64,000 bases of DNA from contig NZ_QUMQ01000001.1 of assembly GCF_003387075.1 (NCBI RefSeq), positions 2,294,001 through 2,358,000 on the forward strand, read 5' to 3'. The DNA comes from Asanoa ferruginea (lineage in GTDB: Bacteria; Actinomycetota; Actinomycetes; Mycobacteriales; Micromonosporaceae). The notes below the pieces were generated by a model. It was not told where the DNA came from. It was given only the letters and a program-made list of their open reading frames with translations, and did no database searches. The first letter of the stretch is position 1. Each line of letters opens with the position of its first letter. This document shows, one piece after another, positions 1 through 64,000 of the stretch. A program made the translations under genes and the position numbers.

Positions 1-19
1 GCTCCCCGTCGCGGGGAGC
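1..19 (-). terminator. Hairpin downstream of corA
   Basis: A perfect 7-bp stem (1-7 with 13-19) and a 5-nt loop lie 14 nt beyond the corA stop codon. On the minus strand this is where a corA terminator would sit. The sequence beyond it is outside the window, so a U-tract cannot be judged, and the hairpin could also serve a gene arriving on the plus strand. Confidence 0.5.
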
Positions 20-32
20 CCCTTCTTGCTGT

Positions 33-1166
33 TTAGAGCCAGCCTGAGCGGCGGAACCACCGGTAGAGCACGATCGCGGCGGCCAGCATCGCGGCGAGCG
101 CGGCCGGGTAGCCGTAGCGCCACTGGAGTTCGGGCATGTTGTGGAAGTTCATGCCGTAGATGCCGGCGATGAACGTCTCCACCGCGAAGATCGCGGCCCA
201 GGACGCGATCTTGCGCATGTCGTTGTTCTGCTCGACAGAGACCTGGGCCAGCCGGGCCTGAAGGATCGAGTTGAGCAGGTCGTCGTAGCCGTTGACCTGC
301 TCGGCGACCCGGATCAGGTGGTCCTGCACGTCGCGGAAGAAGCGCCGGATCTCCTTGGGCACGTGCCGGTTGGTCGACTCGGTGAGCTGCATGATCGGCC
401 GCAGCAGCGGGACCACCGCCCGCTTGAACTCGACCAGCTCGCGCTTCATCTGGTAGATCCGCTGGATCCGGCCGTGCACCTGGCGGGCGAAGACCTGGTT
501 CTCCAGGTCGTCGAGGTCGGTCTCCACCTGGTCGCTGACGTCGAGGTAGAGGTCGACCACGTGGTCGGCGATCGCGTAGGCGACCGACCACGGACCCTGC
601 GACAGCAGCTCCTTGCGCTGCTCGAGCCCGGCCCGCACCGGCGAGAGCTTGCAAGCGTCGCCGTGTCGCACGGAGATCACGAACTCCGGCCCGATGAACA
701 GCATCACCTGACCGGTCTCGACGACCTCGGTGGTCTCGGTCAGCTCGCCGCTGTGCCGCACGTAGCGCGCGGTGCGCAGCACCAACGAGTTGATCTCGCC
801 GAACTGCTCCAGCTTGGGGCGCTGCTCGACGCTGACCGCGTCTTCGACGGCGAGTTCGTGCAGCTCGAACGTCTCGGCGATGCCGGCCATCGTGGTCAGG
901 CTCGGCTCGTGCAGGCCGATCCAGACGAAGGCGTTGGTCTCCTCGCGGGCGGCGTGCAGCGCGTCTTCGGGGGTCCATTCGCCCGGCTGGCGCACGCCGT
1001 CGACGTAGAGGGCGCAGTCGACGATCTTGTCGCGGCCGGTGAAACCGGGCGGGGGCGCCGGTTTGGGCTCGGCGGGGGCGAGGATGCGGGTCATCGCCCG
1101 CACCGGATCGCTCCAGGACCTTGTTCGCGAACGAACTTGACTGGTCTTGTCGGCGTCATTTGACAT
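33..1166 (-). CDS. corA: CorA-type magnesium/cobalt transporter
   Basis: Encodes a 377-residue CorA-family divalent cation channel of the cytoplasmic membrane. The long acidic and helical N-terminal cytoplasmic domain is followed by two C-terminal membrane helices, with the family signature GMNFHNMPE at the end of the first helix and a short basic tail (RWFRRSGWL). The ATG at 1166 was chosen over the far upstream in-frame start at 1451, because a strong GGAGGGAGG ribosome site lies 7-8 nt before it and the extra upstream residues look like non-coding proline/arginine sequence. It is transcribed alone. The gap upstream holds an inverted repeat that could structure its leader. Substrate preference (Mg, Co or Ni) cannot be read from sequence. 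Confidence 0.93.
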   Translation of the reverse strand: MSNDADKTSQVRSRTRSWSDPVRAMTRILAPAEPKPAPPPGFTGRDKIVDCALYVDGVRQPGEWTPEDALHAAREETNAFVWIGLHEPSLTTMAGIAETFELHELAVEDAVSVEQRPKLEQFGEINSLVLRTARYVRHSGELTETTEVVETGQVMLFIGPEFVISVRHGDACKLSPVRAGLEQRKELLSQGPWSVAYAIADHVVDLYLDVSDQVETDLDDLENQVFARQVHGRIQRIYQMKRELVEFKRAVVPLLRPIMQLTESTNRHVPKEIRRFFRDVQDHLIRVAEQVNGYDDLLNSILQARLAQVSVEQNNDMRKIASWAAIFAVETFIAGIYGMNFHNMPELQWRYGYPAALAAMLAAAIVLYRWFRRSGWL

Positions 1167-1278
1167 CGACACACCTCCCTCCGCAAACCACAACCCGGAT
1201 CGGGGCCGAGTGCAGGTTACGCCTGGAAGATGGCCGGGAGCCGTCAGGATGTCGTCATGATCGCAACCCCGCCCGGGG

Positions 1279-1335
1279 GGCGCCGGGTGGACCGGCCGCG
1301 TCGGGGGGTGGGGTGCGAACGGCCCACCCGGCGCC
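1279..1335. repeat. Inverted repeat upstream of corA
   Basis: Two 12-base arms (1279-1290 and 1324-1335) are exact reverse complements separated by 33 nt of G-rich sequence. They lie 113-169 nt upstream of the corA start, within the 325-bp gap 1167-1491 that holds no convincing gene. The repeat could fold in a corA leader or be an operator. I could not match it to a magnesium riboswitch. Confidence 0.4.
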
Positions 1336-1445
1336 ATCGGGGGCGGGGTAGTGCTGAGGGGGTCGGTTTGGGCGCCGGCACCGACCGGTGGATCGCATTG
1401 TTCACCGTCATCCGGCGCCCGGTCAGCCCCCTCATCACACGGATG

Positions 1446-1477
1446 GGGCACTCTGTCGGGAATCCGACAGAGTGCCC
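1446..1477 (-). terminator. Terminator of the aminotransferase operon
   Basis: A perfect 14-bp stem (1446-1459 with 1464-1477) and a 4-nt loop start 15 nt beyond the aminotransferase stop codon. There is no U-tract, which is common for actinobacterial intrinsic terminators. Confidence 0.75.
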
Positions 1478-1491
1478 TTGGCGGACCCTAA

Positions 1492-2586
1492 TCAGCCGCG
1501 GATATCCTCGATGGCCGCCGCCAGCCGGCGTACCCCTTCATCGATCTGATCGACCGTCACCGCCGAATAGGCCAGCCGCAGCGCGTGCTTGCCGCCGTCG
1601 AGCAGGAAGTCGCTGCCCTTGACCACCGCGACACCGCGCTGCGCCGCCGCCGGCAGGAGCTGGTCGACGTCGACGTCGTCGGGCAGCTCGACCCAGAGGA
1701 AATAGCCGCCGTCGGGCTCGGTGAACGAGACGCCCGGGATGTGCTGGCGCAGTGACTCGGCCAGCACCCGCACCCGCTCGGAAAGCGCCTCGCGGACGGT
1801 CGCGATCGAGCGGTCGATGTCACCGGACACGCAGAACTGGTAGACGATCGCCTGGGACACCATTCCCGGCGAGATGTAGAGGTTCGTGGCCTTCTTGGCG
1901 ATCTCCGCGATCAGCGGCGCCGGCCCAACCAGGTAGCCGACCCGCACGCCCGGGCAGACCGTCTTGGTGAAGCTCGACGCGTGAACGACCACGCCCCGCT
2001 CGTCCATCGAGAGCATCGACGGCAGCGCCTCGCCGCGGAACCGGATGTCGGCGTAGGGGTCGTCTTCGAAGATCGTGAAGCCGTATTCGGCGGCCAGGTC
2101 GAGCAGCGCGCGGCGCTTCTCCAGGGAGAGCGTGACGCCGGCCGGGTTCTGGTAGTTCGGGATGATGTGGGCGATCCTCGGCCGGACGCCCGACTCCAGC
2201 AGCTTGCGCAGCTCGTCGGTGTCGATGCCGTCGGTCTGGGTGGTCACGGCGTGCACCTCGCCGCCCTTGTCACGCAGGTTGAGCAGGGTGCGGTCGTAGG
2301 TCGGCCGCTCCACGACGACCGCGTCGCCGGCGCCCACCAGGTGGTCGAAGAGGAACGCGTCGGCCTGCAGCGAGCCGTTGGTGACCAGCACCTGCTCCGG
2401 CGCCACCCCGTGCTTGTCGGCGATCCACTTGCGCAGCGGCAGGTAGCCCACCGACGTGCCGTAGGCGGTGACACCACCCGGGTCGGCGTCGAAGGCGCGG
2501 ACGGCGGCGGCCTTCAGGCCCTCGACGTCGACGATGTCCAGCGAGGGAGCCCCACGGGCGAAGGAGATGAGTTGCGCGGCGGTCAT
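1492..2586 (-). CDS. PLP-dependent class I aminotransferase
   Basis: A 364-residue fold-type I aminotransferase of the 2-aminoadipate/MocR-catalytic-domain type. It shows the substrate/PLP region NYQNPAG, the FEDDPYADIRF segment with the PLP-interacting Asp and Tyr, and the Schiff-base lysine in SSFTKTVCPGVRVGY. There is no N-terminal GntR helix-turn-helix, so it is an enzyme rather than a MocR regulator. The ATG at 2586 gives the usual family length. It lies 23 nt after the APH-like gene on the same strand, so the two are probably one transcript. The amino donor is unknown; aromatic, branched-chain or 2-aminoadipate substrates are all possible. Confidence 0.88.
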   Translation of the reverse strand: MTAAQLISFARGAPSLDIVDVEGLKAAAVRAFDADPGGVTAYGTSVGYLPLRKWIADKHGVAPEQVLVTNGSLQADAFLFDHLVGAGDAVVVERPTYDRTLLNLRDKGGEVHAVTTQTDGIDTDELRKLLESGVRPRIAHIIPNYQNPAGVTLSLEKRRALLDLAAEYGFTIFEDDPYADIRFRGEALPSMLSMDERGVVVHASSFTKTVCPGVRVGYLVGPAPLIAEIAKKATNLYISPGMVSQAIVYQFCVSGDIDRSIATVREALSERVRVLAESLRQHIPGVSFTEPDGGYFLWVELPDDVDVDQLLPAAAQRGVAVVKGSDFLLDGGKHALRLAYSAVTVDQIDEGVRRLAAAIEDIRG

Positions 2587-2609
2587 GGGTATCCAGCGTA
2601 GATGCCAGA

Positions 2610-3602
2610 TCAGGCTGGCAACGTTCGGGCAGTAGGTAGTACCCGATCGATCCACCAGGCCAGCTCCGGCTGGTCGGTCGTCTTCGACCAGCCGAACTGC
2701 ACGAAAGCGCCGAGCAGCGCCAACTCGAGCTGCCGGTCCCACCAGTCGGCCGTGTCGATCTTCCGCCGTTCGAGCGCGGCCCGGAATGCCTCGATCGTGG
2801 CGTTCTTCGACTCGGGCAGCCGGCCGGCGTTGAGCGCGAGATAGCTGGCCAGGTCGACACAGCTCCCCGCGGCGCCGGCCCAGCCCCAGCCGAGCAGCTC
2901 GGTGCGCCCGTCGCTGGTCGGCCGGGCGTTGCCGAACCGCCAGTCACCGTTGACCATGGTGGTCGGCAGCCCGTCGAACGCGACCAGCAACGGTGTGGGG
3001 TCGACCGCGAGGGCCAGCGCGATCTCGTGCGCCTCGGGCTGGTCGGCGGCGAGCGCGGCCCAGCCGACGACGAGCGCGTCGGCGCCGGAGCTGGCCTCCC
3101 TGATGCCGGTCGAGGGCGCCAGCGCGGTGTAGCGGGCGCCTGGCGGCGCGAGCCCGACCGGATCGGTGAAATGCCAGAACCGCGAGTGCAGGGCGGCCAT
3201 GTGATCGAGCACCCGGTGGTGCGTTTCAAGATCAATATCAAAGGGTACGGAGATCCGCCCATCGAGGACGAGCAGATCAGCGATCTCGGTGGTGGGGTCC
3301 CAGGCGATGCCGGCGATCGTGTGGTCGACCGTGCGCGGCAGCCGGTCGAGCAACCCGCTCTGCCACAGCAGCACCGTCCACGGCGGCCGCCCCTCGGCGC
3401 CGTCACCGAGGGCACGCGACACCCAGTCGAGCGGCCGGCCGATCCGCTCGATCCGGAACCGCTCGTCACCGATCAGCAGCACCTCGTGCCCGGCATCGGG
3501 GTCACCGGACGGATCATCGGCCCGCTCACTGCGCACCGGCCGGCCAGCGGCGACCGCCTTGATCATCTCGGTCGTCGAGCCGTGGACCGCGCGCCCCGTC
3601 AT
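2610..3602 (-). CDS. APH-like phosphotransferase with altered active site
   Basis: A 330-residue protein of the aminoglycoside phosphotransferase/choline-kinase-like fold. The catalytic-loop region is recognisable as VNGDWRFGN (residues 217-225): the catalytic Asp220 and metal-binding Asn225 are present, but the usual His of HGD is Asn218. The downstream DFG-equivalent, usually Asp-Trp, reads LLGWGWAG with Gly238 in place of the metal-binding Asp. Asp to Gly needs one base change (codon 2889-2891). It heads a probable operon with the aminotransferase. Either it is a pseudokinase, a family variant, or a gene inactivated by point mutation. The substrate is unknown. Confidence 0.7.
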   Translation of the reverse strand: MTGRAVHGSTTEMIKAVAAGRPVRSERADDPSGDPDAGHEVLLIGDERFRIERIGRPLDWVSRALGDGAEGRPPWTVLLWQSGLLDRLPRTVDHTIAGIAWDPTTEIADLLVLDGRISVPFDIDLETHHRVLDHMAALHSRFWHFTDPVGLAPPGARYTALAPSTGIREASSGADALVVGWAALAADQPEAHEIALALAVDPTPLLVAFDGLPTTMVNGDWRFGNARPTSDGRTELLGWGWAGAAGSCVDLASYLALNAGRLPESKNATIEAFRAALERRKIDTADWWDRQLELALLGAFVQFGWSKTTDQPELAWWIDRVLPTARTLPA

Positions 3603-3740
3603 GCTCCCCAGTCTGCCGCGCCAAGGTCCGTTTCGCAGTAACGGCGCCCAGGTGCCACGCCCAGACGATCATCACGGCCCGCCGTCGGCCAGCCGCCGGC
3701 GAGCCGCGGCCGACACGCCGCCAACGCCCCGGTCCACTGG

Positions 3741-3790
3741 AGATCTAGGTAAGAAAATGCGCCCCCAGCAGCAATTATTTACCTAGATCT
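3741..3790. repeat. AT-rich perfect inverted repeat
   Basis: Two exact 12-base arms (3741-3752 and 3779-3790, each containing AGATCTAG or its complement) flank a 26-nt spacer. CTAG and AGATCT are rare in such GC-rich DNA. The repeat lies in the 356-bp gene-free stretch 3603-3958, between the APH-like gene and the CBS gene. It could be a transcription terminator of the CBS gene, a regulator site, or the remnant of a small mobile repeat. Confidence 0.6.
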
Positions 3791-3819
3791 AGCAAATCGG
3801 AGCCGCGGCGCGGTCTCCA

Positions 3820-3958
3820 GACCGCGAGCCCGCAGGCCGCGCCGCGAGGCCAAGCCGCAAACGCGGGCAGCAGGCCGCACCGCGAACCCTGGCCGCAGGC
3901 CGCGCCGCGAGGCCCAAGCCGCAAGCCGCGAGCCGCAGGCCGTAGGCCGCGAGCCGGG
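3820..3958. repeat. Degenerate GC-rich direct repeats after the CBS gene
   Basis: This stretch is built almost wholly of short variants of GCCGCAGGCCGCG and GCCGCGAGCC. The clearest pair, 3831-3860 and 3894-3924, differs by one inserted base. It directly follows the CBS-protein stop codon and appears non-coding, probably grown by replication slippage. Confidence 0.6.
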
Positions 3959-4345
3959 CTAGACGCGTTCGCGGGCGGCGGCCCAGACGCGCATGATGTC
4001 GCGGACCGAGACCACCCCGGCCACCTCGGTGCCATCGAGCACCACCAGGTGGCGGAAGCCGCCGCGGGACATGGCCAGCGCCGCTTCTTCCAGTGTCCAC
4101 TCAGGACCGGCGTAGACCACGTCCCAGGTGATGTGGGCGCCTACGGTTTCGGTGTCGGGGTCGAGGTTGCCGCCAATGGCGTAGAGCACGTCGCGCTCGG
4201 TCATGATGCCGATCCCTTGCGCGTCGGGATCGATGACGATGGCGGACCCGACCCGGCGCGTGGCCATCATGCTGGCCGCCTGCCGGAGCGTGTGTTCGGG
4301 ACCGACCACAAGAACCTGTTTGGACATGGCATCGCGAACCTGCAT
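3959..4345 (-). CDS. Tandem CBS-domain protein
   Basis: A 128-residue protein made only of two CBS domains (about residues 7-60 and 70-125), the module that binds adenosyl ligands such as AMP, ATP or NAD. Each copy shows the CBS pattern of a conserved hydrophobic beta strand followed by a T-x-x-D or S-V-R-D helix start (MTERDVL, VSVRDIM). No catalytic or membrane domain is attached, so it probably acts as a free-standing energy or redox sensor for a partner protein. The ATG at 4345 is preceded by AAGGGGG. The gene is monocistronic and is followed by the GC-rich repeats. Confidence 0.85.
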   Translation of the reverse strand: MQVRDAMSKQVLVVGPEHTLRQAASMMATRRVGSAIVIDPDAQGIGIMTERDVLYAIGGNLDPDTETVGAHITWDVVYAGPEWTLEEAALAMSRGGFRHLVVLDGTEVAGVVSVRDIMRVWAAARERV

Positions 4346-4417
4346 GACACATCCCCCTTGAAGGTCACGGTACGGACATAGTGGTCCTGCCGGGACAGAA
4401 CTACAAGACTTGCGTGC

Positions 4418-5266
4418 TCACGCCGCTTGCCGTACCCCCGGCAGGATCTCGGTCGTGAGCCACCCGACCCGCTGGTCCCGGTCGGCCCCGGTGACCCGGA
4501 AGTTGAAGGCCGTGAAGCCCAGCCGCACGTACCCCAGGAGTGTCTCGATCACTTCCCCCGCACCGCCCGACGGCACGTCGAGGTGATAGCCGCAGGTGAT
4601 CTCCTCGATCGAGCGACCGGCGCCCTCGGCGGCCCGGGCGATCCGGTCGCGCAGCGCGGGGATGGTCTCCGGCGGGGCGTGGCCGAGCGACGGGATCCAC
4701 CCGTCGGCGAGCCGGCCGGTGACCGCGAGGGCCCGGGGCCCGAAGGTGCCGACCCAGATCGGGATCGGCCGCTCCGGCCGGGGCGTGATGGTCGCGGCGT
4801 CGGTGTGGTGGAGACGCCCGTTGAAGGTGAATGACGGCTCCGTCCACAGTCCCCGGATGATCTGCATCGCCTCGCCGAGACCGTCGACCTTGTCGCGCGG
4901 CGAGGGGACGCCGATGCCGAACGCCCGGAACTCGTCGTCGGAATAGCCACCGCCGAGGCCCAGGCCAAGCAGCCGCCCGCCGGAGAGCCGGTCGAGCGTC
5001 TCGGCCATCTTGGCCACCATCGCCGGCCGCCGGTAGGGCACGCCGAGCACCCGGGGCAGCACCCGCAGCCGGCTGGTGTTGGCGAGCATCCAGGTCAGCA
5101 TCGTCCAGGTCTCGAAGCTCGGATCGGTGCCGCAGGGATGATCCGAGGCCGACACGAAGTCGAAGCCGGCGGCCTCGGCGACGCGCGCGGCGGCGACCGG
5201 GTCCACCGCCGGCTCAGGGGCTGAGGTGGTGGCCGGCACGTCCAGCCCGAACAGGATCTTCGTCAT
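4418..5266 (-). CDS. LLM-class F420-dependent oxidoreductase
   Basis: A 282-residue luciferase-like TIM-barrel protein of the F420-dependent branch. It opens with the typical ILFGLDVP strand, followed by RVAEAAGFDFVSASDH, a cofactor-region SGGRLLGLGLGGG, and PIPIWVGTFGPRAL near the middle. It probably uses coenzyme F420 to reduce or oxidise an unknown small molecule. The ATG at 5266 overlaps the stop of the YczE-like gene by 4 nt (ATGA), so the two are translationally coupled and share the MarR-controlled promoter. A link between the membrane protein and this enzyme, such as efflux plus modification of a toxic compound, is inference. Confidence 0.87.
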   Translation of the reverse strand: MTKILFGLDVPATTSAPEPAVDPVAAARVAEAAGFDFVSASDHPCGTDPSFETWTMLTWMLANTSRLRVLPRVLGVPYRRPAMVAKMAETLDRLSGGRLLGLGLGGGYSDDEFRAFGIGVPSPRDKVDGLGEAMQIIRGLWTEPSFTFNGRLHHTDAATITPRPERPIPIWVGTFGPRALAVTGRLADGWIPSLGHAPPETIPALRDRIARAAEGAGRSIEEITCGYHLDVPSGGAGEVIETLLGYVRLGFTAFNFRVTGADRDQRVGWLTTEILPGVRQAA

Positions 5267-5862
5267 GCTGCTTCTCCATTCACGACCGGGCGGGGTGCCA
5301 CGGTCAGCAAGGGCAGGAAGACGCCGACCAGAGGTCCGATGGCCAGCGCGTAGACGATCGTGCCGACGCCGACCGAGCCGCCCAGCAACCAGCCGATCAC
5401 CAGCACGGTGAGCTCGATCAGGGTGCGGACGAGCCGGATCGAGTGGCCGCGGGCGGCCAGCCCGGTCATCAGCCCGTCGCGCGGGCCCGGTCCGAGGCCG
5501 GCGCCGACGTAGAGGCCGGTCGCGACCGCGTTGGCCAGGATGCCGGCGACCAGCAGCGCGATCCGCGGCGCGAGCGCGTCGAGGTCGGGGAGCAGCCAGA
5601 GGGTGCCGTCGGTGACCAGGCCGACGACCACGACGTTGGCGACCGTGCCGATGCCCGGGCGTTGCCGCAACGGGATCCAGAGCAGCAGCACGACGATCGC
5701 GGTGAGGTTGACGACCAGCCCGATCGACAGGCCGATCCGCTGGGCGACGCCCTGGTGGAAGACGTCCCACGGGCCGAGGCCGATGTCGGCGCGGACCATC
5801 AGCGCCAGGCTGACCCCGAAGAGCACGAGACCGGCGAACAGCCGCAACAACCTGCTTGACAT
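5263..5862 (-). CDS. YczE/YitT-family membrane protein
   Basis: A 199-residue polytopic membrane protein of the YczE/YyaS family, with about five to six hydrophobic helices and the family pattern IGLGPWDVFHQG near residues 27-38 plus GAGLGPGPRDGLMTGLA near residues 121-137. The biochemical role of the family is poorly defined; members are proposed transporters or membrane regulators. The ATG at 5862 lies inside a MarR-type operator and 7 nt after a TAATCT minus-10 element with no Shine-Dalgarno, so the mRNA is probably leaderless. First gene of the two-gene unit with the LLM oxidoreductase. Confidence 0.85.
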   Translation of the reverse strand: MSSRLLRLFAGLVLFGVSLALMVRADIGLGPWDVFHQGVAQRIGLSIGLVVNLTAIVVLLLWIPLRQRPGIGTVANVVVVGLVTDGTLWLLPDLDALAPRIALLVAGILANAVATGLYVGAGLGPGPRDGLMTGLAARGHSIRLVRTLIELTVLVIGWLLGGSVGVGTIVYALAIGPLVGVFLPLLTVAPRPVVNGEAA

Positions 5863-5903
5863 GTCAAGCAGATTAGCCGCCTTCTGTTTGACATGTCAAG
5901 CAG
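5853..5903. promoter_or_regulatory. Twin MarR-type operators between yczE-like and marR genes
   Basis: Two copies of the palindrome TTGACATGTCAA lie 32 bp apart centre to centre, three helical turns. The first (5853-5870) is a perfect 18-base palindrome over the YczE start codon. The second (5884-5903) has one mismatch and overlaps the minus-35 elements of both divergent promoters. This is the expected layout for repression of both genes by the adjacent MarR protein. Confidence 0.8.
5870..5899 (-). promoter_or_regulatory. Promoter of the yczE-LLM operon
   Basis: A consensus minus-35 TTGACA (5899-5894) and a minus-10 TAATCT (5875-5870), 18 bp apart. Transcription would start at or next to the ATG at 5862, giving a leaderless mRNA. 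The minus-35 lies within the distal MarR operator. Confidence 0.65.
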
Positions 5904-5914
5904 ACTGTTACGCT
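5888..5914 (+). promoter_or_regulatory. Promoter of the marR gene
   Basis: TTGACA (5888-5893) lies within the operator, and TACGCT (5909-5914) is 6 nt before the GTG start. The 15-bp spacing is short. The expected start point again coincides with the start codon. Confidence 0.5.
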
Positions 5915-5920
5915 GGAGCG

Positions 5921-6412
5921 GTGACCAGGTGGTTGAGCGACGACGAGATGCGGGCGTGGCTCGGCTACCGGCGGCTGCGCACGCTCCTCGACCTTCAGAT
6001 CACCCGCGACCTGGCCGCCGACTCCGGGCTCTCCGACGCCGACTACGACGTGCTCTCGACCGTCTCCTCGGCCCCCGAGCACCGGATGCGCCTTGGCGAG
6101 CTCGCCGCGTCGATCCGCTGGTCGGTCAGCCGACTCTCGCATCATGTGAGCCGGATGGAGCAGCGCGGGCTGGTGGCCCGCGACGACTGCGCCAGCGACG
6201 GCCGGGGCGCCACCGTGGTGCTCACCGACCAGGGCTGGGCGGTCATCCAGGAGGCCGCCAAACTCCACGTCGCGTCGGTCCGCGAGCACTTCATCGACCT
6301 GCTCGACCCGGCTGACCTGGCCGCGCTGGCCACCATCTCGGGCAAGGTGCTGGCCCATCTGGAGCAGAGCACCGCGCCCGACCCGGCCCGGCCCACTAGC
6401 CGCCGGCGATGA
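5921..6412 (+). CDS. MarR-family transcriptional regulator
   Basis: A 163-residue winged-helix regulator. The N-terminal dimerisation helices precede a winged helix around residues 55-110: MRLGELAASIRWSVSRLSHH is the recognition region, then HVSRMEQRGLVARDD and a wing rich in charged and glycine residues (DGRGATVVLTD). It is divergent from the YczE/LLM operon, with two TTGACATGTCAA palindromes between them, so it most likely represses both directions and is released by a small ligand. The GTG start at 5921 is supported by the minus-10 TACGCT 6 nt upstream. The ligand is unknown. Confidence 0.9.
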   Translation: MTRWLSDDEMRAWLGYRRLRTLLDLQITRDLAADSGLSDADYDVLSTVSSAPEHRMRLGELAASIRWSVSRLSHHVSRMEQRGLVARDDCASDGRGATVVLTDQGWAVIQEAAKLHVASVREHFIDLLDPADLAALATISGKVLAHLEQSTAPDPARPTSRRR

Positions 6413-6419
6413 CAGCACC

Positions 6420-6425
6420 TAGATT
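6420..6425 (+). promoter_or_regulatory. Minus-10 TAGATT, leaderless Nudix gene
   Basis: TAGATT lies 6 nt before the GTG at 6432, which has no Shine-Dalgarno. Confidence 0.45.
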
Positions 6426-6431
6426 CGGTGC

Positions 6432-6881
6432 GTGTCCGTCGAACCCTTGCGCTGCGCGGCAGGTGTGATCGTCGACGACGACGGGCGCGTGTTCATCCAG
6501 CGCCGGTCGCCGACCCGCAAGCTCTTCCCCGACACCTGGGACGTCGTCGGCGGCCACCTCGAGCCCGGCGAGACCATCGACGAGGCGCTGCGCCGCGAGG
6601 TCGAGGAAGAGACCGGCTGGCGTGTCTCGATCGTGCTCGGCACCATCGGCGAGCACCGCTACTTCGGCGAAGACGGGCTGGAGCGGCTGGAGACCGACTT
6701 CCTGATCCGGGTCGACGGTGATCTCTCCCGGCCGCGGCTCGAAGCCGGCAAGCACACCAGCTACAAGTGGATCTCCCGAGACGAGCTCGACGTCCTCGAC
6801 GAGAACAAAGACATCGACGGCGGCCTCGTCCGCCAGATCATCGAGGGCGGTTTCGCCCTTTTACGGCAGATCGGCTTGTAA
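6432..6881 (+). CDS. Nudix hydrolase
   Basis: A 149-residue pyrophosphohydrolase of the Nudix superfamily. The Nudix box is complete: it starts at GGHLEPGETIDEAL (about residues 41-54) and ends with the metal-binding helix RREVEEETGW. The preceding strand FIQRRSPTRKLFPDTWD resembles the 8-oxo-dGTP/IPP-isomerase-like branch, but the substrate cannot be told from sequence. The GTG start at 6432 has no ribosome site and follows a minus-10 element directly, so the transcript is probably leaderless. A hairpin lies just beyond the stop. Confidence 0.88.
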   Translation: MSVEPLRCAAGVIVDDDGRVFIQRRSPTRKLFPDTWDVVGGHLEPGETIDEALRREVEEETGWRVSIVLGTIGEHRYFGEDGLERLETDFLIRVDGDLSRPRLEAGKHTSYKWISRDELDVLDENKDIDGGLVRQIIEGGFALLRQIGL

Positions 6882-6884
6882 GCC

Positions 6885-6908
6885 CCCGTCTTAATCCGGC
6901 AAGACGGG
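6885..6908 (+). terminator. Hairpin after the Nudix gene
   Basis: An 8-bp perfect stem (6885-6892 with 6901-6908) and an 8-nt loop begin 4 nt after the stop codon. There is no U-tract. Confidence 0.55.
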
Positions 6909-6937
6909 CCTGAGCCGGCGCACCGCTATCCTCACGT

Positions 6938-6957
6938 CGGGAAGAGTTTTCTTCCCG
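6938..6957. promoter_or_regulatory. Inverted repeat upstream of the CDP-polyol operon
   Basis: Eight-base arms CGGGAAGA and TCTTCCCG flank a GTTT loop, 34 nt upstream of the first gene of the operon. It could be an operator, a leader hairpin or a second terminator of the Nudix gene. Confidence 0.35.
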
Positions 6958-6990
6958 TACATCTGCTACACGTGTGGAGGCAGCGCCGGG

Positions 6991-7722
6991 ATGATCGGCC
7001 TCGTGCTCGCAGCCGGCGCAGGTCGCCGGTTGCGCCCCTATACCGACTCGCTGCCCAAGGCCCTCGTGCCGGTCGACGGCGAGACCACCATCCTCGACAT
7101 CGCGCTGCGCAACCTCGCCGCGGTCGGGCTGACCGACATCGCGGTCGTGGTGGGCTATGCGGCCGAGACGGTGGAGAAGCGCCGGCCCGACCTGGAGGCG
7201 CGCTACGGGGTCACGCTCAACCTGGTGCACAACGAGCGCGCCGAGGAGTGGAACAACGCCTACAGCCTCTGGCTGGCCCGCGACCAGTTCGCCGGCGGCG
7301 CGCTGCTGGTCAACGGCGACACCGTGCACCCGGTCTCGGTCGAGCAGACGCTGCTGGCCAACCGCGGCCCCGGCGTGCTGCTCGCCGTCGACGACGTGAA
7401 GACGCTCGCCGACGAGGAGATGAAGACCACGTTCGACGACGCCGGCCAGCTCACCCGGATCACGAAGCTGATGGACCCGGCCGCGGCCTTCGGCGAATAC
7501 ATCGGCGCCACGCTGATCGAGGCGTCGGCCGCCGCCGGTCTGGCCGAGGCGCTGGAGGCGACCTGGCGCCGCGATCCCGGGCTCTATTACGAAGACGGTT
7601 ATCAGGAGTACGCGGACCGCGGCGGCGAGGTCCGCGCGGCGACCATCGGCGACATCCCCTGGGTCGAGGTCGACAACCACGCCGATCTCGCCCGAGCCAG
7701 GGAGATCGCGTGCCACTACTAG
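6991..7722 (+). CDS. Nucleotidyltransferase, phosphocholine/inositol-phosphate cytidylyltransferase type
   Basis: A 243-residue NTP transferase. The nucleotide-binding loop is clear at residues 5-27 (LVLAAGAGRRLRPYT, then PKALVPV), and NGDT near residues 109-112 supplies the metal-binding Asp. The short single-domain form matches sugar- or polyol-phosphate cytidylyltransferases rather than glucose-1-phosphate thymidylyltransferases. It probably activates a polyol phosphate made by the next enzyme, with CTP, to a CDP-polyol. GGAGG lies 10 nt before the ATG. The 3' end overlaps the following gene by 13 nt, so the three genes form a tight operon. The true substrate is unknown. Confidence 0.82.
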   Translation: MIGLVLAAGAGRRLRPYTDSLPKALVPVDGETTILDIALRNLAAVGLTDIAVVVGYAAETVEKRRPDLEARYGVTLNLVHNERAEEWNNAYSLWLARDQFAGGALLVNGDTVHPVSVEQTLLANRGPGVLLAVDDVKTLADEEMKTTFDDAGQLTRITKLMDPAAAFGEYIGATLIEASAAAGLAEALEATWRRDPGLYYEDGYQEYADRGGEVRAATIGDIPWVEVDNHADLARAREIACHY

Positions 7723-8777
7723 CCCGCACGGTCACCACGCCGCTGGCCATCGAGGTGCGCCGGGGCGCCGTCGCGGAGCTCGGCACGCTCCTGCACGACC
7801 GGCGGATCTCCGGCGGCGGCGACGTCGCCATCGTGGTCGGCCCGGGCCAGGGTGAGCGGATCGCCGACCTGGTGCGCCCGTCGCTCGGCAACGCCGACCT
7901 GTTCCACATCTGCGGCGGCACCATCGACGCCGCCACCGAGCTGGGCCAGGGGCTCCGGCAGCGCAACTACGACGCGGTGGTCGGCATCGGCGGCGGCAAG
8001 ACGATCGACACCGCCAAATACGCGGCGACCCGGCTCGGCATCCCGATGGTGACGGTCGCGACGAGCCTGGCCAACGACGGCATCTGCTCGCCGGTGGCCT
8101 CCCTCGACCTCGACGGCCGGCGCGGCTCCTACGGCGTGCAGATCCCGCTCGCGATCGTCGTCGACCTCGACTTCGTCGAGAACGGCCCGGACCGGCAGAC
8201 CCAGGCCGGCATCGGCGACGCGCTGTCCAACCTGAGCGCGGTCGCCGACTGGGAGTTGGCCCACCGCGAGCGCGGCGAGTCGATCGACGGCCTGGCCGTC
8301 GCGCTGTCCCGCAGCGGCGCCGAGGCGCTGGTCAACCACCCGGGCAAGATCAGCGACGACGCGTTCCTGACCACGTTGGCCGAGGCGTTGATCATGGGCG
8401 GCATCTCGATGGCCGTCGCCGAGTCGTCCCGCCCGGCCAGCGGCGGCTGCCACGAGATCTCGCACGCCATCGACCACCTGTTCCCCGGCACCGGGTCACA
8501 CGGCGAGCAGGTCGGCCTCGGCGCGCTGTTCTGCACCTACCTGCGCGGCGACCAGGAGCGCTTCGTGCAACTGGCCAACTGCCTGCGCCGGCACGGGCTG
8601 CCGGTCGCGCCGGCCGACCTTGGCCTGACCGACCGCCAGTTCGGCCTGGCCGTCGCGCACGCGCCGTCGACCCGCCCGGACCGCTACACGATCCTCGAGC
8701 ACCTCGCGCTTTCGCCCACCGAGATCGACACCCGGTTAGAGGGGTACGCCGATGCACTCCGCGACCTTGTCGGCTGA
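7710..8777 (+). CDS. sn-glycerol-1-phosphate dehydrogenase-like enzyme
   Basis: A 355-residue protein of the iron-containing alcohol dehydrogenase/dehydroquinate-synthase fold, closest in pattern to glycerol-1-phosphate dehydrogenase (EgsA/AraM type). Seen in sequence: NAD-binding VVGIGGGKTIDTAKY (about 90-104), TSLANDGICSP (118-128), GIGDALSNLSAVADWELA with the metal ligand Asp170, SGGCHEISH with His248, and HGEQVG with His264. The Asp-to-His spacing of 78 residues agrees with the archaeal enzyme as I recall it. It would reduce dihydroxyacetone phosphate, or a similar keto-polyol phosphate, to feed the cytidylyltransferase. The GTG start lies inside the upstream gene. Another polyol phosphate as product is possible. 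Confidence 0.8.
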   Translation: MPLLARTVTTPLAIEVRRGAVAELGTLLHDRRISGGGDVAIVVGPGQGERIADLVRPSLGNADLFHICGGTIDAATELGQGLRQRNYDAVVGIGGGKTIDTAKYAATRLGIPMVTVATSLANDGICSPVASLDLDGRRGSYGVQIPLAIVVDLDFVENGPDRQTQAGIGDALSNLSAVADWELAHRERGESIDGLAVALSRSGAEALVNHPGKISDDAFLTTLAEALIMGGISMAVAESSRPASGGCHEISHAIDHLFPGTGSHGEQVGLGALFCTYLRGDQERFVQLANCLRRHGLPVAPADLGLTDRQFGLAVAHAPSTRPDRYTILEHLALSPTEIDTRLEGYADALRDLVG

Positions 8778-9468
8778 GCACACGACGCCGAGCGCCGGCG
8801 CCTTCTACCGGACCAACCGGGGCGGCGGCCTGTTCAGCGAGGGCCTGAGCCAGCGGGCCGGCGCCGTGTTCGCCGCGGCCGCCTACCGGCTCGGCGTCCC
8901 GCCGACCGCGCTGACCGTCGGCAACCTGGTGATCGGCCTGGCCACCTCCGCCGTGGTCGTCGCGCTGGCCTCGACCACCGTGCCGACCTGGGTCGCCGGC
9001 CTGGTCGCGCTACTGGGCTGGCAGCTCGCCTACGCGCTGGACTGCGCCGACGGGCAACTCGCCCGGGTGGCCGGCAAGACCAGCCCGGCCGGCGCGCGGG
9101 TCGACGTGCTGTGCGACATCGCGGTGCAGATCTCACTGGTCACCGCGCTGTCCGCGGTCGCGGTTGACCAGCACCCGTCGACCGCCTCGTGGTTGGTCGC
9201 GCTGTTCGCCAGCACCTGGATGGTCAACCTGGTGACCTCGGTGATGCAGTCCGGCCCCAACGCCGCCAGCATGGTCACGTCGACCTCGCTGCCGGTGCGG
9301 CTGGTCAAGCTGGTCCGCGACTACGGCGCGGTCATCTTCCTGGCCGGCCTGGTGTTGCTCGTTGTTCCACAGTGGACCGTGTGGCTGCTGGTCGCGTTCA
9401 CCGTCATCAACGGCGGCTTCCTGCTCGCCAGCATCGCTTTCACCGGGCGGAGCGCGCTGCGGAGCTGA
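8752..9468 (+). CDS. CDP-alcohol phosphatidyltransferase
   Basis: A 238-residue integral membrane enzyme with a perfect CDP-alcohol phosphotransferase motif at residues 97-122 (D-x2-D-G-x2-A-R-x8-G-x3-D-x3-D: Asp97, Asp100, Asp118, Asp122). Several hydrophobic helices surround it. It would transfer a phospho-alcohol from a CDP-activated donor, releasing CMP. The start lies 26 nt inside the preceding dehydrogenase gene, so it is the third step of the same operon: polyol phosphate, then CDP-polyol, then membrane lipid or glycan precursor. The gene overlaps the convergent glycosyltransferase by 29 nt. Confidence 0.9.
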   Translation: MHSATLSAEHTTPSAGAFYRTNRGGGLFSEGLSQRAGAVFAAAAYRLGVPPTALTVGNLVIGLATSAVVVALASTTVPTWVAGLVALLGWQLAYALDCADGQLARVAGKTSPAGARVDVLCDIAVQISLVTALSAVAVDQHPSTASWLVALFASTWMVNLVTSVMQSGPNAASMVTSTSLPVRLVKLVRDYGAVIFLAGLVLLVVPQWTVWLLVAFTVINGGFLLASIAFTGRSALRS

Positions 9469-10612
9469 GCCGGTCGTAGGTGTCGAGCAACTGCTGGGTG
9501 ACGACGTCGGGGTGGAACGTGCCCTCGTAGCGCAGCCGGGCCAGCGGCGCCTTCGCCGCGGCCTCGGCCCGGGCCACCGGGAGCGCGGCGGCCAGCGCGG
9601 CCGGCTCCGCCGGCACCGTCCAGCCGGCGTCGCCGACCAGGTAGGGCACGCCGCCCAGCGCGGTGCCGAGCACCGGTCGCCCGGCGGCCAGCGCCTCGAT
9701 CACCACCGTCGGCAGCACGTCGTGCCAGGTCGGGGTGGCCAGCACCACGGCCGTCGCGGCCAGCGCCGCGTCGACCCCGGCGCGGTCGAGCCGACCCAGG
9801 AACTCGACGTCGCCGCGCTGCGCGGCGACGGACTCGACCAGCGGGCGCAGGTCACCGTCGCCGGCCACCCGCAACGTGCCGTGTGCGCCGTCGGGGTGCC
9901 GCTGCCAGGCGTCGAGCAGCAGCCGGATGCCCTTCTCCTCGGAGAGCCGACCGGAGAAGAACAGGAAGCCGTTGCCGATCGGTGCCGGCGGGCCCGGGTC
10001 GGGGATCGCGTTCGGCTTGACGGTGATCCGCTCGGGCGGAATCCCGTACGCGATCAAATGATCTTTGATGCCGTCGGTCAGCGCGAGGTAGCCGTCGACC
10101 GAGCGCCACGTCGGCCGGTGCACGGTCAACGCGGTCGCCATCACCGCGCTCTGCGCCGCCGAACCCCGGTAGCAACGGTGCCGGATCGCCGGCAACGGCA
10201 ACGCGCGGCCGCGGCAGTCGTGGCAGATGCCGCCGTCGCGGAAGTAGAGCCCCGACGCGCAGACCTGCCGGTAGTTGTGCACCGTCTGGATCACCGGCAG
10301 GCCGAACCGGTGGGCGGTCCGAACGATCCAGGGCGAGATCAACGGGTACGGGTTGTGCAGGTGCAGCACGTCGGGCCGGTGCTCCCGGATCAGGTCGGCC
10401 AGGTCGCGCTGTGCCTTCGGCGCATAGATCGGCGAGATCGGCAGCAGCGCCTTGGCGGCCGGCGACATGGCCGCGATCTCGTCGGAACTGCGCAGGAACG
10501 GCAGCACCTCGACGCCCGCGGCGGCCAGTTGGGCGATCTCCAGATCGACGATGATGTTCTCGCCGGAGGGCTGGGCCTCGCGATATCGGTTGTGCGCGAC
10601 GACGACCTTCAT
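9440..10612 (-). CDS. GT4-family glycosyltransferase
   Basis: A 390-residue GT-B glycosyltransferase. The N-terminal domain carries HLHNPYPLISPWIV and THxx-like QTVHNYRQVC, followed by a cysteine cluster (GGICHDCRGR, then HRCYRGS) found in a subset of GT4 enzymes. The C-terminal donor domain has FFSGRLSEEKGIRLLLDAW and the retaining E-x7-E region TPTWHDVLPTVVIEALAAGRPVL. It probably adds a hexose to a cell-envelope or exopolysaccharide acceptor. It converges with the CDP-polyol operon and is divergent from mutM, with only 26 bp between start codons; a role in the same envelope pathway is plausible but unproven. Confidence 0.88.
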   Translation of the reverse strand: MKVVVAHNRYREAQPSGENIIVDLEIAQLAAAGVEVLPFLRSSDEIAAMSPAAKALLPISPIYAPKAQRDLADLIREHRPDVLHLHNPYPLISPWIVRTAHRFGLPVIQTVHNYRQVCASGLYFRDGGICHDCRGRALPLPAIRHRCYRGSAAQSAVMATALTVHRPTWRSVDGYLALTDGIKDHLIAYGIPPERITVKPNAIPDPGPPAPIGNGFLFFSGRLSEEKGIRLLLDAWQRHPDGAHGTLRVAGDGDLRPLVESVAAQRGDVEFLGRLDRAGVDAALAATAVVLATPTWHDVLPTVVIEALAAGRPVLGTALGGVPYLVGDAGWTVPAEPAALAAALPVARAEAAAKAPLARLRYEGTFHPDVVTQQLLDTYDRLSSAARSAR

Positions 10613-10621
10613 GGTGGCGTC

Positions 10622-10631
10622 AGGCTACCGT
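10622..10631. promoter_or_regulatory. Overlapping divergent minus-10 elements
   Basis: TACCGT (10626-10631, plus strand) lies 7 nt before the mutM GTG. TAGCCT (10627-10622, minus strand) lies 9 nt before the glycosyltransferase ATG. Both transcripts would be nearly leaderless, and the two promoters overlap and must compete. Confidence 0.45.
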
Positions 10632-10638
10632 TGTCGAC

Positions 10639-11499
10639 GTGCCCGAACTGCCCGAGGTGGAAGCACTCGCCGCCTACCTGCGCGACCGCGCCGTCGGTCG
10701 GCGGGTCGAGCGGCTCGAGGTGGCCGCAATCAACGCGCTGAAGACCTACGACCCGCCACCGTCCGCCGTCGCCGGCAAGGCGATCACCGGCGCCGGTCGG
10801 CACGGCAAATATCTCGACGTCGAGTTCGACGGTGGGCTGCACCTGCTGGTGCACCTGTCCCGCGCCGGCTGGCTGCACTACCGCGAGACGTTCCCGAGCA
10901 ACCTGCCGCTCAAGCCGGGCAAAGGCCCGATCGCGTTGCGGGTGCGCCTCGACGACGGGTCCGGTTTCGACCTCACCGAGGCCGGCACGCAGAAACGCCT
11001 CTCGGCACACCTGGTGACCGATCCGGCCCAGGTCGAGCGGGTCGCCACTCTCGGTCCCGACGCGCTCGCCGCCGACCGGGCCACCTTCGCCGAGCGGATC
11101 CGCGGCCAGCGCGGTCAGGTCAAGGGCGTGCTCACCGACCAGAAGGTGCTCTCCGGCATCGGCAACGCCTACTCCGACGAGATCCTGCACGCGGCGAAGA
11201 TGTCGCCGTTCGCCATCACCAACCGGCTTTCCGACGAGCAGCTGGCGACGCTCTACGAAGCCACGCAGACGGTGCTCAACGACGCGGTGAGCCGGTCGGT
11301 GGGGCAAAAGGCCGCGGAACTCAAGGGCGAGAAGCGCTCCGGCATGAAGGTGCACGCCCGCACCGGCCTGCCCTGCCCGGTCTGCGGCGACACCGTGCGG
11401 GAGGTCTCGTTCGCCACGACGAGCCTGCAATATTGTCCGACCTGCCAAACCGGCGGCAAACCCTTGGCGGATCGACGGCTGTCCCGGCTGGTGCGCTGA
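10639..11499 (+). CDS. mutM: Formamidopyrimidine-DNA glycosylase (Fpg/Nei family)
   Basis: A 286-residue base-excision repair glycosylase/AP lyase. The mature N-terminus PELPEVE supplies the catalytic Pro and Glu. GRHGKYL near residue 53 holds the conserved Lys, followed by the helix-two-turn-helix region around TFAERIRGQRGQVKGVLTDQ, IGNAYSDEILH, and a C-terminal zinc finger of the form C-x2-C-x16-C-x2-C starting at CPVCGD. It removes oxidised purines or pyrimidines from DNA; the Fpg versus Nei preference is not certain. Start GTG 10639, because PELPEVE must follow the initiator Met. Confidence 0.93.
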   Translation: MPELPEVEALAAYLRDRAVGRRVERLEVAAINALKTYDPPPSAVAGKAITGAGRHGKYLDVEFDGGLHLLVHLSRAGWLHYRETFPSNLPLKPGKGPIALRVRLDDGSGFDLTEAGTQKRLSAHLVTDPAQVERVATLGPDALAADRATFAERIRGQRGQVKGVLTDQKVLSGIGNAYSDEILHAAKMSPFAITNRLSDEQLATLYEATQTVLNDAVSRSVGQKAAELKGEKRSGMKVHARTGLPCPVCGDTVREVSFATTSLQYCPTCQTGGKPLADRRLSRLVR

Positions 11500-11687
11500 G
11501 TGAGCGCCCGGAAGCCCTGCGTACGAACCTTTTTCGACGCACAACTGACTTCTAAAAAACCCCTCAACTATCGGTATAGTGGCCCGGTCCCGCACCGACG
11601 GCGCGGGGACGACCACTCCGGCGGGTCCGGGCGTAATGTCTGTCTTCTGTCCACGGCTCAGAGCCGTTGACATGGGAGACTGATGCG

Positions 11688-13304
11688 GTGGGCGACCCGA
11701 GCCCGTACGGCGAGTGGGCGGAACGCGTTACCCGGGAGGACGTAGGTGAGGTGACCACCAGCCTCGAACGCCCGGTGACCAGCAACGGCCGCGGCGGCGT
11801 CGTGCGCCACGTCGACAGCTTCGAGATCCAGGTCCCGCCGCCCCCGCCGCCAAACGGCGTGCCGCGCTCGGCCTGGGCCCGGGCCCGCCGCCGCGTTTCG
11901 CGCTGGCACCGCCCCTACATTCTGATCCTGCTGGCCCTCGACTACGGCGCTGTCTCGCTCGCGAGCTACATCGCGGTCACCGAGTTCGAGAACTCCCGGG
12001 TGGGCTTCCAGGACCGCCCGACGCTGTTCACCCTCACCGCCTACGTCTTCCTGCCGCTCGGCTGGATGTTCACGCTCTGGGCCAACGGCGGCTACGACCG
12101 GCGCTTCCTCGGGCTGGGCACCGACGAGTTCAAACGCGTGGTCCGCGCCGGGCTCGTGGTGGCAGCCAGCGTGTCGTTCCTGGCCTTCGCCACGAAGACC
12201 GATTTGTCACGTATGACGGTCGGCAGCGCCCTGCTGGGCGGATTGCTCATCGTTCTGGTCGTCCGCTACCTAGCCCGCCAGGCGCTGCAACTCGTGCGCA
12301 AGCGCGGCGGCCGCGCCGGCCACCGGATGATCCTGATCGGCACCTTGCCCGAGGCGCTCGAGGTCTACACGGCCGTCACCCGCAACCCGGCCGCCGGCCT
12401 GGTGCCCGTCGGCATCCACATCACCGACGGCTACGCCGCCGCGCGGGGCATCGAGACCCCGGTGCCGGTCTACGCCGGCCGCGACGTGCTCGGCCTGGTC
12501 CGCGAGCTGGGCGCCGACACGATCGCCGTCTGCGGCTCGGCCAGCGCCGAGCCCGGCGAGCTGCGCCGGCTCGCCTGGCAGCTCGAGGGCAGCGGCGTCG
12601 ACCTGGTGGTCGCCCCTCAGCTCACCGACATCGCCGGCCCCCGGGTGCACATCCGCCCCATCGAGGGCCTGCCGCTGCTACACGTCGAAGAGCCGACCCT
12701 GTCCGGCCCGGCGCTGCTGGCCAAGAACATCCTCGACCGGATGGTCGCCGCGGTCGGGCTGATCCTGCTGCTGCCGCTGTTCCTGGTCGTCGCCATCGGC
12801 ATCAAGATCTCCGACAAGGGCCCGGTCTTCTTCCGCCAGGGCCGGGTCGGTCACGAGGGCCGCACCTTCCGGGTGTGGAAGCTCCGCACCATGTATGTCG
12901 ACGCCGAGGACCGGCTGGCCGCCCTGGTCGACCAGAACGAGACCGACGGCATGCTCTTCAAGATCCGCGAAGACCCGCGGGTGTTCCCGTTCGGCCGCTT
13001 CCTGCGGGCCAGCTCGATCGACGAGATCCCCCAGCTGGTCAACGTGCTCAAGGGCGAGATGTCGCTGGTCGGCCCCCGCCCGCTGCCCGCCGACGACGGC
13101 GACTTCCTCGGCGACGTCCGCCGCCGGCTGCTCGTGCGCCCCGGCATCACCGGCCTGTGGCAGGTCTCCGGCCGCTCCGACCTCTCCTGGGACGAAGCGG
13201 TCCGCCTCGACCTCTACTACGTCGACAACTGGTCGCTCGCCTACGACCTGAGCATCCTCTGGCGCACCATCGGCGTCGTCGTAGCCCGCAAGGGAGCTTA
13301 TTAA
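11688..13304 (+). CDS. Polyprenyl-phosphate sugar-1-phosphate transferase (WbaP/WcaJ type)
   Basis: About 538 residues. A variable proline-rich N-terminus precedes about four membrane helices, a central soluble domain of the CoA-binding-like fold found in this family, a fifth membrane segment (MVAAVGLILLLPLFLVVAIG), and the catalytic bacterial sugar transferase domain (FFRQGRVGHEGRTFRVWKLR, SSIDEIPQLVNVLKGEMSLV, GPRPLP, RPGITGLWQVSGR). It starts lipid-linked exopolysaccharide synthesis by moving a sugar-1-phosphate to undecaprenyl phosphate. GTG 11688 follows GGGAGA by 8 nt. TTG 11667 or GTG 11750, after a GGAGG, are alternatives. A TATAGT at 11575-11580 could be its minus-10. Confidence 0.9.
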   Translation: MGDPSPYGEWAERVTREDVGEVTTSLERPVTSNGRGGVVRHVDSFEIQVPPPPPPNGVPRSAWARARRRVSRWHRPYILILLALDYGAVSLASYIAVTEFENSRVGFQDRPTLFTLTAYVFLPLGWMFTLWANGGYDRRFLGLGTDEFKRVVRAGLVVAASVSFLAFATKTDLSRMTVGSALLGGLLIVLVVRYLARQALQLVRKRGGRAGHRMILIGTLPEALEVYTAVTRNPAAGLVPVGIHITDGYAAARGIETPVPVYAGRDVLGLVRELGADTIAVCGSASAEPGELRRLAWQLEGSGVDLVVAPQLTDIAGPRVHIRPIEGLPLLHVEEPTLSGPALLAKNILDRMVAAVGLILLLPLFLVVAIGIKISDKGPVFFRQGRVGHEGRTFRVWKLRTMYVDAEDRLAALVDQNETDGMLFKIREDPRVFPFGRFLRASSIDEIPQLVNVLKGEMSLVGPRPLPADDGDFLGDVRRRLLVRPGITGLWQVSGRSDLSWDEAVRLDLYYVDNWSLAYDLSILWRTIGVVVARKGAY

Positions 13305-13491
13305 AAGGCCAGCCCGTTAAGGGCAAAATGCGGTCCTGGGCTCGTCTGGGGCGCGACCGTCGCTCCCGCCGGGGACCGTTCGCTTCGCTTCACTGCCAGG
13401 TCCGCCGTGGGTGCGGTTTCTTTTCCGGGCGAATGGTTGCCCTCCGTGCGAGGGCTTCCGTAATCGGTCAATGGCGGCGAGGATTCGCCGC

Positions 13492-14709
13492 ATGAGTCCG
13501 GACCTCTCCGCGGCGGTCGCCGTGCTGGCCTTGGTCAGTGCGTTGGTTGGTGCTGTCTACGCGGTGGTCCGGCTGCGAGCAAGGCGGGGCATCGCGACCG
13601 CTACCCAGCGGGCCACCTACGAGGTGCTGCACACCGCCGGGCTGGCGGCCGAGCCATTGCGCAGCGGGCTCAACGCCGCGAGCGCCGCCAAGGCGGCCCG
13701 GTTGCTGCGGGTGCTGGTGGGCGCGTCCGGGCTGGCCCTGGCCGACGACAACACGCTGCTCGCCCTCGACGGACGCGGCGCACACCACTCGCACCAGCTC
13801 CAGGCCGCGGCCAAGAAGGCCATCGCCACCGGGCGGTCGACCGTGCTGCGCCAAGCCGAGCTGCCCTGCGACCGGGTCGACTGCGAGATCCGCGGTGCGG
13901 TCGTCGCCCCGATCCGGGCCGCGACGCCGGTCGCGCTGGTCGCCGTCGCCGACGACCAGCCGGCACCCGGGCTGGTCCAGGCGACCCTGGAGACCGCCCG
14001 CTGGGCCGCCGCACAACTGGCCCTGGCCGAGCTCGACTCGTCGCGCGAGCGGCTGGCCCGCGCCGAGGTCAAGGCGCTGCGCGCGCAGATCAGCCCGCAC
14101 TTCATCTACAACGCGCTGACCGCGATCGCCTCGTTCGTGCGCACCGACCCCGAGCGGGCCCGCGAGCTGATCCTCGAATTCGCCGAGTTCACCCGCTACT
14201 CGTTCCGGGCGCACGGCGAGTTCACCACGCTCGCCGAGGAGCTGCGCTCGATCGACCGCTACCTGACCATCGAACGCGCCCGGTTCGGCGACCGGCTCCA
14301 GGTGCGGCTACAGATCGCGCCCGAGGTGCTGCCGGTCAGCCTGCCGTTCCTGTGCCTGCAACCGTTGGTGGAGAACGCGGTTCGCCACGGGCTGTCGCGC
14401 AAGCCGGGTCTGGGTATGGTGAGCATCGAGGCCCGTGATGCCGGTGCCGAGTGCCACATCACCGTCGAAGACGACGGCGTCGGCATGGATCCGGCGGCCC
14501 TCGTCGCCGGGGTCGCCGAGGCCGGCGTGGCCGGGGTCGACGACGCGGGCGCCCACGTCGGTTTGTCCAATGTCGACGAACGCCTGCGTTCGGTCTTCGG
14601 CGACGAGTTCGGCCTGGTCGTGGAAACGGGAATCGGGGCGGGAACAAGGGTGAGCATGCGGGTGCCGAAGTTCCACCCGGGCGTCCGAGCGGCCGGCGGT
14701 GCGGCATGA
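13492..14709 (+). CDS. LytS-type sensor histidine kinase
   Basis: A 405-residue kinase of the LytS/YehU class. One N-terminal membrane helix (residues about 5-28) is followed by a GAF-like sensor region (about 45-190), the phosphoacceptor domain with AQISPHFIYNALTAIASFV, and an HATPase domain with LQPLVENAVRHGL (N box), VEDDGVGMD and GLSNVDERLR. Unlike five-helix LytS proteins it has a soluble sensor. The ATG 13492 was chosen because the upstream extension lacks protein character. It overlaps the response regulator by 4 nt (ATGA). Such pairs often stand beside acetate/pyruvate-type symporters in actinobacteria; here two symporter modules lie 8 and 15 kb downstream. Confidence 0.9.
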   Translation: MSPDLSAAVAVLALVSALVGAVYAVVRLRARRGIATATQRATYEVLHTAGLAAEPLRSGLNAASAAKAARLLRVLVGASGLALADDNTLLALDGRGAHHSHQLQAAAKKAIATGRSTVLRQAELPCDRVDCEIRGAVVAPIRAATPVALVAVADDQPAPGLVQATLETARWAAAQLALAELDSSRERLARAEVKALRAQISPHFIYNALTAIASFVRTDPERARELILEFAEFTRYSFRAHGEFTTLAEELRSIDRYLTIERARFGDRLQVRLQIAPEVLPVSLPFLCLQPLVENAVRHGLSRKPGLGMVSIEARDAGAECHITVEDDGVGMDPAALVAGVAEAGVAGVDDAGAHVGLSNVDERLRSVFGDEFGLVVETGIGAGTRVSMRVPKFHPGVRAAGGAA

Positions 14710-15470
14710 CCGACGGCTTCCTGCGCGTGCTCGCGGTCGACGACGAGCCGCCCGCCCTCGACGAGCTGGCCTACCTGCTGCGCGCCGACCCGCGGGTGGC
14801 GAAGCTGCACACCGCGGCCGACGCGACCGAGGCGCTGCGGGTGCTCCGCGACACCGACATCGACGTGGTCTTCCTCGACATCCGGATGCCCGGCCTCGAC
14901 GGCATGGAACTGGCCCGGGTGCTGCGCCGCTTCGCCCGCCCACCGGCGATCGTCTTCGTCACCGCCTACGACGACGGCGCCGTCGACGCCTTCGACCTCG
15001 GCGTCGCCGACTACGTGCGCAAGCCGGTGCAGACCGAGCGGTTGAGCGAGTCGATCCGGCGGGTGGTCAGCTCGCGGGTCGTGCCGACCCACCCGGCCGC
15101 ACTGGCCCGCGCCCGCGCCGAGGAAGACCCGACGATCCCGGTCGAGCTGGCCGGCACCACCCGGATGCTGCCCCGCTCCGCAGTGCGCTGGGTCGAAGCC
15201 CAGGGCGACTACGCCCGCCTGCACACCGCCGACGGCTCACACCTCGTGCGGGTCCCGCTGGCCACGCTCGCCGACCGCTGGGCCGACGCGGGCTTCGTTC
15301 GCATCCACCGCTCCTACCTCGTGCAGCTCCGGCTGATCGCCGAGCTGCGGCTGGCCAACTCCGGCTATGTGGTGGTTGTCGACGGCGCCGAGCTGCCGGT
15401 CTCCCGGCGGCACACCCGCGAGCTGAAGGACAAGCTGGTCCGCGCGGCGAAGCAGGACTGGAACCGCTAG
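14706..15470 (+). CDS. LytTR-family response regulator
   Basis: A 254-residue regulator. The receiver domain (1-125) has the acidic pocket VDDEPP, phosphoacceptor Asp58 in VVFLDIRMPG, and Lys in YVRKPVQ. The C-terminal LytTR DNA-binding domain (about 145-250) has VRWVEAQGDYARLHT, FVRIHRSYLV and the final VSRRHTRELKDKL. It is phosphorylated by the overlapping LytS-type kinase and should bind paired direct repeats upstream of target promoters. Targets are not shown by the sequence; nearby secreted-protein and symporter genes are candidates. Confidence 0.92.
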   Translation: MTDGFLRVLAVDDEPPALDELAYLLRADPRVAKLHTAADATEALRVLRDTDIDVVFLDIRMPGLDGMELARVLRRFARPPAIVFVTAYDDGAVDAFDLGVADYVRKPVQTERLSESIRRVVSSRVVPTHPAALARARAEEDPTIPVELAGTTRMLPRSAVRWVEAQGDYARLHTADGSHLVRVPLATLADRWADAGFVRIHRSYLVQLRLIAELRLANSGYVVVVDGAELPVSRRHTRELKDKLVRAAKQDWNR

Positions 15471-15579
15471 ATCATCTCAGTCGAACGGCCGACGACGCGG
15501 AAGCGAAGTGGCTCTATCCTTCGATCGCCGATCGTGCATCCGTTCCACTGTGGATGGACACCAAACGGGGAGGAAAGAG

Positions 15580-17655
15580 ATGAGATCCAGCTTCAGGCGA
15601 AGGGGCACCGCCGCCACCGCGGCGGTCGTCCTGGCCGGCGGCCTGGCCGCGTGGGCGTCGCCCGCGCACGCCGCCGCCAACGGCTCGATCAGCGGGCACG
15701 TGACCACCGCCGCCGGCGCGCCGGCCGGTGACGTCCTCATCCAGGCCTACGACTCGGAAACCTGGGAGGGCCGGGGCTTCACGACCACCGCGGCCGACGG
15801 GTCCTACCGGCTCGACGGGCTGGCCACCGGTCACTACCTCGTGGGCTTCAACGGCGCCGACTACGCCGAGCAATACTTCGACGGCAAGACCGAACTGTCC
15901 GATGCTGACCCGGTCAGCGTGACCGCCGGCCAGAACACGACCGTCAACGAAGGCCTGCTCGCGGCCGGCGTCGTCACGGGGCGGTTCACCGACCCGACCG
16001 GCGCTCCGTTGGAGAGCAGCCTGGTGCGGCTCTACCGGGCCGACGACGGGCGCCAGGCCGGCTCGGCCGGCACCGACAGCGACGGCACCTTCCGCACCGT
16101 GGTGCCGACCGGCTCCTACTTCGTGAGCTTCGAGCCGATCGCAGACCTCTACCAGGAGCAGTACGTGCCCGGGAAGGTCTCCCCCGCGACCGCGAAGCGG
16201 TTCGTCGTCACCGCCGACCAGGAGACGACGGTCAACGACACCGCGCTGACGGCCGGCAGCCTGAGCGGGCGGGTCACCCGATCCGACGGCACAGCGGCCC
16301 GCGACCTCCAGCTCAACGCCACGCCGTTCCAGGGCAACCGCGGCGGCGAGGGCGCGACGACCGACAGCAACGGCGGGTTCTCCATCCCGCGCCTGCTGGC
16401 CGGGCAATACGAGATCTCGTTCTGGGTCGGCAACCGCACCGAATACTTCGACCGCACGACCGACCCGGACGAGGCCGACCCGGTCACCGTGGTCGGTGGC
16501 CAGGACAACCGGATCACGCCGAGCCTGCTCCCCACCGGCAGCGTCCGGGTGCGCGCCTACGACGCGATCACCGGCGCCATCCTTCGCGACTTCTGCGCCG
16601 AAGGGCATTGCAGCAACGGCGCCAACGAAGTGGTGGTGACCGACCTCGACGTCGGGACGCAGACGATAAGCGTCAACACCGACAGCAACTACGTCAGCAG
16701 ACAAGCCCAGGCCACAGTGCGCGCCAACGAGACGGTCGACCTCATCGTCCGGCTCGTGCCGGGCGCGAAGATCACCACAACGATCGTCGACAAGGCCACC
16801 GGCAAGGCGCTGGCCAACGTCTGCCTGGACGCCTACAAGCCGGGCCATGTCTTCGTCCCGGACGGCAGGGGTGAGGACCAGTGCAGCGACGCAGCCGGCA
16901 AGGTGACGCTGAGCAGGCTCGAGGCCGGCGACTACCGGGTCTTCGCCGACCCACGCAACAAGAGCTACGGCCGGCAGTGGGTGACCGCCAACGGCGGCAG
17001 TGGTGACGAACGCCAGGCCGTCACGGTGAAGGCCACCTCAGGTCGGACAGCAACCCTTGCACAGGTGAAGATCGACCGCGCCGGCTCCATCCGCGGCCGG
17101 GTGACCGACGCCGCGACCGGCGCACCGCTGTGGGCCGAGGTCGGCGTGTTCACCGGCCGCGACCAGACGACCGGCGACGACGGCGTGTTCCAGATCGACG
17201 GCCTCGGCCCCTACCGGTGGGCACTGAACTACGCCGTCAACAGTGCCGACTACGCCTCCGCCTGGACCGGCGGCGCCGTCAGCCGCTTCACCGCGACCGG
17301 CACCCAGGTGACCGCGGGCGCGGTCGCCACCGCCGACTACGCCCTCACCAAGGGCGTCACCGTGCGCGGCGCGCTGTTCGCCGGCGGGCACAGCCCGGAG
17401 TTCGCGCGCTTCAACGTGTTCAACACCGCGACGGGCGACAAGGCGGGCACCGTCGACTTCGCGGGCAACGCCTACGAGTTGCACGTGCTGCCGGGCCAGG
17501 AGATCCGGTTCAGCTACGTCATCGACATCGACGGCAAGACCTACCGGTCCGACAAGGTCGCGCTGCCGCCGGCCACCCCGGGCGGGTCGCCGCGCTACGC
17601 GGTCACCGTGCCGGCCGCCGGCATGACCCTCGACCTGACTGTCCCGATCCCATGA
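15580..17655 (+). CDS. Secreted multi-repeat Cna-B/carboxypeptidase-regulatory-like protein
   Basis: A 691-residue exported protein. A typical signal peptide ends at about Ala31 (SPAHA). The rest is about seven consecutive beta-sandwich repeats opening with patterns such as SISGHVT, VVTGRFTD, SLSGRVTR and SIRGRVTD, each continuing with a Y-x-L-x-G-L-x-x-G-x-Y turn. The motif QYFDGKT recurs in divergent form. Two cysteine pairs (FCAEGHC; CLDAYK...DQCSD) may form disulphides. There is no LPXTG, lipobox or membrane anchor, so it is released or wall-associated. GGGGAGGAAA lies before the ATG. It is the first of a tandem duplicate pair. A surface or matrix scaffold role is inference. Confidence 0.85.
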   Translation: MRSSFRRRGTAATAAVVLAGGLAAWASPAHAAANGSISGHVTTAAGAPAGDVLIQAYDSETWEGRGFTTTAADGSYRLDGLATGHYLVGFNGADYAEQYFDGKTELSDADPVSVTAGQNTTVNEGLLAAGVVTGRFTDPTGAPLESSLVRLYRADDGRQAGSAGTDSDGTFRTVVPTGSYFVSFEPIADLYQEQYVPGKVSPATAKRFVVTADQETTVNDTALTAGSLSGRVTRSDGTAARDLQLNATPFQGNRGGEGATTDSNGGFSIPRLLAGQYEISFWVGNRTEYFDRTTDPDEADPVTVVGGQDNRITPSLLPTGSVRVRAYDAITGAILRDFCAEGHCSNGANEVVVTDLDVGTQTISVNTDSNYVSRQAQATVRANETVDLIVRLVPGAKITTTIVDKATGKALANVCLDAYKPGHVFVPDGRGEDQCSDAAGKVTLSRLEAGDYRVFADPRNKSYGRQWVTANGGSGDERQAVTVKATSGRTATLAQVKIDRAGSIRGRVTDAATGAPLWAEVGVFTGRDQTTGDDGVFQIDGLGPYRWALNYAVNSADYASAWTGGAVSRFTATGTQVTAGAVATADYALTKGVTVRGALFAGGHSPEFARFNVFNTATGDKAGTVDFAGNAYELHVLPGQEIRFSYVIDIDGKTYRSDKVALPPATPGGSPRYAVTVPAAGMTLDLTVPIP

Positions 17656-17666
17656 GCAGGAGCAGC

Positions 17667-19736
17667 ATGAGACGAGTTCGCGCCACGGCCGCCCTTGCCG
17701 TGGCCATCCTGGCCGGGACCGTGGCCGGGTGGGCGACGCCCGCACAGGCGGCCGGCACCGGTGTCATCACCGGCCGGATCACGGCAAGCGACGGCACGCC
17801 GGCCGCCGACATCTGGGTGTCGGTGCTCGACTACGAGGAGTGGGGCGACCCGGTCGCCTACACCACCACGGCCGCCGACGGCACCTACCGCATCGGCGGG
17901 CTCAACACCGACAGCTACATCGTGTCGATGTCCGGCGGCGACCACCCGACCCAATACTTCGACGGCAAGACCGACATCAGCGAAGCCGACGAGGTACACG
18001 TCACGACCGGCCAGACCACCACGGTCAACCAGCAACTCGTCGCGACCGGTGTGCTGACCGGCCGCCTGGTCACGGCGACGGGCGAACCGCTCGTGATGAG
18101 CTGGGTCGACATCAGCGACGAAGACGGCATCGCGTCCTATGGCGCGTCCACCGACGACAACGGCGAATACCGGGCGGCGGTGCCCCCCGGCACCTACCAG
18201 CTCTCGTTCACGCCGATCGAAGACAGCTACCAGCGCCAATACGTCCCGGGGCAGCTCAGCTCCGAGACCGCGGGCCGATTCGTCGTGGCCGCGGGCCAGG
18301 AGACCCGGGCCGACGACACGGTGCTGGAGATCGGGAGCCTGAGCGGACGGCTCACCAACGACGACGGCACGCCGGTCAGCGATGCCAACGTCGACGCGCA
18401 GCCCTACCAGACCTACGGAGGCCCCGGCAGCACGACGACCGACGCCAACGGCGAGTTCTCCTTCCCGAAATTGCTGGTCGGGACCTACACGGTCCAGTTC
18501 AACGCGGGCAACCGCTACCAGTACTTCGACGGCGCGACCGAGCAGGAGGACGCCGCTCGGGTCACCGTCAGCGCGGGCCACGACACCCGGGTCACCGAGA
18601 GCATGCTCCCGACGGGCAGCATCCGGGTGCGCGCCTACGACGCGATCAGCGGCGCCATCATCCGCGACTTCTGCGCCGAAGACTTCTGCAGCGACGGCAC
18701 CGGCCAGGTGCTGATGACCGACCAACTCGTCGGGCTGCGCCACGTCGGCGTGTGGGCGAACGGCAACTACCTCGACCGCGACACCACCGTCACGGTGCGG
18801 GCCAACCAGACCGCCGACCTCATCGTGCGGCTGGTGCCCGGCGCGAAGATCACCACAACGGTCGTCGACAAGGCCACCGGCAAGGCACTGGCCAACGTCT
18901 GCCTGACCGCCTACAAGCCGGCGCAGGTCTATCTGCAGGACGGCTTCGGCGACAACTGCTCCGACGCGGCAGGCAAGGTGACGCTGACCCGGCTCACGGC
19001 GGGCGACTACCGCCTGTTCGCCGAACCCCGTGACAAGGCCTACGGGCGGCAGTGGGTGACCGCCAACGGTGGCGCCGGCGACGAACGGCTGGCCGCCACG
19101 GTCAAGACCACGGCCGGCAAGACCACGACGGCTCCCGCGGTGAAGATCGACCGGGCCGGGTCGATCCGCGGCCGGGTCACCGACGCCGCGACCGGCAACC
19201 CACTCTCCGCCAGCATCGCCCTGTTCACCCAGAACCCCGGACTGGGTGCCCCCGAGACCCGGACCGACGCCGACGGCCGGTTCCAGGTCGACGGCCTCGG
19301 CCCTTACCGGTGGCCGCTGAAGTACGCCAGCTTCGGCTACGCGACCACCTGGACCGGCGGCGCGGTCAGCCGCTACGCCGCCACCGGCACGCAGGTGACC
19401 GCCGGCGCGGTGGCCACCGCCGACCTCGCGCTGACCCACGGCGTGACCGTGCGCGGCAGCGTGGTCAGCCACGGCACGCTGGACGGCTGGGGACGGATCA
19501 GCGTCTTCAACACCGTCACCGGTGACTACACGGGCACGAGCGACTTCCAGGGCAACGCGTACGAGTTGCACCTGCTGCCCGACCAGGAGATCCGCTACGA
19601 CTACGACCTGCGGATCGACGGCGATTACGTCAGCTCCGACAAGGCGAAGCTGGCGCCGGCGACCCCGGGCGGCCCGCCGCGCTACTCGGTGGCCGTCCCG
19701 GCCGGCGGTCTGACCGTCGACGTGCTGGTCGACTAA
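17667..19736 (+). CDS. Secreted multi-repeat Cna-B-like protein, tandem paralogue
   Basis: A 689-residue paralogue of the preceding protein with the same signal-peptide style (ends near ATPAQA), the same number and order of beta-sandwich repeats, QYFDGKT and conserved cysteines. In the central part the DNA itself is nearly identical (compare 16768-16850 with 18842-18925), which shows fairly recent duplication or gene conversion, while other parts have drifted. The ATG 17667 follows AGGAG. A second ATG at 17652 overlaps the upstream stop and would add five residues. It is in an operon with its twin, and a strong terminator follows. Confidence 0.85.
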   Translation: MRRVRATAALAVAILAGTVAGWATPAQAAGTGVITGRITASDGTPAADIWVSVLDYEEWGDPVAYTTTAADGTYRIGGLNTDSYIVSMSGGDHPTQYFDGKTDISEADEVHVTTGQTTTVNQQLVATGVLTGRLVTATGEPLVMSWVDISDEDGIASYGASTDDNGEYRAAVPPGTYQLSFTPIEDSYQRQYVPGQLSSETAGRFVVAAGQETRADDTVLEIGSLSGRLTNDDGTPVSDANVDAQPYQTYGGPGSTTTDANGEFSFPKLLVGTYTVQFNAGNRYQYFDGATEQEDAARVTVSAGHDTRVTESMLPTGSIRVRAYDAISGAIIRDFCAEDFCSDGTGQVLMTDQLVGLRHVGVWANGNYLDRDTTVTVRANQTADLIVRLVPGAKITTTVVDKATGKALANVCLTAYKPAQVYLQDGFGDNCSDAAGKVTLTRLTAGDYRLFAEPRDKAYGRQWVTANGGAGDERLAATVKTTAGKTTTAPAVKIDRAGSIRGRVTDAATGNPLSASIALFTQNPGLGAPETRTDADGRFQVDGLGPYRWPLKYASFGYATTWTGGAVSRYAATGTQVTAGAVATADLALTHGVTVRGSVVSHGTLDGWGRISVFNTVTGDYTGTSDFQGNAYELHLLPDQEIRYDYDLRIDGDYVSSDKAKLAPATPGGPPRYSVAVPAGGLTVDVLVD

Positions 19737-19750
19737 GCGCGACAAATGGG

Positions 19751-19783
19751 AAGGCCCGCACCGTTCCCGGTGCGGGCCTTTTC
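19751..19783 (+). terminator. Terminator of the secreted-protein operon
   Basis: A perfect 12-bp stem (19751-19762 with 19769-19780), a 6-nt loop and a run of T at 19779-19782. It is a classical intrinsic terminator 15 nt after the stop codon. Confidence 0.9.
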
Positions 19784-19836
19784 GCATCTCCACAGCTTGT
19801 TCACATCGCCCGGCCGGGATCCTCACGCCTGCTCAC

Positions 19837-19842
19837 TACAGT
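19837..19842 (+). promoter_or_regulatory. Minus-10 TACAGT, leaderless two-component operon
   Basis: TACAGT lies 7 nt before the response-regulator ATG at 19850, with no Shine-Dalgarno. Confidence 0.5.
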
Positions 19843-19849
19843 CGCCGGC

Positions 19850-20527
19850 ATGAGAGAGCGCCGCATCCTGGTGGTCGAGGACGAACGCACCATCGCCGAC
19901 TCGATCGCCGTGCGCCTGCGCGCGGAGGGTTTCACGGTGAGTCTGGCCGGCGACGGCCCGGCCGCGGTCGACGCGGCCCGCCGCGAGCCGCCCGACCTGG
20001 TGGTGCTCGACGTGATGCTGCCCGGCTTCGACGGCCTCGAGGTGTGCCGGAGGATCCAGGCCGACCGCCCGGTGCCGGTGCTGATGCTCACCGCCCGCGA
20101 CGACGAGAACGACATGCTCGTCGGCCTCGCGGTCGGCGCCGACGACTACCTCACCAAGCCGTTCTCGATGCGCGAACTCGCCGCACGCGTGCACGCGCTG
20201 CTCCGCCGGGTCGATCGGGTCCAATCGGCCGGCCCACAGCCGATCCGGCTCGGCGACCTGGAGATCAACCAGGCCGAGCGCCGCGTCAGCCGGGCCGGCG
20301 TCGAGGCACACCTGACCCCGACCGAGTTCGACCTGCTGGTGCACCTGGCCGGCCGGCCCCGCACCGTGCTGCCCCGGGAACGGCTGCTCGCCGACGTCTG
20401 GGGTTGGGGCGACGGCGCCGGCACCCGCACCGTCGACAGCCACATCAAGGCACTGCGCCGCAAGCTGGGCGCCGATCTGATCCGCACCGTCCACGGTGTC
20501 GGCTACGCGCTGGAGGTACGGCCGTGA
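19850..20527 (+). CDS. OmpR/PhoB-family response regulator
   Basis: A 225-residue regulator. The receiver domain (1-120) has VEDERT, phosphoacceptor Asp54 in LVVLDVMLPGFDG, and Lys in LTKPFSMREL. The winged-helix output domain (about 130-222) has LTPTEFDLLVHLAGRP, a recognition helix around TRTVDSHIKALRRKLG, and the wing IRTVHGVGYALE. It is co-transcribed with the next kinase gene, overlapping by 4 nt (GTGA). The signal and targets are unknown; the third gene, a DUF4173-like membrane protein, may be part of the sensing or response apparatus. Confidence 0.93.
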   Translation: MRERRILVVEDERTIADSIAVRLRAEGFTVSLAGDGPAAVDAARREPPDLVVLDVMLPGFDGLEVCRRIQADRPVPVLMLTARDDENDMLVGLAVGADDYLTKPFSMRELAARVHALLRRVDRVQSAGPQPIRLGDLEINQAERRVSRAGVEAHLTPTEFDLLVHLAGRPRTVLPRERLLADVWGWGDGAGTRTVDSHIKALRRKLGADLIRTVHGVGYALEVRP

Positions 20528-21588
20528 AAGACCTGCTGACCCGCGGCCTCGATCTGCTACCCCGGCCGCTCGACCCGGTCCGGTCGATCAAGCTGAAGCT
20601 GGCCTTCCTGCTGCTCGCCTCCGCGGCCGCCGGGCTCGCCTACTTCTGGTACGCCATCCGCTGGATCCCCTACATCACCTCCGCGACGGCGCTGCTGGTC
20701 GGCCTGCTCACCTCGCAGGTCCTGGCGCACGGGATGACCTCGCCGCTGCGCGAGATGACCGCCGCCGTCCGGGCGATGCGCCGCGGCGACTACAGCCGGC
20801 GGGTGCGCGCCACCTCCCGCGACGAGGTCGGCGAGCTGGCCGAGGCGTTCAACCAGATGGCCGCCGACCTGGCCGCTGCCGACCGGCAGCGACGCGAGCT
20901 GATCGCCAACGTGTCGCACGAGCTGCGTACCCCCATCACGGCTTTGCAGGGTGTTTTGGAGAACGTCGTCGATGGCGTCGCCGACCCGCATCCCGCCACG
21001 ATGCGCACCGCGCTGCACCAGACCGAACGGCTCGGACGGCTGGTCGCCGAGTTGCTCGACCTGTCCCGGCTCGACGCCGGGGTGCAGCCGATGCACCCGG
21101 TGCTGCTCGACGTCGCCGACTTCCTCGACGAGGTGGCCGGCGAGGCCGCGGTCACCGCGAGCGGCGCCGGGCACGACATCAAGCTGGCGGTGACCCCGCC
21201 GGCCACGCCGGTGACCGTGCACGCCGACCCGGCCCGGCTGCACCAGGTGCTGGCCAACCTGCTCGACAACGCGACCCGGCACAGCCCACCCGGCGGCACC
21301 GTGTCGATCACCGGCCGGGTCGACGACGACCGGGTGGTGTTCGAGGTGGGCGACGAGGGCCCCGGCATCCCGCCGGCCCAGCGCGAGTCGGTCTTCGACC
21401 GCTTCACCCGCGGCGACCGCGCGGTCGGCGGCGGGACAGGCCTGGGCCTGGCGATCGCCCAGTGGGTGGTGCTGCTGCACGGCGGCGCGATCCGGGTCGT
21501 CGATCCACCGAACGGGGTCGGCTGCCTGGTCCGGGTGTCGCTGCCGCGGCTCGTCGCCAACCCGACCCCGGCGGCGGTGGCCGCATGA
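20524..21588 (+). CDS. HAMP-containing sensor histidine kinase
   Basis: A 354-residue kinase. Two closely spaced membrane helices (about 22-45 and 52-72) have almost no extracytoplasmic loop. They are followed by a HAMP linker (about 72-122), the HisKA motif NVSHELRTPIT (His near residue 132), and an HATPase with N box NLLDNATRH, DEGPGIP and GGGTGLGLAIAQWVV. With so little outside the membrane, it probably senses the membrane itself or a partner protein. Start GTG 20524 overlaps the regulator stop; its own stop overlaps the DUF4173-like gene. The three genes are translationally coupled. Confidence 0.92.
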   Translation: MKDLLTRGLDLLPRPLDPVRSIKLKLAFLLLASAAAGLAYFWYAIRWIPYITSATALLVGLLTSQVLAHGMTSPLREMTAAVRAMRRGDYSRRVRATSRDEVGELAEAFNQMAADLAAADRQRRELIANVSHELRTPITALQGVLENVVDGVADPHPATMRTALHQTERLGRLVAELLDLSRLDAGVQPMHPVLLDVADFLDEVAGEAAVTASGAGHDIKLAVTPPATPVTVHADPARLHQVLANLLDNATRHSPPGGTVSITGRVDDDRVVFEVGDEGPGIPPAQRESVFDRFTRGDRAVGGGTGLGLAIAQWVVLLHGGAIRVVDPPNGVGCLVRVSLPRLVANPTPAAVAA

Positions 21589-23456
21589 CCACGCCGACCG
21601 AACCAACCCCGACCGAGGCGACCGCACCGACAGCACCAGCGCCGCGGAGCGCGCCGACCGAACGGACCCCAGAGACCATGCCGACCGAACCGACCCCGCC
21701 GACCGCGCCCACCGCGCCCACCGCGGCGGCACCGACGGCCCCGACAACCGCGCCGACCCCGGAGACCATGCCGACCGAACCGACCTCGCCGGCCGCGCCC
21801 TCAGCGCAGGCACCGACCGCCGCGACCCCAGCGACTGCTCCGGCCGAACCGACCTCGCCCTCAGCGCAGGCACCGACCGCCGCGACCTCAGCGACTGCCC
21901 CGACCGAACCGACCTCGCCGACTGCGAAGGCACCGACCCCGGCGACCGGACCGGCCCGGCCGGCCGCAACGACCCCGCCACCGGCGAAAGCCGTCCCGGT
22001 GCTGAAGGCACCTCCGCCGCCGCCGAAGGCGCCGACCTGGGCTTGGCCTGGTCCCAACCGGGTGCCTGGCCGCGCGCTGCTGGTTGCCCTCCTGCTCGCG
22101 GCGGCGATCAGTGCCACCGCCATCCCCCTCGACCGGGCCGGCATCGGTTGGCTGATCGGGTCGACCGCAAGCATCGTTGCCCTGGCAGTCACGAGAACAA
22201 AGGTCTCCTGGCGGCAGGCCGCCTGGGGCGCGGCCACCCTCGCCCTGCTCGGCGTCGGCACCGTCCGCGCCGCGCCCTGGCTGTTCGTCCTCTGTGTGCT
22301 CACCGCCGCCGTGACCGGGACGCTCGCGCTGGTCGACCCGCGTACCCTCCGGGCGATCGTGGCGTCCTTCGCGATCCCGCCCGCCGCCGCCGTGCGGGCG
22401 CTGCCCTGGGTCCGCGCCGGCGTGCAGCACCGCTCACCGGGCAGCCCCGCCCGAGCGATCGGCGTCGCCTCCGTGTCGCTGATCCTGCTGGTCGTGTTCG
22501 GCGCCCTGTTCGCCTCCGCCGACGAGACGTTCGCCGCGGTGCTCGACTGGGCACTGCCGTCGGTCAGCGGCAGCACCGTGTCCCGGGCCGTGCTGTTCTT
22601 CCCGCTGCTCTTCGCCGTCCTGGCCGGCGCCGCGTTCACCCTCGCCGGGCCGCCAACGCTGGGCCGGGCCGACCTGCCGACCCGGTTCGCGTTCCGGCGG
22701 TCCGACTGGGCGATCCCGGTGGCGCTGCTCGACCTGCTGTTCGCCGCGTTCGTCGCGGTGCAGGGCACGGTCCTGTTCGGCGGCACCCGGCACGTGCTCG
22801 ACCCGGGCGGCCCGACCTTCGCCAACTACGCGCGCGGCGGCTTCTGGCAACTGCTCGCGGTCACCGGCCTGACCCTGGTGGTCGTCGCGATCGGCGGCCG
22901 CTGGGCGCCCCGGGCCAACCGGGCCGACCGGGTCGCGATCCGGGTGCTGCTCGGCGCGCTGGCCCTGCTCACGCTCGTCGTGGTGGCCAGCGCGACCTAC
23001 CGGATGAACGTCTACGAGCAGGCCTACGGTTTCACCCGGCTGCGCGTGTTCGTCACGGCGGTGGAACTCGGGCTCGGCGCGGTCTTCGTCGCGGTGCTGG
23101 TCGCCGGCGTCAAGCTGCGCGGCGGGTGGCTGCCCCGCGGGGTGCTGGCGATCGCGACCGTCGCGCTGCTCGGCCTCGCGGTGCTCAACCCCGACCGGTT
23201 CATCGCCGACCGCAACGTCGACCGGTTCGCCGCCACCGGCCGGATCGACCTGCACTACCTCAACACGCTCTCGGCCGACGCCGTGCCGGCGCTCGATCGG
23301 CTCGCCGACAACGACCGGGCCTGCGCGCTCTGGCTCGCCGAACTCCGGCTCCGCCGGGAGCACGACGACTGGCGGTCGTTCAACCTGGCCCGCCACCAGG
23401 CCCGCGCGCTGCTCGCCGAGCGGCCGGCCGGCTCCTGCGGGGGCTACCGCGGCTAG
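21585..23456 (+). CDS. DUF4173-like polytopic membrane protein with Pro/Thr-rich N-terminus
   Basis: A 623-residue protein. Residues 1-150 are low-complexity Pro, Thr, Ala and Glu, containing repeated MPTEPT and EPTSPSAQAPTAAT units encoded by a 60-bp tandem repeat. The remaining 470 residues form about ten hydrophobic helices in the pattern of the DUF4173/DUF4153 family, followed by a soluble tail (YLNTLSADAVPALDRLADND) typical of that family. The function of the family is unknown. It overlaps the kinase stop by 4 nt (ATGA), so it is probably a partner of this two-component system. The disordered N-terminus presumably faces the cytoplasm, since no signal peptide precedes it. Confidence 0.8.
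   Translation: MTTPTEPTPTEATAPTAPAPRSAPTERTPETMPTEPTPPTAPTAPTAAAPTAPTTAPTPETMPTEPTSPAAPSAQAPTAATPATAPAEPTSPSAQAPTAATSATAPTEPTSPTAKAPTPATGPARPAATTPPPAKAVPVLKAPPPPPKAPTWAWPGPNRVPGRALLVALLLAAAISATAIPLDRAGIGWLIGSTASIVALAVTRTKVSWRQAAWGAATLALLGVGTVRAAPWLFVLCVLTAAVTGTLALVDPRTLRAIVASFAIPPAAAVRALPWVRAGVQHRSPGSPARAIGVASVSLILLVVFGALFASADETFAAVLDWALPSVSGSTVSRAVLFFPLLFAVLAGAAFTLAGPPTLGRADLPTRFAFRRSDWAIPVALLDLLFAAFVAVQGTVLFGGTRHVLDPGGPTFANYARGGFWQLLAVTGLTLVVVAIGGRWAPRANRADRVAIRVLLGALALLTLVVVASATYRMNVYEQAYGFTRLRVFVTAVELGLGAVFVAVLVAGVKLRGGWLPRGVLAIATVALLGLAVLNPDRFIADRNVDRFAATGRIDLHYLNTLSADAVPALDRLADNDRACALWLAELRLRREHDDWRSFNLARHQARALLAERPAGSCGGYRG
21798..21917 (+). repeat. 60-bp tandem repeat inside the DUF4173-like gene
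   Basis: Two adjacent 60-bp copies (21798-21857 and 21858-21917) differ at three positions and encode 20-residue Pro/Ala/Thr units. Shorter related units flank them. The number of copies is likely to vary between strains. Confidence 0.8.
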
Positions 23457-23479
23457 GTGTGATCGGGGACACTGCCGGC

Positions 23480-23854
23480 ATGACGGAAGGGCGGCGGACC
23501 CGGGTGGTGCTGGCCGAGGTCCAGCCGCGGGCGCACGACCACGACCGCACCCGCACCGAGCTCGCCGAGCAGACCCAGGTCGGTGAGGCGCTGGTCCGCG
23601 GGCTGGTGCGGGCCCAGCTCGCGCTCGCCCTGCGGCTGTCGCTGGTGGTCGCCACCGGGCTCGGCGGGCTGCCGCTGCTGTTCGCCGTCGCGCCCGAGGT
23701 CAGTTCGGCCAGCATCGCCGGCATCGACCTGCCCTGGGTGCTGCTCGGGGTGGCCGCCTACCCGTTCCTGTTCGCCGTCGGCTGGGCCTACGTGCGCCTC
23801 GCCGAACGCAACGAGCAGGACTTCGTGGCGGTGGTCCGCCGGCCGGAGCGCTGA
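23480..23854 (+). CDS. Small two-helix membrane protein paired with a symporter
   Basis: A 124-residue protein with a charged N-terminus and two membrane helices (about 50-72 and 84-106), ending in a short charged tail. It ends exactly one base before the GTG start of the sodium:solute symporter, which is the usual position of DUF485-type partners of acetate-family symporters. It is more diverged than the clear DUF485 protein at 29980 and may be a DUF485-like accessory subunit. That role is inferred from position and topology only. Confidence 0.7.
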   Translation: MTEGRRTRVVLAEVQPRAHDHDRTRTELAEQTQVGEALVRGLVRAQLALALRLSLVVATGLGGLPLLFAVAPEVSSASIAGIDLPWVLLGVAAYPFLFAVGWAYVRLAERNEQDFVAVVRRPER

Positions 23855-25504
23855 GTGGACAACCCCTACGTCGTTCCCGCCATCGTGGCGGTCACCCTGG
23901 TGACCGTCGGCATCGGCTTCTACGGCCTCAAGCTGGCCCGCACCACCTCCGACTTCCTGGTCGCGTCCCGGATGGTCAGCCCGACCTGGAACGCGGCCGC
24001 GATCGGCGGCGAATACCTGTCGGCGGCCTCGTTCCTCGGGGTGGCCGGCCTGATCCTCAAATACGGCTTCGACGTGCTCTGGTATCCGGTCGGCTTCGCC
24101 GCCGGCTATCTCGCGCTGCTGCTCTTCGTCGCCGCGCCGTTGCGCCGCTCGGGCGCGTTCACTCTGCCCGACTTCTGCGAGCTGCGGCTCGGCTCGCGCC
24201 GGCTGCGCAAGCTGGCGACCGCGTTCGTCGTGTTCATCGGCTGGCTCTACCTGGTGCCGCAACTCCAGGGCGCCGGGCTGACCCTGACCACGGTCACCGG
24301 CCAGCCCTACGCGCTCGGTGCCCTGCTCGTCGGTGCCGTGGTCACGATCAACGTCGCGCTCGGCGGCATGCGGGCGATCACCTTCGTGCAGGCGTTCCAA
24401 TACTGGCTCAAGCTGACCGCGCTGCTGGTGCCCGCGATCTTCCTGCTGCTGCACTGGCAGGCCGACGGGCGCCCGGCGGTCGCCGCCCCGGACGGGCCGG
24501 TCTTCCACAGCGCCACCACCGTCGTGGTCGAGCAACGCGCGACGCTGACCCTTTCCGACGGGTCCACGATGGAGGTGCGCCCCGGCGAGCGGCTCTCCTT
24601 CGACGCCGGCGAGCAGGTGCCCCGCGTCTCCACCGTCGACGACACCCGCGGGCCCGACTGGCTGCTGCCCGGCGACAGCGACCAGGGCCTGTTCGAGACC
24701 TACTCGCTGATCCTGGCGACCTTCCTCGGCACCATGGGTTTACCCCACGTGCTGGTGCGCTTCTATACCAACCCAGACGGCAACGCGGCCAGGCGTACGA
24801 CATTGGTGGTGCTCGGTCTGGTCGGGCTCTTCTATCTGTTGCCCACCCTCTATGGCGTGCTGGGCCGGGTCTACACGCCACAACTGCTGATGACCGGGCG
24901 CACCGATGCCGTCGTCGTGCTGCTGCCCGGCGCCGCCCTCGGCGGCGGACCGGCCGGCCAACTGCTCGCCGCACTGGTGGTGGCCGGCGCGTTCGCCGCG
25001 TTCCTGTCCAGCTCGTCGGGGCTGCTCACCAGCGTCGCGGGCGTGCTCTCCACCGACGTGATCGGCCGCGGCTCGGTGCGCGACTTCCGGCTCGCCACGA
25101 TCTTCGCCGGGGTCGCGCCGATCGTGCTGTCGCTGACCGTCGAGAGCCTCGACGTATCCCAGGTGGTCGGTCTGGCGTTCGCGGTCGCCGCGTCGAGTTT
25201 CTGCCCGTTGCTCGTGCTCGGCATCTGGTGGCGCGGGCTGACCGCGCGCGGCGCCGCGGCCGGTGTGCTGGCCGGTGGTGGCGCGGCCGGGTCGGCGGTG
25301 CTGCTGACCGTGCTCGGCCCGCCGCTGTCGGGCTGGCCGGCGGCGCTGGTCAGTCAGCCGGCGGCGTGGACGGTGCCGCTCGCGTTCGCGGTCATGGTCG
25401 CCGTGTCGCTGGCCAGCCGCAAACGGATCCCCGCCGACGTCGGCGCGGTGATGCTCCGCCTGCACGCGCCGGAAAGCGTGCTCGCCAGCCCCACACGACG
25501 GTGA
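23855..25504 (+). CDS. Sodium:solute symporter, acetate/monocarboxylate type
   Basis: A 549-residue transporter of the SSS family with about 13 helices. The core patterns are present: ASRMVSPTWNAAAIGGEYLSAASF near residues 33-56, LGTMGLPHVLVRFYT, and AFLSSSSGLLTSVAGVLSTDV. Between two helices there is an unusual hydrophilic segment of about 75 residues (roughly 205-280) with acidic beta-like sequence, predicted outside the cell; the second symporter in this window lacks the same content. The GTG start directly follows the stop of the small membrane protein. The substrate is probably a short monocarboxylate, but this is not certain. Confidence 0.87.
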   Translation: MDNPYVVPAIVAVTLVTVGIGFYGLKLARTTSDFLVASRMVSPTWNAAAIGGEYLSAASFLGVAGLILKYGFDVLWYPVGFAAGYLALLLFVAAPLRRSGAFTLPDFCELRLGSRRLRKLATAFVVFIGWLYLVPQLQGAGLTLTTVTGQPYALGALLVGAVVTINVALGGMRAITFVQAFQYWLKLTALLVPAIFLLLHWQADGRPAVAAPDGPVFHSATTVVVEQRATLTLSDGSTMEVRPGERLSFDAGEQVPRVSTVDDTRGPDWLLPGDSDQGLFETYSLILATFLGTMGLPHVLVRFYTNPDGNAARRTTLVVLGLVGLFYLLPTLYGVLGRVYTPQLLMTGRTDAVVVLLPGAALGGGPAGQLLAALVVAGAFAAFLSSSSGLLTSVAGVLSTDVIGRGSVRDFRLATIFAGVAPIVLSLTVESLDVSQVVGLAFAVAASSFCPLLVLGIWWRGLTARGAAAGVLAGGGAAGSAVLLTVLGPPLSGWPAALVSQPAAWTVPLAFAVMVAVSLASRKRIPADVGAVMLRLHAPESVLASPTRR

Positions 25505-25514
25505 CCCGGGCCGA

Positions 25515-25520
25515 TACCGT
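25515..25520 (+). promoter_or_regulatory. Minus-10 TACCGT, leaderless ABC operon
   Basis: TACCGT lies 6 nt before the GTG at 25527. No ribosome site is present. Confidence 0.45.
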
Positions 25521-25526
25521 CAAGGG

Positions 25527-26300
25527 GTGGAAACGACGACGGTGAAGGACGATCGGTTCGCCCTGGTGCTGCGCGGGTTGGCGAAGAGCTTCGACGGCAA
25601 GGTCGCGGTCGGTGGGGTCAACCTCGACGTGCCGGCCGGCTCGTTCTACGGCCTGCTCGGGCCCAACGGCGCCGGCAAGACGACCACGCTGTCGATGGCG
25701 GTCGGGCTGCTGCGCCCCGACCACGGGCAGGCGTGGGTGCTCGGGCACGACGTCTGGGCCGACCCGATCGCGGCCAAGCGGCTCTTCGGCGTGCTGCCCG
25801 ACGGGGTGCGGCTGTTCGACCGGCTCAGCGGCGCCGAGTTGCTGGCCTACCACGGCCTGCTGCGCGGCATGGAGCCCGCGGTGGTCGACCAGCGCGCCCA
25901 GGAACTGCTCGACGTGCTCGCGCTCGCCGACGCCGGCAACACCCTCGTCGTCGACTACTCGGCCGGCATGAAGAAGAAGATCGGGCTGGCCTGCGCACTG
26001 CTGCACGCGCCACGGCTGCTGGTCCTCGACGAGCCGTTCGAAGCCGTCGACCCGGTCGCGGGCGCGCTGATCCGCGACATCCTCCAGCGCTACGTGGTCG
26101 GTGGCGGCACGGTGATCTTCTCCAGTCACGTGATGGAGGTCGTCGAGCGGCTGTGCAGCCACGTCGCGATCCTCGCCGGCGGCGCGATCAAGCAGGTCGG
26201 CCGGCTCGACGAGGTGCGCGGCGACCGCAGCCTCGAAGAGGTGTTCGTCGAGGTCGTCGGCGGGCGCACGGCGACCGGTCAGGAGCTGTCGTGGCTCTGA
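25527..26300 (+). CDS. ABC transporter ATP-binding protein
   Basis: A 257-residue ATPase with Walker A GPNGAGKTTT (about 47-56), a variant signature YSAGMKKKIGLA, Walker B LLVLDEPFE and the switch His in FSSHVMEVVE. The signature begins with S-A-G-M rather than L-S-G-G-Q, as is common in ABC-2 exporters. It pairs with the permease gene that overlaps its 3' end by 10 nt. The substrate is unknown. The promoter is probably leaderless. Confidence 0.92.
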   Translation: METTTVKDDRFALVLRGLAKSFDGKVAVGGVNLDVPAGSFYGLLGPNGAGKTTTLSMAVGLLRPDHGQAWVLGHDVWADPIAAKRLFGVLPDGVRLFDRLSGAELLAYHGLLRGMEPAVVDQRAQELLDVLALADAGNTLVVDYSAGMKKKIGLACALLHAPRLLVLDEPFEAVDPVAGALIRDILQRYVVGGGTVIFSSHVMEVVERLCSHVAILAGGAIKQVGRLDEVRGDRSLEEVFVEVVGGRTATGQELSWL

Positions 26301-27964
26301 CCACCGCCGTGGCCAGCACGCCGCGGCCGGTGACCGCGCGCCACTTCGCCAAGCTCAAGCTCCGCATCACCGGCAACAGCTTCCGTGGCCGGCCGTGGCG
26401 GGTCGCGCTGTTCGCGGTCGGCATCGTGATCGGCCTCTGCTACGCGGCGGCCGGTTTCCTGCTCAGCGCGCTGCCCGGAATCGCCGGCTCGGCCGACGCC
26501 GCGCTGCTGGTGGCCGCCGGTGGCGGCGGCGTGGTCGCGCTGGCCTGGACCCTGCTGCCGCTGGTGTTCTTCGGCGTCGACGAGACGATCGACCCGTCCC
26601 GCTTCGCGCTGCTGCCGTTGCCGCGCCGCACGCTGGTGACCGGGCTGCTGACCGCCGCCCTGATCGGCGTGCCGGCGGCGGCCACGCTGATCGCGACCGC
26701 CGGCCTGGTGCTGTCCGCGGGGGCGCTCAGCGGCGTGGCCGCCGCGCTCGTCGAGGCCGTCGGCGTCGTTCTCGGCCTGGTCTTCTGCGTCGCGGTGAGC
26801 CGGGCGGTGACCAGCGCGTTCGCCAACCTGCTGCGCTCCCGGCGGACCCGCGACCTGGCCGCCGTGCTGCTCGCCGTCACCGCCGCGCTGATCGGTCCCC
26901 TCCAGGTCGTGCTCAACCGGGCGACCACCGACACCGACTGGCGGCGGTTCCTGCCGGCGGCTGAGATCGCCGGTTGGACGCCGTTCGGTGCGCCCTACAC
27001 CGCCGGCTTCGAGGTGGCGTCCGGCCGCTGGTGGGCGGCCCTGCTGAAGATCGTGATCAGCGTGGTCGCGATCGTCGTGCTGATGTGGTGGTGGTCGCGC
27101 ACGCTCGAGTCGGCGATGGTCGGCACGGTCAGCGCCGGGCCGGCCGCCAAGCAGGTCCGCGCCGGCGCGCCGGTCGCGCAACTCTTCCCGGGCGTGCTGT
27201 GGTGGGCCCGGCGCGGCCCGCTCGGCGCCGTCCTCGCCCGCGAGGTGCGTTACTGGTGGCGCGACGCCCGCCGCCGGGCCAACCTGATCACCTTCGCGGT
27301 CGCCGCACTGTTCGTCTCGGCGATGGTCAACTTCGGCAGCGCCATCTGGGGTACGGAACCCGCCAGCGACGTGCAGGCGTCCACCGTCAGCTTCACGCTC
27401 TCGATGATCTTCGTAGGCACGCTGGGTGCGGTCACCCTGGCCAACCAGTTCGGCTACGACGGCACCGCCTACGCCGCTGACGTGGTCGCCGGTGTGCCCG
27501 GCCGGGTCCAGATCGCCGGGCGCGCGGGCGCGTTCTCCATCTACGTACTCCCGTTGGTGGTCTTGATCGCCGTGCTCGTCGGGCTGCTCGTCGGCGAGCC
27601 GGGCTGGATCCCGCTCGGGCTGGGCACCCTGATCGCGACGTTCGGCTGCGGCCTGGCCCTCAACTCGCTGCTGTCGGTGGTCGGCGCCTACGCGCTGCCG
27701 GAGACGTCCAACCCGTTCGCCCTCAACACCGGAGCGGGCCTGGCCCGCGGCCTGTTGAGCACGGTCGCGATCCTGGCCACCGTCGTGCTCGCGGCGCCGA
27801 TGCTGATCGCCACGCTGCTCGCCGGCGACCTCTGGCTCTGGCTCGCGCTGCCGATCGGCCTGCTCTACGGCCTCGGCGCGGCAAGGCTCGGCAGCGTGGT
27901 GGCCGGCGACGTGCTCGACCGGCGGATGCCCGAACTGCTCCTGACGATCACCCCCCGGCGATGA
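26291..27964 (+). CDS. ABC-2-type transporter permease
   Basis: A 557-residue membrane protein with about 12 hydrophobic segments in two halves around a cytoplasmic loop near residues 285-330 (AREVRYWWRDARRRANLITF). The pattern is that of large actinobacterial ABC-2 exporters, whose substrate is seldom known. The GTG start at 26291 lies 5 nt after AGGAG and within the ATPase gene, so translation is coupled. Together the two genes make an exporter with no separate substrate-binding protein. Confidence 0.82.
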   Translation: MALTTAVASTPRPVTARHFAKLKLRITGNSFRGRPWRVALFAVGIVIGLCYAAAGFLLSALPGIAGSADAALLVAAGGGGVVALAWTLLPLVFFGVDETIDPSRFALLPLPRRTLVTGLLTAALIGVPAAATLIATAGLVLSAGALSGVAAALVEAVGVVLGLVFCVAVSRAVTSAFANLLRSRRTRDLAAVLLAVTAALIGPLQVVLNRATTDTDWRRFLPAAEIAGWTPFGAPYTAGFEVASGRWWAALLKIVISVVAIVVLMWWWSRTLESAMVGTVSAGPAAKQVRAGAPVAQLFPGVLWWARRGPLGAVLAREVRYWWRDARRRANLITFAVAALFVSAMVNFGSAIWGTEPASDVQASTVSFTLSMIFVGTLGAVTLANQFGYDGTAYAADVVAGVPGRVQIAGRAGAFSIYVLPLVVLIAVLVGLLVGEPGWIPLGLGTLIATFGCGLALNSLLSVVGAYALPETSNPFALNTGAGLARGLLSTVAILATVVLAAPMLIATLLAGDLWLWLALPIGLLYGLGAARLGSVVAGDVLDRRMPELLLTITPRR

Positions 27965-27968
27965 TGGT

Positions 27969-28493
27969 GTGGTGAACCCGATCGAGCCCGGCGCGCAGAT
28001 CCACGGCACCGACCCCTTCGCCACGCCGGAGCAGGCCCGCTCGCCGATCAGGCGGTTCCGTGGCCGGCTGGCGTCGCCGGTGACGCTGTGGACGGCACCC
28101 GGGCCGGCGGGTTTCACCGTCTCGAGCACCCTGGTTGTCGACGGCGACCCGGGCCGGCTGATCGGGATCCTCGACGACGAGTCCGACCTGTGGGAAGCGG
28201 TGTCCGCGGCAGGCCGGTTCGCGGTCGCACCGCTCACCACCGCACACCGCCAACTCGCCGATCGCTTCGCCGGGCTGATGCCCGCGCCCGGCGGCCTGTT
28301 CCGCAGCGGGGAGTGGACGGAGACGCCGTTCGGCCCGGTGCCCGCCGACGCGGGTGCGTGGGCCGGCTGCCGCCTCGACAGCGCCCGGGAGTTCGGCTGG
28401 GGCCTGCTGGTCGAGGCCACCATCGAGCACGTGGAGATCGTCGGCGACGCGCCGCCACTGATCCACTATCGCGGCCGATATCTCGCCGACTGA
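27969..28493 (+). CDS. Flavin-reductase-like split-barrel protein
   Basis: A 174-residue protein resembling the FMN-binding split-barrel flavin reductase-like family: VTLWTAPGPAGFTVSSTLVVDGDPG is similar to the flavin-binding strand pair, followed by FAVAPLTTAHRQLADRFAG and a C-terminal IHYRGRYL strand. It would bind FMN or FAD and use NAD(P)H, or supply reduced flavin to a monooxygenase. It starts 4 nt after the permease stop, so it is probably co-transcribed with the exporter. GTG 27972 is an equal alternative start. Confidence 0.75.
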   Translation: MVNPIEPGAQIHGTDPFATPEQARSPIRRFRGRLASPVTLWTAPGPAGFTVSSTLVVDGDPGRLIGILDDESDLWEAVSAAGRFAVAPLTTAHRQLADRFAGLMPAPGGLFRSGEWTETPFGPVPADAGAWAGCRLDSAREFGWGLLVEATIEHVEIVGDAPPLIHYRGRYLAD

Positions 28494-28550
28494 CGGCGCA
28501 ACCCGCGCCGGGGGTCAACGGTGTCCTCTCCGGAAACGGGGAGGCAGCCT

Positions 28551-29069
28551 ATGGAGACAGTTGTGCGGGTGGCTAAGCCCGGGGTGAGCGCATCGTTCGA
28601 CGAGTTCTACGCCGCGAACGTCCACCGCCTGATGCTCCAGTTGTACGCGTACACCGCCGACGTCGGCGCGGCGCAGGACGCGGTCCAGGAGGCCTTCACC
28701 CGTGCCTGGGCCCGCTGGGACCGGGTTGCCGACTACGACGAGCCGGCCGCCTGGGTCCGGCGGGTCGCGTTGAACGTTGCCAACAACCGCTGGCGCCGGG
28801 TCCGCGCGGCCCGGGCGCACGCCGGCTACCACCGCGAGGAGGTGGTGGCCGAGCCGAGCCCGGACCGGGTCGCGCTGGCCCGTGCGCTGCGCTCGCTGCC
28901 GGAGAAGCATCGCCGGGCCATCGTGCTGTTCCACATCGCCGACCTCGCGATCGCCGAGATCGCCGCGCAGGAGGGCGTCGCCGAAGGCACGGTCAAGGCC
29001 TGGCTGCACCGCGGCCGGACCGCACTCGCCACATTGCTGACCGAAGACGAGGAGGGGCACCATGACTGA
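28551..29069 (+). CDS. SigE-family ECF sigma factor
   Basis: A 172-residue extracytoplasmic-function sigma factor. Region 2 spans about residues 12-80 (FDEFYAANVHRLMLQLYAYT, then AQDAVQEAFTRAWARWDRV). Region 4 spans about 110-165 (LRSLPEKHRRAIVLFHIADL, IAAQEGVAEGTVKAWLHRGR). It directs RNA polymerase to a small regulon. The ATG at 28551 follows GGGGAGG by 7 nt and was preferred to GTG 28521. The next gene overlaps by 8 nt and encodes a single-pass membrane protein, the usual place of an anti-sigma or dedicated effector. Confidence 0.92.
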   Translation: METVVRVAKPGVSASFDEFYAANVHRLMLQLYAYTADVGAAQDAVQEAFTRAWARWDRVADYDEPAAWVRRVALNVANNRWRRVRAARAHAGYHREEVVAEPSPDRVALARALRSLPEKHRRAIVLFHIADLAIAEIAAQEGVAEGTVKAWLHRGRTALATLLTEDEEGHHD

Positions 29070-29808
29070 CCAGCAACTCGACGAACTGTTCGCGCGATTC
29101 CGTGCTGGCCCACCACTGGCCGCTCCGGCCGGCGCTCACGCTGCCCGGCTGGTCTCCCGGCGCCGCCGGCGGTCGCAGACGGTGGCGGCTGGCGTGCTGA
29201 CCGCCGTCGCGGTTGGCCTGCCGTCGGTGGGCCTCGCGGCCGGCGTGTTCGACCGTCCGCCGGTGAAAGACGGTGCGCTGATCCCCAGCGCCGCCCCGAT
29301 GACCGACGTCACCGGGCCGGGCGCCGCCCTGCCGGCCGTGGCGATGCTGCGGGAGAGCGATCTGCCAGCCGGCTACCGCCACCTGGTTCCCCAGGTCAGC
29401 GAGGACCCGCAGGCGGGCATCGGAGGTCGCTGCTTCGGCCGCGAACCGCTCGGGAACGCCCGGCGCGTTGCGCAGTTCATGCGTGGCGACCACGAGTTTC
29501 TGCAGCAGGTCGTCACCCGGATGGACTCGGCAGCCGCGGCCCAGGACTGGCTTGACGCCCTGCCAGACGTGCTCCGCGGCGACTGCGTCCCGTCACGAAT
29601 CACGGTGGCCGACAGCGGCTTCGCCGGTGCGGGCTCGCTCCTGATCCAGGCCAGGTCCGACATCGGCGAGCCCGGCTTCTATCTCCTCGTCCGGCAGGGC
29701 CCTCTGATCACCCTTATCTCACAGCAGGACCAGACCGACCCCGCCGCGCTGGTCGAGCTCGGCCGGGTCGCCGCCGACCGGCTCTGCGCGGGCACCTCGA
29801 GCTGTTAG
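29062..29808 (+). CDS. Single-pass membrane protein, sigma-factor partner
   Basis: A 248-residue protein. A short cytoplasmic N-terminus (about 1-38, with a run RRRRRSQ) leads to one membrane helix (about 38-60) and an extracytoplasmic domain with two cysteines (GGRCFGRE; GDCVPSR) and a third pair near the C-terminus (LCAGTSSC). The position suggests an anti-sigma factor, but the cytoplasmic part lacks a zinc-binding HxxxCxxC motif and is very short, so it may instead be a sensor or effector protein. AGGAGGGG precedes the ATG. No known family is recognised with confidence. Confidence 0.7.
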   Translation: MTDQQLDELFARFRAGPPLAAPAGAHAARLVSRRRRRSQTVAAGVLTAVAVGLPSVGLAAGVFDRPPVKDGALIPSAAPMTDVTGPGAALPAVAMLRESDLPAGYRHLVPQVSEDPQAGIGGRCFGREPLGNARRVAQFMRGDHEFLQQVVTRMDSAAAAQDWLDALPDVLRGDCVPSRITVADSGFAGAGSLLIQARSDIGEPGFYLLVRQGPLITLISQQDQTDPAALVELGRVAADRLCAGTSSC

Positions 29809-29845
29809 AGATTGGCGCCGTTCAACGGCGTGACCCGCGTCACTG

Positions 29846-29884
29846 GGCGCAGCCACCTGTCCGTTCGGCGCAGGTGGCTGCGCC
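29846..29884 (+). terminator. Terminator of the sigma-factor operon
   Basis: A perfect 14-bp stem (29846-29859 with 29871-29884) around an 11-nt loop, 37 nt after the stop. There is no U-tract. Confidence 0.75.
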
Positions 29885-29979
29885 GCCCGCATTGGGGGTT
29901 CCAGGCCGGCCGCGCCCTTCTTACGGTGCGCGTGTTCAGCCCCTGTCCCACAAACGCCCCTGCGAAGGGTGGTGACCAC

Positions 29980-30351
29980 ATGAGTACCGAGGCGACTGAC
30001 GCCGTCCCCACGGAATCCCCCGAGGACCGGTATCTAGCCGTGCAGAGCTCCCCGGAGTTCGCCGCACTGCGCAAAGCCGTTCGCGGCTTCGTGTTCCCGA
30101 TGACCGTGGCCTTCTTCGTCTGGTACGCGCTCTACGTGATCCTTTCCGCGTACGCGCGTGGCTTCATGGACACCCGAATCGGCGGTAGCCACATCAACGT
30201 GGCGCTGATCTTCGGTCTGCTCCAGTTCGTGTCGACGTTCCTCATCGCCTGGCTCTACTCGCGGTACGCCAGCCGCAACATCGATCCGCTCGCCGACCGG
30301 ATCAAGGACGAGCTGGGGGAGGTGCCCGGTGGAGAGTCACCTCGCGGCTGA
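29980..30351 (+). CDS. DUF485 family membrane protein
   Basis: A 123-residue protein with the DUF485 hallmark: SSPEFAALRKAVRGFVFPMTVAFF leading into the first helix (about 36-58), a short loop with FMDTRIGGSHINVALIFGLLQF, and a second helix followed by YSRYASRNIDPLAD. DUF485 proteins are encoded beside acetate/monocarboxylate symporters and are presumed accessory subunits. AAGGGTGG precedes the ATG at 29980. The 3' end overlaps the symporter gene by 23 nt. Confidence 0.92.
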   Translation: MSTEATDAVPTESPEDRYLAVQSSPEFAALRKAVRGFVFPMTVAFFVWYALYVILSAYARGFMDTRIGGSHINVALIFGLLQFVSTFLIAWLYSRYASRNIDPLADRIKDELGEVPGGESPRG

Positions 30352-32008
30352 GGCCACGACGGGTGGGAACACCGCCCGTACCATCACGATCGTCCTGTTC
30401 CTGATCTTCGTCGCCGCCACGCTGGCGATCACGGTCTGGGCCAGCCGGCAGACCAAGACGGCAACCGACTTCTACGCCGGCGGCCGCTCGTTCTCGGGCT
30501 TCCAGAACGGCCTGGCCATCGGCGGCGACTACATGTCGGCGGCGTCGTTCCTCGGCATCGCCGGGATCATCGCGCTCAACGGCTACGACGGCTTCCTGTA
30601 TTCGATCGGGTTCCTGGTCGCCTGGCTGGTGGCGCTGCTGCTGGTCGCCGAGCTGCTGCGCAACTCGGGCCGCTACACGATGGCCGACGTGCTCGCGTTC
30701 CGGATGCGGCAGAAGCCGGTCCGCACCGCGGCGGCGGTCTCCACGATCACCGTGTCGATCTTCTACTTGCTGGCCCAGATGGTGGGCGCCGGCGCGCTGG
30801 TCGCGCTGCTGCTCGGCATCCGGCCCGGCACGACGTTCATGGGCATGGACGCCGGCGCGGCGAAAATCGCGACCATCATCATGGTCGGCGCGCTGATGAT
30901 CATCTACGTGACCGTGGGCGGCATGAAGGGCACCACCTACGTCCAGATCGTCAAGGCCGTGCTGCTGATGACCGGTGCCCTGGTGATGACGATCCTGGTG
31001 CTGTCGGTCTTCCACTTCAACCTGTCGTCGCTGCTCGGCGACGCGGCGTCGTCGTCCGGCAAGGGTGAGGCGTTCCTCGAACCCGGGCTGCGCTACGGCG
31101 TGGAAGTGGCCGGCAACGCGACGCAGACCTTCTACAACAAGATGGACCTGCTCTCGCTGGGCATCGCCCTGGTGCTCGGCACCGCCGGCCTTCCGCACAT
31201 CCTGATCAGGTTCTACACCGTGCCGACGGCCCGGGCGGCCCGCAAGAGCGTGCTCTGGGCGATCGGCATCATCGGCGTCTTCTACCTGTTCACGCTGGCC
31301 CTGGGCTTCGGTGCCGCGGCGCTGGTCGGCAGCAAGGCGATCACCGCACAGGACAAGGCCGGCAACACCGCGGCGCCACAGCTCGCACAGGAGCTGGGTC
31401 GCCGGTTCCTCGGCGGCGAGACCGGCGGCGCGACCCTGCTGGCGATCATCGCGGCGGTGGCGTTCGCGACCATTCTCGCCGTGGTCGCCGGCCTCACGCT
31501 GGCGTCGTCGTCGAGCCTCGCGCACGACTTCTACGCCAATGTGGTCAAGGACGGCCAGGCGTCTGAGCGGCAGGAGGTCAACGTCGCCCGGATCTCCGCG
31601 CTGGTGATCGGTGCGATCGCGATCCTGTTGTCGATCTTCGCGCAGAACCTCAACGTGGCCTTCCTGGTCGCGCTGGCGTTCGCGGTGGCCGCGTCCGGCA
31701 ACCTGCCGGCGATCCTTTACAGCCTGTTCTGGAAGCGGTTCAACACATCCGGTGCGACCTGGGCGATCTACGGTGGTCTGATCTCCGCCGTGGTGCTGGT
31801 GTTCTTCTCGCCGGTCGTCTCCGGGTCCGCGACCGCGATGTTCTCGAAGTCGGACTGGCAGTGGTTCCCGCTGTCCAACCCGGGTCTGATCTCGATCCCG
31901 TTCGGCTTCTTCTGCGGCTGGCTCGGCACGATCCTGTCCAAGGAGCGCGACGACGCCAAGTACGCGGAACTCGAGGTCCGCTCCCTGACCGGCTCGGGCG
32001 CCCACTAG
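30329..32008 (+). CDS. Cation/acetate symporter (ActP/MctC type)
   Basis: A 559-residue sodium:solute symporter with about 13 helices. The family patterns are FYAGGRSFSGFQNGLAIGGD (about 48-67), AASFLGIAGIIAL, GTAGLPHILIRFYTVP and LTLASSSSLAHDFYANV. It most resembles acetate/propionate/pyruvate permeases. The GTG start lies within the DUF485 gene. It is the second, more canonical, of two such modules in the window. A strong hairpin follows. Confidence 0.92.
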   Translation: MESHLAAEATTGGNTARTITIVLFLIFVAATLAITVWASRQTKTATDFYAGGRSFSGFQNGLAIGGDYMSAASFLGIAGIIALNGYDGFLYSIGFLVAWLVALLLVAELLRNSGRYTMADVLAFRMRQKPVRTAAAVSTITVSIFYLLAQMVGAGALVALLLGIRPGTTFMGMDAGAAKIATIIMVGALMIIYVTVGGMKGTTYVQIVKAVLLMTGALVMTILVLSVFHFNLSSLLGDAASSSGKGEAFLEPGLRYGVEVAGNATQTFYNKMDLLSLGIALVLGTAGLPHILIRFYTVPTARAARKSVLWAIGIIGVFYLFTLALGFGAAALVGSKAITAQDKAGNTAAPQLAQELGRRFLGGETGGATLLAIIAAVAFATILAVVAGLTLASSSSLAHDFYANVVKDGQASERQEVNVARISALVIGAIAILLSIFAQNLNVAFLVALAFAVAASGNLPAILYSLFWKRFNTSGATWAIYGGLISAVVLVFFSPVVSGSATAMFSKSDWQWFPLSNPGLISIPFGFFCGWLGTILSKERDDAKYAELEVRSLTGSGAH

Positions 32009-32033
32009 ATAGAAACCCACGCTGGTCGCGCGA

Positions 32034-32062
32034 GGCCCCGGCGGCGGCACACCGCCGGGGCC
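32034..32062 (+). terminator. Terminator of the symporter operon
   Basis: A perfect 11-bp GC stem (32034-32044 with 32052-32062) and a 7-nt loop, 25 nt after the stop. Confidence 0.75.
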
Positions 32063-32113
32063 CGCGCTCAGCCCTTGGGCAGCCCGGGGCGGGTGGGTGA
32101 TCCGCTCGATCGG

Positions 32114-32119
32114 TAGTGT
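32114..32119 (+). promoter_or_regulatory. Minus-10 TAGTGT, leaderless epimerase gene
   Basis: TAGTGT lies 7 nt before the ATG at 32127. Confidence 0.45.
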
Positions 32120-32126
32120 GGAGCAC

Positions 32127-33104
32127 ATGGTGGTTGCCCAACGTTTCGGAGCCGGTCATCGCGTCCTTGTGACAGGAGGCGCCGGTTTCGTCCCGTCCCA
32201 CCTCATCGACGCCCTTATCGCCCGTAGTTGCACGGTCGTCGCGGTCGACAACTTCGTCACCGGGTCGAAGGAAAACGTCACCCACCTCATCGACAACCCG
32301 CTGTTCGCGCTGGTCGAGGCCGATGTCGCCGACGGGCTGCCGACACACCACCCGGCCCTCGCCGATCGCTTCGACGCGATCCTGCACATGGCGTCGCCGG
32401 CCAGCCCCAAAGACTTCACGACGCTGCCGATCGAGATCCTCCGGGTCGGTTCGATCGCCACGCTGCACCTGCTCGACCGCGCGGTCAACGACGGCGCCCG
32501 GTTCCTGATGGCCTCCACCTCCGAGGCCTACGGCGACCCGCTGGTTCACCCGCAGGTGGAGACCTACTGGGGCAACGTCAACCCGGTCGGCATCCGCAGC
32601 GTCTACGACGAGGCCAAGCGCTTCTCCGAGGCGTCCACGATGGCCTACCACCGCTACCGCGGGCTCGACAGCGCGATCGTGCGCATCTTCAACACCTACG
32701 GCCCGCGGATGCGCCCCGACGACGGCCGGGCGATCCCGACCTTCATCGCGCAGGCGCTGCGTGGCGAGCCGATCACCGTGCACGGCAACGGTGAGCAGAC
32801 CCGGTCGATCTGCTACGTCGACGACCTGGTCCGCGGCATCCTGCTGCTACTCGACTCGACCGAGGCCGGCCCGATCAACTGCGGCGACGAGCACGAGATG
32901 TCCATGCGCGACCTGGCCGAGACGATCGTGCGGCTGACCGGCAGCTCATCGACGGTGACCTTCACGTCACGCACCGCCGACGACCCGGAGATGCGCCGGC
33001 CCGACCTGACGCTGGCCCGCACCAGGCTCGGCTTCGAGCCGGTCACCCCGTTCGAAGACGGCCTGCGCCGCACCATTGACGACTTCCGGCGCCGCGCGAT
33101 CTAG
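32127..33104 (+). CDS. NAD-dependent epimerase/dehydratase, UDP-glucuronate decarboxylase-like
   Basis: A 325-residue extended short-chain dehydrogenase. It shows the NAD-binding start TGGAGFVPSHL, the acidic VDNFVTGS turn, HMASPASPKDF, the catalytic Thr/Ser in STSEAYGD, and Tyr160/Lys164 in SVYDEAKRF, then VRIFNTYGPRM. These are the features of UDP-glucuronate decarboxylases and related nucleotide-sugar enzymes. Oddly, the third glycine of GxxGxxG is Pro23 (codon 32193-32195). The product probably feeds cell-wall or exopolysaccharide synthesis. The substrate is not certain. Confidence 0.85.
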   Translation: MVVAQRFGAGHRVLVTGGAGFVPSHLIDALIARSCTVVAVDNFVTGSKENVTHLIDNPLFALVEADVADGLPTHHPALADRFDAILHMASPASPKDFTTLPIEILRVGSIATLHLLDRAVNDGARFLMASTSEAYGDPLVHPQVETYWGNVNPVGIRSVYDEAKRFSEASTMAYHRYRGLDSAIVRIFNTYGPRMRPDDGRAIPTFIAQALRGEPITVHGNGEQTRSICYVDDLVRGILLLLDSTEAGPINCGDEHEMSMRDLAETIVRLTGSSSTVTFTSRTADDPEMRRPDLTLARTRLGFEPVTPFEDGLRRTIDDFRRRAI

Positions 33105-33201
33105 GGTCGGTCTGGCAAATCCCCAGGTCAACCGAGAATTTTTAGCTACCAACTTCGTGCCGTGCCGGCGTTGATAGTGAGTCATGCCCAGGTTTGCTTC
33201 G

Positions 33202-33207
33202 TACCCT
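33202..33207 (+). promoter_or_regulatory. Minus-10 TACCCT, leaderless LCP gene
   Basis: TACCCT lies 7 nt before the ATG at 33215 and supports that start over the TTG at 33194. Confidence 0.5.
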
Positions 33208-33214
33208 GAGTGAC

Positions 33215-34399
33215 ATGTCTGCGACCACGTCCTCGTCCGGTGGCACCCGCGGGCGCGCTTCGGTGTCGGGCGCGCCGACCGGCACCCGCATCAGCGGTCG
33301 GGCACAGGTCCCCGGCGCGCGCAGCGAGCCGGGCCGCGCCCGTCCCGGTGGCCCCGGCGGTCCCGGTGGCCCGCGTGGGCCGCGGCGGCCCGGCGCTCCC
33401 TACCGCAAGGGCCCCCAGCCCAAATGGGGCCGGATCGCCCTGGTCGCGGTCGCCGGCCTGGCCCTGCTCGGCCTGCTCGGCGCGGCCGGCACGTGGATCT
33501 ACGTGCGGGCGCTCAACGGCAACATCGGTCGCACCGACCCGTTCTCGGAGATCACCGGCGGGCGACCGGCCAAGACGGCCAGCGGCGCGCTCAACATCCT
33601 GATGGTCGGCACCGACTCCCGCGACCCCGACGCCGAGCTCGACAAGGCCGGCAAGTGGCGGGCCGACACGATCATCGTGATGCACATACCGGCGTCGCAG
33701 GACCAGGCCTACCTCGTCTCCATACCCCGTGACCTCTACGTCCCGGTGCCCGAGTCGGCGAAGGCCGACTGCTCCAACGCCGAGCGCCACAAGGTCAACG
33801 CCTCGTTCGCCTTCGGCGGGCTGCCGCTGGCCGTACGCACGGTGGAGTGCTTCACCGACGTCCGGATGGACCACGTCATGGCGATCGACTTCGCCGGCTT
33901 CAAAGAGGTCACCGACGCCCTCGGCGGCGTCGACCTCAACGTCGAGCGCACGATCAAGTCGATCCACAAGCCCTTCCGCACCTTCCAGAAGGGTCTCAAC
34001 CACATGAACGGCGACGAGGCCCTCGACTGGATCCGCCAGCGCAAGCAGTTCCCCGACGGCGACTTCGCCCGGATGCGCCACCAGCAGGACTTCCTCCGCG
34101 CGCTGATGGACAAGGCGGCGAGCACCGGCACGCTCACCAACCCCGCCAAGCTCAACAGCTTCCTCAAGGCGGTCACCAACGCGGTCACCGTCGACCAGGG
34201 CTTCTCGCTGGTCGACATGGCCCTCCAGTTCCGCAGCCTGCGGGGCGACAACCTGAAGTTCGTCACCAGCCCGTTCAGCGGCTCGCAGACGATCAACGGC
34301 GAGTCGGTGGTGGTGTCCGACAAGACCAAGGCGCTGGCGATGTACAAGGCGATGGCCGACGACAAGATGGCCGACTGGATGGCGGCGAACAAGAAATAG
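33215..34399 (+). CDS. LytR-CpsA-Psr (LCP) family protein
   Basis: A 394-residue membrane-anchored phosphotransferase. A long Gly/Pro/Arg-rich cytoplasmic tail (1-72) leads to one membrane helix (about 74-96) and the extracytoplasmic LCP domain: LNILMVGTDSRD, WRADTIIVMHI, LVSIPRDLYV, KVNASFAFGG and a late IRQRKQFPDGDFARMRHQQDFL. LCP enzymes move glycopolymers from lipid carriers to peptidoglycan, or to arabinogalactan-type acceptors. A second LCP gene follows. The ATG at 33215 fits the leaderless minus-10. Confidence 0.93.
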   Translation: MSATTSSSGGTRGRASVSGAPTGTRISGRAQVPGARSEPGRARPGGPGGPGGPRGPRRPGAPYRKGPQPKWGRIALVAVAGLALLGLLGAAGTWIYVRALNGNIGRTDPFSEITGGRPAKTASGALNILMVGTDSRDPDAELDKAGKWRADTIIVMHIPASQDQAYLVSIPRDLYVPVPESAKADCSNAERHKVNASFAFGGLPLAVRTVECFTDVRMDHVMAIDFAGFKEVTDALGGVDLNVERTIKSIHKPFRTFQKGLNHMNGDEALDWIRQRKQFPDGDFARMRHQQDFLRALMDKAASTGTLTNPAKLNSFLKAVTNAVTVDQGFSLVDMALQFRSLRGDNLKFVTSPFSGSQTINGESVVVSDKTKALAMYKAMADDKMADWMAANKK

Positions 34400-34614
34400 C
34401 TCAGCAGTCACTCTGACCCCGATCCGGACTAACCGCGACGCTGGCTCAGACCCGAAATATCCGACTTAAGCTGACGTCAGATCATGGCGGCGGGGAGTCG
34501 GGAGGGGCCATTCCCAGCTCGGGGCGCAATCAGGGGAAGCGACCGCCCGCACCGAAGGGTGCGGGGGCCGCCACTCCACGCCGGAGTCGGCCGCGCTGGG
34601 CCAAGATCTTCATC

Positions 34615-35571
34615 GTGGTCGGCATCGCCCTGGCCGTGCTGGCCGGCGTCAGCCTCGGCGGGGTGAAGTTCCTGACCACCCGCCTCGACCACGCGCTGCA
34701 CAAGGCCAACCTGCTCGACAACGGCGCGCGTACCGGTGACGCCCATCTCAAAGGGCCGCTCAACTATCTGCTGATCGGCTCGGACGCGCGGGTCGCCAAT
34801 CCCTCGATGGGCCATCGCGCCGACTCGATCGTGATCGTCAACATCCCGGCCGGGCTCGACCGCGCCTATTTGATCTCGATACCCCGGGACCTCCGGGTCA
34901 CCATCCCACCCTGGCCGGCAACTGGTTACAAGGGTGGCCAGGACAAGATCAATGCCGCCTTCGAGTACGGCCTGGCCGACGGCGCCAAACTGCTCTCCGC
35001 CACGGTCACCAACTTCACCGGGGTGCGCTTCGACGGGGCGGCCATCGTCGACTTCAACGGCTTCAAGCAGGTGGTCGACCTGCTCAACGGCGTCGACGTC
35101 TGCGTCGACCGGCAGATCACCTCGATTCACACCGGCCACGTCTTCACCGTCGGTTGCTACTCGATGAACGGAGCGGAGGCGCTCGACTACGCCCGGCAGC
35201 GCTACGGGCTCCCCCGCGGCGACTACGACCGGCAGCGCCACCAGCAGCAGATCCTCAAAGGCATCGCGCAGAAGCTGACCGACCCGAGCGTGCTGGCCAA
35301 CCCACTCAAGCTCGACCAGACCGTGCGGGCGATCGGCGCCACGATGACCGTCGACACGAACGGCGTACCCATTAATGATCTGGTCCTCGCATTGCGCAAC
35401 ATGCGGGCCCAAAACGTCAACGGCATCCGGATTCCATCGGTCGGCGCCCGGGTCGACGGGACCGCCTACAACGTCACCATCCCCGAGGCAGACGGCCTGT
35501 TCAAGGCCATCCGGGAGGGCGACGTCACGGGATGGGCGGCCGCCAACCCCAAGTGGGTCCTGCGCATCTAG
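34615..35571 (+). CDS. LytR-CpsA-Psr (LCP) family protein, uncertain start
   Basis: The LCP domain is complete: NYLLIGSDARV, RADSIVIVNIPA, LISIPRDLRVTIP, DKINAAFEYG, ALDYARQRYGLPRGDYDRQRHQQ. As drawn from GTG 34615 (318 residues), the protein starts inside its membrane helix. The same frame stays open back to 34417 and encodes a sensible basic, Pro/Gly-rich tail (ending RRSRPRWAKIF) without any ATG, GTG or TTG. Either a CTG (34471) is used, or translation starts at ATG 34484 in another frame and one base is missing from the G-run at 34492-34495. The function is as for the previous gene. Confidence 0.85.
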   Translation: MVGIALAVLAGVSLGGVKFLTTRLDHALHKANLLDNGARTGDAHLKGPLNYLLIGSDARVANPSMGHRADSIVIVNIPAGLDRAYLISIPRDLRVTIPPWPATGYKGGQDKINAAFEYGLADGAKLLSATVTNFTGVRFDGAAIVDFNGFKQVVDLLNGVDVCVDRQITSIHTGHVFTVGCYSMNGAEALDYARQRYGLPRGDYDRQRHQQQILKGIAQKLTDPSVLANPLKLDQTVRAIGATMTVDTNGVPINDLVLALRNMRAQNVNGIRIPSVGARVDGTAYNVTIPEADGLFKAIREGDVTGWAAANPKWVLRI

Positions 35572-35574
35572 TCT
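35569..35574 (+). promoter_or_regulatory. Minus-10 TAGTCT, leaderless rhodanese gene
   Basis: TAGTCT overlaps the LCP stop codon and lies 7 nt before the GTG at 35582. Confidence 0.45.
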
Positions 35575-35581
35575 TAGCAGC

Positions 35582-35920
35582 GTGTGGAAACCGCAACCGG
35601 TTCCGTGGGTGAGCGCCGACGAGGTGCCCGACGATGCCTATCTGCTCGACGTCCGCGAAGACGACGAGTGGACGGCCGGGCACGCGCCAGGCGCGCACCA
35701 CCTGCCGATGATGGAAATTCCGGCCCGGCTGGCCGAAGTGCCGACCGACGCCGAGGTCGTGGTCGTCTGCCGGATGGGCGGGCGCTCGTCGCAGGTCGTG
35801 ACCTACCTGGCCAAGCAGGGCTGGGACAACGTGCGCAACCTTGACGGCGGCATGGAAGCCTGGCAGTCCGCCGGCCGCCCGATGGTCAGCGAAGACGGCC
35901 AACCGGCCCGCGTCGTCTGA
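35582..35920 (+). CDS. Rhodanese-like sulfurtransferase
   Basis: A 112-residue single-domain rhodanese. It shows DAYLLDVREDDEW, the GHAPGAHHLP turn, and the active-site loop VVCRMGGRSS with catalytic Cys63 carrying the persulfide, then YLAKQGWDNVRNLDGGMEAW. It would transfer sulfane sulfur from thiosulfate or a protein persulfide; the acceptor is unknown. Eight bases separate it from the glycerophosphodiesterase gene, so both are probably on one transcript. Confidence 0.92.
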   Translation: MWKPQPVPWVSADEVPDDAYLLDVREDDEWTAGHAPGAHHLPMMEIPARLAEVPTDAEVVVVCRMGGRSSQVVTYLAKQGWDNVRNLDGGMEAWQSAGRPMVSEDGQPARVV

Positions 35921-35927
35921 GCCACCC

Positions 35928-36710
35928 GTGGGCGAGTCGCCGTTGATCTTCGCGCACCGCGGCTCCTCCGCGGTGCTGCCGGAGCACACGCTTCCGGCCT
36001 ACCTGAAAGCCCTCGAAGAGGGAGCCGACGGCGTCGAGTGCGACGTCCGGCTCACCCGCGACGGGCACCTGGTGTGCGTGCACGACCGCAGGCTCGACCG
36101 CACCAGCAACGGCAAGGGCCGGGTCAGCCGGCACACGCTGGCCGAACTCGACGCCCTCGACTTCGGCAACTGGGCCGACCGGTCCGGCACCGACGAGCCG
36201 GCCGACCCCGACCGGGCCCGGCTGCTCACCCTCGACCGCCTGCTCGGTGCCGTCCGCGACGCCGGGCGCGAGGTGCAGGTGCTGATCGAGACCAAGCACC
36301 CGACACACCACGGCGGCGATGTCGAGCGCGCGCTGGCCGCCCTGCTCAAGCGCTACGGCCTGGAGCAGCCGCGGGACAGCGAGCGGGTGGCGGTGACGGT
36401 GATGTCGTTCTCCGCGTTGGCCGTCCGCCGGATGCGCGAGTTGGCGCCCGGCCTGCCCACCGCGCTGCTGATGGAGCTGCTCCCCTCGGCCGTCCGCGGC
36501 ACCCTGCCGTTCGGCGCCCGGATCGCCGGCCCCGGCATCCACCTGGTCAAGGCCCGCCCCCGGCTGGTCCGCACCCTCCAGGCCGCCGGCAACCGGGTCT
36601 ACGTCTGGACCGCCAACGAGCCCGACGAGATCGACTTCCTGGTCGACCTCGGCGTCGACGGCATCATCACCGACCGTCCGGCGTTCGTCCTCAAACACAT
36701 CGGCCGCTGA
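35928..36710 (+). CDS. Glycerophosphodiester phosphodiesterase
   Basis: A 260-residue TIM-barrel enzyme of the GDPD family. It shows FAHRGSSAVLPEHT with the catalytic His-Arg, GADGVECDVRLTRDGHLVCVHD with the metal-binding Glu/Asp and second His, VLIETKH, and a closing VYVWTANEPDEIDFLVDLGV DG barrel end. It cleaves glycerophosphodiesters to glycerol-3-phosphate and an alcohol. No signal peptide is seen, so it acts in the cytoplasm. The GTG 35928 start keeps the usual short N-terminus. It is downstream of the rhodanese gene. Confidence 0.92.
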   Translation: MGESPLIFAHRGSSAVLPEHTLPAYLKALEEGADGVECDVRLTRDGHLVCVHDRRLDRTSNGKGRVSRHTLAELDALDFGNWADRSGTDEPADPDRARLLTLDRLLGAVRDAGREVQVLIETKHPTHHGGDVERALAALLKRYGLEQPRDSERVAVTVMSFSALAVRRMRELAPGLPTALLMELLPSAVRGTLPFGARIAGPGIHLVKARPRLVRTLQAAGNRVYVWTANEPDEIDFLVDLGVDGIITDRPAFVLKHIGR

Positions 36711-36754
36711 ATCGCCCCTTTTCTCCGGGCGGCGGGTTGTGCACACTCGGGAAC

Positions 36755-38215
36755 ATGCCCGCGCGCCCGGACTACCCGACCTTCATCGCCGGCCACGCCG
36801 AGGTGATCGAGCGGATCAACGCCGGTGACGCCGGCCTGCCCACTCTCGACATCCTGCTGCGGGTCGCGCAGGAGGCGCTCGGCGCGGTCGGCATGCTCTT
36901 CGCCGAATACGGCACGTCCGGCGGCCGGATCGTCGCCGCGACCGGTGCGGCCGAGTGGGCGCTGGGCCGCCCGATCGAGACCGAGTCGCCGATCGCGATG
37001 CGGATGCTCACCGGCCTGCCCACCCAGGTGCTCACCCTCGACCGGCTGGAGGGCAAGTTCCCGCACCAGGCGACCGGCCGCGGCCTGCACACGATGCTCG
37101 CCACCCGGCTCTCGCTGCGCGGCATGGTGATCGGCAGCCTGCACGCCTTCTACCCGAGCGTCGACGACCTGCCGACCATCGAGCACCACACCCTGATCGA
37201 GTTCGTCGGCACCAACCTCGCCCACATGTATGGCCACCAGGCCGGCCTCCCCGTGCACGGCGACGGTCCGGTGGTGGCCGCGCTCACCGACGGCCTCGCG
37301 ATCATCGACTTCGACCGCAAGGTGCGGCTCTGGAACCCGGCCGCCGAGCAGGTCACCGGCCTCAGCCAGGCCGACGTGCTCAACGCCACCCTGCCGTTCC
37401 CCATCCCGGTGCTCGACCAGACCCTCGACCACCGCCTCGCCGACGGCCGCTGGCTCAAGATCACCGCGAGCGAGCTCACCGGCACCGTCGACTCGATCGT
37501 CGTCACCTTCCGCGACATCAGCGACCAGCACCGCCGCGAGGGCGACCGCGACCTGTTCGTCGCCCTGACCAGCCACGAGCTGCGCACCCCGGTCACCGTG
37601 ATCAAGGGTTACGCCGACACCCTCAACAGCCATTGGGACGAGCTTCCGGAGTACGAGCGGCGGCACGCCGCCGACGTGATCGGCCAGCGCGCTGGCGAGC
37701 TGGCCCGGCTGGTCGACCGGCTGCTCTCCTCGGCCGACGAAGCCGGCCCGGCGGCCAGCTCCCCGCCCGCACCGTTCGACCTGGTCGAGGCGCTCCGGCT
37801 GGCCGAACGCGACCTGCCCACCGCGCTGCGCCGCCGGCTGCTCGTCCGGTTGCCGGTCGACCTGCCCAAGGCGGTCGGCGACCGGAGCACCGTCACCACG
37901 ATCCTGACCGAGCTGGTCACCAACGCCGACAAATACAGCGGCGACGGCTCATCCATCGAGCTGACCGCGCAGAGTGACGAGCGCACAGTCGTCTTTCGAG
38001 TTTCCGACCGGGGCATCGGGGTACGACCCGAACATGTGGAGCGCGCGTTCGACCGTTTCTGGCAAGCCGAATCGGGTGACCGGCGGCGCTATCCAGGGGC
38101 CGGATTAGGGCTTTACCTGGTACGAAGGGTCATAGAGCGACAGAACGGATGGGTGTCGCTCCGGCCACGGGACGGCGGCGGCACGGTCGCGGAGGTCCGG
38201 CTACCCCGCGGCTGA
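36755..38215 (+). CDS. GAF/PAS sensor histidine kinase, soluble
   Basis: A 486-residue cytoplasmic kinase without membrane helices. There is a GAF-like domain (about 25-160), a PAS-like domain (about 170-260, LTDGLAIIDFDRKVRLWNPAAE), HisKA with ALTSHELRTPVTVIKGYADT (about 268-330), and an HATPase with ELVTNADKYSGDGSS, DRGIGV and GAGLGLYLVRRVIE. No response regulator gene is adjacent, so it is an orphan kinase. An RsbW-like ATPase gene follows 40 nt later. The ATG 36755 is preceded by CACACT at leaderless spacing. Confidence 0.9.
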   Translation: MPARPDYPTFIAGHAEVIERINAGDAGLPTLDILLRVAQEALGAVGMLFAEYGTSGGRIVAATGAAEWALGRPIETESPIAMRMLTGLPTQVLTLDRLEGKFPHQATGRGLHTMLATRLSLRGMVIGSLHAFYPSVDDLPTIEHHTLIEFVGTNLAHMYGHQAGLPVHGDGPVVAALTDGLAIIDFDRKVRLWNPAAEQVTGLSQADVLNATLPFPIPVLDQTLDHRLADGRWLKITASELTGTVDSIVVTFRDISDQHRREGDRDLFVALTSHELRTPVTVIKGYADTLNSHWDELPEYERRHAADVIGQRAGELARLVDRLLSSADEAGPAASSPPAPFDLVEALRLAERDLPTALRRRLLVRLPVDLPKAVGDRSTVTTILTELVTNADKYSGDGSSIELTAQSDERTVVFRVSDRGIGVRPEHVERAFDRFWQAESGDRRRYPGAGLGLYLVRRVIERQNGWVSLRPRDGGGTVAEVRLPRG

Positions 38216-38255
38216 GCCCAGTAGCGGTGCGTAGCGATGGATCGGGAGGCTGGGA

Positions 38256-38684
38256 GTGACAACAGCAGTGGCCGAACGATCCTGGCACGTGGTCGTGCCA
38301 CACCACGCCCGCGGCGCCCGCGCCGCGCGCCACCAGCTGACGACCGAGCTCGCCGGCACGGTGCCTTCCGCTTTGCTCGATGACGTGGTCGCGGTAACTG
38401 GCGAGTTGGTCGGCAACGCGGTCCGGCACGCCCGCCCCCTGCCCGGCGGCGTGATCCGGGTGGCCTGGAGCCTCACCCCGGGTGGGGTGGTCGAGGTGCG
38501 GGTCACCGACGGCGGCGGCACCGGCCACGTCCGGCCGCGGTCGCGGCCCGCCGGCCCGGAGGCGCTCAACGGCCGCGGGCTGCACATCGTCGGCACGCTC
38601 GCCGACCGCTGGGGCGTCGAACACGACGGCCAGGGCCAGATCGTCTGGGCCGAGCTCGGGGAGCACTCCCACTCCCTGGCGTGA
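38256..38684 (+). CDS. RsbW-like serine kinase/ATP-binding regulatory protein
   Basis: A 142-residue free-standing HATPase domain of the anti-sigma kinase-like type common in actinomycetes. It has the N box ELVGNAVRHARP, a G1 box VTDGGGTG, and NGRGLHIVGTLADRWGV. Such proteins phosphorylate anti-anti-sigma (STAS) proteins or act as partners of multi-domain phosphatases. GGGAGG precedes the GTG. It probably shares a transcript with the upstream kinase. No STAS or sigma-B-type gene is adjacent. Confidence 0.88.
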   Translation: MTTAVAERSWHVVVPHHARGARAARHQLTTELAGTVPSALLDDVVAVTGELVGNAVRHARPLPGGVIRVAWSLTPGGVVEVRVTDGGGTGHVRPRSRPAGPEALNGRGLHIVGTLADRWGVEHDGQGQIVWAELGEHSHSLA

Positions 38685-38724
38685 AACGCCACCCCGCAAC
38701 GGGCCGGATGCCCGGCGGTGGCAA

Positions 38725-38730
38725 TAGGCT
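38725..38730 (+). promoter_or_regulatory. Minus-10 TAGGCT, leaderless gene
   Basis: TAGGCT lies 8 nt before the ATG at 38739. Confidence 0.45.
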
Positions 38731-38738
38731 GTCTCCCC

Positions 38739-39617
38739 ATGAGCAAGAAGCGCCGGATCAACAGCGACGGAACCCCCAAGCGCGAGAAGCGCCCCGACAT
38801 GTTCTCGGCGCGGCCGTTCGAGGGCTTCGCCGACGAGGTCGAGTGGATCGCGCTGCGTGAGCTGGTCCCGGCCGCTTCCGCGCCGCTGACTCTCAACCCG
38901 CAGATGGTGGCCGAGTTCGGCGACCGGCCGGTCACCCTCGCCACCGTGCTGCCGATGGCCTGGCCCGCGATGACCAAGCCCGACGGCCGGGTCTTCGTCG
39001 GCCTCCAGCGCCACGTGCAGTCCGGCGACGTCTCCCGCGACCTGGCGGTCGCGCTGGTCCGCGCGCTCCAGACCACCCCCGGCAGCCCGGTCTCGGTGCC
39101 GGCGCACGCGGGCCACGGCCCGCGCCTGCAAGACCTGATCGTCGACGGCCCGCTCGAGATCACCCTGCACGACGGCTTCGAGTTCTGGCTCGACGACGAG
39201 CCCGGCGACGACCCCAACGTCAAGGCGTCGCTCGAACGAGCGAACGCCTCGATCTACCCGACCGTCCGCCTCGCCGCGGCGAAGGCGGCCTACTGGTGCC
39301 GGGTCCCCGACCGCGGCCACGTGCGTTGGGTCCTCCCTGATGAGGAAGACGCGGCACTGGGCGCCCTGGCCCGCCTGTCCGCCAGCGGCGACCTGCTGCT
39401 CGGCGAGGGCACCAAGTTCGCCGGCATGTTCCGGGCACACGGCCGCCTGGTTCCGGTCTGGGACATCCCCCGCGACCCGGAGCCGGCGGAGTGGGAGGCG
39501 CCCGTCGCGGCGTTCGCCAAGCGCTACGCCGACGCCCTCGCCGACCCGACCCCGCTCGACTCGGCCGCCCGCCGCTCCCGCCAGGGCCTGGTCGGCCGCC
39601 AACTGACCCTGCGCTAA
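38739..39617 (+). CDS. DUF5926-like conserved actinobacterial protein
   Basis: A 292-residue soluble protein beginning MSKKRRINSDGTPKREKRPD, followed by FEGFADEVEWIALRELVPAA and a C-terminal RARR-like basic end. The pattern matches the uncharacterised actinobacterial DUF5926 family as I recall it. There are no membrane helices, catalytic motif or cysteine cluster; the composition is acidic and proline-rich. It is transcribed alone. The function is unknown, and none is suggested by the neighbours. Confidence 0.75.
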   Translation: MSKKRRINSDGTPKREKRPDMFSARPFEGFADEVEWIALRELVPAASAPLTLNPQMVAEFGDRPVTLATVLPMAWPAMTKPDGRVFVGLQRHVQSGDVSRDLAVALVRALQTTPGSPVSVPAHAGHGPRLQDLIVDGPLEITLHDGFEFWLDDEPGDDPNVKASLERANASIYPTVRLAAAKAAYWCRVPDRGHVRWVLPDEEDAALGALARLSASGDLLLGEGTKFAGMFRAHGRLVPVWDIPRDPEPAEWEAPVAAFAKRYADALADPTPLDSAARRSRQGLVGRQLTLR

Positions 39618-39759
39618 CTCCCGCGCGTAGGCGCCCGAGCACGCCGACGGTTCCGCCGCGCGGACGGGCCGCTGTTGGCTGCGGTTTTACTTCTGCCCCT
39701 CGGCGCGGTCCGTCCTGTGGACGGGTCGGCAACGGCCAGGACGGGTAGGTCTTCCGGCG

Positions 39760-39801
39760 CGTACATGTTTTGTTATGTGCCTACATAACAAAACATGTAC
39801 G
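39760..39801. repeat. Perfect 19-bp AT-rich inverted repeat
   Basis: The arms 39760-39778 and 39783-39801 are exact reverse complements around the loop GCCT. The core TACATGTTTTGTTATGT is strikingly AT-rich against its surroundings. It lies in the 263-bp gap between the convergent DUF5926-like and arginine deiminase genes. It could be a bidirectional terminator, a regulator site, or a mobile-repeat remnant. Confidence 0.85.
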
Positions 39802-39880
39802 GCTGAACAGACGGCGCGGCCCGGCCACGACACGCCGCTCTTTCGACACGCGGGCGAGTGGGGTCGCGCGGGGCAGGTGG

Positions 39881-41086
39881 CTATGCCACCGGGTCGCGGA
39901 GGATTGGGCAGGACATGCAGCGCGGGCCGCCGCGGCCGGAGCCGAGCTCGGAGCCGGGGATGCGGATGACCTCGATGCCGGCGCGTTCGAGTTGGGCGTT
40001 GGTTTCTACGTTGCGCTCGTAGGCGACGCAGAGCCGCGGGGAGAGCGCCAGGGTGTTGTTGCCGTCGTCCCATTGCTCGCGTTCGGCGGTGACCGGGTCG
40101 AGGCCCGTGTCGATGACGCGCAGCATGTCGATGTCCATCGCGTCGGCCGCCGCGCGCAGGAACGGGGCCGGGCCGTCGACCTGTGGCTCGCCGTCGGGGC
40201 CGGCGATGACTGTGTAGGCCTGGAGCGAGTCCGCATATTTCGGATACATGATGACGGCGTCGACGTCGACCATCGTCACGATGGTGTCCAGGTGCATGGT
40301 CGCCCGCTCCTGGGCGATCGGGACCACCAGGATCGTGTGCGCCAACTCGGCCCCGAAGACCTGGCGGGCCAGGCGTTCCGCGCCGGCCGGGGTGGTTCGC
40401 TCCCCTACGCCGATGGCGATCACGCCGTCGGCCAGCAGCAGCACGTCGCCGCCCTCGACGGGCTCGAGCCCCGGGTCGTAGACGAAGCGGGTGCCGACGA
40501 ACCTTGGGTGGTAGCGGTAGATCGCGTTGGTCAGCGTCGTCTCGCGCCGGCGTGCCGGGGTCGCCAGGCTGGTGACGGCGGCCCGGTCGCGGACCCAGAC
40601 CGACGAGTCGCGGGTGAAGAGCAGATTGGGCAGCGGGTCGATGACGAACTCGTTGCTCGCCATCAGGGAGTAGACCAGGCCGCCCGGGCGGTCGACGCTC
40701 GTACGCAACTCGTCGTGGGCCAGCCCGCCGATCAACACCCCGGCGAGCCCGGACGGGTCGAGGTAGGTGAGGTGGTCGGCGACCCGGCGGCGCAGGGTGT
40801 CGCCGAGGCGCGGGTCGTCGACGACGCTGGCGGTGATCTCCGCCCGTGCCTCGGGCACCGAGAGCGTGTCGGCGAGCAACTGAGAGACGTAGAGGACCTC
40901 GACGCCACGAGCGCGGAGGGCCGCCGCGAAGGTATCGTGTTCCTCTTGGGCCCGGCCCACCCACGGGATGCCGTCGAAGAGCAGCGAATCGTTGTTTCGG
41001 GGGGTCAGACGGGCCAACTCCCGACCAGGCCGATGCAGCAGCACAGTGCCCAGACGGCCGACTTCGCTTCCGACATAGTTCGTCAC
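39881..41086 (-). CDS. arcA: Arginine deiminase
   Basis: A 401-residue guanidine-modifying enzyme that hydrolyses arginine to citrulline and ammonia. It shows the N-terminal [27 protein letters not shown], the catalytic His in ATMHLDTI, and the nucleophile Cys390 in [10 protein letters not shown]. The length is normal. No carbamate kinase, ornithine carbamoyltransferase or antiporter gene is adjacent, so the full ADI pathway is not shown here. Start GTG 41086 fits a TAGGCT minus-10 8 nt upstream; the longer in-frame version lacks family sequence. Confidence 0.94.
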
Positions 41087-41094
41087 AAGGCCCG

Positions 41095-41100
41095 AGCCTA
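41095..41100 (-). promoter_or_regulatory. Minus-10 TAGGCT, leaderless arcA
   Basis: On the minus strand TAGGCT lies 8 nt before the GTG at 41086. Confidence 0.45.
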
Positions 41101-41247
41101 AGCCGTGGTTGTCACCATCCGGGAAAAGAGCCGTACCGTGAATGCGGCATTCATCCCCACTCATTCCGTCGTTGCATCTTGTGGGAGTACCGGTGTGACC
41201 ACGTACGGTAGTTAGACAGCCAAAGCTCGCCCTTGCCGGAGGCAGCG

Positions 41248-41970
41248 ATGACCGTATTTCCTGCGCGTCGGGCCGTCCCCTTCACCCCTCAACGAGCCCT
41301 GCCTAGCGCAGAATCCCCCCAACCAGATCTGCTGGACGCCGTCCGTCCCCGCCCGATGGACTGGGCCCGCCGCCGGCGGGCCGAGCGCGACGCCCGCCGC
41401 ATCGAAGCTGCTGGCGCCCGTGCTCTCAACCGCATCGAACACCTCGGCCCGTCGTGGCACGTGGTGGAATGGCCCCGCACCGACTCGTTCGACGCGCTGT
41501 TCACCGGCGCTGACGACCAGGCCGGGTTCCTGGTGATCGGGCCGAGCGGCCTGTTCGCCGTGACGATCGCCGACCACGGCCGCGCCCGGGTGATGGTCGC
41601 CGGTGACGTGGTGCAGATCAGCGGGAAGCGCCCGCCCTACGTGTCCGAGGCACGCCGCGACGCCAAGCGTGCGGCCAAGGCACTCAGCGGCGCCGTCGGC
41701 CACACGATTCCGGTGACACCGGTGCTGACTTTCGTCGGTTCTGGCGTCATCAGCGTCTACGGGCTGCCGAAAGACTGTCTCGTAGCGACCCACCGCGAGC
41801 TCGACCGCCTGCTCGTCGCCGGCGGCGACCGGATCAGCTCGGCAACCGCCGAGAAGCTGTCCCACGTCGCCAGCCAGCCGAGCACGTGGCTCAACGTCGC
41901 GCACAGCGGCGGCTACCGGTGGTATGAGGGCAGCACGACCGCCTCGACTAAACTGGCCACTCGCCGTTGA
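41248..41970 (+). CDS. NERD-domain-like protein
   Basis: A 240-residue soluble protein. A basic N-terminal helix ([22 protein letters not shown]) precedes a region resembling the nuclease-related NERD domain (about 70-180): [27 protein letters not shown] and [17 protein letters not shown]. The Glu/Asp-x-K nuclease core is not clear, so it may not be an active nuclease. GGAGG precedes the ATG. The neighbours do not suggest a function. Confidence 0.7.
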
Positions 41971-42079
41971 CCGCGCCGCTACAACCTTCTGAAGCACTGG
42001 CCGACCGGAGGGTCGTCGGCACGCGAAACACCGGTTAGCGTAACGGTGGGGCAACTGCCGGCGATGCACAGGAGGCGCG

Positions 42080-42595
42080 GTGGCGCACGTCGACCTTGAG
42101 CTTGAGTTCTCGGCACCTGGCGAGTCAGACGCCGTGGAGCCGACCACTGGCCCACCTGCGGGGGCTGCCTGGTCGTCACCCACGTGGTCAGACACGTGGC
42201 CGCCACAGCCAGCGCCGACCAGTTTCGGCCGCTGGGCCGACACGGTGTTCGCGGCAGACGAGCCCTGCCTGGTCATCGACGACTCGATGACCATCGTCGC
42301 CGCATCCGCGTCGTGTTGCGCGCTGCTCGGCCTGTCCGATCAGCGCACCGCGGTGGGTCGCCCGCTGCTCGACGCCGGCCTGCGTCTGGTCGACTTCACG
42401 GCCGCGCGCAGCGAGCTCGCCGAGACCGAGGTCGACAAGATCCCGCCACTGCTCGCGGTCACCTCCGGGCGCCAGGCCCGCGGCCTCCTCCGGGTCCACC
42501 GCGACAACGCCAACGACACCGTCGACGCGATCGCCACCCCGCTCCTGCTCGACGGCAAGGTGGCAGGTTCGCTCACCTTCTTCGCGCCGGTCTAG
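42080..42595 (+). CDS. PAS-fold-like sensory protein
   Basis: A 171-residue soluble protein. Residues 1-48 are proline-rich and probably disordered. Residues 50-170 look like a single PAS domain: [48 protein letters not shown], and a last pair of strands ending GSLTFFAPV. There is no output domain, so it would have to act on a partner. AGGAGGCG precedes the GTG. Its stop overlaps that of the convergent sigma-factor gene by two bases. Confidence 0.7.
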
Positions 42596-43824
42596 CGGCC
42601 CTCCATCAGCGCCGTCCGGCGGCGTAGCAGATAAGCGCGCTCGGGGTCCGATGTGACCAGTGCCAGCGCTTCGTCGTAGGCGAGCACGGCCTCCGCCGGC
42701 CGGTCAAGGCGGCGCAGCAGATCCGCGCGCGTCGCCGGCAGCAGGTGATAACCGGCCAGCGCACCGGTCGCCGCCAGCCGGTCGACCAGGGCCAGACCAG
42801 CCTGCGGCCCGTCGGCCATCGCCACGGCCACCGCGCGGTTCAGCTCGACCACGGGCGACGGCACGAGCTTCGCGAGCTCGGCATACAGCCCGGCGATCTC
42901 GGTCCAGTCGGTCTCGGCCGCGGTCGGCGCCGTCGCGTGCACGGCCGCGATCGCGGCCTGGATCTGGTAGGGACCGGGCCGCCCGCGCCGCAGCGCGCGC
43001 TGGAGTAGGGCATCGGCGCCGCGAATTCGTGAGTGGTCCCAGCGGGAACGGTCCTGGTCTTCCAACGACACCAGGTCGCCGGCCGCGTCGGTGCGGGCCG
43101 GCCGCCGCGCGTCGTGCAGCACCAGCAGGGCCAGCAGGCCCAGCGCCTCGGGCTCGTCGGGCATCAGCGCGGCCAGCACCTCGGCCAGCCGGATCGCCTC
43201 ACCGGTCAGGTCGACCCGGACGAGGTCGGTGCCGGCGGAGGCGGCGTACCCCTCGTTGAAAAGGAGATAGACCACGGCGAGCACGGCCGCCAACCGGTCC
43301 GGGAGCAGGTGGTCCGGTGGCACCCGGAACGGGATGCCGGCGTTTCGGATCTTGCTCTTGGCGCGGAACAGCCGCTGCGCCATCGTCTTCTCGGGCAGCA
43401 GGAACGCCCGGGCGATCTCCGCTGTGCTCAAGCCGGCGAGGGTTCGCAAGGTGAGCGCGACCTGCGCGTCCTGGTCGAGGGCCGGGTGGCAGCAGGTGAA
43501 GATCAGCTCCAGCCGGTCGTCGGGGATGCCCTGCGGCGCCAGCGGCTCCGGTTGTCTCATCCCCACCACCTCACGCAGCTTGGTCGCCTCGACGGCGGCC
43601 CGGCGCACCCGGTCGAGTGCCCGGTTGCGCGCGGTCACCAGCACCCAGGCGCCGGGGCGCGACGGCACGCCCTCGTGCCGCCAGCGCTCCAGCGCCTTCG
43701 CGAACGCGTCCTGGGCGCACTCCTCCGCGAGGTCCCAGTCGCCGGTCAGCCGGATCACCGCCGCCACCACGCGGCCCCACTCCGCGCGGTAGACGGCAGC
43801 GACCTCGGCGTCGACGTCGGTCAT
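42592..43824 (-). CDS. ECF42-type RNA polymerase sigma factor with C-terminal TPR-like extension
   Basis: A 410-residue sigma factor. Region 2 is at about 8-75 ([34 protein letters not shown]), region 4 at about 105-165 ([35 protein letters not shown]). A long C-terminal domain (about 180-410) includes [12 protein letters not shown] and [16 protein letters not shown], the hallmark of the ECF42 group. Members are encoded beside YCII/DGPF proteins and have no anti-sigma factor; the extension is thought to control activity. The start overlaps the YCII gene by 4 nt. Confidence 0.92.
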
Positions 43825-44171
43825 TCGACCCAGAACGGGCGTACGTCGACCATGCCGCCCCAGGCCATCGGGTGCTTCGACGCGATCTCGATGGCCTCGT
43901 CGAGGTTTTCCGCCTCGATGATGTCGAAGCCGGCGATCTGCTCCTTGGTCTCGGCGTAGGGACCGTCGAGCACCACCACGTCGCCGTTGCGGACGCGCAC
44001 GGTGGTGGCGTCGCTGCCCGGCCGGATCCGGTTGCCGGTCAGCCGGGCGCCCTTGCCGTCCATCTCGCTGACCCAGTCGTCGATCTCCATCGGGCCGCCG
44101 CCCGCCTCGACGGACTCGTCGGCGGGCTCGTTGCCCGGGGCCTCGGTGCAGATCAGAAACAGGTACTTCAT
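43821..44171 (-). CDS. YCII-related (DGPF-type) protein
   Basis: A 116-residue protein of the YCII-related/DGPF family: MKYLFLICT, then [22 protein letters not shown] with DGPY in place of DGPF, and FWVE at the end. The family has a dimeric ferredoxin-like alpha/beta fold with an unknown role. It is always found beside ECF42 sigma genes, here upstream with an ATGA overlap. GGAAGGA precedes the ATG. It may be the target or a modulator of the sigma factor. Confidence 0.9.
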
Positions 44172-44275
44172 CTCGGGTTTCCTTCCACTTCGCGTCAACT
44201 TCCACCTCTACGACGAACGGGATGGCGCGCGCACTACCGGCGGCGAAAAAGTTCTTCGAAGCGCCCCGTGGGTCG

Positions 44276-44281
44276 TACTCT
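44276..44281 (+). promoter_or_regulatory. Minus-10 TACTCT, leaderless ACT gene
   Basis: TACTCT lies 7 nt before the ATG at 44289. Confidence 0.5.
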
Positions 44282-44288
44282 TCCTGTC

Positions 44289-44678
44289 ATGCCTGCCCTT
44301 GATCTTCTGCCGGACGACTACGCCGTCTGTCGGCTGCCCGCGGGTTCGGCATTGCCCGCCGGCCTGGTCGGCAACGGAGACGGCGCCGGCGTGGTCTCGG
44401 TGACCTGGACCGCCGACGAGGTGTCGGTGATCTGCCGGGCCGACCGGGTGCCCGAGGGCGCGACCGCCGAGGCGCCCTGGCGCTGCCTGCGGGTCGCCGG
44501 CCCGCTCGATTTCGCGCTGACCGGCGTGCTCGCTTCGATGGTGGCACCCCTCGCTGCCGCCCGGGTCACGATCATGGCGTTCTCGACCTACGACACCGAC
44601 TACATCCTGGTGCCGAGCGTGCGCCTGGCGGAAGCCGTCGCGACGCTCGACCAGGCCGGCCATCCGGTGACCACCTGA
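44289..44678 (+). CDS. ACT-domain protein
   Basis: A 129-residue protein of two small ACT-like halves. The second half is clearest: WRCLRVAGPLDFALTGVLAS, AAARVTIMAFSTYDTDYILV, then VRLAEAVATLDQAGH. The STYDTDY pattern matches the CASTOR-like ACT subfamily, which binds amino acids. No enzyme domain is attached. The ligand is unknown. The start agrees with the leaderless minus-10. Confidence 0.82.
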   Translation: MPALDLLPDDYAVCRLPAGSALPAGLVGNGDGAGVVSVTWTADEVSVICRADRVPEGATAEAPWRCLRVAGPLDFALTGVLASMVAPLAAARVTIMAFSTYDTDYILVPSVRLAEAVATLDQAGHPVTT

Positions 44679-44733
44679 CCGGGCATACGATGATCCGGTC
44701 ATCATCCCCATCGATGCCACCCCCCGAGGTCAC

Positions 44734-45234
44734 GTGCGCCGCCCCCTCATCCTCGCCGCGTCCGCGTTGGTTGCCCTGGTCACGGCCGGTTGCGGCACCC
44801 CGCCCGAGCTGAATCCGCCGGGCAGTGTTGTCCCCAGCCCGTCGGCAACCGCCAGCCCCACGCCGACCCTGCAGCCGACGCCGCCAACGGTGCCGGCCAC
44901 CACGCTCTCGCCGACGCCCGGCTTCCCGGACAGCCCCGCGGTCGCCTGCGCCGACCGGCCCTCCGTGAGCCAGGTGGTCGCGCTGCTCAAGCGCCGGGGG
45001 TTGCTCCCGTCGTCCTATTCCGGCCGGGCGACCGTGGGCCCGCTGTGCGCGGGCACCTGGCAGTGGATCGTGCTCGACACCAACAACGGCCCGCTCCAGG
45101 CGGTCACCCGGGGCGCGCCGGGTTCGCTGCGCCTGGTCACCGCGGGCACCGACGTGTGCAGCATCGAGGTGCGCGCCGCGGCACCGGCCGGCATCCGCAC
45201 AGCCGCCTGCGACGCGTCGCCGCCGGGGCTCTAG
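44734..45234 (+). CDS. Putative lipoprotein
   Basis: A 166-residue exported protein. The signal peptide ends in the lipobox TAGC with lipidated Cys20, followed by a Pro/Thr/Ser spacer (about 21-68) and a small domain with four cysteines (CADRP, LCAGTW, VCSIE, ACDAS) likely paired as disulphides. It is attached to the outer face of the membrane. No family is recognised. Its stop overlaps that of the convergent pheA by four bases. Confidence 0.78.
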   Translation: MRRPLILAASALVALVTAGCGTPPELNPPGSVVPSPSATASPTPTLQPTPPTVPATTLSPTPGFPDSPAVACADRPSVSQVVALLKRRGLLPSSYSGRATVGPLCAGTWQWIVLDTNNGPLQAVTRGAPGSLRLVTAGTDVCSIEVRAAAPAGIRTAACDASPPGL

Positions 45235-46178
45235 CCCTTGCGGATCCGGTCGAGCCAGGCGGCCGCGTCGGCGTAGTCCACATCGGACTGGCCGGGCGGC
45301 GCCGGCACCGGTCCGTCGCCCTCGGAACCGGTCCAGCGATGCCGGGGGTACGAGCCGAGAAAGCGCACTTCCGCACTCACCCGGCGCAGCCCGCGCAGTG
45401 CCTCCCCCATCCGGTCGTCGGCGACGTGACCGGTGCAGTCGAGGAAGAACGCGTAGCGGCCGAGCGCCTCGCCGGTCGGCCGCGACTCGATGCGGGTCAT
45501 GTTGACCCCGCGCACGGCGAGTTCCATCAGCACGGCGAGCAGCGCGCCGACCCGGTCGTGTGCGATGTAGACGGCCAGCGAGGTGCGGTCGTCGCCGGTC
45601 GCCGGCGGCGGCGGGCCGGGGCGGGAGACCAGCACGAACCGGGTCACCGCGTCGCCATGGTCGGCGATCTTCTCGGCCAGCACGGTCAGCCGCTGCTGGC
45701 TGGCGCCGATCGGTGCGCAGATCGCCGCGTCGTATTCGCCAGTGGCGGCGCTGCGCGCGGCCGCGCCGTTGGACAGGACGTCGACCACGACCGCGTCGGG
45801 CAGGTTGTCACGCAGCCAGCCCCGGCACTGGGTGGACGCCTGCGGGTGGGCGGCGACGCTCCGGATGCCCGCCAGGGTGACCCCGGCGCGGGCGCCGAGC
45901 ACGAACTCGACCGGCAGCACCACCTCGCGGGTGATCACCAGCGGCGACCCGGCCACCATCTCGTCGAGCGTGACGCCCACGCCGCCGCCGATCGAGTTTT
46001 CCAGCGGCACGAGCGCCGCATCGGCGTCGCCTGAGCGCACCGCGTCGAGCGCCTCGGGCACGCTGCGGGCCGGGGTCAGCAGCCCGCGCTCAGCGGCCGG
46101 AATAGTCCGCAACGCCTGCTCGGCGAAGGTCCCCTCAGGCCCGAGAAAGACATATCGAGTGGGCGGCGTTCCCGGCAT
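45231..46178 (-). CDS. pheA: Prephenate dehydratase
   Basis: A 315-residue monofunctional enzyme that converts prephenate to phenylpyruvate in phenylalanine synthesis. The catalytic domain (about 8-190) has YVFLGPEGTFAEQAL, ALVPLENSIGGGV and SVAAHPQASTQCRGWL. The regulatory ACT domain (about 205-285) has GALLAVLMELAVRGVNMTRI and the Phe-binding ESRPTGEALGRYAFFLD. There is no chorismate mutase domain, as usual in actinobacteria. The TACTCT minus-10 fits a leaderless ATG at 46178. Confidence 0.95.
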   Translation of the reverse strand: MPGTPPTRYVFLGPEGTFAEQALRTIPAAERGLLTPARSVPEALDAVRSGDADAALVPLENSIGGGVGVTLDEMVAGSPLVITREVVLPVEFVLGARAGVTLAGIRSVAAHPQASTQCRGWLRDNLPDAVVVDVLSNGAAARSAATGEYDAAICAPIGASQQRLTVLAEKIADHGDAVTRFVLVSRPGPPPPATGDDRTSLAVYIAHDRVGALLAVLMELAVRGVNMTRIESRPTGEALGRYAFFLDCTGHVADDRMGEALRGLRRVSAEVRFLGSYPRHRWTGSEGDGPVPAPPGQSDVDYADAAAWLDRIRKG

Positions 46179-46185
46179 AACGCTC

Positions 46186-46191
46186 AGAGTA
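46186..46191 (-). promoter_or_regulatory. Minus-10 TACTCT, leaderless pheA
   Basis: On the minus strand TACTCT lies 7 nt before the pheA ATG at 46178. Confidence 0.5.
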
Positions 46192-46339
46192 GGTGGCCGA
46201 CTCAGGCCAGCCACCGGAAGGGTTGGCGCCGAGTGTGACTCGGCGCCCCGCGTACCGCGACCACGGACCCGCGAAGCGCCCGCTGGTGCGCGTAGCCGCC
46301 GCGCCGGAGGCGCGGCCAGCCAACACTGCCTAGGCGGAC

Positions 46340-46374
46340 AAACGGCCCACCCCCGTGTGCGGGGTGGGCCGTTT
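46340..46374 (-). terminator. Terminator of the AIM24-like gene
   Basis: A perfect 14-bp stem (46340-46353 with 46361-46374), a 7-nt loop and flanking A/T runs, 14 nt after the AIM24 stop. It would work in either direction. Confidence 0.85.
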
Positions 46375-46387
46375 CTGCCTAGATCTT

Positions 46388-47119
46388 TTAACCCAGCAGG
46401 CCGCCGAGGACGCCGCCGCTCTGCTGCTGGCCGCCACCCGCGCCGGCGAGGCCGCCCGGGGGCTCCTCGGAAGGCTGCACGACGACGAAGCCCTGGCCCG
46501 CGAAGCTCATCGTGAACGCCTCGCCGGTGCTCCGGCCGAGCAGCGTGCCGATGCCGAGCTGGTCGGCGCGGTGGTAGCCGGTCTGGAGCCCGGCCGACCA
46601 GCAGATCGCCGCCTGCGGGTCGACGAAGGTGGGCTGGTCGACGGAGAGCACGACCGGGGTGCCCTTGGTCGTGATGGCGATCCGGCCCTGGCCCGAGAAG
46701 ACGCAGTTGAACAGGCCGGCCGAGGAGAGCATGCCCATCCCCTGGACCATCTTGATGTCGTATTGCAGCGACGAGTCGAAGGCCAGCACGTTGGCGCCGT
46801 TGATCGACAGGTTGTCGCCGTGGTCGAGGTCGACCAGGTGGATGTCGGCGGCGCGGTCGCCGAGGAAGACGTCGCCGCGGCCGCTGACCTTCATCAGCGG
46901 GACACCCTCGCCGGTCAGCTTCTGCTTGAGGAACTTGCCGATGCCGCCGGAGCCGAGCGCCTGGAACTGCACCTGGCCCTGGTAGGCGACCATCGACCCG
47001 GTGCGCGCCATGCACTCACCGTTGAGCTCGATCTTGAGCATCTTGGAGTTTTGCAGCCGCATGCCCGGCTGGTCGGACTCCTTCTCCAGGTTCTCCGCGG
47101 AAAACAGCGCGCTACGCAT
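46388..47119 (-). CDS. AIM24-family protein
   Basis: A 243-residue protein of the AIM24/TIGR00266 family, built as a trimeric beta prism. It has GECMARTGSMVAYQGQVQF, LMKVSGRGDVFLGD, ADIHLVDLDHGDNLSINGANVLAFD, GLFNCVFSGQGRI, and a Gly/Gln-rich tail (GGAGGGQQQSGG). The bacterial function is unknown. GGAGGAA precedes the ATG at 47119, and the longer frame upstream is not supported. Monocistronic, with a strong terminator. Confidence 0.88.
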   Translation of the reverse strand: MRSALFSAENLEKESDQPGMRLQNSKMLKIELNGECMARTGSMVAYQGQVQFQALGSGGIGKFLKQKLTGEGVPLMKVSGRGDVFLGDRAADIHLVDLDHGDNLSINGANVLAFDSSLQYDIKMVQGMGMLSSAGLFNCVFSGQGRIAITTKGTPVVLSVDQPTFVDPQAAICWSAGLQTGYHRADQLGIGTLLGRSTGEAFTMSFAGQGFVVVQPSEEPPGGLAGAGGGQQQSGGVLGGLLG

Positions 47120-47226
47120 GTGGGCGTTCCTCCATCGACAAGGTCTGTGTACTGCCAAGAGCGTAGGTATCCTGCGCAAACGCCATGCGTACAGTGTCGC
47201 CAAACCGACCTTGACTTTGGCGCGGG

Positions 47227-47577
47227 CTAACCCCAGCCGAGCTCATGCAGGCGCTCGTCACTGATCCCGAAATGATGTGCGATTTCGTGTACGACGGTGA
47301 CGGCGACCTCGTCGACCACGTCTTCTTCCGTGTGACAGATCGACAGGATCGGCAGGCGGTAGATGGTGATCCGGTCGGGCAGCACGCCCGCGTAGTTCCA
47401 GCCGCGGTCGGTCAGCGCGTGCCCCTCGTAGAGGCCGAGCAGCCGGGTGCCCCGCGGCGACCGGTCTTCGACCAGGATCACCACGTTGTTCATCAGTTTG
47501 AGGAACTCTTCGGGAACCTGGTCGAGGGCGTCGGCGACCAGCTCTTCGAAGCGCTCGCGACTCATCTCGACCGGCAC
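47227..47577 (-). CDS. Small zincin-like metallopeptidase
   Basis: A 116-residue protein of the minimal zincin family found in actinobacteria. The zinc-binding helix VVHEIAHHFGISDERL has the H-E-x-x-H-H motif with a further Asp/His after it. The preceding strand holds PDRITIYRLPILSICH. Peptidase activity is inferred from the motif and the substrate is unknown. GTG 47577 follows AGGAG closely; ATG 47565 is an alternative. Confidence 0.87.
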   Translation of the reverse strand: MPVEMSRERFEELVADALDQVPEEFLKLMNNVVILVEDRSPRGTRLLGLYEGHALTDRGWNYAGVLPDRITIYRLPILSICHTEEDVVDEVAVTVVHEIAHHFGISDERLHELGWG

Positions 47578-47617
47578 GGCTCCTATTGTGCCGTGCCGGT
47601 CGCGACAGAGCCGCCGC

Positions 47618-48046
47618 TCAGGCGAGGCGGGCGGTCAGGGTGATCTCGGCGCCGGGGGACAGCAGGCGGGAGATCGGGCAGTTCTCCTTGGCACCCTGGG
47701 CGATCTTCTGGAACTCGCCGTCGTCGATGCCCGGGACGTCGCCGACCGTCTCGAGGTCGATGCGGGTGACGGTCATCCCGGCGTCGGTCTTGTCGAGGTG
47801 CACCTTCGCGGTCGTGTCGACGGCGGTCGGCGTGTGGCCGGCGTCGGCGAGGCCCTTCGAGAACGCCATCGAGAAGCAGCCGGCGTGCGCGGCGGCGATC
47901 AGCTCCTCGGGGTTGGTGCCCTCGCCCTCCTCGAAGCGCGACTTGAAGCTGTAGTTCCCCTCGAAGCCGCCCTTGCCGGTGCGGATCGTGCCGGAACCTT
48001 CGGTCAGGTTGCCCGACCAGCGGGCGGATGAAGTGCGGATTGGCAT
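47618..48046 (-). CDS. OsmC-family peroxiredoxin
   Basis: A 142-residue peroxide-detoxifying enzyme of the OsmC branch. The two reactive cysteines are Cys57 in AAAHAGCFSMAFS and Cys123 in ENCPISRLL, and the dimer-typical EGTNPEELIAAA precedes the first. It reduces organic hydroperoxides with a dithiol donor. The start at 48046 fits a TAGCGT minus-10 7 nt upstream. It is divergent from the F420-reductase-like gene. Confidence 0.93.
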   Translation of the reverse strand: MPIRTSSARWSGNLTEGSGTIRTGKGGFEGNYSFKSRFEEGEGTNPEELIAAAHAGCFSMAFSKGLADAGHTPTAVDTTAKVHLDKTDAGMTVTRIDLETVGDVPGIDDGEFQKIAQGAKENCPISRLLSPGAEITLTARLA

Positions 48047-48053
48047 GCCCCCG

Positions 48054-48059
48054 ACGCTA
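48054..48059 (-). promoter_or_regulatory. Minus-10 TAGCGT, leaderless osmC-like gene
   Basis: On the minus strand TAGCGT lies 7 nt before the ATG at 48046. Confidence 0.5.
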
Positions 48060-48084
48060 GTCCACCGTCCGGCATGATTGCTGG

Positions 48085-48735
48085 ATGCGGATCGGCATCC
48101 TCGGCACCGGCACGGTTGGCCAGACGTTCGGCACACGATTGCGCAATCTTGATCACGACGTCACGCTCGGCGCGCGCGAAACGGGCAATCCACGCGCCGT
48201 GGAGTGGGCCGAGGCACACGCGGCACAGTGCGGCACGTTCGCCGACGCCGTCGCCGGCGCCGACCTGGTGATCAACGCCACCGCGGGCCAATACGCCGTC
48301 AACGCCCTGGAGATGGCCGGCGGCAACGCCGCGCTGGCCGGCAAGGTGGTGCTCGACGTCAGCAACCCGCTCGACTTCGGCTCCGGCGAGTTGCGGCTGA
48401 CCGTCTGCAACACCGACAGCGTCGGCGAGCAGCTTCAGCGCGCGTTCCCCGACGCCCGGGTGGTCAAGAGCCTCAACACCGTCAACGGCAGCGTGATGGT
48501 CGAGCCGAGCCTGGTGCCGCCACCGCACACGATCTTCATCGCGGGTGAGGACCCGTCGGCCAAAGAGGTGGTGATCGGGTTGCTGGGCCAGTTCGGCTGG
48601 GCCAAGGGCAGCGTGCTCGACCTCGGCGGCATCAAAGAGAGCCGGGGCATGGAGATGTATATGCCGCTCTGGGTGTCGATCATGCGGGCGCTCGACGGCA
48701 ACCTGGCTTTCAACATCAACGTGGTTCAGGGCTGA
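48085..48735 (+). CDS. NADPH:F420 reductase-like dinucleotide-binding protein
   Basis: A 216-residue Rossmann protein of the NADP-dependent F420 oxidoreductase family: MRIGILGTGTVGQTFG is the dinucleotide loop, and GARETGN with its Arg suits NADPH. VLDVSNPLDF and VVKSLNTVNG follow. It may couple NADPH to F420 or reduce another substrate. The single-base overlap with the next gene (TGATG) makes the two co-translated. Both are redox enzymes, but a shared pathway is not established. Confidence 0.85.
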   Translation: MRIGILGTGTVGQTFGTRLRNLDHDVTLGARETGNPRAVEWAEAHAAQCGTFADAVAGADLVINATAGQYAVNALEMAGGNAALAGKVVLDVSNPLDFGSGELRLTVCNTDSVGEQLQRAFPDARVVKSLNTVNGSVMVEPSLVPPPHTIFIAGEDPSAKEVVIGLLGQFGWAKGSVLDLGGIKESRGMEMYMPLWVSIMRALDGNLAFNINVVQG

Positions 48736-50330
48736 TGACCTCGGCGTACGACGTCATCGTCATCGGCGGTGGCCACAACGGTCTGGTCGCCGCCGGCTAC
48801 CTGGCCCGCGCCGGCCGTCGGGTGCTGGTGCTCGAACGCCGCGACACCGTCGGCGGCGCCGCCGTCTCCGAGCACCCGTTCGGTCCCGACTTCACCGTCA
48901 CCAGCCTGTCCTATGTGGTCAGCCTGTTGCCCGGCGACATGGTGCGCGACCTGCGGCTGGCCGAGCACGGCTACCACGTCTACCCGCAGGGCCCCTACTT
49001 CGCGCCGCGTGCCGACGGCCGCTACCTGCGGCTGCCCGACGACCCCGCCGAGCGGCACCGGGAGATCAGCCGGTTCTCCGCCCGCGATGCCGACGCCTAC
49101 GAGCGCTGGGACGCCTGGCTGAGTCACCTCGGCCGGCTGGTCGGCCCGCTGCTCCACGAGATCCCGCCCAAGCTGGGCTCGAAGCGGCCGCTCGACCTGG
49201 TCGGCCAACTCGGCCTCGCCGGCCAGCTGCGCGGTGTCGACGTGCGGGCCGCGGTCGACCTGACCCGGCTGTTCACCGCGAGCATCGCCGACCTGGTCGA
49301 AGACCGGTTCGAGTCCGACGCGCTGCGCGGCATCCTCAGCGTCTCCGGCGTGATCGGCACCTGGGCCGGCCCACGCAGCGCCGGCACCGGCTTCGTCACC
49401 CTGCACCACCATCTCGACCAGACCGGCGGGCAGCAGGCCGGCTGGGGCTTCCCGCGGGGCGGCATGGGCGGCGTCACCCAGGCGATGGCGTCGGCCGCGC
49501 GGTCCTTCGGCGCGGAGATCCGCACCGGGTCGCCGGTCGCCCGGATCGACACCCGGGGCGGTGCGGCGGTCGGCGTCACGCTCGTCGACGGCACCGAGTT
49601 CCGCGCGCCGACAGTGATCACCACGGCGCACCCGCGGATCTCGTTCCTCGAGTTGCTCGACCGTGCCGACCTGCCAACCGACTTCGTCGCCGACATCGAG
49701 GCGTGGCGCAGCCGCTCGGGCACCGTGAAGGTCAACTTCGCCGTCGACCGGCTGCCGACCTTCACCAGCCATCCGGCGTACGCGCCCGAGGTGCACGGCG
49801 GCACGATCGTGCTGGCCGACTCGCTCGACGAGATCGAGGGCTCGTTCCAGGAAGCGGTCGCCGGGCGGCCGGCCAGCCTGCCGTTCGCCGACATCTGCAT
49901 CCCGTCGGTGTTCGACCCGACCCTGGCGCCCGAGGGCAAGCACGTGGTCAGCGCGTTCACCCAATGGGTGCCGCACACCTACGCCGCCGGGCCGCACACC
50001 GCAGACCTCGACGCCTACGCCGACCGGCTGGTCGCCCGGCTCGAGGCGGTGGCACCGGGCTTCACCGATTCGGTCATCGGGCGCCAGGTCATCGGTCCAC
50101 ACCAGATGCAGCAGGAGTACGGGTTGGTCGGCGGCAACATCTTCCACGGCGAGCTGACGCCCGGGCAGATGTTCCACTGCCGGCCGGCCGCGGGTTACGC
50201 GGACCTGCGTACCCCCGTGAAAGGTCTTTATCAGGCCGGAAGCGCGACGCACGGCGGCGGTGGCGTGACCGGGATTCCGGGCCGCAACGTGGTCCGTCAA
50301 ATCATGAAGGATCGGCGCCGCCGCCCTTGA
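48735..50330 (+). CDS. FAD-dependent oxidoreductase, phytoene-desaturase/PYROXD2-like
   Basis: A 531-residue flavoprotein. The FAD-binding start DVIVIGGGHNGLVAAGYLAR (about 5-24) and LVLERRDTVGGAA are followed by the substrate half, FPRGGMGGVTQAMASAARS, and the closing motif GLYQAGSATHGGGGVTGIPG near the C-terminus. It belongs to the phytoene desaturase/amine-oxidase superfamily in the PYROXD2-like branch. No phytoene synthase gene is near, so carotenoid activity is unlikely. The real substrate is unknown. Confidence 0.88.
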   Translation: MTSAYDVIVIGGGHNGLVAAGYLARAGRRVLVLERRDTVGGAAVSEHPFGPDFTVTSLSYVVSLLPGDMVRDLRLAEHGYHVYPQGPYFAPRADGRYLRLPDDPAERHREISRFSARDADAYERWDAWLSHLGRLVGPLLHEIPPKLGSKRPLDLVGQLGLAGQLRGVDVRAAVDLTRLFTASIADLVEDRFESDALRGILSVSGVIGTWAGPRSAGTGFVTLHHHLDQTGGQQAGWGFPRGGMGGVTQAMASAARSFGAEIRTGSPVARIDTRGGAAVGVTLVDGTEFRAPTVITTAHPRISFLELLDRADLPTDFVADIEAWRSRSGTVKVNFAVDRLPTFTSHPAYAPEVHGGTIVLADSLDEIEGSFQEAVAGRPASLPFADICIPSVFDPTLAPEGKHVVSAFTQWVPHTYAAGPHTADLDAYADRLVARLEAVAPGFTDSVIGRQVIGPHQMQQEYGLVGGNIFHGELTPGQMFHCRPAAGYADLRTPVKGLYQAGSATHGGGGVTGIPGRNVVRQIMKDRRRRP

Positions 50331-50376
50331 TCAACTGAGCACGCGCCGCGACCCGCTCCATGGCATGCTGGTGAGC

Positions 50377-51126
50377 ATGTCCGAGGACCACTCCGGGCCG
50401 GCCGTCGTGGCGTTCGGCGCCGGCGAGCCCACGACCGGCCGGCTGCGCGCAAACCCGTTCGGCGCCTGGGTGGCCCGGGTCGGCCGCGACCGGCTGCTGG
50501 CGGCGATCGTCGCCGTGCTGGCCGCCGCCGCCGGCTTCATCTCACTGGTCACGCAGTGGTATTCGATCGCGGTGCCAGCCGGTGATGTCAGCCCCGAGGA
50601 GGGCGGCTCGGTCGGCCAGACGCTCACGTTCACCGTCGGCGATGTCGGCACCTTCGGCACCGGCTACGTGTTGGGTGTGCTCACCCTGGTCGTGGCCTGC
50701 GCGCTCGCGTTCTTCGGGCCGCCGGCGCTTCGCCCGGTGCTCCGGGTCGGCGGGTTGGGCCTCGCCGGCGGGCTGGTGGCGGTGCTGGTGGCGCTCAGCG
50801 TGAGTTTCGGCCACTCGATCGAGCGCAACTACTTCGGCGCCAACATCGACCTCGACACCACCCGCCATGCCGGGCTGACCGGTGCCTACGCGGCGGTGCT
50901 GCTGGCCGGCGCGGCGCTCTTCCTGATCGGCCGCCACCGGTTCGTCCCGACGCCGACGGAAGCGCCACCGGTGGCCGTGGCACCCGACTCGGTGTGGCAG
51001 GCCCCGCGGCCATACCGCAGCGACGAGACGGCCGCCGAGGTCGCCGCGGCGGCGCCGCTCGATCTCACGGTGCAGCCCGCCCGCCCGTTCGCCCACCCAG
51101 ACGGAGACGACGGCCGCGCACGGTGA
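50377..51126 (+). CDS. Conserved membrane protein of unknown function
   Basis: A 249-residue protein with about four membrane helices (about 37-63, 93-115, 122-146, 170-188), an extracytoplasmic loop after the first helix (TQWYSIAVPAGDVSPEEGGS), and a Pro/Ala-rich cytoplasmic tail of about 55 residues. No family is recognised. Upstream ATG 50365 and GTG 50371 are alternative starts. It lies just upstream of serS, but the serS promoter is separate. Confidence 0.7.
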   Translation: MSEDHSGPAVVAFGAGEPTTGRLRANPFGAWVARVGRDRLLAAIVAVLAAAAGFISLVTQWYSIAVPAGDVSPEEGGSVGQTLTFTVGDVGTFGTGYVLGVLTLVVACALAFFGPPALRPVLRVGGLGLAGGLVAVLVALSVSFGHSIERNYFGANIDLDTTRHAGLTGAYAAVLLAGAALFLIGRHRFVPTPTEAPPVAVAPDSVWQAPRPYRSDETAAEVAAAAPLDLTVQPARPFAHPDGDDGRAR

Positions 51127-51157
51127 TATCCGCGCGACCGCCGAGAACCCTTCCCGG

Positions 51158-51163
51158 TAGGCT
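51158..51163 (+). promoter_or_regulatory. Minus-10 TAGGCT, leaderless serS
   Basis: TAGGCT lies 8 nt before the GTG at 51172. Confidence 0.5.
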
Positions 51164-51171
51164 GATTCACC

Positions 51172-52437
51172 GTGATTGACCTTCGACTGCTCCGTGACGA
51201 TCCCGATGTTGTGCGCGCCAGCCAGCGGGCCCGGGGTGAGTCCGAGTCTGTCGTCGACGACCTGATCGCGACCGACGAGGCGCGGCGGGCCGCGGTGCAG
51301 CGCTTCGAGCTGCTGCGCGGCGAGCAGAAGCAGCTCGGCAAGCTCATGCCGCGCGCTACCGGCGCCGAGAAGGAGACCCTGCTCGGCCGCACCAAAGAGC
51401 TTTCGGCCGAGGTCAAGGCGGCCGAGGCGGCGGTGACCGCGGCCGAGGCGGCGTTGCGCGAGGCCCAGCTGCGAATCTCCAACGTGGTCCAGGAGGGTGC
51501 GCCGGCCGGCGGCGAAGACGACTACGTCGTGCTGCGCGAGGTGGGCACCAAGCCCGACCTGCCGGCCCCCCGCGACCACCTCGAGCTGGGCGAGATGCTC
51601 GGCGCGATCGACGTCGAGCGCGGCGCCAAGGTGTCGGGCAGCCGGTTCTACTACCTGACCGGCGTCGGTGCGCTGCTCCAGCTCGCCATGCTCCAGATGG
51701 CGATCGCCCAGGCGGTCGAATACGGTCTGACCCCGTCGATCGTGCCCGCGCTGGTCAAGCCGGAGGCGATGGAGGGCACCGGGTTCCTCGGCGCCCACGC
51801 CAGCGAGGTCTACCGGCTCGAGTCCGACGACCTCTACCTGGTCGGCACCAGCGAGGTGGCGCTCGCGGCCTACCACAGCGACGAGATCCTCGACCTGGGC
51901 GAGCCGGTCCGCTACGCGGGCTGGTCGAGCTGTTTCCGCCGCGAGGCCGGCTCCTACGGGCGCGACACCCGGGGCATCATCCGGGTGCACCAGTTCGACA
52001 AGGTCGAGATGTTCTCCTACTGCCGGCCCGAGCAGGCGCGCGACGAGCACCTGCGGCTGCTGGCCTGGGAAGAGGAGATGCTGGCCAAGGTCGAGCTGCC
52101 CTACCGGGTGATCGACACCGCCGCCGGCGACCTGGGCAGCAGCGCGGCGCGCAAGTTCGACTGCGAGGCGTGGCTGCCGTCGCAGCAGCGCTACCTCGAG
52201 GTGACCTCGACCTCCAACTGCACGACCTTCCAGGCGCGCCGGCTCAACATCCGCTACCGCGACGAGGCGGGGCGCCCGCAGACCGCCGCGACCCTCAACG
52301 GCACGCTGGCGACCACCCGGTGGATCGTGCCGATCCTGGAAAACCACCAGCAGCCCGACGGCTCGGTGGTGGTGCCCCAGGCGTTGCGCCCCTATCTGGG
52401 CGGTCGCGAGGTGCTGGAGCCGGTCAAGCGCTCCTGA
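51172..52437 (+). CDS. serS: Seryl-tRNA synthetase
   Basis: A 421-residue class II synthetase, which charges tRNA-Ser and tRNA-Sec. The N-terminal coiled-coil arm (about 25-105) is clear. Motif 2 is [20 protein letters not shown], and motif 3 lies in [18 protein letters not shown]. The [15 protein letters not shown] segment is the serine-binding region. The length is normal. There is no T-box leader; the promoter looks leaderless. A weak hairpin (52447-52463) lies 10 nt after the stop. Confidence 0.97.
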
Positions 52438-52505
52438 CCTGCTCTTCCGCCGCTGAGTGGCGGCCGCCCGGTTGCGACGATTTCTCCCAAAAGTCATGGC
52501 TGGGC

Positions 52506-52521
52506 TACCTCGTGCGAGGTA
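52506..52521. promoter_or_regulatory. Candidate operator palindrome upstream of HAD genes
   Basis: TACCTCGTGCGAGGTA is a perfect 16-base palindrome, 67 nt before the first HAD phosphatase gene. Its size and symmetry suit a dimeric repressor, but no regulator is nearby. Confidence 0.35.
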
Positions 52522-52587
52522 CGGTTGCTGCCCGGCCGCTCGCGGCTCCTTCCCGGCAGCCGTCACGGGTCGGGGCGAGGAGGAGCC

Positions 52588-53409
52588 ATGCCCCGGCCGG
52601 GCCTGCCCAAGTTGGTCGCCACCGACCTCGACGGCACGATCGTGCGCAGCGACGACACGGTGTCCGCATTCACCCATGAGGTGCTCAACCGGGTGCGCGC
52701 CGCCGGCATCCCCATCGTCGGCGCCACCGGCCGCGGCCCGCGCCTGGCCGAGCTGACCCGCAACGACATCCGCGACGCCGACTTCCTCGTGATGGCCAAC
52801 GGGGGCCGGGTGGTCGACCAGACCGACCCGCTCGACCCGATCGTGCTGCGCGACGCCCGGCTGTCGGGCCAGGTGCTCGCGTCGGTGCTCGTCGACCTGG
52901 AGGCGGCGGTCGGTCCGCTCAACGTCATGGTCGAGGCGCTCGACGGGCACGACGAGCCGCTCTGGGGCGATGCCGACCCGGCGTGGCGCTACCCCGACCG
53001 GTTCGAGCCGCGCAGCCGCGCCGACTGCTTGGCCGGTGACGTGCTCAAGGCGTTCGCCCGCGCGCCCGGGCACGACGTCGACGAGTTGCTGGCGGCGGCA
53101 CACCGCATCGTCGCCTCGTCGGCCGCCAACGTCACCCAGGCCGGGCTCGGCTTCATCGAGATCCTCCCGCCCGGCGTCGACAAGGCGACCGGCCTCGCGG
53201 TGGTCACCGAGGCGATCGGTGTCGACCCCGGCGACGTGCTGGTCTTCGGCGACATGCCCAACGACCTGCCGATGTTCTCCTGGGCCGGCTGGGGCAAGGT
53301 GGCGGTGGCCAACGCGCACCCGCTGGTGCGGGCCGCGGCCGACGAGATCACCCTCAGCAATGACGAGGACGGCGTGGCCGTTTACCTCGACCGGCTACTG
53401 TCGCGATGA
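52588..53409 (+). CDS. HAD-superfamily phosphatase, Cof type
   Basis: A 273-residue HAD hydrolase of the Cof/type IIB class. Motif I is DLDGTIVRSDD with the nucleophile Asp, motif II ATGR, and motifs III/IV FGDMPNDLPMFSWAG with the metal-binding Asp pair. The cap is inserted between motifs II and III. It dephosphorylates sugar or cofactor phosphates. GAGGAGGAG precedes the ATG. The next gene is a paralogue overlapping by four bases. Confidence 0.9.
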   Translation: MPRPGLPKLVATDLDGTIVRSDDTVSAFTHEVLNRVRAAGIPIVGATGRGPRLAELTRNDIRDADFLVMANGGRVVDQTDPLDPIVLRDARLSGQVLASVLVDLEAAVGPLNVMVEALDGHDEPLWGDADPAWRYPDRFEPRSRADCLAGDVLKAFARAPGHDVDELLAAAHRIVASSAANVTQAGLGFIEILPPGVDKATGLAVVTEAIGVDPGDVLVFGDMPNDLPMFSWAGWGKVAVANAHPLVRAAADEITLSNDEDGVAVYLDRLLSR

Positions 53410-54200
53410 TGCTGATCGCCACTGATCTCGACGGAACCCTGCTCCGCGCTGACAAGACGATCAGCGCCCGCACGGCGGCCGCGCTGGACCGCGCGGCCGA
53501 AGCGGACCTGCCGGTCGTGCTGGTCACCGGGCGCCCGATCCGCTGGCTGAAGCTGGTCTACGAGCAGCTCGCCATTCCCCTGCCGGCGGTCTGCGCCAAC
53601 GGCGCGGTGGTCTACGACCCGGCCCGCGACCAGGTGCTCCGCGCCGACCCACTCGCGCCCGACGTGCTCGCCGAGATCGCCCGGCGGCTGGCCGACGAGG
53701 TGCCCGACGCGGTGCTGGCGGTCGAGATCGTCGACGGCCGGGAGATGCGCCACCAGGTCGAATACCCGATCCTGTGGGACAGCGCGCACGGCGGCGTGCG
53801 GGCCGTCGACGCGGTCGCCGAGTTGCTCACCGAGCCGGCCGTCAAGCTGCTGGTGCGCGCCGGCCAGCGCGATCCCGACGAGTTCACCGCCCGGATCGGC
53901 AAGGCGCTGCACGGCATCGCCGAGGCGACCCACTCGTCGCTGTCGGGTCTGGTCGAGGTCTCCGCCTCCGGTGTCACCAAGGCCGCCGGGCTGGCCTGGT
54001 ATTGCGACCGGCTCGGCGTGCCGGCCGCCCAGGTGACGGCGTTCGGCGACATGCCGAACGACGTGCCGATGCTGGCCTGGGCCGGCCGGGCGATCGCGGT
54101 GGGCAACGCCCATCCGGCGGTCAAGGAGGTCGCCGACGAGGTGGTCGCCTCCAACGAGGACGACGGCGTGGCGATCTACATCGAGTCGCTGCTGCCCTGA
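53406..54200 (+). CDS. HAD-superfamily phosphatase, Cof type, tandem paralogue
   Basis: A 264-residue Cof-type HAD hydrolase with ATDLDGTLLRADK (motif I), VTGRPIRW (motif II) and FGDMPNDVPMLAWAG (motifs III/IV). It is related to, but clearly diverged from, the preceding phosphatase, so the two probably have different substrates. The start ATG overlaps the upstream stop (ATGA), so the pair is translationally coupled. It converges on bpa. Confidence 0.9.
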   Translation: MMLIATDLDGTLLRADKTISARTAAALDRAAEADLPVVLVTGRPIRWLKLVYEQLAIPLPAVCANGAVVYDPARDQVLRADPLAPDVLAEIARRLADEVPDAVLAVEIVDGREMRHQVEYPILWDSAHGGVRAVDAVAELLTEPAVKLLVRAGQRDPDEFTARIGKALHGIAEATHSSLSGLVEVSASGVTKAAGLAWYCDRLGVPAAQVTAFGDMPNDVPMLAWAGRAIAVGNAHPAVKEVADEVVASNEDDGVAIYIESLLP

Positions 54201-54230
54201 TCGGTCACCGGCGTTAGCCGGTCTGGCCGG

Positions 54231-54839
54231 TCACAGGTATTGGCCGGTGCCGCGTCCCTCGGTGCCGGGCTGACCCGGGTTGGGCCCCGCGCCGGGCAGG
54301 CCGGGGATGACGCCCGGAACCGCGCCGGGCGGCAGCGCACGCTGGCCGCCGCGCATCCCCTCGAGCTGCATGCGGGCCGCCATCTGCTGGGCCACCAGGG
54401 CGGCCTGGATGCCGTGGAACAGCCCCTCCAGCCAGCCGACGAGCTGGGCCTGCGCGACCCGCAGCTCACCCTCGCTCGGCGTCGACGTCTCGCTGAACGG
54501 CAGCGACAGGCGCTCGAGCTCGTCGCGCAGCTCCGGCGCCAGGCCATCCTCCAGCTCGATGATCGAGCGCTGGTGGATGTCGCGCAGGCGGACCCGGCTG
54601 GCCTCGTCGAGCGGCGCCGCGCGTACCTCTTCCAGCAGTTGCTTGATCATGCTGCCGATCCGCATGACCTTGGCGGGCTGCTCGATCTGGCGACCCGGGT
54701 CTTCCTCGCCGCCGCTGCTGTCGGTGTCGACCGTGCCGACCGGCCGGCCATCCGGCCCGACCACCACCACGGTGCCCGACCGACGGTTGGGTTCGGCCTG
54801 CGCGTCCGGCGCTCCTGGGGTTTCGGTCATAGTCTCCAT
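54231..54839 (-). CDS. bpa: Bacterial proteasome activator
   Basis: A 202-residue protein of the Bpa family. The central helical part (about 60-165) has KVMRIGSMIKQLLEEVRAAP, RDIHQRSIIELEDGLAPEL and LVGWLEGLFHGIQAALVAQQ. A flexible Gly/Pro tail then ends in GQYL, the HbYX-type motif that docks on the 20S proteasome. Bpa rings open the 20S core without ATP and feed it unfolded proteins. ATG 54830, nine bases later, is an alternative start. The proteasome core and ARC genes lie outside this window. Confidence 0.93.
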   Translation of the reverse strand: METMTETPGAPDAQAEPNRRSGTVVVVGPDGRPVGTVDTDSSGGEEDPGRQIEQPAKVMRIGSMIKQLLEEVRAAPLDEASRVRLRDIHQRSIIELEDGLAPELRDELERLSLPFSETSTPSEGELRVAQAQLVGWLEGLFHGIQAALVAQQMAARMQLEGMRGGQRALPPGAVPGVIPGLPGAGPNPGQPGTEGRGTGQYL

Positions 54840-54883
54840 CTTTCCCCAACGCCCGTCGGGTGTGCTCCCCGGACCCGGCAAGC

Positions 54884-54889
54884 TAGCGT
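54884..54889 (+). promoter_or_regulatory. Minus-10 TAGCGT, leaderless hydrolase gene
   Basis: TAGCGT lies 7 nt before the ATG at 54897. Confidence 0.5.
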
Positions 54890-54896
54890 TCCGCAC

Positions 54897-55718
54897 ATGC
54901 CCGCACGCGAACCCGACCCGCGCGACGTGCTGATTCTTCCGGCACCGCCGCCGGACGCCGTGGTCGCCTACGGCCCACACCTCGACCACGTCGCTGACGT
55001 GCGGCTGCCGCTGACCAGGTCCGGGCCGTTGGTCGCGCCGCTGGTCGTGGTGATCCACGGCGGATTCTGGCGCGCCGAGTACGACCGGGCACACACCGGG
55101 CATCTCGCGGCCGCGCTGGTGGCCCTGGGCTACCCGGTCGCGCAGCTCGAATACCGGCGGACCGGGCCGGGGGCGCCGGGTGGCTGGCCGGCGACCTTCG
55201 ACGACGTCGTGGCCGGGGTGGAGGCACTGCCGGCGCTCGTCGCCGCGGTGGCCGCCTCGCTGGGGCGTCCCGCGCCGGCGCCCGGCCCACCGCTCCTTGT
55301 CGGTCATTCCGCGGGCGGTCACCTCGCTCTCTGGTACGCCGCCCATGCGCCTTCCGCACCCGCCGGCGTGCTGGCGCTGGCGCCGGTGGCGGACCTGGCC
55401 GAGGCACACCGGCTCGACCTCGACGGCGGTGCCGTGACGGCCCTGCTCGGTGGTGACCCGACCACCCGAGCGGCGGCCTACGCCGCAGCGGAGCCACTGC
55501 CGACGATGCCGTTGCGATCACCCACGGTGATCGTGCACGGCACGGCAGATGTGCAAGTACCGATCTCATTGAGCCGGGGGTACGCGTCAGCCGCGCGGGC
55601 CGGCGGTAGCGAAATCACGCTTTCAGAGCTTCCCAATGTGGGTCATTTCGAACTCATCGATCCCCGGTCGGCCGCCTGGCGCAAGGTGACAGAGGCGTTG
55701 CGGTCGTTGCAGTGGTGA
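54897..55718 (+). CDS. Alpha/beta-hydrolase, esterase/kynurenine-formamidase-like
   Basis: A 273-residue alpha/beta-hydrolase. The oxyanion-hole segment VVIHGGFWRAEYDR resembles kynurenine formamidases and small esterases. The nucleophile elbow is VGHSAGGHLALWY, the acid probably Asp in VHGTADVQVP, and the His in NVGHFELID. The cytoplasmic location is inferred from the absence of a signal peptide. The natural substrate is unknown. The leaderless minus-10 supports this start. Confidence 0.88.
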   Translation: MPAREPDPRDVLILPAPPPDAVVAYGPHLDHVADVRLPLTRSGPLVAPLVVVIHGGFWRAEYDRAHTGHLAAALVALGYPVAQLEYRRTGPGAPGGWPATFDDVVAGVEALPALVAAVAASLGRPAPAPGPPLLVGHSAGGHLALWYAAHAPSAPAGVLALAPVADLAEAHRLDLDGGAVTALLGGDPTTRAAAYAAAEPLPTMPLRSPTVIVHGTADVQVPISLSRGYASAARAGGSEITLSELPNVGHFELIDPRSAAWRKVTEALRSLQW

Positions 55719-55803
55719 TCATCTTCATTGACGCAGCGTCGTTGAGACGGTAGGAACCCGGGGGAGTGTGGGAACCAGCCCACCGGTCGGGGAAGGTCGT
55801 TCC

Positions 55804-57006
55804 GTGTCGCAGATGGATCGTCGCCAGGCGTTGCGGTTGTTCGCCGCGCTGGGCGCCGCGGGCTTCGCCGCGGGTTGCGGCACCGGTAACACCGAGGAAG
55901 CGGCCGCAGGCAACCAACTGGTCAGCGACAAGCCGATCAAAATCGGTCTGATCGCGCCGCAGACCGCGGGCTACAAGAGCGTCGGTGACGAGATCGCCCG
56001 GGGCTTCAACCTGTTCCTCGAGACCAACGACCAACGGCTCGGCGGCCACCAGGTGCAGCTCGTCGTCGCCGACGAGGGCGACACGGTCGAGTCCGGCAAG
56101 GCCGCCCTCGACGGTCTGCTCAAGCAGGGCGTGCTGGCGTTGACCGGCGTCGTCAACTCGACCGTCATGCTCGGCATCCGGGACACCGTCGAGCAGGCCC
56201 GGATCCCGCTGATCGGTTCCGTCGCCTCGCCGTCCGACCTCCAGAGCGTGGTCTACATCTGGCGCACGTCCTATGTGAACAACGAGCCCGGCCAGGCGCT
56301 CGGCCACTGGGTGGCGCAGGAGACCAAGGGCAAGGTCGGCATCATCGCGCCCGAATACGAGGCCGGCCACGACGCCGTCGACGGGTTCCGCAGCACGTTC
56401 GGCCCCACCGACCCGCGGATCTCCGCCGCTCCGGTGTGGACGGAATACAACGCGGAGCCGACGAAGAACTTCTTCCGCGCCAAGATAGATGAGCTACGCC
56501 AGAGCAACCCGAAGACCATCTACTGTTTCTACAGTGGACAGGCCGGCGTCGAGTTCTTGCGCCAGCTGCACGCCGACGGTTTCCGCGGCGCCGTCTACGC
56601 GCCCGGCTTCCTCACCGAGGGCGAGGTGCTCGGCGAGCTGAAGGGCCCGGAGGCCAGCAACATCTTCACCGCGCTCAACTACTCGCCCGACCTCAACAAC
56701 GCCGCCAACCGCGAGTTCGCGTCCGCCTACCGCAGCGCCTACGACGCGACCCCGACGACCTACGCGGTGGCCTCCTACGACGCCGCCCAGGCGATCGACA
56801 AGGCCGTGCGGATCGCCGGGCCCGACCCGACGCCGCAGGCGGTCAACCTGGCCATGGGCAAGATCGGCGTGATCGACAGCCCGCGCGGCGAGTGGCAGTT
56901 CAACCAGACCCGCACCCCGCAGCAGAAGTGGTACCTGCGCGAGGTGCGCCGCGACGGCCCCGTGCTGTCGAATGTCGTGATCAGCGAGCTGGCGACGCTG
57001 GGCTGA
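55804..57006 (+). CDS. Branched-chain-amino-acid-type substrate-binding lipoprotein
   Basis: A 400-residue periplasmic-binding-protein-fold lipoprotein (Leu/Ile/Val or urea type). The leader has a twin-arginine-like DRRQALRLF and a lipobox FAAGC with Cys25. The two-lobed binding domain starts KIGLIAPQTAGYKSVGDEIARGFNLF and contains VGIIAPEYEAGHDAVDGFR. GGGGAAGG precedes the GTG. No permease or ATPase genes are adjacent, so it either works with a distant transporter or as a sensor. The ligand is unknown. Confidence 0.88.
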   Translation: MSQMDRRQALRLFAALGAAGFAAGCGTGNTEEAAAGNQLVSDKPIKIGLIAPQTAGYKSVGDEIARGFNLFLETNDQRLGGHQVQLVVADEGDTVESGKAALDGLLKQGVLALTGVVNSTVMLGIRDTVEQARIPLIGSVASPSDLQSVVYIWRTSYVNNEPGQALGHWVAQETKGKVGIIAPEYEAGHDAVDGFRSTFGPTDPRISAAPVWTEYNAEPTKNFFRAKIDELRQSNPKTIYCFYSGQAGVEFLRQLHADGFRGAVYAPGFLTEGEVLGELKGPEASNIFTALNYSPDLNNAANREFASAYRSAYDATPTTYAVASYDAAQAIDKAVRIAGPDPTPQAVNLAMGKIGVIDSPRGEWQFNQTRTPQQKWYLREVRRDGPVLSNVVISELATLG

Positions 57007-57823
57007 GGCCGGCCCCTGCGCGCAACTCCGCGACGCAGCACTTCACGCTGCCGCCGCCCTTCTTGAGCTCGCTCAGCTCGACCGGGACGGGCGTGTAGCC
57101 GGCCGCGGCCAGCTTCGCGGCTAGACCGGTCGCTTCGGCGTTGAAGACGACGTTGCGGCCGTCGCTGACCAGATTCAGTCCGAACGCCAGCGCGTCGGCC
57201 TCGTCGGCGACCAGGGCGTCGGGGAAGAGCTGGGCCAGCACCCGCTGCGAGCCCGGGGAGAACGCGCCCGGGTAGTAGGTGATCCGTGCGTCGTCGAGCG
57301 CGGCCAGGGCCACGTCGAGGTGGTAGAAGCGCGGGTCGACGAGCTGGAGCGAGATCACCGGGCGGCCGAGGGCCTCCTGGGCGTGGCTGTGCGCCACCGA
57401 CTCGGTGCGGAAGCCATGACCGGCAAGGATCATTCCGCCGTACGCCTCGGGCAGGTAGGCGAAGTCACCCTCGCCCTCGTTGATCTCCGTGGGCTCGACG
57501 TAGGGCCAGCTGTGCTCGGCGTAGAAGGCCCGGTGCGCGGCTGCCTCGGCGGCCCGTTGCGGGTAGCGGAAGCGGGCGCCGAACGCCGTACCGTCGACGG
57601 TGAAGGCGCCGTTGGCGGCGTAGACCATGTCGGGCAGCCCGTCTTCGGCCGGCAGCACGTGGACCGTGTGGCCGAGCCCGGTGAGCGTCTCGCGGAGCAC
57701 CTGCCACTGCTTCAGGGCCAGCTCCGGGTCGACCGGCGCGCTCGTGTCCATCCAGGGATTGATCGCGTAGGTGACCGCGAACCATTCCGGCGGGCACATG
57801 AGATATGTCCGCATACGTGGCAT
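56981..57823 (-). CDS. ddaH: Dimethylarginine dimethylaminohydrolase-like enzyme
   Basis: A 280-residue guanidine-modifying enzyme. Features: MCPPEWFAVTYAINPWM, PDMVYAANGAF with the substrate-binding Asp, EGEGDFAYL, the catalytic His168 in RFYHLDVAL, and the nucleophile at Cys262/263 in GGSVKCCVAEL. It would hydrolyse methylarginines, or arginine, to citrulline. The Lrp regulator is divergent, as in known actinobacterial ddaH loci. ATG 57823 follows AAGGACGAG; the ATG at 57847 falls inside a palindrome and lacks a ribosome site. The 3' end overlaps the lipoprotein gene by 26 nt. Confidence 0.85.
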   Translation of the reverse strand: MPRMRTYLMCPPEWFAVTYAINPWMDTSAPVDPELALKQWQVLRETLTGLGHTVHVLPAEDGLPDMVYAANGAFTVDGTAFGARFRYPQRAAEAAAHRAFYAEHSWPYVEPTEINEGEGDFAYLPEAYGGMILAGHGFRTESVAHSHAQEALGRPVISLQLVDPRFYHLDVALAALDDARITYYPGAFSPGSQRVLAQLFPDALVADEADALAFGLNLVSDGRNVVFNAEATGLAAKLAAAGYTPVPVELSELKKGGGSVKCCVAELRAGAGLSPASPAR

Positions 57824-57838
57824 CCGCTCGTCCTTCAC

Positions 57839-57851
57839 GATCACCATGATC
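57839..57851. promoter_or_regulatory. Candidate Lrp operator in the ddaH promoter
   Basis: GATCACCATGATC is a perfect 5-3-5 palindrome between the ddaH-like and Lrp genes. On the minus strand it covers a CATGGT minus-10 that follows TTGACC (57871-57866) by 16 bp. Binding would block ddaH transcription. The size fits an Lrp half-site arrangement only loosely. Confidence 0.45.
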
Positions 57852-57905
57852 AGGTACTCTTCGTGGTCAAGACAGCCGAATCTCTTGCTTGGGAGAGGCG
57901 AAACG

Positions 57906-58364
57906 TTGCAGATCGACGACGTAGATCAGCGAATCATTGCGTCGCTCGTCGCTGACGCCCGCGCCTCCTACTCGGAGATCGGAGAACGGGTCTCGCTCTC
58001 GGCCCCGGCGGTGAAGAGGCGCGTCGATCGCTTGCGCTCCGCGGGCGTGATCCGCGGCTTCACGGCCGTCGTCGACCCGGCCGCGGTGGGCTGGACGACG
58101 GAGGCGTTCGTCGAGCTCTACTGCACCGGCCGCACCACGCCCGCCCAACTCACGGTCGCGACCCGGCGGCACCCGGAGGTGGTCGGCGCCTACACGGTCT
58201 CCGGCGAGGCCGACGCCCTCGTGCACCTGCGGGCCGCCGACATCGCCCACCTGGAGCAGGCCCTGGAGCGGCTGCGGGCCGAACCGTTCGTCACCTCGAC
58301 CCGCAGCATGATCGTGCTGAGCCGGCTGGTCGACTCACCGAACGTGGTGCCGGCGGAACGGTGA
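57906..58364 (+). CDS. Lrp/AsnC-family transcriptional regulator
   Basis: A 152-residue regulator. The N-terminal helix-turn-helix (about 1-55) has DDVDQRIIASLVADARASYS, ERVSLSAPAVKRRVDRLRSAGVI. The C-terminal ligand-binding RAM/ACT-like domain (about 65-145) has FVELYCTGR and EVVGAYTVSGEADALVHLRA. It probably senses an amino acid such as arginine or ornithine and controls the divergent DDAH-like gene. Start TTG 57906 follows GGGAGAGG. Confidence 0.9.
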   Translation: MQIDDVDQRIIASLVADARASYSEIGERVSLSAPAVKRRVDRLRSAGVIRGFTAVVDPAAVGWTTEAFVELYCTGRTTPAQLTVATRRHPEVVGAYTVSGEADALVHLRAADIAHLEQALERLRAEPFVTSTRSMIVLSRLVDSPNVVPAER

Positions 58365-58389
58365 GGCGGGTGGCCGCGTCAAACCCGGC

Positions 58390-60273
58390 ATGACCAACGC
58401 CCGTCGCGCCGCGTACGCCGTTGTCGCTGTCTTGCTCGTCTCGGGGTGCACAGCTTCCCCCTCGCCCGCTCCCGCCCCGGCCCCGGTCGTGGCCCTCCCC
58501 GCACCGGCGTTCAAGCTGGTCGCGTTCGACTCCTGCGCCGACGTGCTCGGCGGTCTGAAGAGCGCCGCCAAGGCAGTGGTGACGCCGTGGGGGTTCAACG
58601 GGGGCATGATGTCGGCCCGCCGGACGGCAAGCGCCTTCGCCGCGGGAGACCAGGCGGCCAAGTCGGTGCCCGAGCCGGCCGGAGTCGGCTTCTCCGGAAC
58701 CAACACCCAGGAGACCGGCGTCGACGAACCCGACCTGGTCAAGACCGACGGACGCCGAATCGTCACCGTCACGGGCGGCATGCTCCGGGTGCTCGATCCC
58801 GCGACCCGCCGGATGACCGGCCGCCTCGACCTCACCGCCGGAACCGACGAATACCTCGCCGACGCCAGTCTGCTGCTGTCCGGCGACCGGGCGCTGGTGC
58901 TGATGTCGCAGGGTGGTCCCGGCCGGCGTTTTCCCGCCGCTGACGTGGCCACTGCCCAGTCCAAGCTGCTTTCCTACGGAGACCTGACGTTCCGGTTGGT
59001 CACGGTCGACCTGGCGGGGACGCGGCCCGCGGTGGTCAGCTCGTTCACGATCGACGGCGCGCTGGTCGACGCCCGCCAGGTCGGCGCCACGGCGCGGATC
59101 GTGGTGCGCAGCACGCCGCGCCTCGACTTCCCGTTCCGGGAAAACGCGACCGAGGCGCAACGCCTGGCCGAGAACCGGCGGGTCATTGATCGGTCCACGG
59201 TGGATGATTGGCTGCCGCGCTGGAGCTCCGACAGTGCTAGCGGGCACATTGACTGCGGTGCGGTCCGCAAGCCGGACACGTTCTCCGGCACGTCGCTGCT
59301 GACGGTATTGAGCTTCGACATCGGGGCCCCGCTGGGCACCGGCGACCCGACCACGATCGTCGCGGACGGCAACTTCGTCTACGGCAGCGGCGCGAGCCTC
59401 TACGTGGCGAACGACGAGAGTTGGCGCGGCATCCGCTCTGACTTCGGAACGGCGTTCGTCCTGCCGCAGGACCAGGAAACGAAGATCTACCGCTTCGACA
59501 TCACGGGTTCCGGGCCGCCACGGTTCGTCGCCTCTGGCTCGGTGCCCGGGACGTTGCTCAACCAATACGCGATGTCTGAATACGACGGCCACCTGCGCGT
59601 TGCCACCACGCGGGCATCGTCGTCGTCGGTCTACGTGTTGAGGTCGACCGACATGTCCAAGGTTGGCTCGGTCGGCGGCCTGGGCAAGAACGAGCAGATC
59701 TACGCGGTCCGCTTCACCGGCCCGGTCGGCTACGTGGTCACGTTCCGCCAGACCGATCCGCTCTACACTCTCGACCTGCACAACCCGGCATCCCCAGCCG
59801 TGGCCGGCGAACTGAAGATCAATGGCTACTCGTCCTACCTGCACCCGATCGACGCCAACCACGTGATCGGCGTGGGCCAGGACGCCGACAGCCGCGGCCG
59901 CGTGCTGGGCACCCAGGTCTCGGTGTTCGACGTATCCGACCTGTCAAGCCCGCGCCGGGTCGCCCAGCACGTGGTGAAGAACGGGTGGTCGGAGGCCGAG
60001 TCCGACCCGCACGCCTTCCTCTACTGGCCCGAGACGGGCTTGCTGGTCGTGCCATTGTCGGCTCAGACAACATACGGCGCACTGGCGTTGAGGTTGTCCG
60101 GGTCGCGGCTGGAGCAACTCGCAACGGTTCGCCACCCGACGTCGACGCCATGGCAGGGGTCGATCCGGCGCTCGTTGATGGTGGGCGGGACACTGTGGAC
60201 GGTGTCAGACGGCGGCATGCGCGCCACAGACACAACGTCAATGCGCGACGCGGCCTGGATTCCGTTCACGTAG
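58390..60273 (+). CDS. Secreted beta-propeller lipoprotein
   Basis: A 627-residue exported lipoprotein with lipobox LLVSGC (Cys20) and a short Pro/Ala spacer. The remainder matches the secreted beta-propeller family with GTNTQETGVDEPDLVKTDG at about residues 102-120, the family entry motif. Blades contain LRVLDPATRRMTG, LDLHNPASPAVAGELKINGY and SVFDVSDLSSPRRVAQ. It presumably forms a surface scaffold; no enzyme site is seen. The GC content is slightly lower than in its neighbours. It is followed by a repeat-rich gap. Confidence 0.87.
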   Translation: MTNARRAAYAVVAVLLVSGCTASPSPAPAPAPVVALPAPAFKLVAFDSCADVLGGLKSAAKAVVTPWGFNGGMMSARRTASAFAAGDQAAKSVPEPAGVGFSGTNTQETGVDEPDLVKTDGRRIVTVTGGMLRVLDPATRRMTGRLDLTAGTDEYLADASLLLSGDRALVLMSQGGPGRRFPAADVATAQSKLLSYGDLTFRLVTVDLAGTRPAVVSSFTIDGALVDARQVGATARIVVRSTPRLDFPFRENATEAQRLAENRRVIDRSTVDDWLPRWSSDSASGHIDCGAVRKPDTFSGTSLLTVLSFDIGAPLGTGDPTTIVADGNFVYGSGASLYVANDESWRGIRSDFGTAFVLPQDQETKIYRFDITGSGPPRFVASGSVPGTLLNQYAMSEYDGHLRVATTRASSSSVYVLRSTDMSKVGSVGGLGKNEQIYAVRFTGPVGYVVTFRQTDPLYTLDLHNPASPAVAGELKINGYSSYLHPIDANHVIGVGQDADSRGRVLGTQVSVFDVSDLSSPRRVAQHVVKNGWSEAESDPHAFLYWPETGLLVVPLSAQTTYGALALRLSGSRLEQLATVRHPTSTPWQGSIRRSLMVGGTLWTVSDGGMRATDTTSMRDAAWIPFT

Positions 60274-60313
60274 GCCGGCGGGACGGGTATTTTCGGCGAC
60301 CGAACTCGGGGTT

Positions 60314-60428
60314 GACGCCAGGCTCCGCGCAATCGAGCGCCAGGATTGCCGGCCGGCGCCAAGCTTCCGGGCGGAAACCGGCCGTTCCGAGCTGGCGCCA
60401 GGTTTCCGGGCTGGCGCCTGGCTTGGGG
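60314..60428. repeat. Degenerate GGCGCCAGG-type repeats
   Basis: Five variants of GGCGCCAGGYTTCCGG lie at about 60314, 60335, 60355, 60393 and 60412, spaced roughly 20 or 40 nt. Several include the palindrome TGGCGCCA. They fill the 198-bp gap between convergent genes. Confidence 0.6.
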
Positions 60429-60471
60429 CAGCGACAGGTATTCGAGCTAGCGCTAGACGCCGGCGGGTTGG

Positions 60472-61554
60472 CTACAGATACATGCCGGTCTTGGGTTCTT
60501 CGGCGGCGCGGTTGGCGGGCTTGTCGCCCTCGCCGAAGAAACGCTTGCCGCCGAACTCGCCGTGTAGCCGGTCGTCGAGTTCGTCGGCGAGCCCGGTCAT
60601 CACCTGGACGGCGAGCATCAGGTGGGTCGCCTGGAAGTTGCGGCCGAACACGGGGATCGACGCCCAGACGGTGTCGTTGGTGCAGTAGAGACGACCGATC
60701 GGCATGCGGTTGGTCAGCTCGGAGAGCTTGACGTAGAGCTGCTCGGTCGGCTCGATCTCGGTCAGCACGGGCGAGAAGACGTCGACGAGCGGCGGGTTGT
60801 CGCGGACGCGCACGAACACCATCGCCGAGCCCGCCCGGATCCCGATGTCGCCGTCGGAGTCGACCTTGAGAGCCTCGGCATCCGACTTCATCAGCGTGGC
60901 GACCACGGTCCGGACCCGCTCCTCGAGCCCGATGCTGTCGTCTTCGACAACGGTCTCGCCCCGGGCGGCCATCGCCTGGCCCGCCTTAATGGCCGCGTCG
61001 AGGTCAAGGTTGCCGGCCAGCTCGGGCCGCGCGGTGGCAAGCGCCTCCACGTCGATGGGCTCGTCTTCGGCGTCGTGCACGAGGTAAACCAGGAACGCCG
61101 GATGCGGAGCGCCGTAGACGTCGCGCAGCGTGCGCGAAACGGTCGTGGCAATCTTCGACGCATCCTTGATCGAGGCGTGCAGCCCGAACTGCTCTCCCGA
61201 ATCCGGCAACACCCCCGGCGGCGACCAGCCGAGCGCGACAAGGTCTGCGACAGCAGCGCGATCAAGCCGGTACCCCTGCGGCAACCCGGCGTTGCCAACG
61301 GCGAGCGCCCGCACGAGCCCGTCACCGAGGATCAGCAACTCGACGGAGTAAACGGCCGTACCCGTCCCCGAGGCGGTCGGATCGAGGGTCAGCTCAACCC
61401 GAGCGCCAACCGGCAACTCGGGAAGCATCTTCGCCAGCGCCCGCGCAAAGTCCCGCCAAGCCTCGGTGACCTTGCCCCTCAAATCGGCCGTGCTGGCCTC
61501 GTCGAGCAGGATGGCGTCTGTAAGCCCATCGTCCCCCGCACTCGCTGACGTCAT
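60472..61554 (-). CDS. YbjN/T3SS-chaperone-like protein with C-terminal GMYL
   Basis: A 360-residue soluble protein with two CesT/YbjN-like chaperone domains: about 25-155 (WRDFARALAKMLPELPVGAR, LHASIKDASKIATTV) and about 210-335 (LEERVRTVVATLMKSDAEAL, VFVRVRDNPPLVDVFSPVL, GRLYCTNDTVWASIPVFGRN). Such folds bind peptides. A flexible tail of about 20 residues (ANRAAEEPKT) ends GMYL, with penultimate Tyr and a hydrophobic residue before it. This is the pattern of proteasome-docking HbYX tails, like the GQYL of Bpa in this window. Docking is inference. GGAGG precedes the ATG. Monocistronic. Confidence 0.75.
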   Translation of the reverse strand: MTSASAGDDGLTDAILLDEASTADLRGKVTEAWRDFARALAKMLPELPVGARVELTLDPTASGTGTAVYSVELLILGDGLVRALAVGNAGLPQGYRLDRAAVADLVALGWSPPGVLPDSGEQFGLHASIKDASKIATTVSRTLRDVYGAPHPAFLVYLVHDAEDEPIDVEALATARPELAGNLDLDAAIKAGQAMAARGETVVEDDSIGLEERVRTVVATLMKSDAEALKVDSDGDIGIRAGSAMVFVRVRDNPPLVDVFSPVLTEIEPTEQLYVKLSELTNRMPIGRLYCTNDTVWASIPVFGRNFQATHLMLAVQVMTGLADELDDRLHGEFGGKRFFGEGDKPANRAAEEPKTGMYL

Positions 61555-62002
61555 GATCGCCTCCGTCCGTCAGCCACACCCTACCCACGGCACCGGTGCC
61601 CACGGATAGGCCGGTGTGAGTCGGATAACGGCATTACACCGCGCTTACGCCCAGTCTGCTGACCGAGCCCTCACGATCTCGCTCCCGCCCCAGGCCAGAC
61701 CCATGATCATTGCTCGTCCCAGCACGGATTCTCGGTGGCTGAGACCGGCCGCGGCAAGATCAGACCCGCAACGGCCGCAGCTAGATCGTTCGCCTTGCTC
61801 GGCCCGGTCCACCGCAGGGCACGCTTCCCGGCGGACGCTACCCGCACCTTCGGTGCCGGCCCACCCTGCTTGATCTGCCAGACCGCAGCTAGGGACCTTG
61901 TTTACCGACATCTGGACGTACTCAGGCCGACCCTCGGCACAAAGCTAACGCGGTCGGCCAGCGAGGCGAAGTGCTCGCCATCGAGGACGGGGGAGAACCT
62001 GC
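61555..62002. other. Gene-free stretch between YbjN-like and DUF6457 genes
   Basis: Short open frames on both strands lack protein character, ribosome sites and codon bias. No tRNA, terminator or long repeat was seen. It may be the remains of a decayed gene. Confidence 0.5.
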
Positions 62003-62293
62003 TCAGCGATCGCGATCGCGGTCGCGGTCGCTGGCAGCGGCCGGGCCGGCCTGGGCCGTAGCGAGGGCAGTCAACGCCGCCGCCGCTTCCTGTGGGTCCG
62101 CGCCCCGCCCGACGGCGAGCCCCAGCAGGTAGGCCGTCACCGGCGCCGCCGGCCGAACCGTGTTGTGTGCGACGTCCCTGGCCAGGTTGAGCACGAGCGA
62201 CACGGAGGCATCAGCCGGTGCGATGCCGAGCTCGGCGCATGCGGCCTTGACCCACTCGTCGAGCGTCATACCGCTTTCTCCGCTGTCAGCCAT
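62003..62293 (-). CDS. DUF6457-like protein
   Basis: A 96-residue helical protein: [16 protein letters not shown], then LVLNLARDVAHNTVRPAAPVTAYLLGLAVGRG. It matches the small DUF6457 family encoded next to molybdopterin genes. The C-terminus ends in four Asp-Arg pairs coded by a hexanucleotide repeat (62006-62029). It overlaps mobA by 28 nt and is co-transcribed. The function is unknown, possibly molybdenum-cofactor handling. Confidence 0.8.
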   Translation of the reverse strand: MADSGESGMTLDEWVKAACAELGIAPADASVSLVLNLARDVAHNTVRPAAPVTAYLLGLAVGRGADPQEAAAALTALATAQAGPAAASDRDRDRDR

Positions 62294-62874
62294 TCCCGAA
62301 CCCTACGGAGATCCTCCTCGGTATCACAGTCGAACCACGGTGGCGGCCCAGCGACATCCCACGACACCTCAACCACGTCGAGTGGCTGGACGAGCGCCCG
62401 CATGGACGCACCGCTCAGCCCACCGGCCCGGTCGCGAGCCAGCTCCGCGATGCTGCGCCGCAACGCGTCTGCCCGCCACGCCCCGCACAAGAGCTGCCTC
62501 CGCCCGTCGTGGTCGACGAACAGCGCACCGTCTGCTGTGGATAGACGCGCGCGCAGTGTGGCAACGGCGTTCACAGTCAGCAACGGCAGGTCGCCGGCGA
62601 CGACGACCACGTCGCGCGAATTCCGGTCGATCGCCGCCAACCCCGCCGCGACCGCGGCGACCGGCCCGCCGCCCGGTGGATCCTCGCGCGTGTAGCCCAC
62701 GCCCTCAGGCACATCGCCGCTTCCACCGACAACTACGCGGGCATCGGCACCGACCAGGGCATCCAGCACCCGGTCGCGCATCGAACGACCGGCCACCAGC
62801 ACCGACGGCTTATCGGGCCCACCCATCCGCCGGCCCGAGCCACCGGCCAGCACAACGGCCGCGAACCCCGTCAC
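62266..62874 (-). CDS. mobA: Molybdenum cofactor guanylyltransferase
   Basis: A 202-residue nucleotidyltransferase that attaches GMP to molybdopterin. It has the nucleotide loop [28 protein letters not shown] with the metal-binding Asp, and [10 protein letters not shown]. The C-terminus [17 protein letters not shown] (substrate Asp, N-x-D-T variant) fits MobA. It is next to fdhD, which also serves formate dehydrogenase, and upstream of the DUF6457 gene. GTG start with AAGGGAG. Confidence 0.9.
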
Positions 62875-63186
62875 AGCACTCCCTTCGGCGACGATTCCCG
62901 CTCCCGACCCTACGGCGACGGGGTCGAGGCCCGGCAGAAATCACTTCTCGGCACTTCCACGGTGGTTGGCAACTCCTTCGCGGCCGGGACCTCGTTCTCC
63001 GTTCTGGCCACACGGGCCCGCTCCACTCAGCCAACGCCCCATACGACCCCCCAGGGCGGCCAACTGCGGCGAGTGCGGGGATCCGAGGCCGAGCAGGCGC
63101 GCGCTGCGAAGACCATTGACCGCCAACGCTTCAGAATTGCTCGTCTTCTCTCGGCGGCGTGGCTGTGGGCGGGGCAGGATGGGGGC
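62875..63186. other. Divergent promoter region of mobA and fdhD
   Basis: This 312-bp gap separates divergent mobA and fdhD. A CAGGAT lies 6 nt before the fdhD GTG and may be a weak leaderless minus-10. I see no gene, clear operator or molybdenum riboswitch. Confidence 0.4.
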
Positions 63187-64000
63187 GTGGGCAGGGTTAC
63201 CGACCGGCGCGAGATCGTCCGGATCGACCTCTCGGCCGGGACCGCCGTGCGGCGGATGGATTCGGTCTCGGGTGAGGAGCCGCTCGAGATCCGGGTTGGG
63301 ACGCGGGCCGACGGCAAGACGCCGCGACGGCCATTGGCTGTCACGATGCGTACGCCCGGAGACGATATTGATCTCGCCATCGGGTTTCTGTTGACCGAAG
63401 GGGTCATCCGGGGCGCCGCCGACATCGTCACCGCTCAGCTCTGTGCTGGAACGGACACGCCCAACACCTACAACGTGGTCGACATCGTGCTGGCCGACGG
63501 GGTGCCGGCGCCCGACACGGATCCGGCTCGCGCCTTCTACACGACCAGTTCCTGCGGCGTCTGCGGCAAGGCCAGCATCGACGCGATCCGGACGCAGTCG
63601 CCCTGGCACCTCGGTGACGACCCGATGACCGTCTCCGCTGAGCTGCTGGCCAGCCTGCCCGATCGGCTGCGGGCCGCGCAGCAGGCCTTCGCGCGCACGG
63701 GCGGGCTGCATGCCGCCGGTCTCTTCACCGCGGCCGGCGAGGCCGTGTTGGTGCGGGAGGACGTCGGCCGGCACAACGCCGTCGACAAGGTTGTCGGCCG
63801 GGCCGTCGCGGAGCACCGGTTGCCGTTGCGCGACCACGTGTTGCTGGTCTCCGGGCGGGCCAGTTTCGAGCTCACGCAGAAGGCCTGGATGGCGGGCATT
63901 CCATTGCTCGCCGCCGTGTCGGCGCCGAGCTCGCTCGCCGTCGACCTGGCTCAGGAAGCGGGCATGACTCTGGTCGGATTCCTGCGCGGAGCGACGATGA
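63187..64000 (+). CDS. fdhD: Formate dehydrogenase accessory sulfurtransferase (3' end beyond window)
   Basis: 271 residues are visible; the frame is still open at the window edge, and the final FLRGATM is a few residues short of the usual end. FdhD moves sulfur from a cysteine desulfurase to the molybdenum cofactor of formate dehydrogenase. The catalytic cysteines are Cys123 and Cys126 in [17 protein letters not shown] and [16 protein letters not shown] are family motifs. It stands beside mobA, so formate dehydrogenase genes are probably downstream. Confidence 0.95.

What the first reader, a model, noticed from the sequence alone, without database searches (positions are those of the whole stretch)
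60472..61554. A YbjN/CesT-like chaperone ending in a proteasome-docking-like GMYL
The protein has two peptide-binding chaperone-like domains, a flexible tail and the terminal residues GMYL. Known 20S activators (Mpa/ARC, Bpa, VAT-like ATPases) dock through a C-terminal hydrophobic-Tyr-X motif; the Bpa in this same window ends GQYL. This suggests an undescribed client-delivery or gating factor for the actinobacterial 20S proteasome. A chaperone that both holds unfolded peptide and docks on the proteasome would be new.
Basis: partly seen in the sequence, partly recalled or inferred. Interest (0 to 1): 0.72.

Follow-up and report, generated by a model that had tools for sequence, protein, structure and literature searches.

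The report
Chaperone-like protein with proteasome-docking tail
A chaperone-like protein of soil actinobacteria keeps, at the end of an otherwise changeable tail, the same kind of four-residue hook that known partners use to plug into the bacterial proteasome, so it is probably an unrecognised partner of that protein-destroying machine, although binding has not been shown.

Summary
In detail: window 60472-61554 (-) encodes 360 aa with TY-Chap3 and TY-Chap1 domains (YbjN/CesT fold), a disordered linker and GMYL. The tail is not chance. In 109 distinct orthologous sequences G is 109/109, Y 109/109, L 108/109 (one I); the second position is M, Q or G, the linker varies, and codons vary synonymously. 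This matches the Mpa/Bpa docking motif, whose Q is dispensable in published mutants; 46 of 46 Bpa tails read in a broad sample are GxY[LI]. TY-Chap1 proteins in families f10, f25, f32, f35, f41 and f49 end GGYL, GLYL or SPYL. The same genome holds two DUF5925-AAA ATPases and a Cpn10-like protein ending GxYL; homologues in the one other genome read also do. Most likely this is an ATP-independent 20S docking adaptor. Binding and chaperone activity are untested. The 20S co-occurrence test of the tail is underpowered (12/62 places with 20S, 0/9 without, p=0.34). Some 20S-bearing lineages lack the gene. Archaeal PbaB is a functional precedent.

The parts
60472..61554 (-). gene of the TY-Chap3-TY-Chap1 protein, 360 aa, stop TAG included
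61090..61464 (-). TY-Chap3 domain, residues 31-155
   Evidence: Pfam PF22552 E 2.5e-26; ten-residue means of pLDDT 67-95 here
60532..60927 (-). TY-Chap1 (YbjN/CesT-like) domain, residues 210-341
   Evidence: Pfam PF22551 E 1.2e-43; ten-residue means of pLDDT 55-82; Foldseek 2plg, 3kxy, 1xkp, 6vu7
60487..60531 (-). variable, probably disordered linker, residues 342-356
   Evidence: pLDDT < 50; high entropy in 109 sequences except the last three residues
60475..60486 (-). GMYL tail, residues 357-360, proteasome-docking-type motif GxY[LI]
   Evidence: G 109/109, Y 109/109, L 108/109 with synonymous codons
54231..54830 (-). Bpa (bacterial proteasome activator) of the same window, ends GQYL; block-syntenic neighbour, for comparison
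   Evidence: PF10759 E 2.7e-72; tail at 54231-54245

Best explanation
The protein is an accessory partner of the actinobacterial 20S proteasome. Its C-terminal GMYL sits on a flexible linker and inserts, like the GQYL of Mpa and Bpa, into the pockets between PrcA subunits. Its two YbjN/CesT-type domains (TY-Chap3 and TY-Chap1) bind extended or partly unfolded client segments, without ATP, and bring them to the alpha ring, either opening the gate themselves when oligomeric or working beside Bpa. Shown here by sequence: the tail, its selection, its likeness to the natural motif of Bpa, the fold class, presence of 20S genes in the genomes tested. Inferred: docking (about 0.8), client delivery rather than assembly or inhibition (about 0.5).
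For: Tail conserved with synonymous codons after a variable linker. Neighbour control: of nine neighbouring genes only Bpa shows the same pattern. x is free in published mutants of the known activators (passages). x varies in natural Bpa, including GMYL itself and one GQYI; 46 of 46 Bpa tails from the 46 of 54 genomes with a match are GxY[LI]. GxYL on divergent two-domain orthologues (GGYL, f35) and on single-domain TY-Chap1 proteins in further families; the tail label needs 4 changes on a tree of 57 domains against 15.3 in shuffles. PF00227 in 36 of the 36 relatives tested (of 41) and in 25 of 25 class genomes with an A1 match, against 311 of 394 overall (Fisher p=0.004, not corrected for kinship). 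Other GxYL gene ends of the genome are Mpa, Bpa, a Cpn10-like protein and two AAA ATPases, besides one acyltransferase; homologues of the Cpn10-like and AAA proteins in one other genome keep the tail. Fold of type III secretion chaperones and YbjN.
Against: No binding, gating or client data exist. TY-Chap chaperone function is itself a prediction (PMC9503650 passages). The gene is dispensable to the proteasome: 30 of 200 family genomes have no match, and the five of these tested for 20S have it. Of 62 TY-Chap1 places in genomes with a 20S match, 50 have no tail. The 20S co-occurrence test of the tail is not significant (p=0.34). Nearness to Bpa is part of a conserved block of unrelated genes. 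The f49 tails are SPYL, not GxYL. Only a monomer was modelled; no ring is predicted or tested.
Confidence: 0.6

Rival explanations
1. It is a 20S assembly or maturation chaperone, the bacterial analogue of Pba1-Pba2: it caps half-proteasomes through its tail and leaves when a regulator arrives.
For: Pba1/Pba2 dock on the alpha ring with HbYX ends (recalled; the listing shows papers on this); a non-ring protein fits a capping factor.
Against: Recalled view that actinobacterial 20S assembles without helpers; five family genomes without the gene keep 20S genes. A peptide-binding fold is not needed for capping.
Confidence: 0.12
2. It is a competitive cap or inhibitor that occupies alpha pockets and limits Mpa or Bpa access, in the manner of eukaryotic PI31 (recalled): folded domain, disordered tail, HbYX end.
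For: Same gross anatomy of folded part, disordered linker and docking-type tail.
Against: Does not by itself explain two conserved domains of a peptide-binding type.
Confidence: 0.12
3. The C-terminal motif serves something other than the proteasome, for example a PDZ-type protease or receptor, or is a degradation signal.
For: Binding to the proteasome is not shown by any search.
Against: PDZ ligands depend on the last and third-last residues (recalled), but here the third-last is the freer one while Gly and Tyr are fixed, as in Bpa and as the published Q-dispensability suggests.
Confidence: 0.1
4. The conservation is an accident of close kinship or of an overlapping DNA or RNA element.
For: Nearly all of the 109 sequences come from one family; mechanical ORFs on the other strand overlap the gene and were not tested as genes.
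Against: Gly, Tyr, Leu and stop codons all vary; linker and length vary; GGYL is found at 36-41% identity of the C-terminal part in another family.
Confidence: 0.02

Closest known systems
Bpa / PafE (Rv3780 family, PF10759)
   Same: ATP-independent (published), variable linker, terminal GxY[LI], same genomes
   Different: Bpa is a dodecameric ring (PMC8223512 passage) of helices (recalled); this protein has two YbjN/CesT-type domains and no match to the Bpa profile
Mpa / ARC
   Same: terminal GQYL (own genome)
   Different: AAA+ hexamer that recruits pupylated substrates (passages); this protein has no ATPase domain
Archaeal PbaB (PAC1-PAC2 homologue)
   Same: reported as both ATP-independent proteasome activator and chaperone, acting through C-terminal segments (PMC3605417 abstract)
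   Different: another protein family and domain of life; PbaB is a homotetramer, oligomer here unknown
TY-Chap1 / TY-Chap3 families of ADP-ribose-linked conflict systems
   Same: domains PF22551 and PF22552, predicted peptide-binding chaperones (PMC9503650 passages)
   Different: here a gene with a GxYL tail; no ADP-ribose gene among the 10 neighbouring frames scanned
Pba1-Pba2 / PAC1-PAC2 assembly chaperones
   Same: chaperones that dock on the alpha ring with a C-terminal motif (recalled; listing)
   Different: no PAC2 match here; assembly role not indicated

Membership tests
TY-Chap1 / TY-Chap3 (YbjN, CesT superfamily) | match over the curated Pfam cut-off | tested here: met
   148.3 and 93.1 bits against a cut-off of 27
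TY-Chap1 / TY-Chap3 (YbjN, CesT superfamily) | CesT/YbjN fold | tested here: met
   Foldseek 2plg E 6.7e-5, ExsC 2.6e-4, SycH 1.6e-3, SycN-YscB 6.6e-3, YbjN 8.2e-3, on a model of mean pLDDT 67.8
TY-Chap1 / TY-Chap3 (YbjN, CesT superfamily) | binding of unfolded peptide | not testable with these tools
   predicted in PMC9503650 only (passages)
GxYL-docking partner of the bacterial 20S (as Mpa, Bpa) | terminal GxY[LI] conserved among orthologues | tested here: met
   109 of 109 distinct sequences
GxYL-docking partner of the bacterial 20S (as Mpa, Bpa) | 20S genes in the same genome | tested here: met
   PF00227 in 36 of 36 genomes tested out of the 41 (21 of those 41 hold the gene in full) and in 25 of 25 class genomes with an A1 match
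GxYL-docking partner of the bacterial 20S (as Mpa, Bpa) | tail absent where 20S is absent | tested here: inconclusive
   0 of 9 places without 20S match, 12 of 62 with, p=0.34; 4 of the 5 such genomes tested hold Bpa
GxYL-docking partner of the bacterial 20S (as Mpa, Bpa) | binds 20S through the tail | not testable with these tools
   no complex prediction or assay available
Bpa (PF10759) | match to the Bpa profile | tested here: not met
   only the two TY-Chap families at E up to 1
PAC2 / Pba assembly chaperones | PAC2 family match | tested here: not met
   only the two TY-Chap families at E up to 1

The most novel reading that the evidence does not exclude
GxY[LI] at a C-terminus is a general docking code of the actinobacterial 20S proteasome, and beyond Mpa and Bpa the core has a whole set of unrecognised partners: TY-Chap/YbjN client adaptors, DUF5925-AAA ATPases and a Cpn10-like protein, recruited several times, which would make the bacterial proteasome a hub with interchangeable caps.
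Probability: 0.45. Interest if true: 0.88.

Novelty: new variant of a known kind. Interest (0 to 1): 0.75.

Why it matters
The bacterial proteasome partners named in the papers I saw in passages are Mpa/ARC, Bpa/PafE and Cpa. How clients that are not pupylated reach the core is largely open. A YbjN/CesT-type protein under selection to keep the docking tail would link a widespread, poorly understood fold to the proteasome, and gives a cheap direct test: a C-terminal peptide and a two-residue deletion. The published search that found Bpa was limited to genes of M. tuberculosis (PMC4254994 passages). Whether that species has an orthologue was not tested by name; in the class sample the matches in family f8, which I take to include Mycobacterium, have no tail (6 genomes, 10 places).

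Tried and rejected
Nearness to Bpa as functional linkage: Bpa lies downstream within the fetched flank in 73 of 80 named loci, 72 on the same strand, but MobA, DUF6457, AsnC and DDAH are found in 72 of 72 loci with full flanks and Bpa in 67. This is block synteny and weak evidence.

Raw count of GxYL sites in the genome: not above the reversed-pattern control. My estimate of about 1.6 such gene ends by chance uses assumed composition and an assumed 8300 genes.

20S co-occurrence of the tail: underpowered and weakened by incomplete assemblies. Three of the 71 TY-Chap1 tails were not resolved; read they have none. PF00227 also rings in 10 of 14 control genomes, so one match is not strict proof of PrcBA; most genomes here show two.

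Cpn10-like tail: one search matched 1163 plasmid records; I read two, Nonomuraea (tail) and one Rhizobium whose alignment also ran to the query end but whose GroES ends GVLA, no tail.

Plasmid collection with P0001: one weak partial hit. Literature: (YbjN + proteasome + actinobacteria) nothing; (TY-Chap) two papers, one relevant; (GMYL + proteasome) virus-related listings; one paper, off topic by its title; (DUF5925) nothing; no title or abstract start names a TY-Chap or YbjN protein.

Rows left out of the 109-sequence count: L118 and L175-L180 (genomes already used), partial or paralogous matches L022-L027, tail-less distant hits, and 15 repeats among 124 loci. The tree used 52 of the 71 class places (19 weak ones left out) plus 6 rows from relatives; 57 of 58 gave a domain. 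The structure alignment used the window protein and 56 of 80 named loci, one family.

Full report
What is there. The open frame 60472-61554 on the minus strand gives 360 residues ending TGMYL. Pfam finds TY-Chap3 (31-155) and TY-Chap1 (210-341), both far over the cut-off. The AlphaFold2 model, from the window protein and 56 family sequences, has mean pLDDT 67.8: ten-residue means 67-95 in the first domain, 55-82 in the second, residues 341-360 below 50. Foldseek places it with Tll0839 (2plg, E 6.7e-5), ExsC, SycH, the YopN chaperone SycN-YscB and E. coli YbjN (E 8.2e-3). The fold claim is sound; chaperone activity of TY-Chap domains is a prediction in print (PMC9503650, passages).

Is the tail selected? 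Among 41 genomes (own and 40 relatives), 21 hold a full-length orthologue and all 21 end GMYL or GQYL. In 80 named loci 79 end GMYL and one GMYI. Of 124 loci put together, 109 sequences are distinct: Gly 109, Tyr 109, Leu 108 and Ile 1, with Met 104, Gln 3, Gly 2 at the free position; Gly, Tyr and Leu codons vary and all three stop codons occur. The linker varies in sequence and length, apart from three fairly conserved residues just before the motif. As a control I read the ends of nine neighbouring genes, Bpa among them, in the named loci (41 to 78 distinct sequences each): only Bpa shows a fixed end after an equally variable stretch (mean entropy 1.98 against 1.96 here). The SBP gene also has a nearly fixed end (50 of 52 ATLG) but after a conserved stretch (0.72), and the ends of DDAH and MobA are partly conserved after conserved stretches. 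In the family sample 170 of 200 genomes have a match, and every match in the printed, cut list runs to the last profile position.

Is it the proteasome motif? Mpa and PafE/Bpa need GQYL, and the Gln is not essential (PMC12288473 and PMC6017811, passages). I searched 54 chosen genomes for Bpa; 46 had it and all 46 tails were read: 26 GQYL, 8 GMYL, 8 GPYL, and one each of GLYL, GAYL, GTYL and GQYI. In the named loci, all from the family of the window, 58 distinct Bpa all end GQYL. The freedom seen in the window's protein (M, Q, G; L or I) is thus the same in kind as that of a proven activator, and GMYL itself is the Bpa end in some families; within its own family Bpa is uniformly Q where this protein is mostly M.

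How far does it reach? Two-domain orthologues end GGYL in another family (f35: L120, L121) and GMYL in f13 (L019). Single-domain TY-Chap1 proteins end GLYL in f10 (L022), GGYL in f32 (L137/L204), GLYL in f41 (L208), GGYL in f25 (L223, L226, L227) and SPYL in f49 (L207, L210). A scan of the same 394 class genomes with PF22551 gave 71 places in 58 genomes; 12 bear such a tail, 59 do not. On a tree of 57 domains the tail label needs 4 changes (bootstrap 3-4) against 15.3 in shuffles; well-supported branches force at least 2. The two-domain group of the window is tailed in all 10 of its rows (support 80/90). So the tail was gained more than once, or is old and was lost.

20S co-occurrence. PF00227 was found in 311 of 394 class genomes and in 36 of 36 genomes tested out of the 41. 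All 25 class genomes with an A1 match have it (p=0.004 without correction for kinship). For the tail itself the test is weak: 12 of 62 places with, 0 of 9 without, p=0.34; of the nine genomes without a 20S match I tested five for Bpa and four have it, so they are probably incomplete assemblies. The gene is accessory: five family members without it (G007, G010, G016, G018, G019) have 20S, as do relatives from other families that had no match; and all 13 genomes of genus g12 that the family table lists lack it, with 10 further genomes without match not shown.

Other GxYL ends in the genome. Two pattern scans gave 10 sites, a number that does not exceed the reversed control. Read as frame ends they are Mpa (GQYL), Bpa (GQYL), this protein, a 111-aa Cpn10-like protein (GLYL, PF00166 E 2.2e-15), two DUF5925-AAA ATPases 51% identical (GLYL, GFYL), a membrane acyltransferase (GRYL, probably chance), two frames without a Pfam match (L030, L034) and one short frame not scanned (L033). 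In Nonomuraea gerenzanensis, another order, the DUF5925-AAA homologue (55% identity) and the Cpn10-like homologue (54%) also end TGLYL, and Bpa ends GPYL. A Rhizobium GroES, from a lineage I take to lack the 20S, ends without a tail. It suggests a wider set of docking proteins of the chaperone and AAA kind.

How it most likely works. Shown: fold class, tail, selection on it, motif likeness, presence of 20S genes. Inferred: the tail docks in the PrcA pockets; the domains hold clients; delivery is ATP-independent. Rivals are an assembly chaperone, an inhibitory cap and a non-proteasomal ligand. The last is disfavoured because the freest position is the third-last residue. A functional precedent outside bacteria is PbaB (PMC3605417, abstract), so the combination of chaperone and docking is not new to biology; for bacteria and for this fold I saw no report.

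Genome context is a conserved block MobA-DUF6457-TYChap-AsnC-DDAH-Bpa-HAD with variable insertions. It gives no operon evidence. The report rests on sequence; every functional step needs the bench tests listed.

Noticed in passing
L036:1501-1836 (-), G000:C1 near 2831055: Cpn10/GroES-like protein of 111 aa ending TGLYL; the Nonomuraea homologue (54% identity) also ends TGLYL, a Rhizobium GroES does not.
   Followed up: partly
L037:1501-2643 (-) and L028:403-1515 (+), outside the window: Two DUF5925-AAA ATPase paralogues, 51% identical, ending TGLYL and SGFYL; a Nonomuraea homologue ends TGLYL. Candidate new proteasomal ATPases; the word DUF5925 is in no paper of the library.
   Followed up: partly
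L146-L174, L291-L307: Natural Bpa ends vary as GxY[LI] with x = Q, M, P, L, A, T; one ends GQYI.
   Followed up: yes
G215, G293, G276, G285, G333, G104 (family f49): Six of six genomes tested have a PF00227 match but no Bpa match; two of them hold a TY-Chap1 protein ending SPYL.
   Followed up: no
G043, G053, G089, G282: Genomes without a PF00227 match but with Bpa, probably incomplete assemblies.
   Followed up: no
L024, L025, L026: Paralogous TY-Chap1 proteins in the same family with a C-terminal extension and no tail.
   Followed up: no
window 53406-62874: Conserved gene block MobA-DUF6457-TYChap-AsnC-DDAH-Bpa-HAD across the named loci, with optional beta-propeller, SBP and hydrolase genes.
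   Followed up: yes
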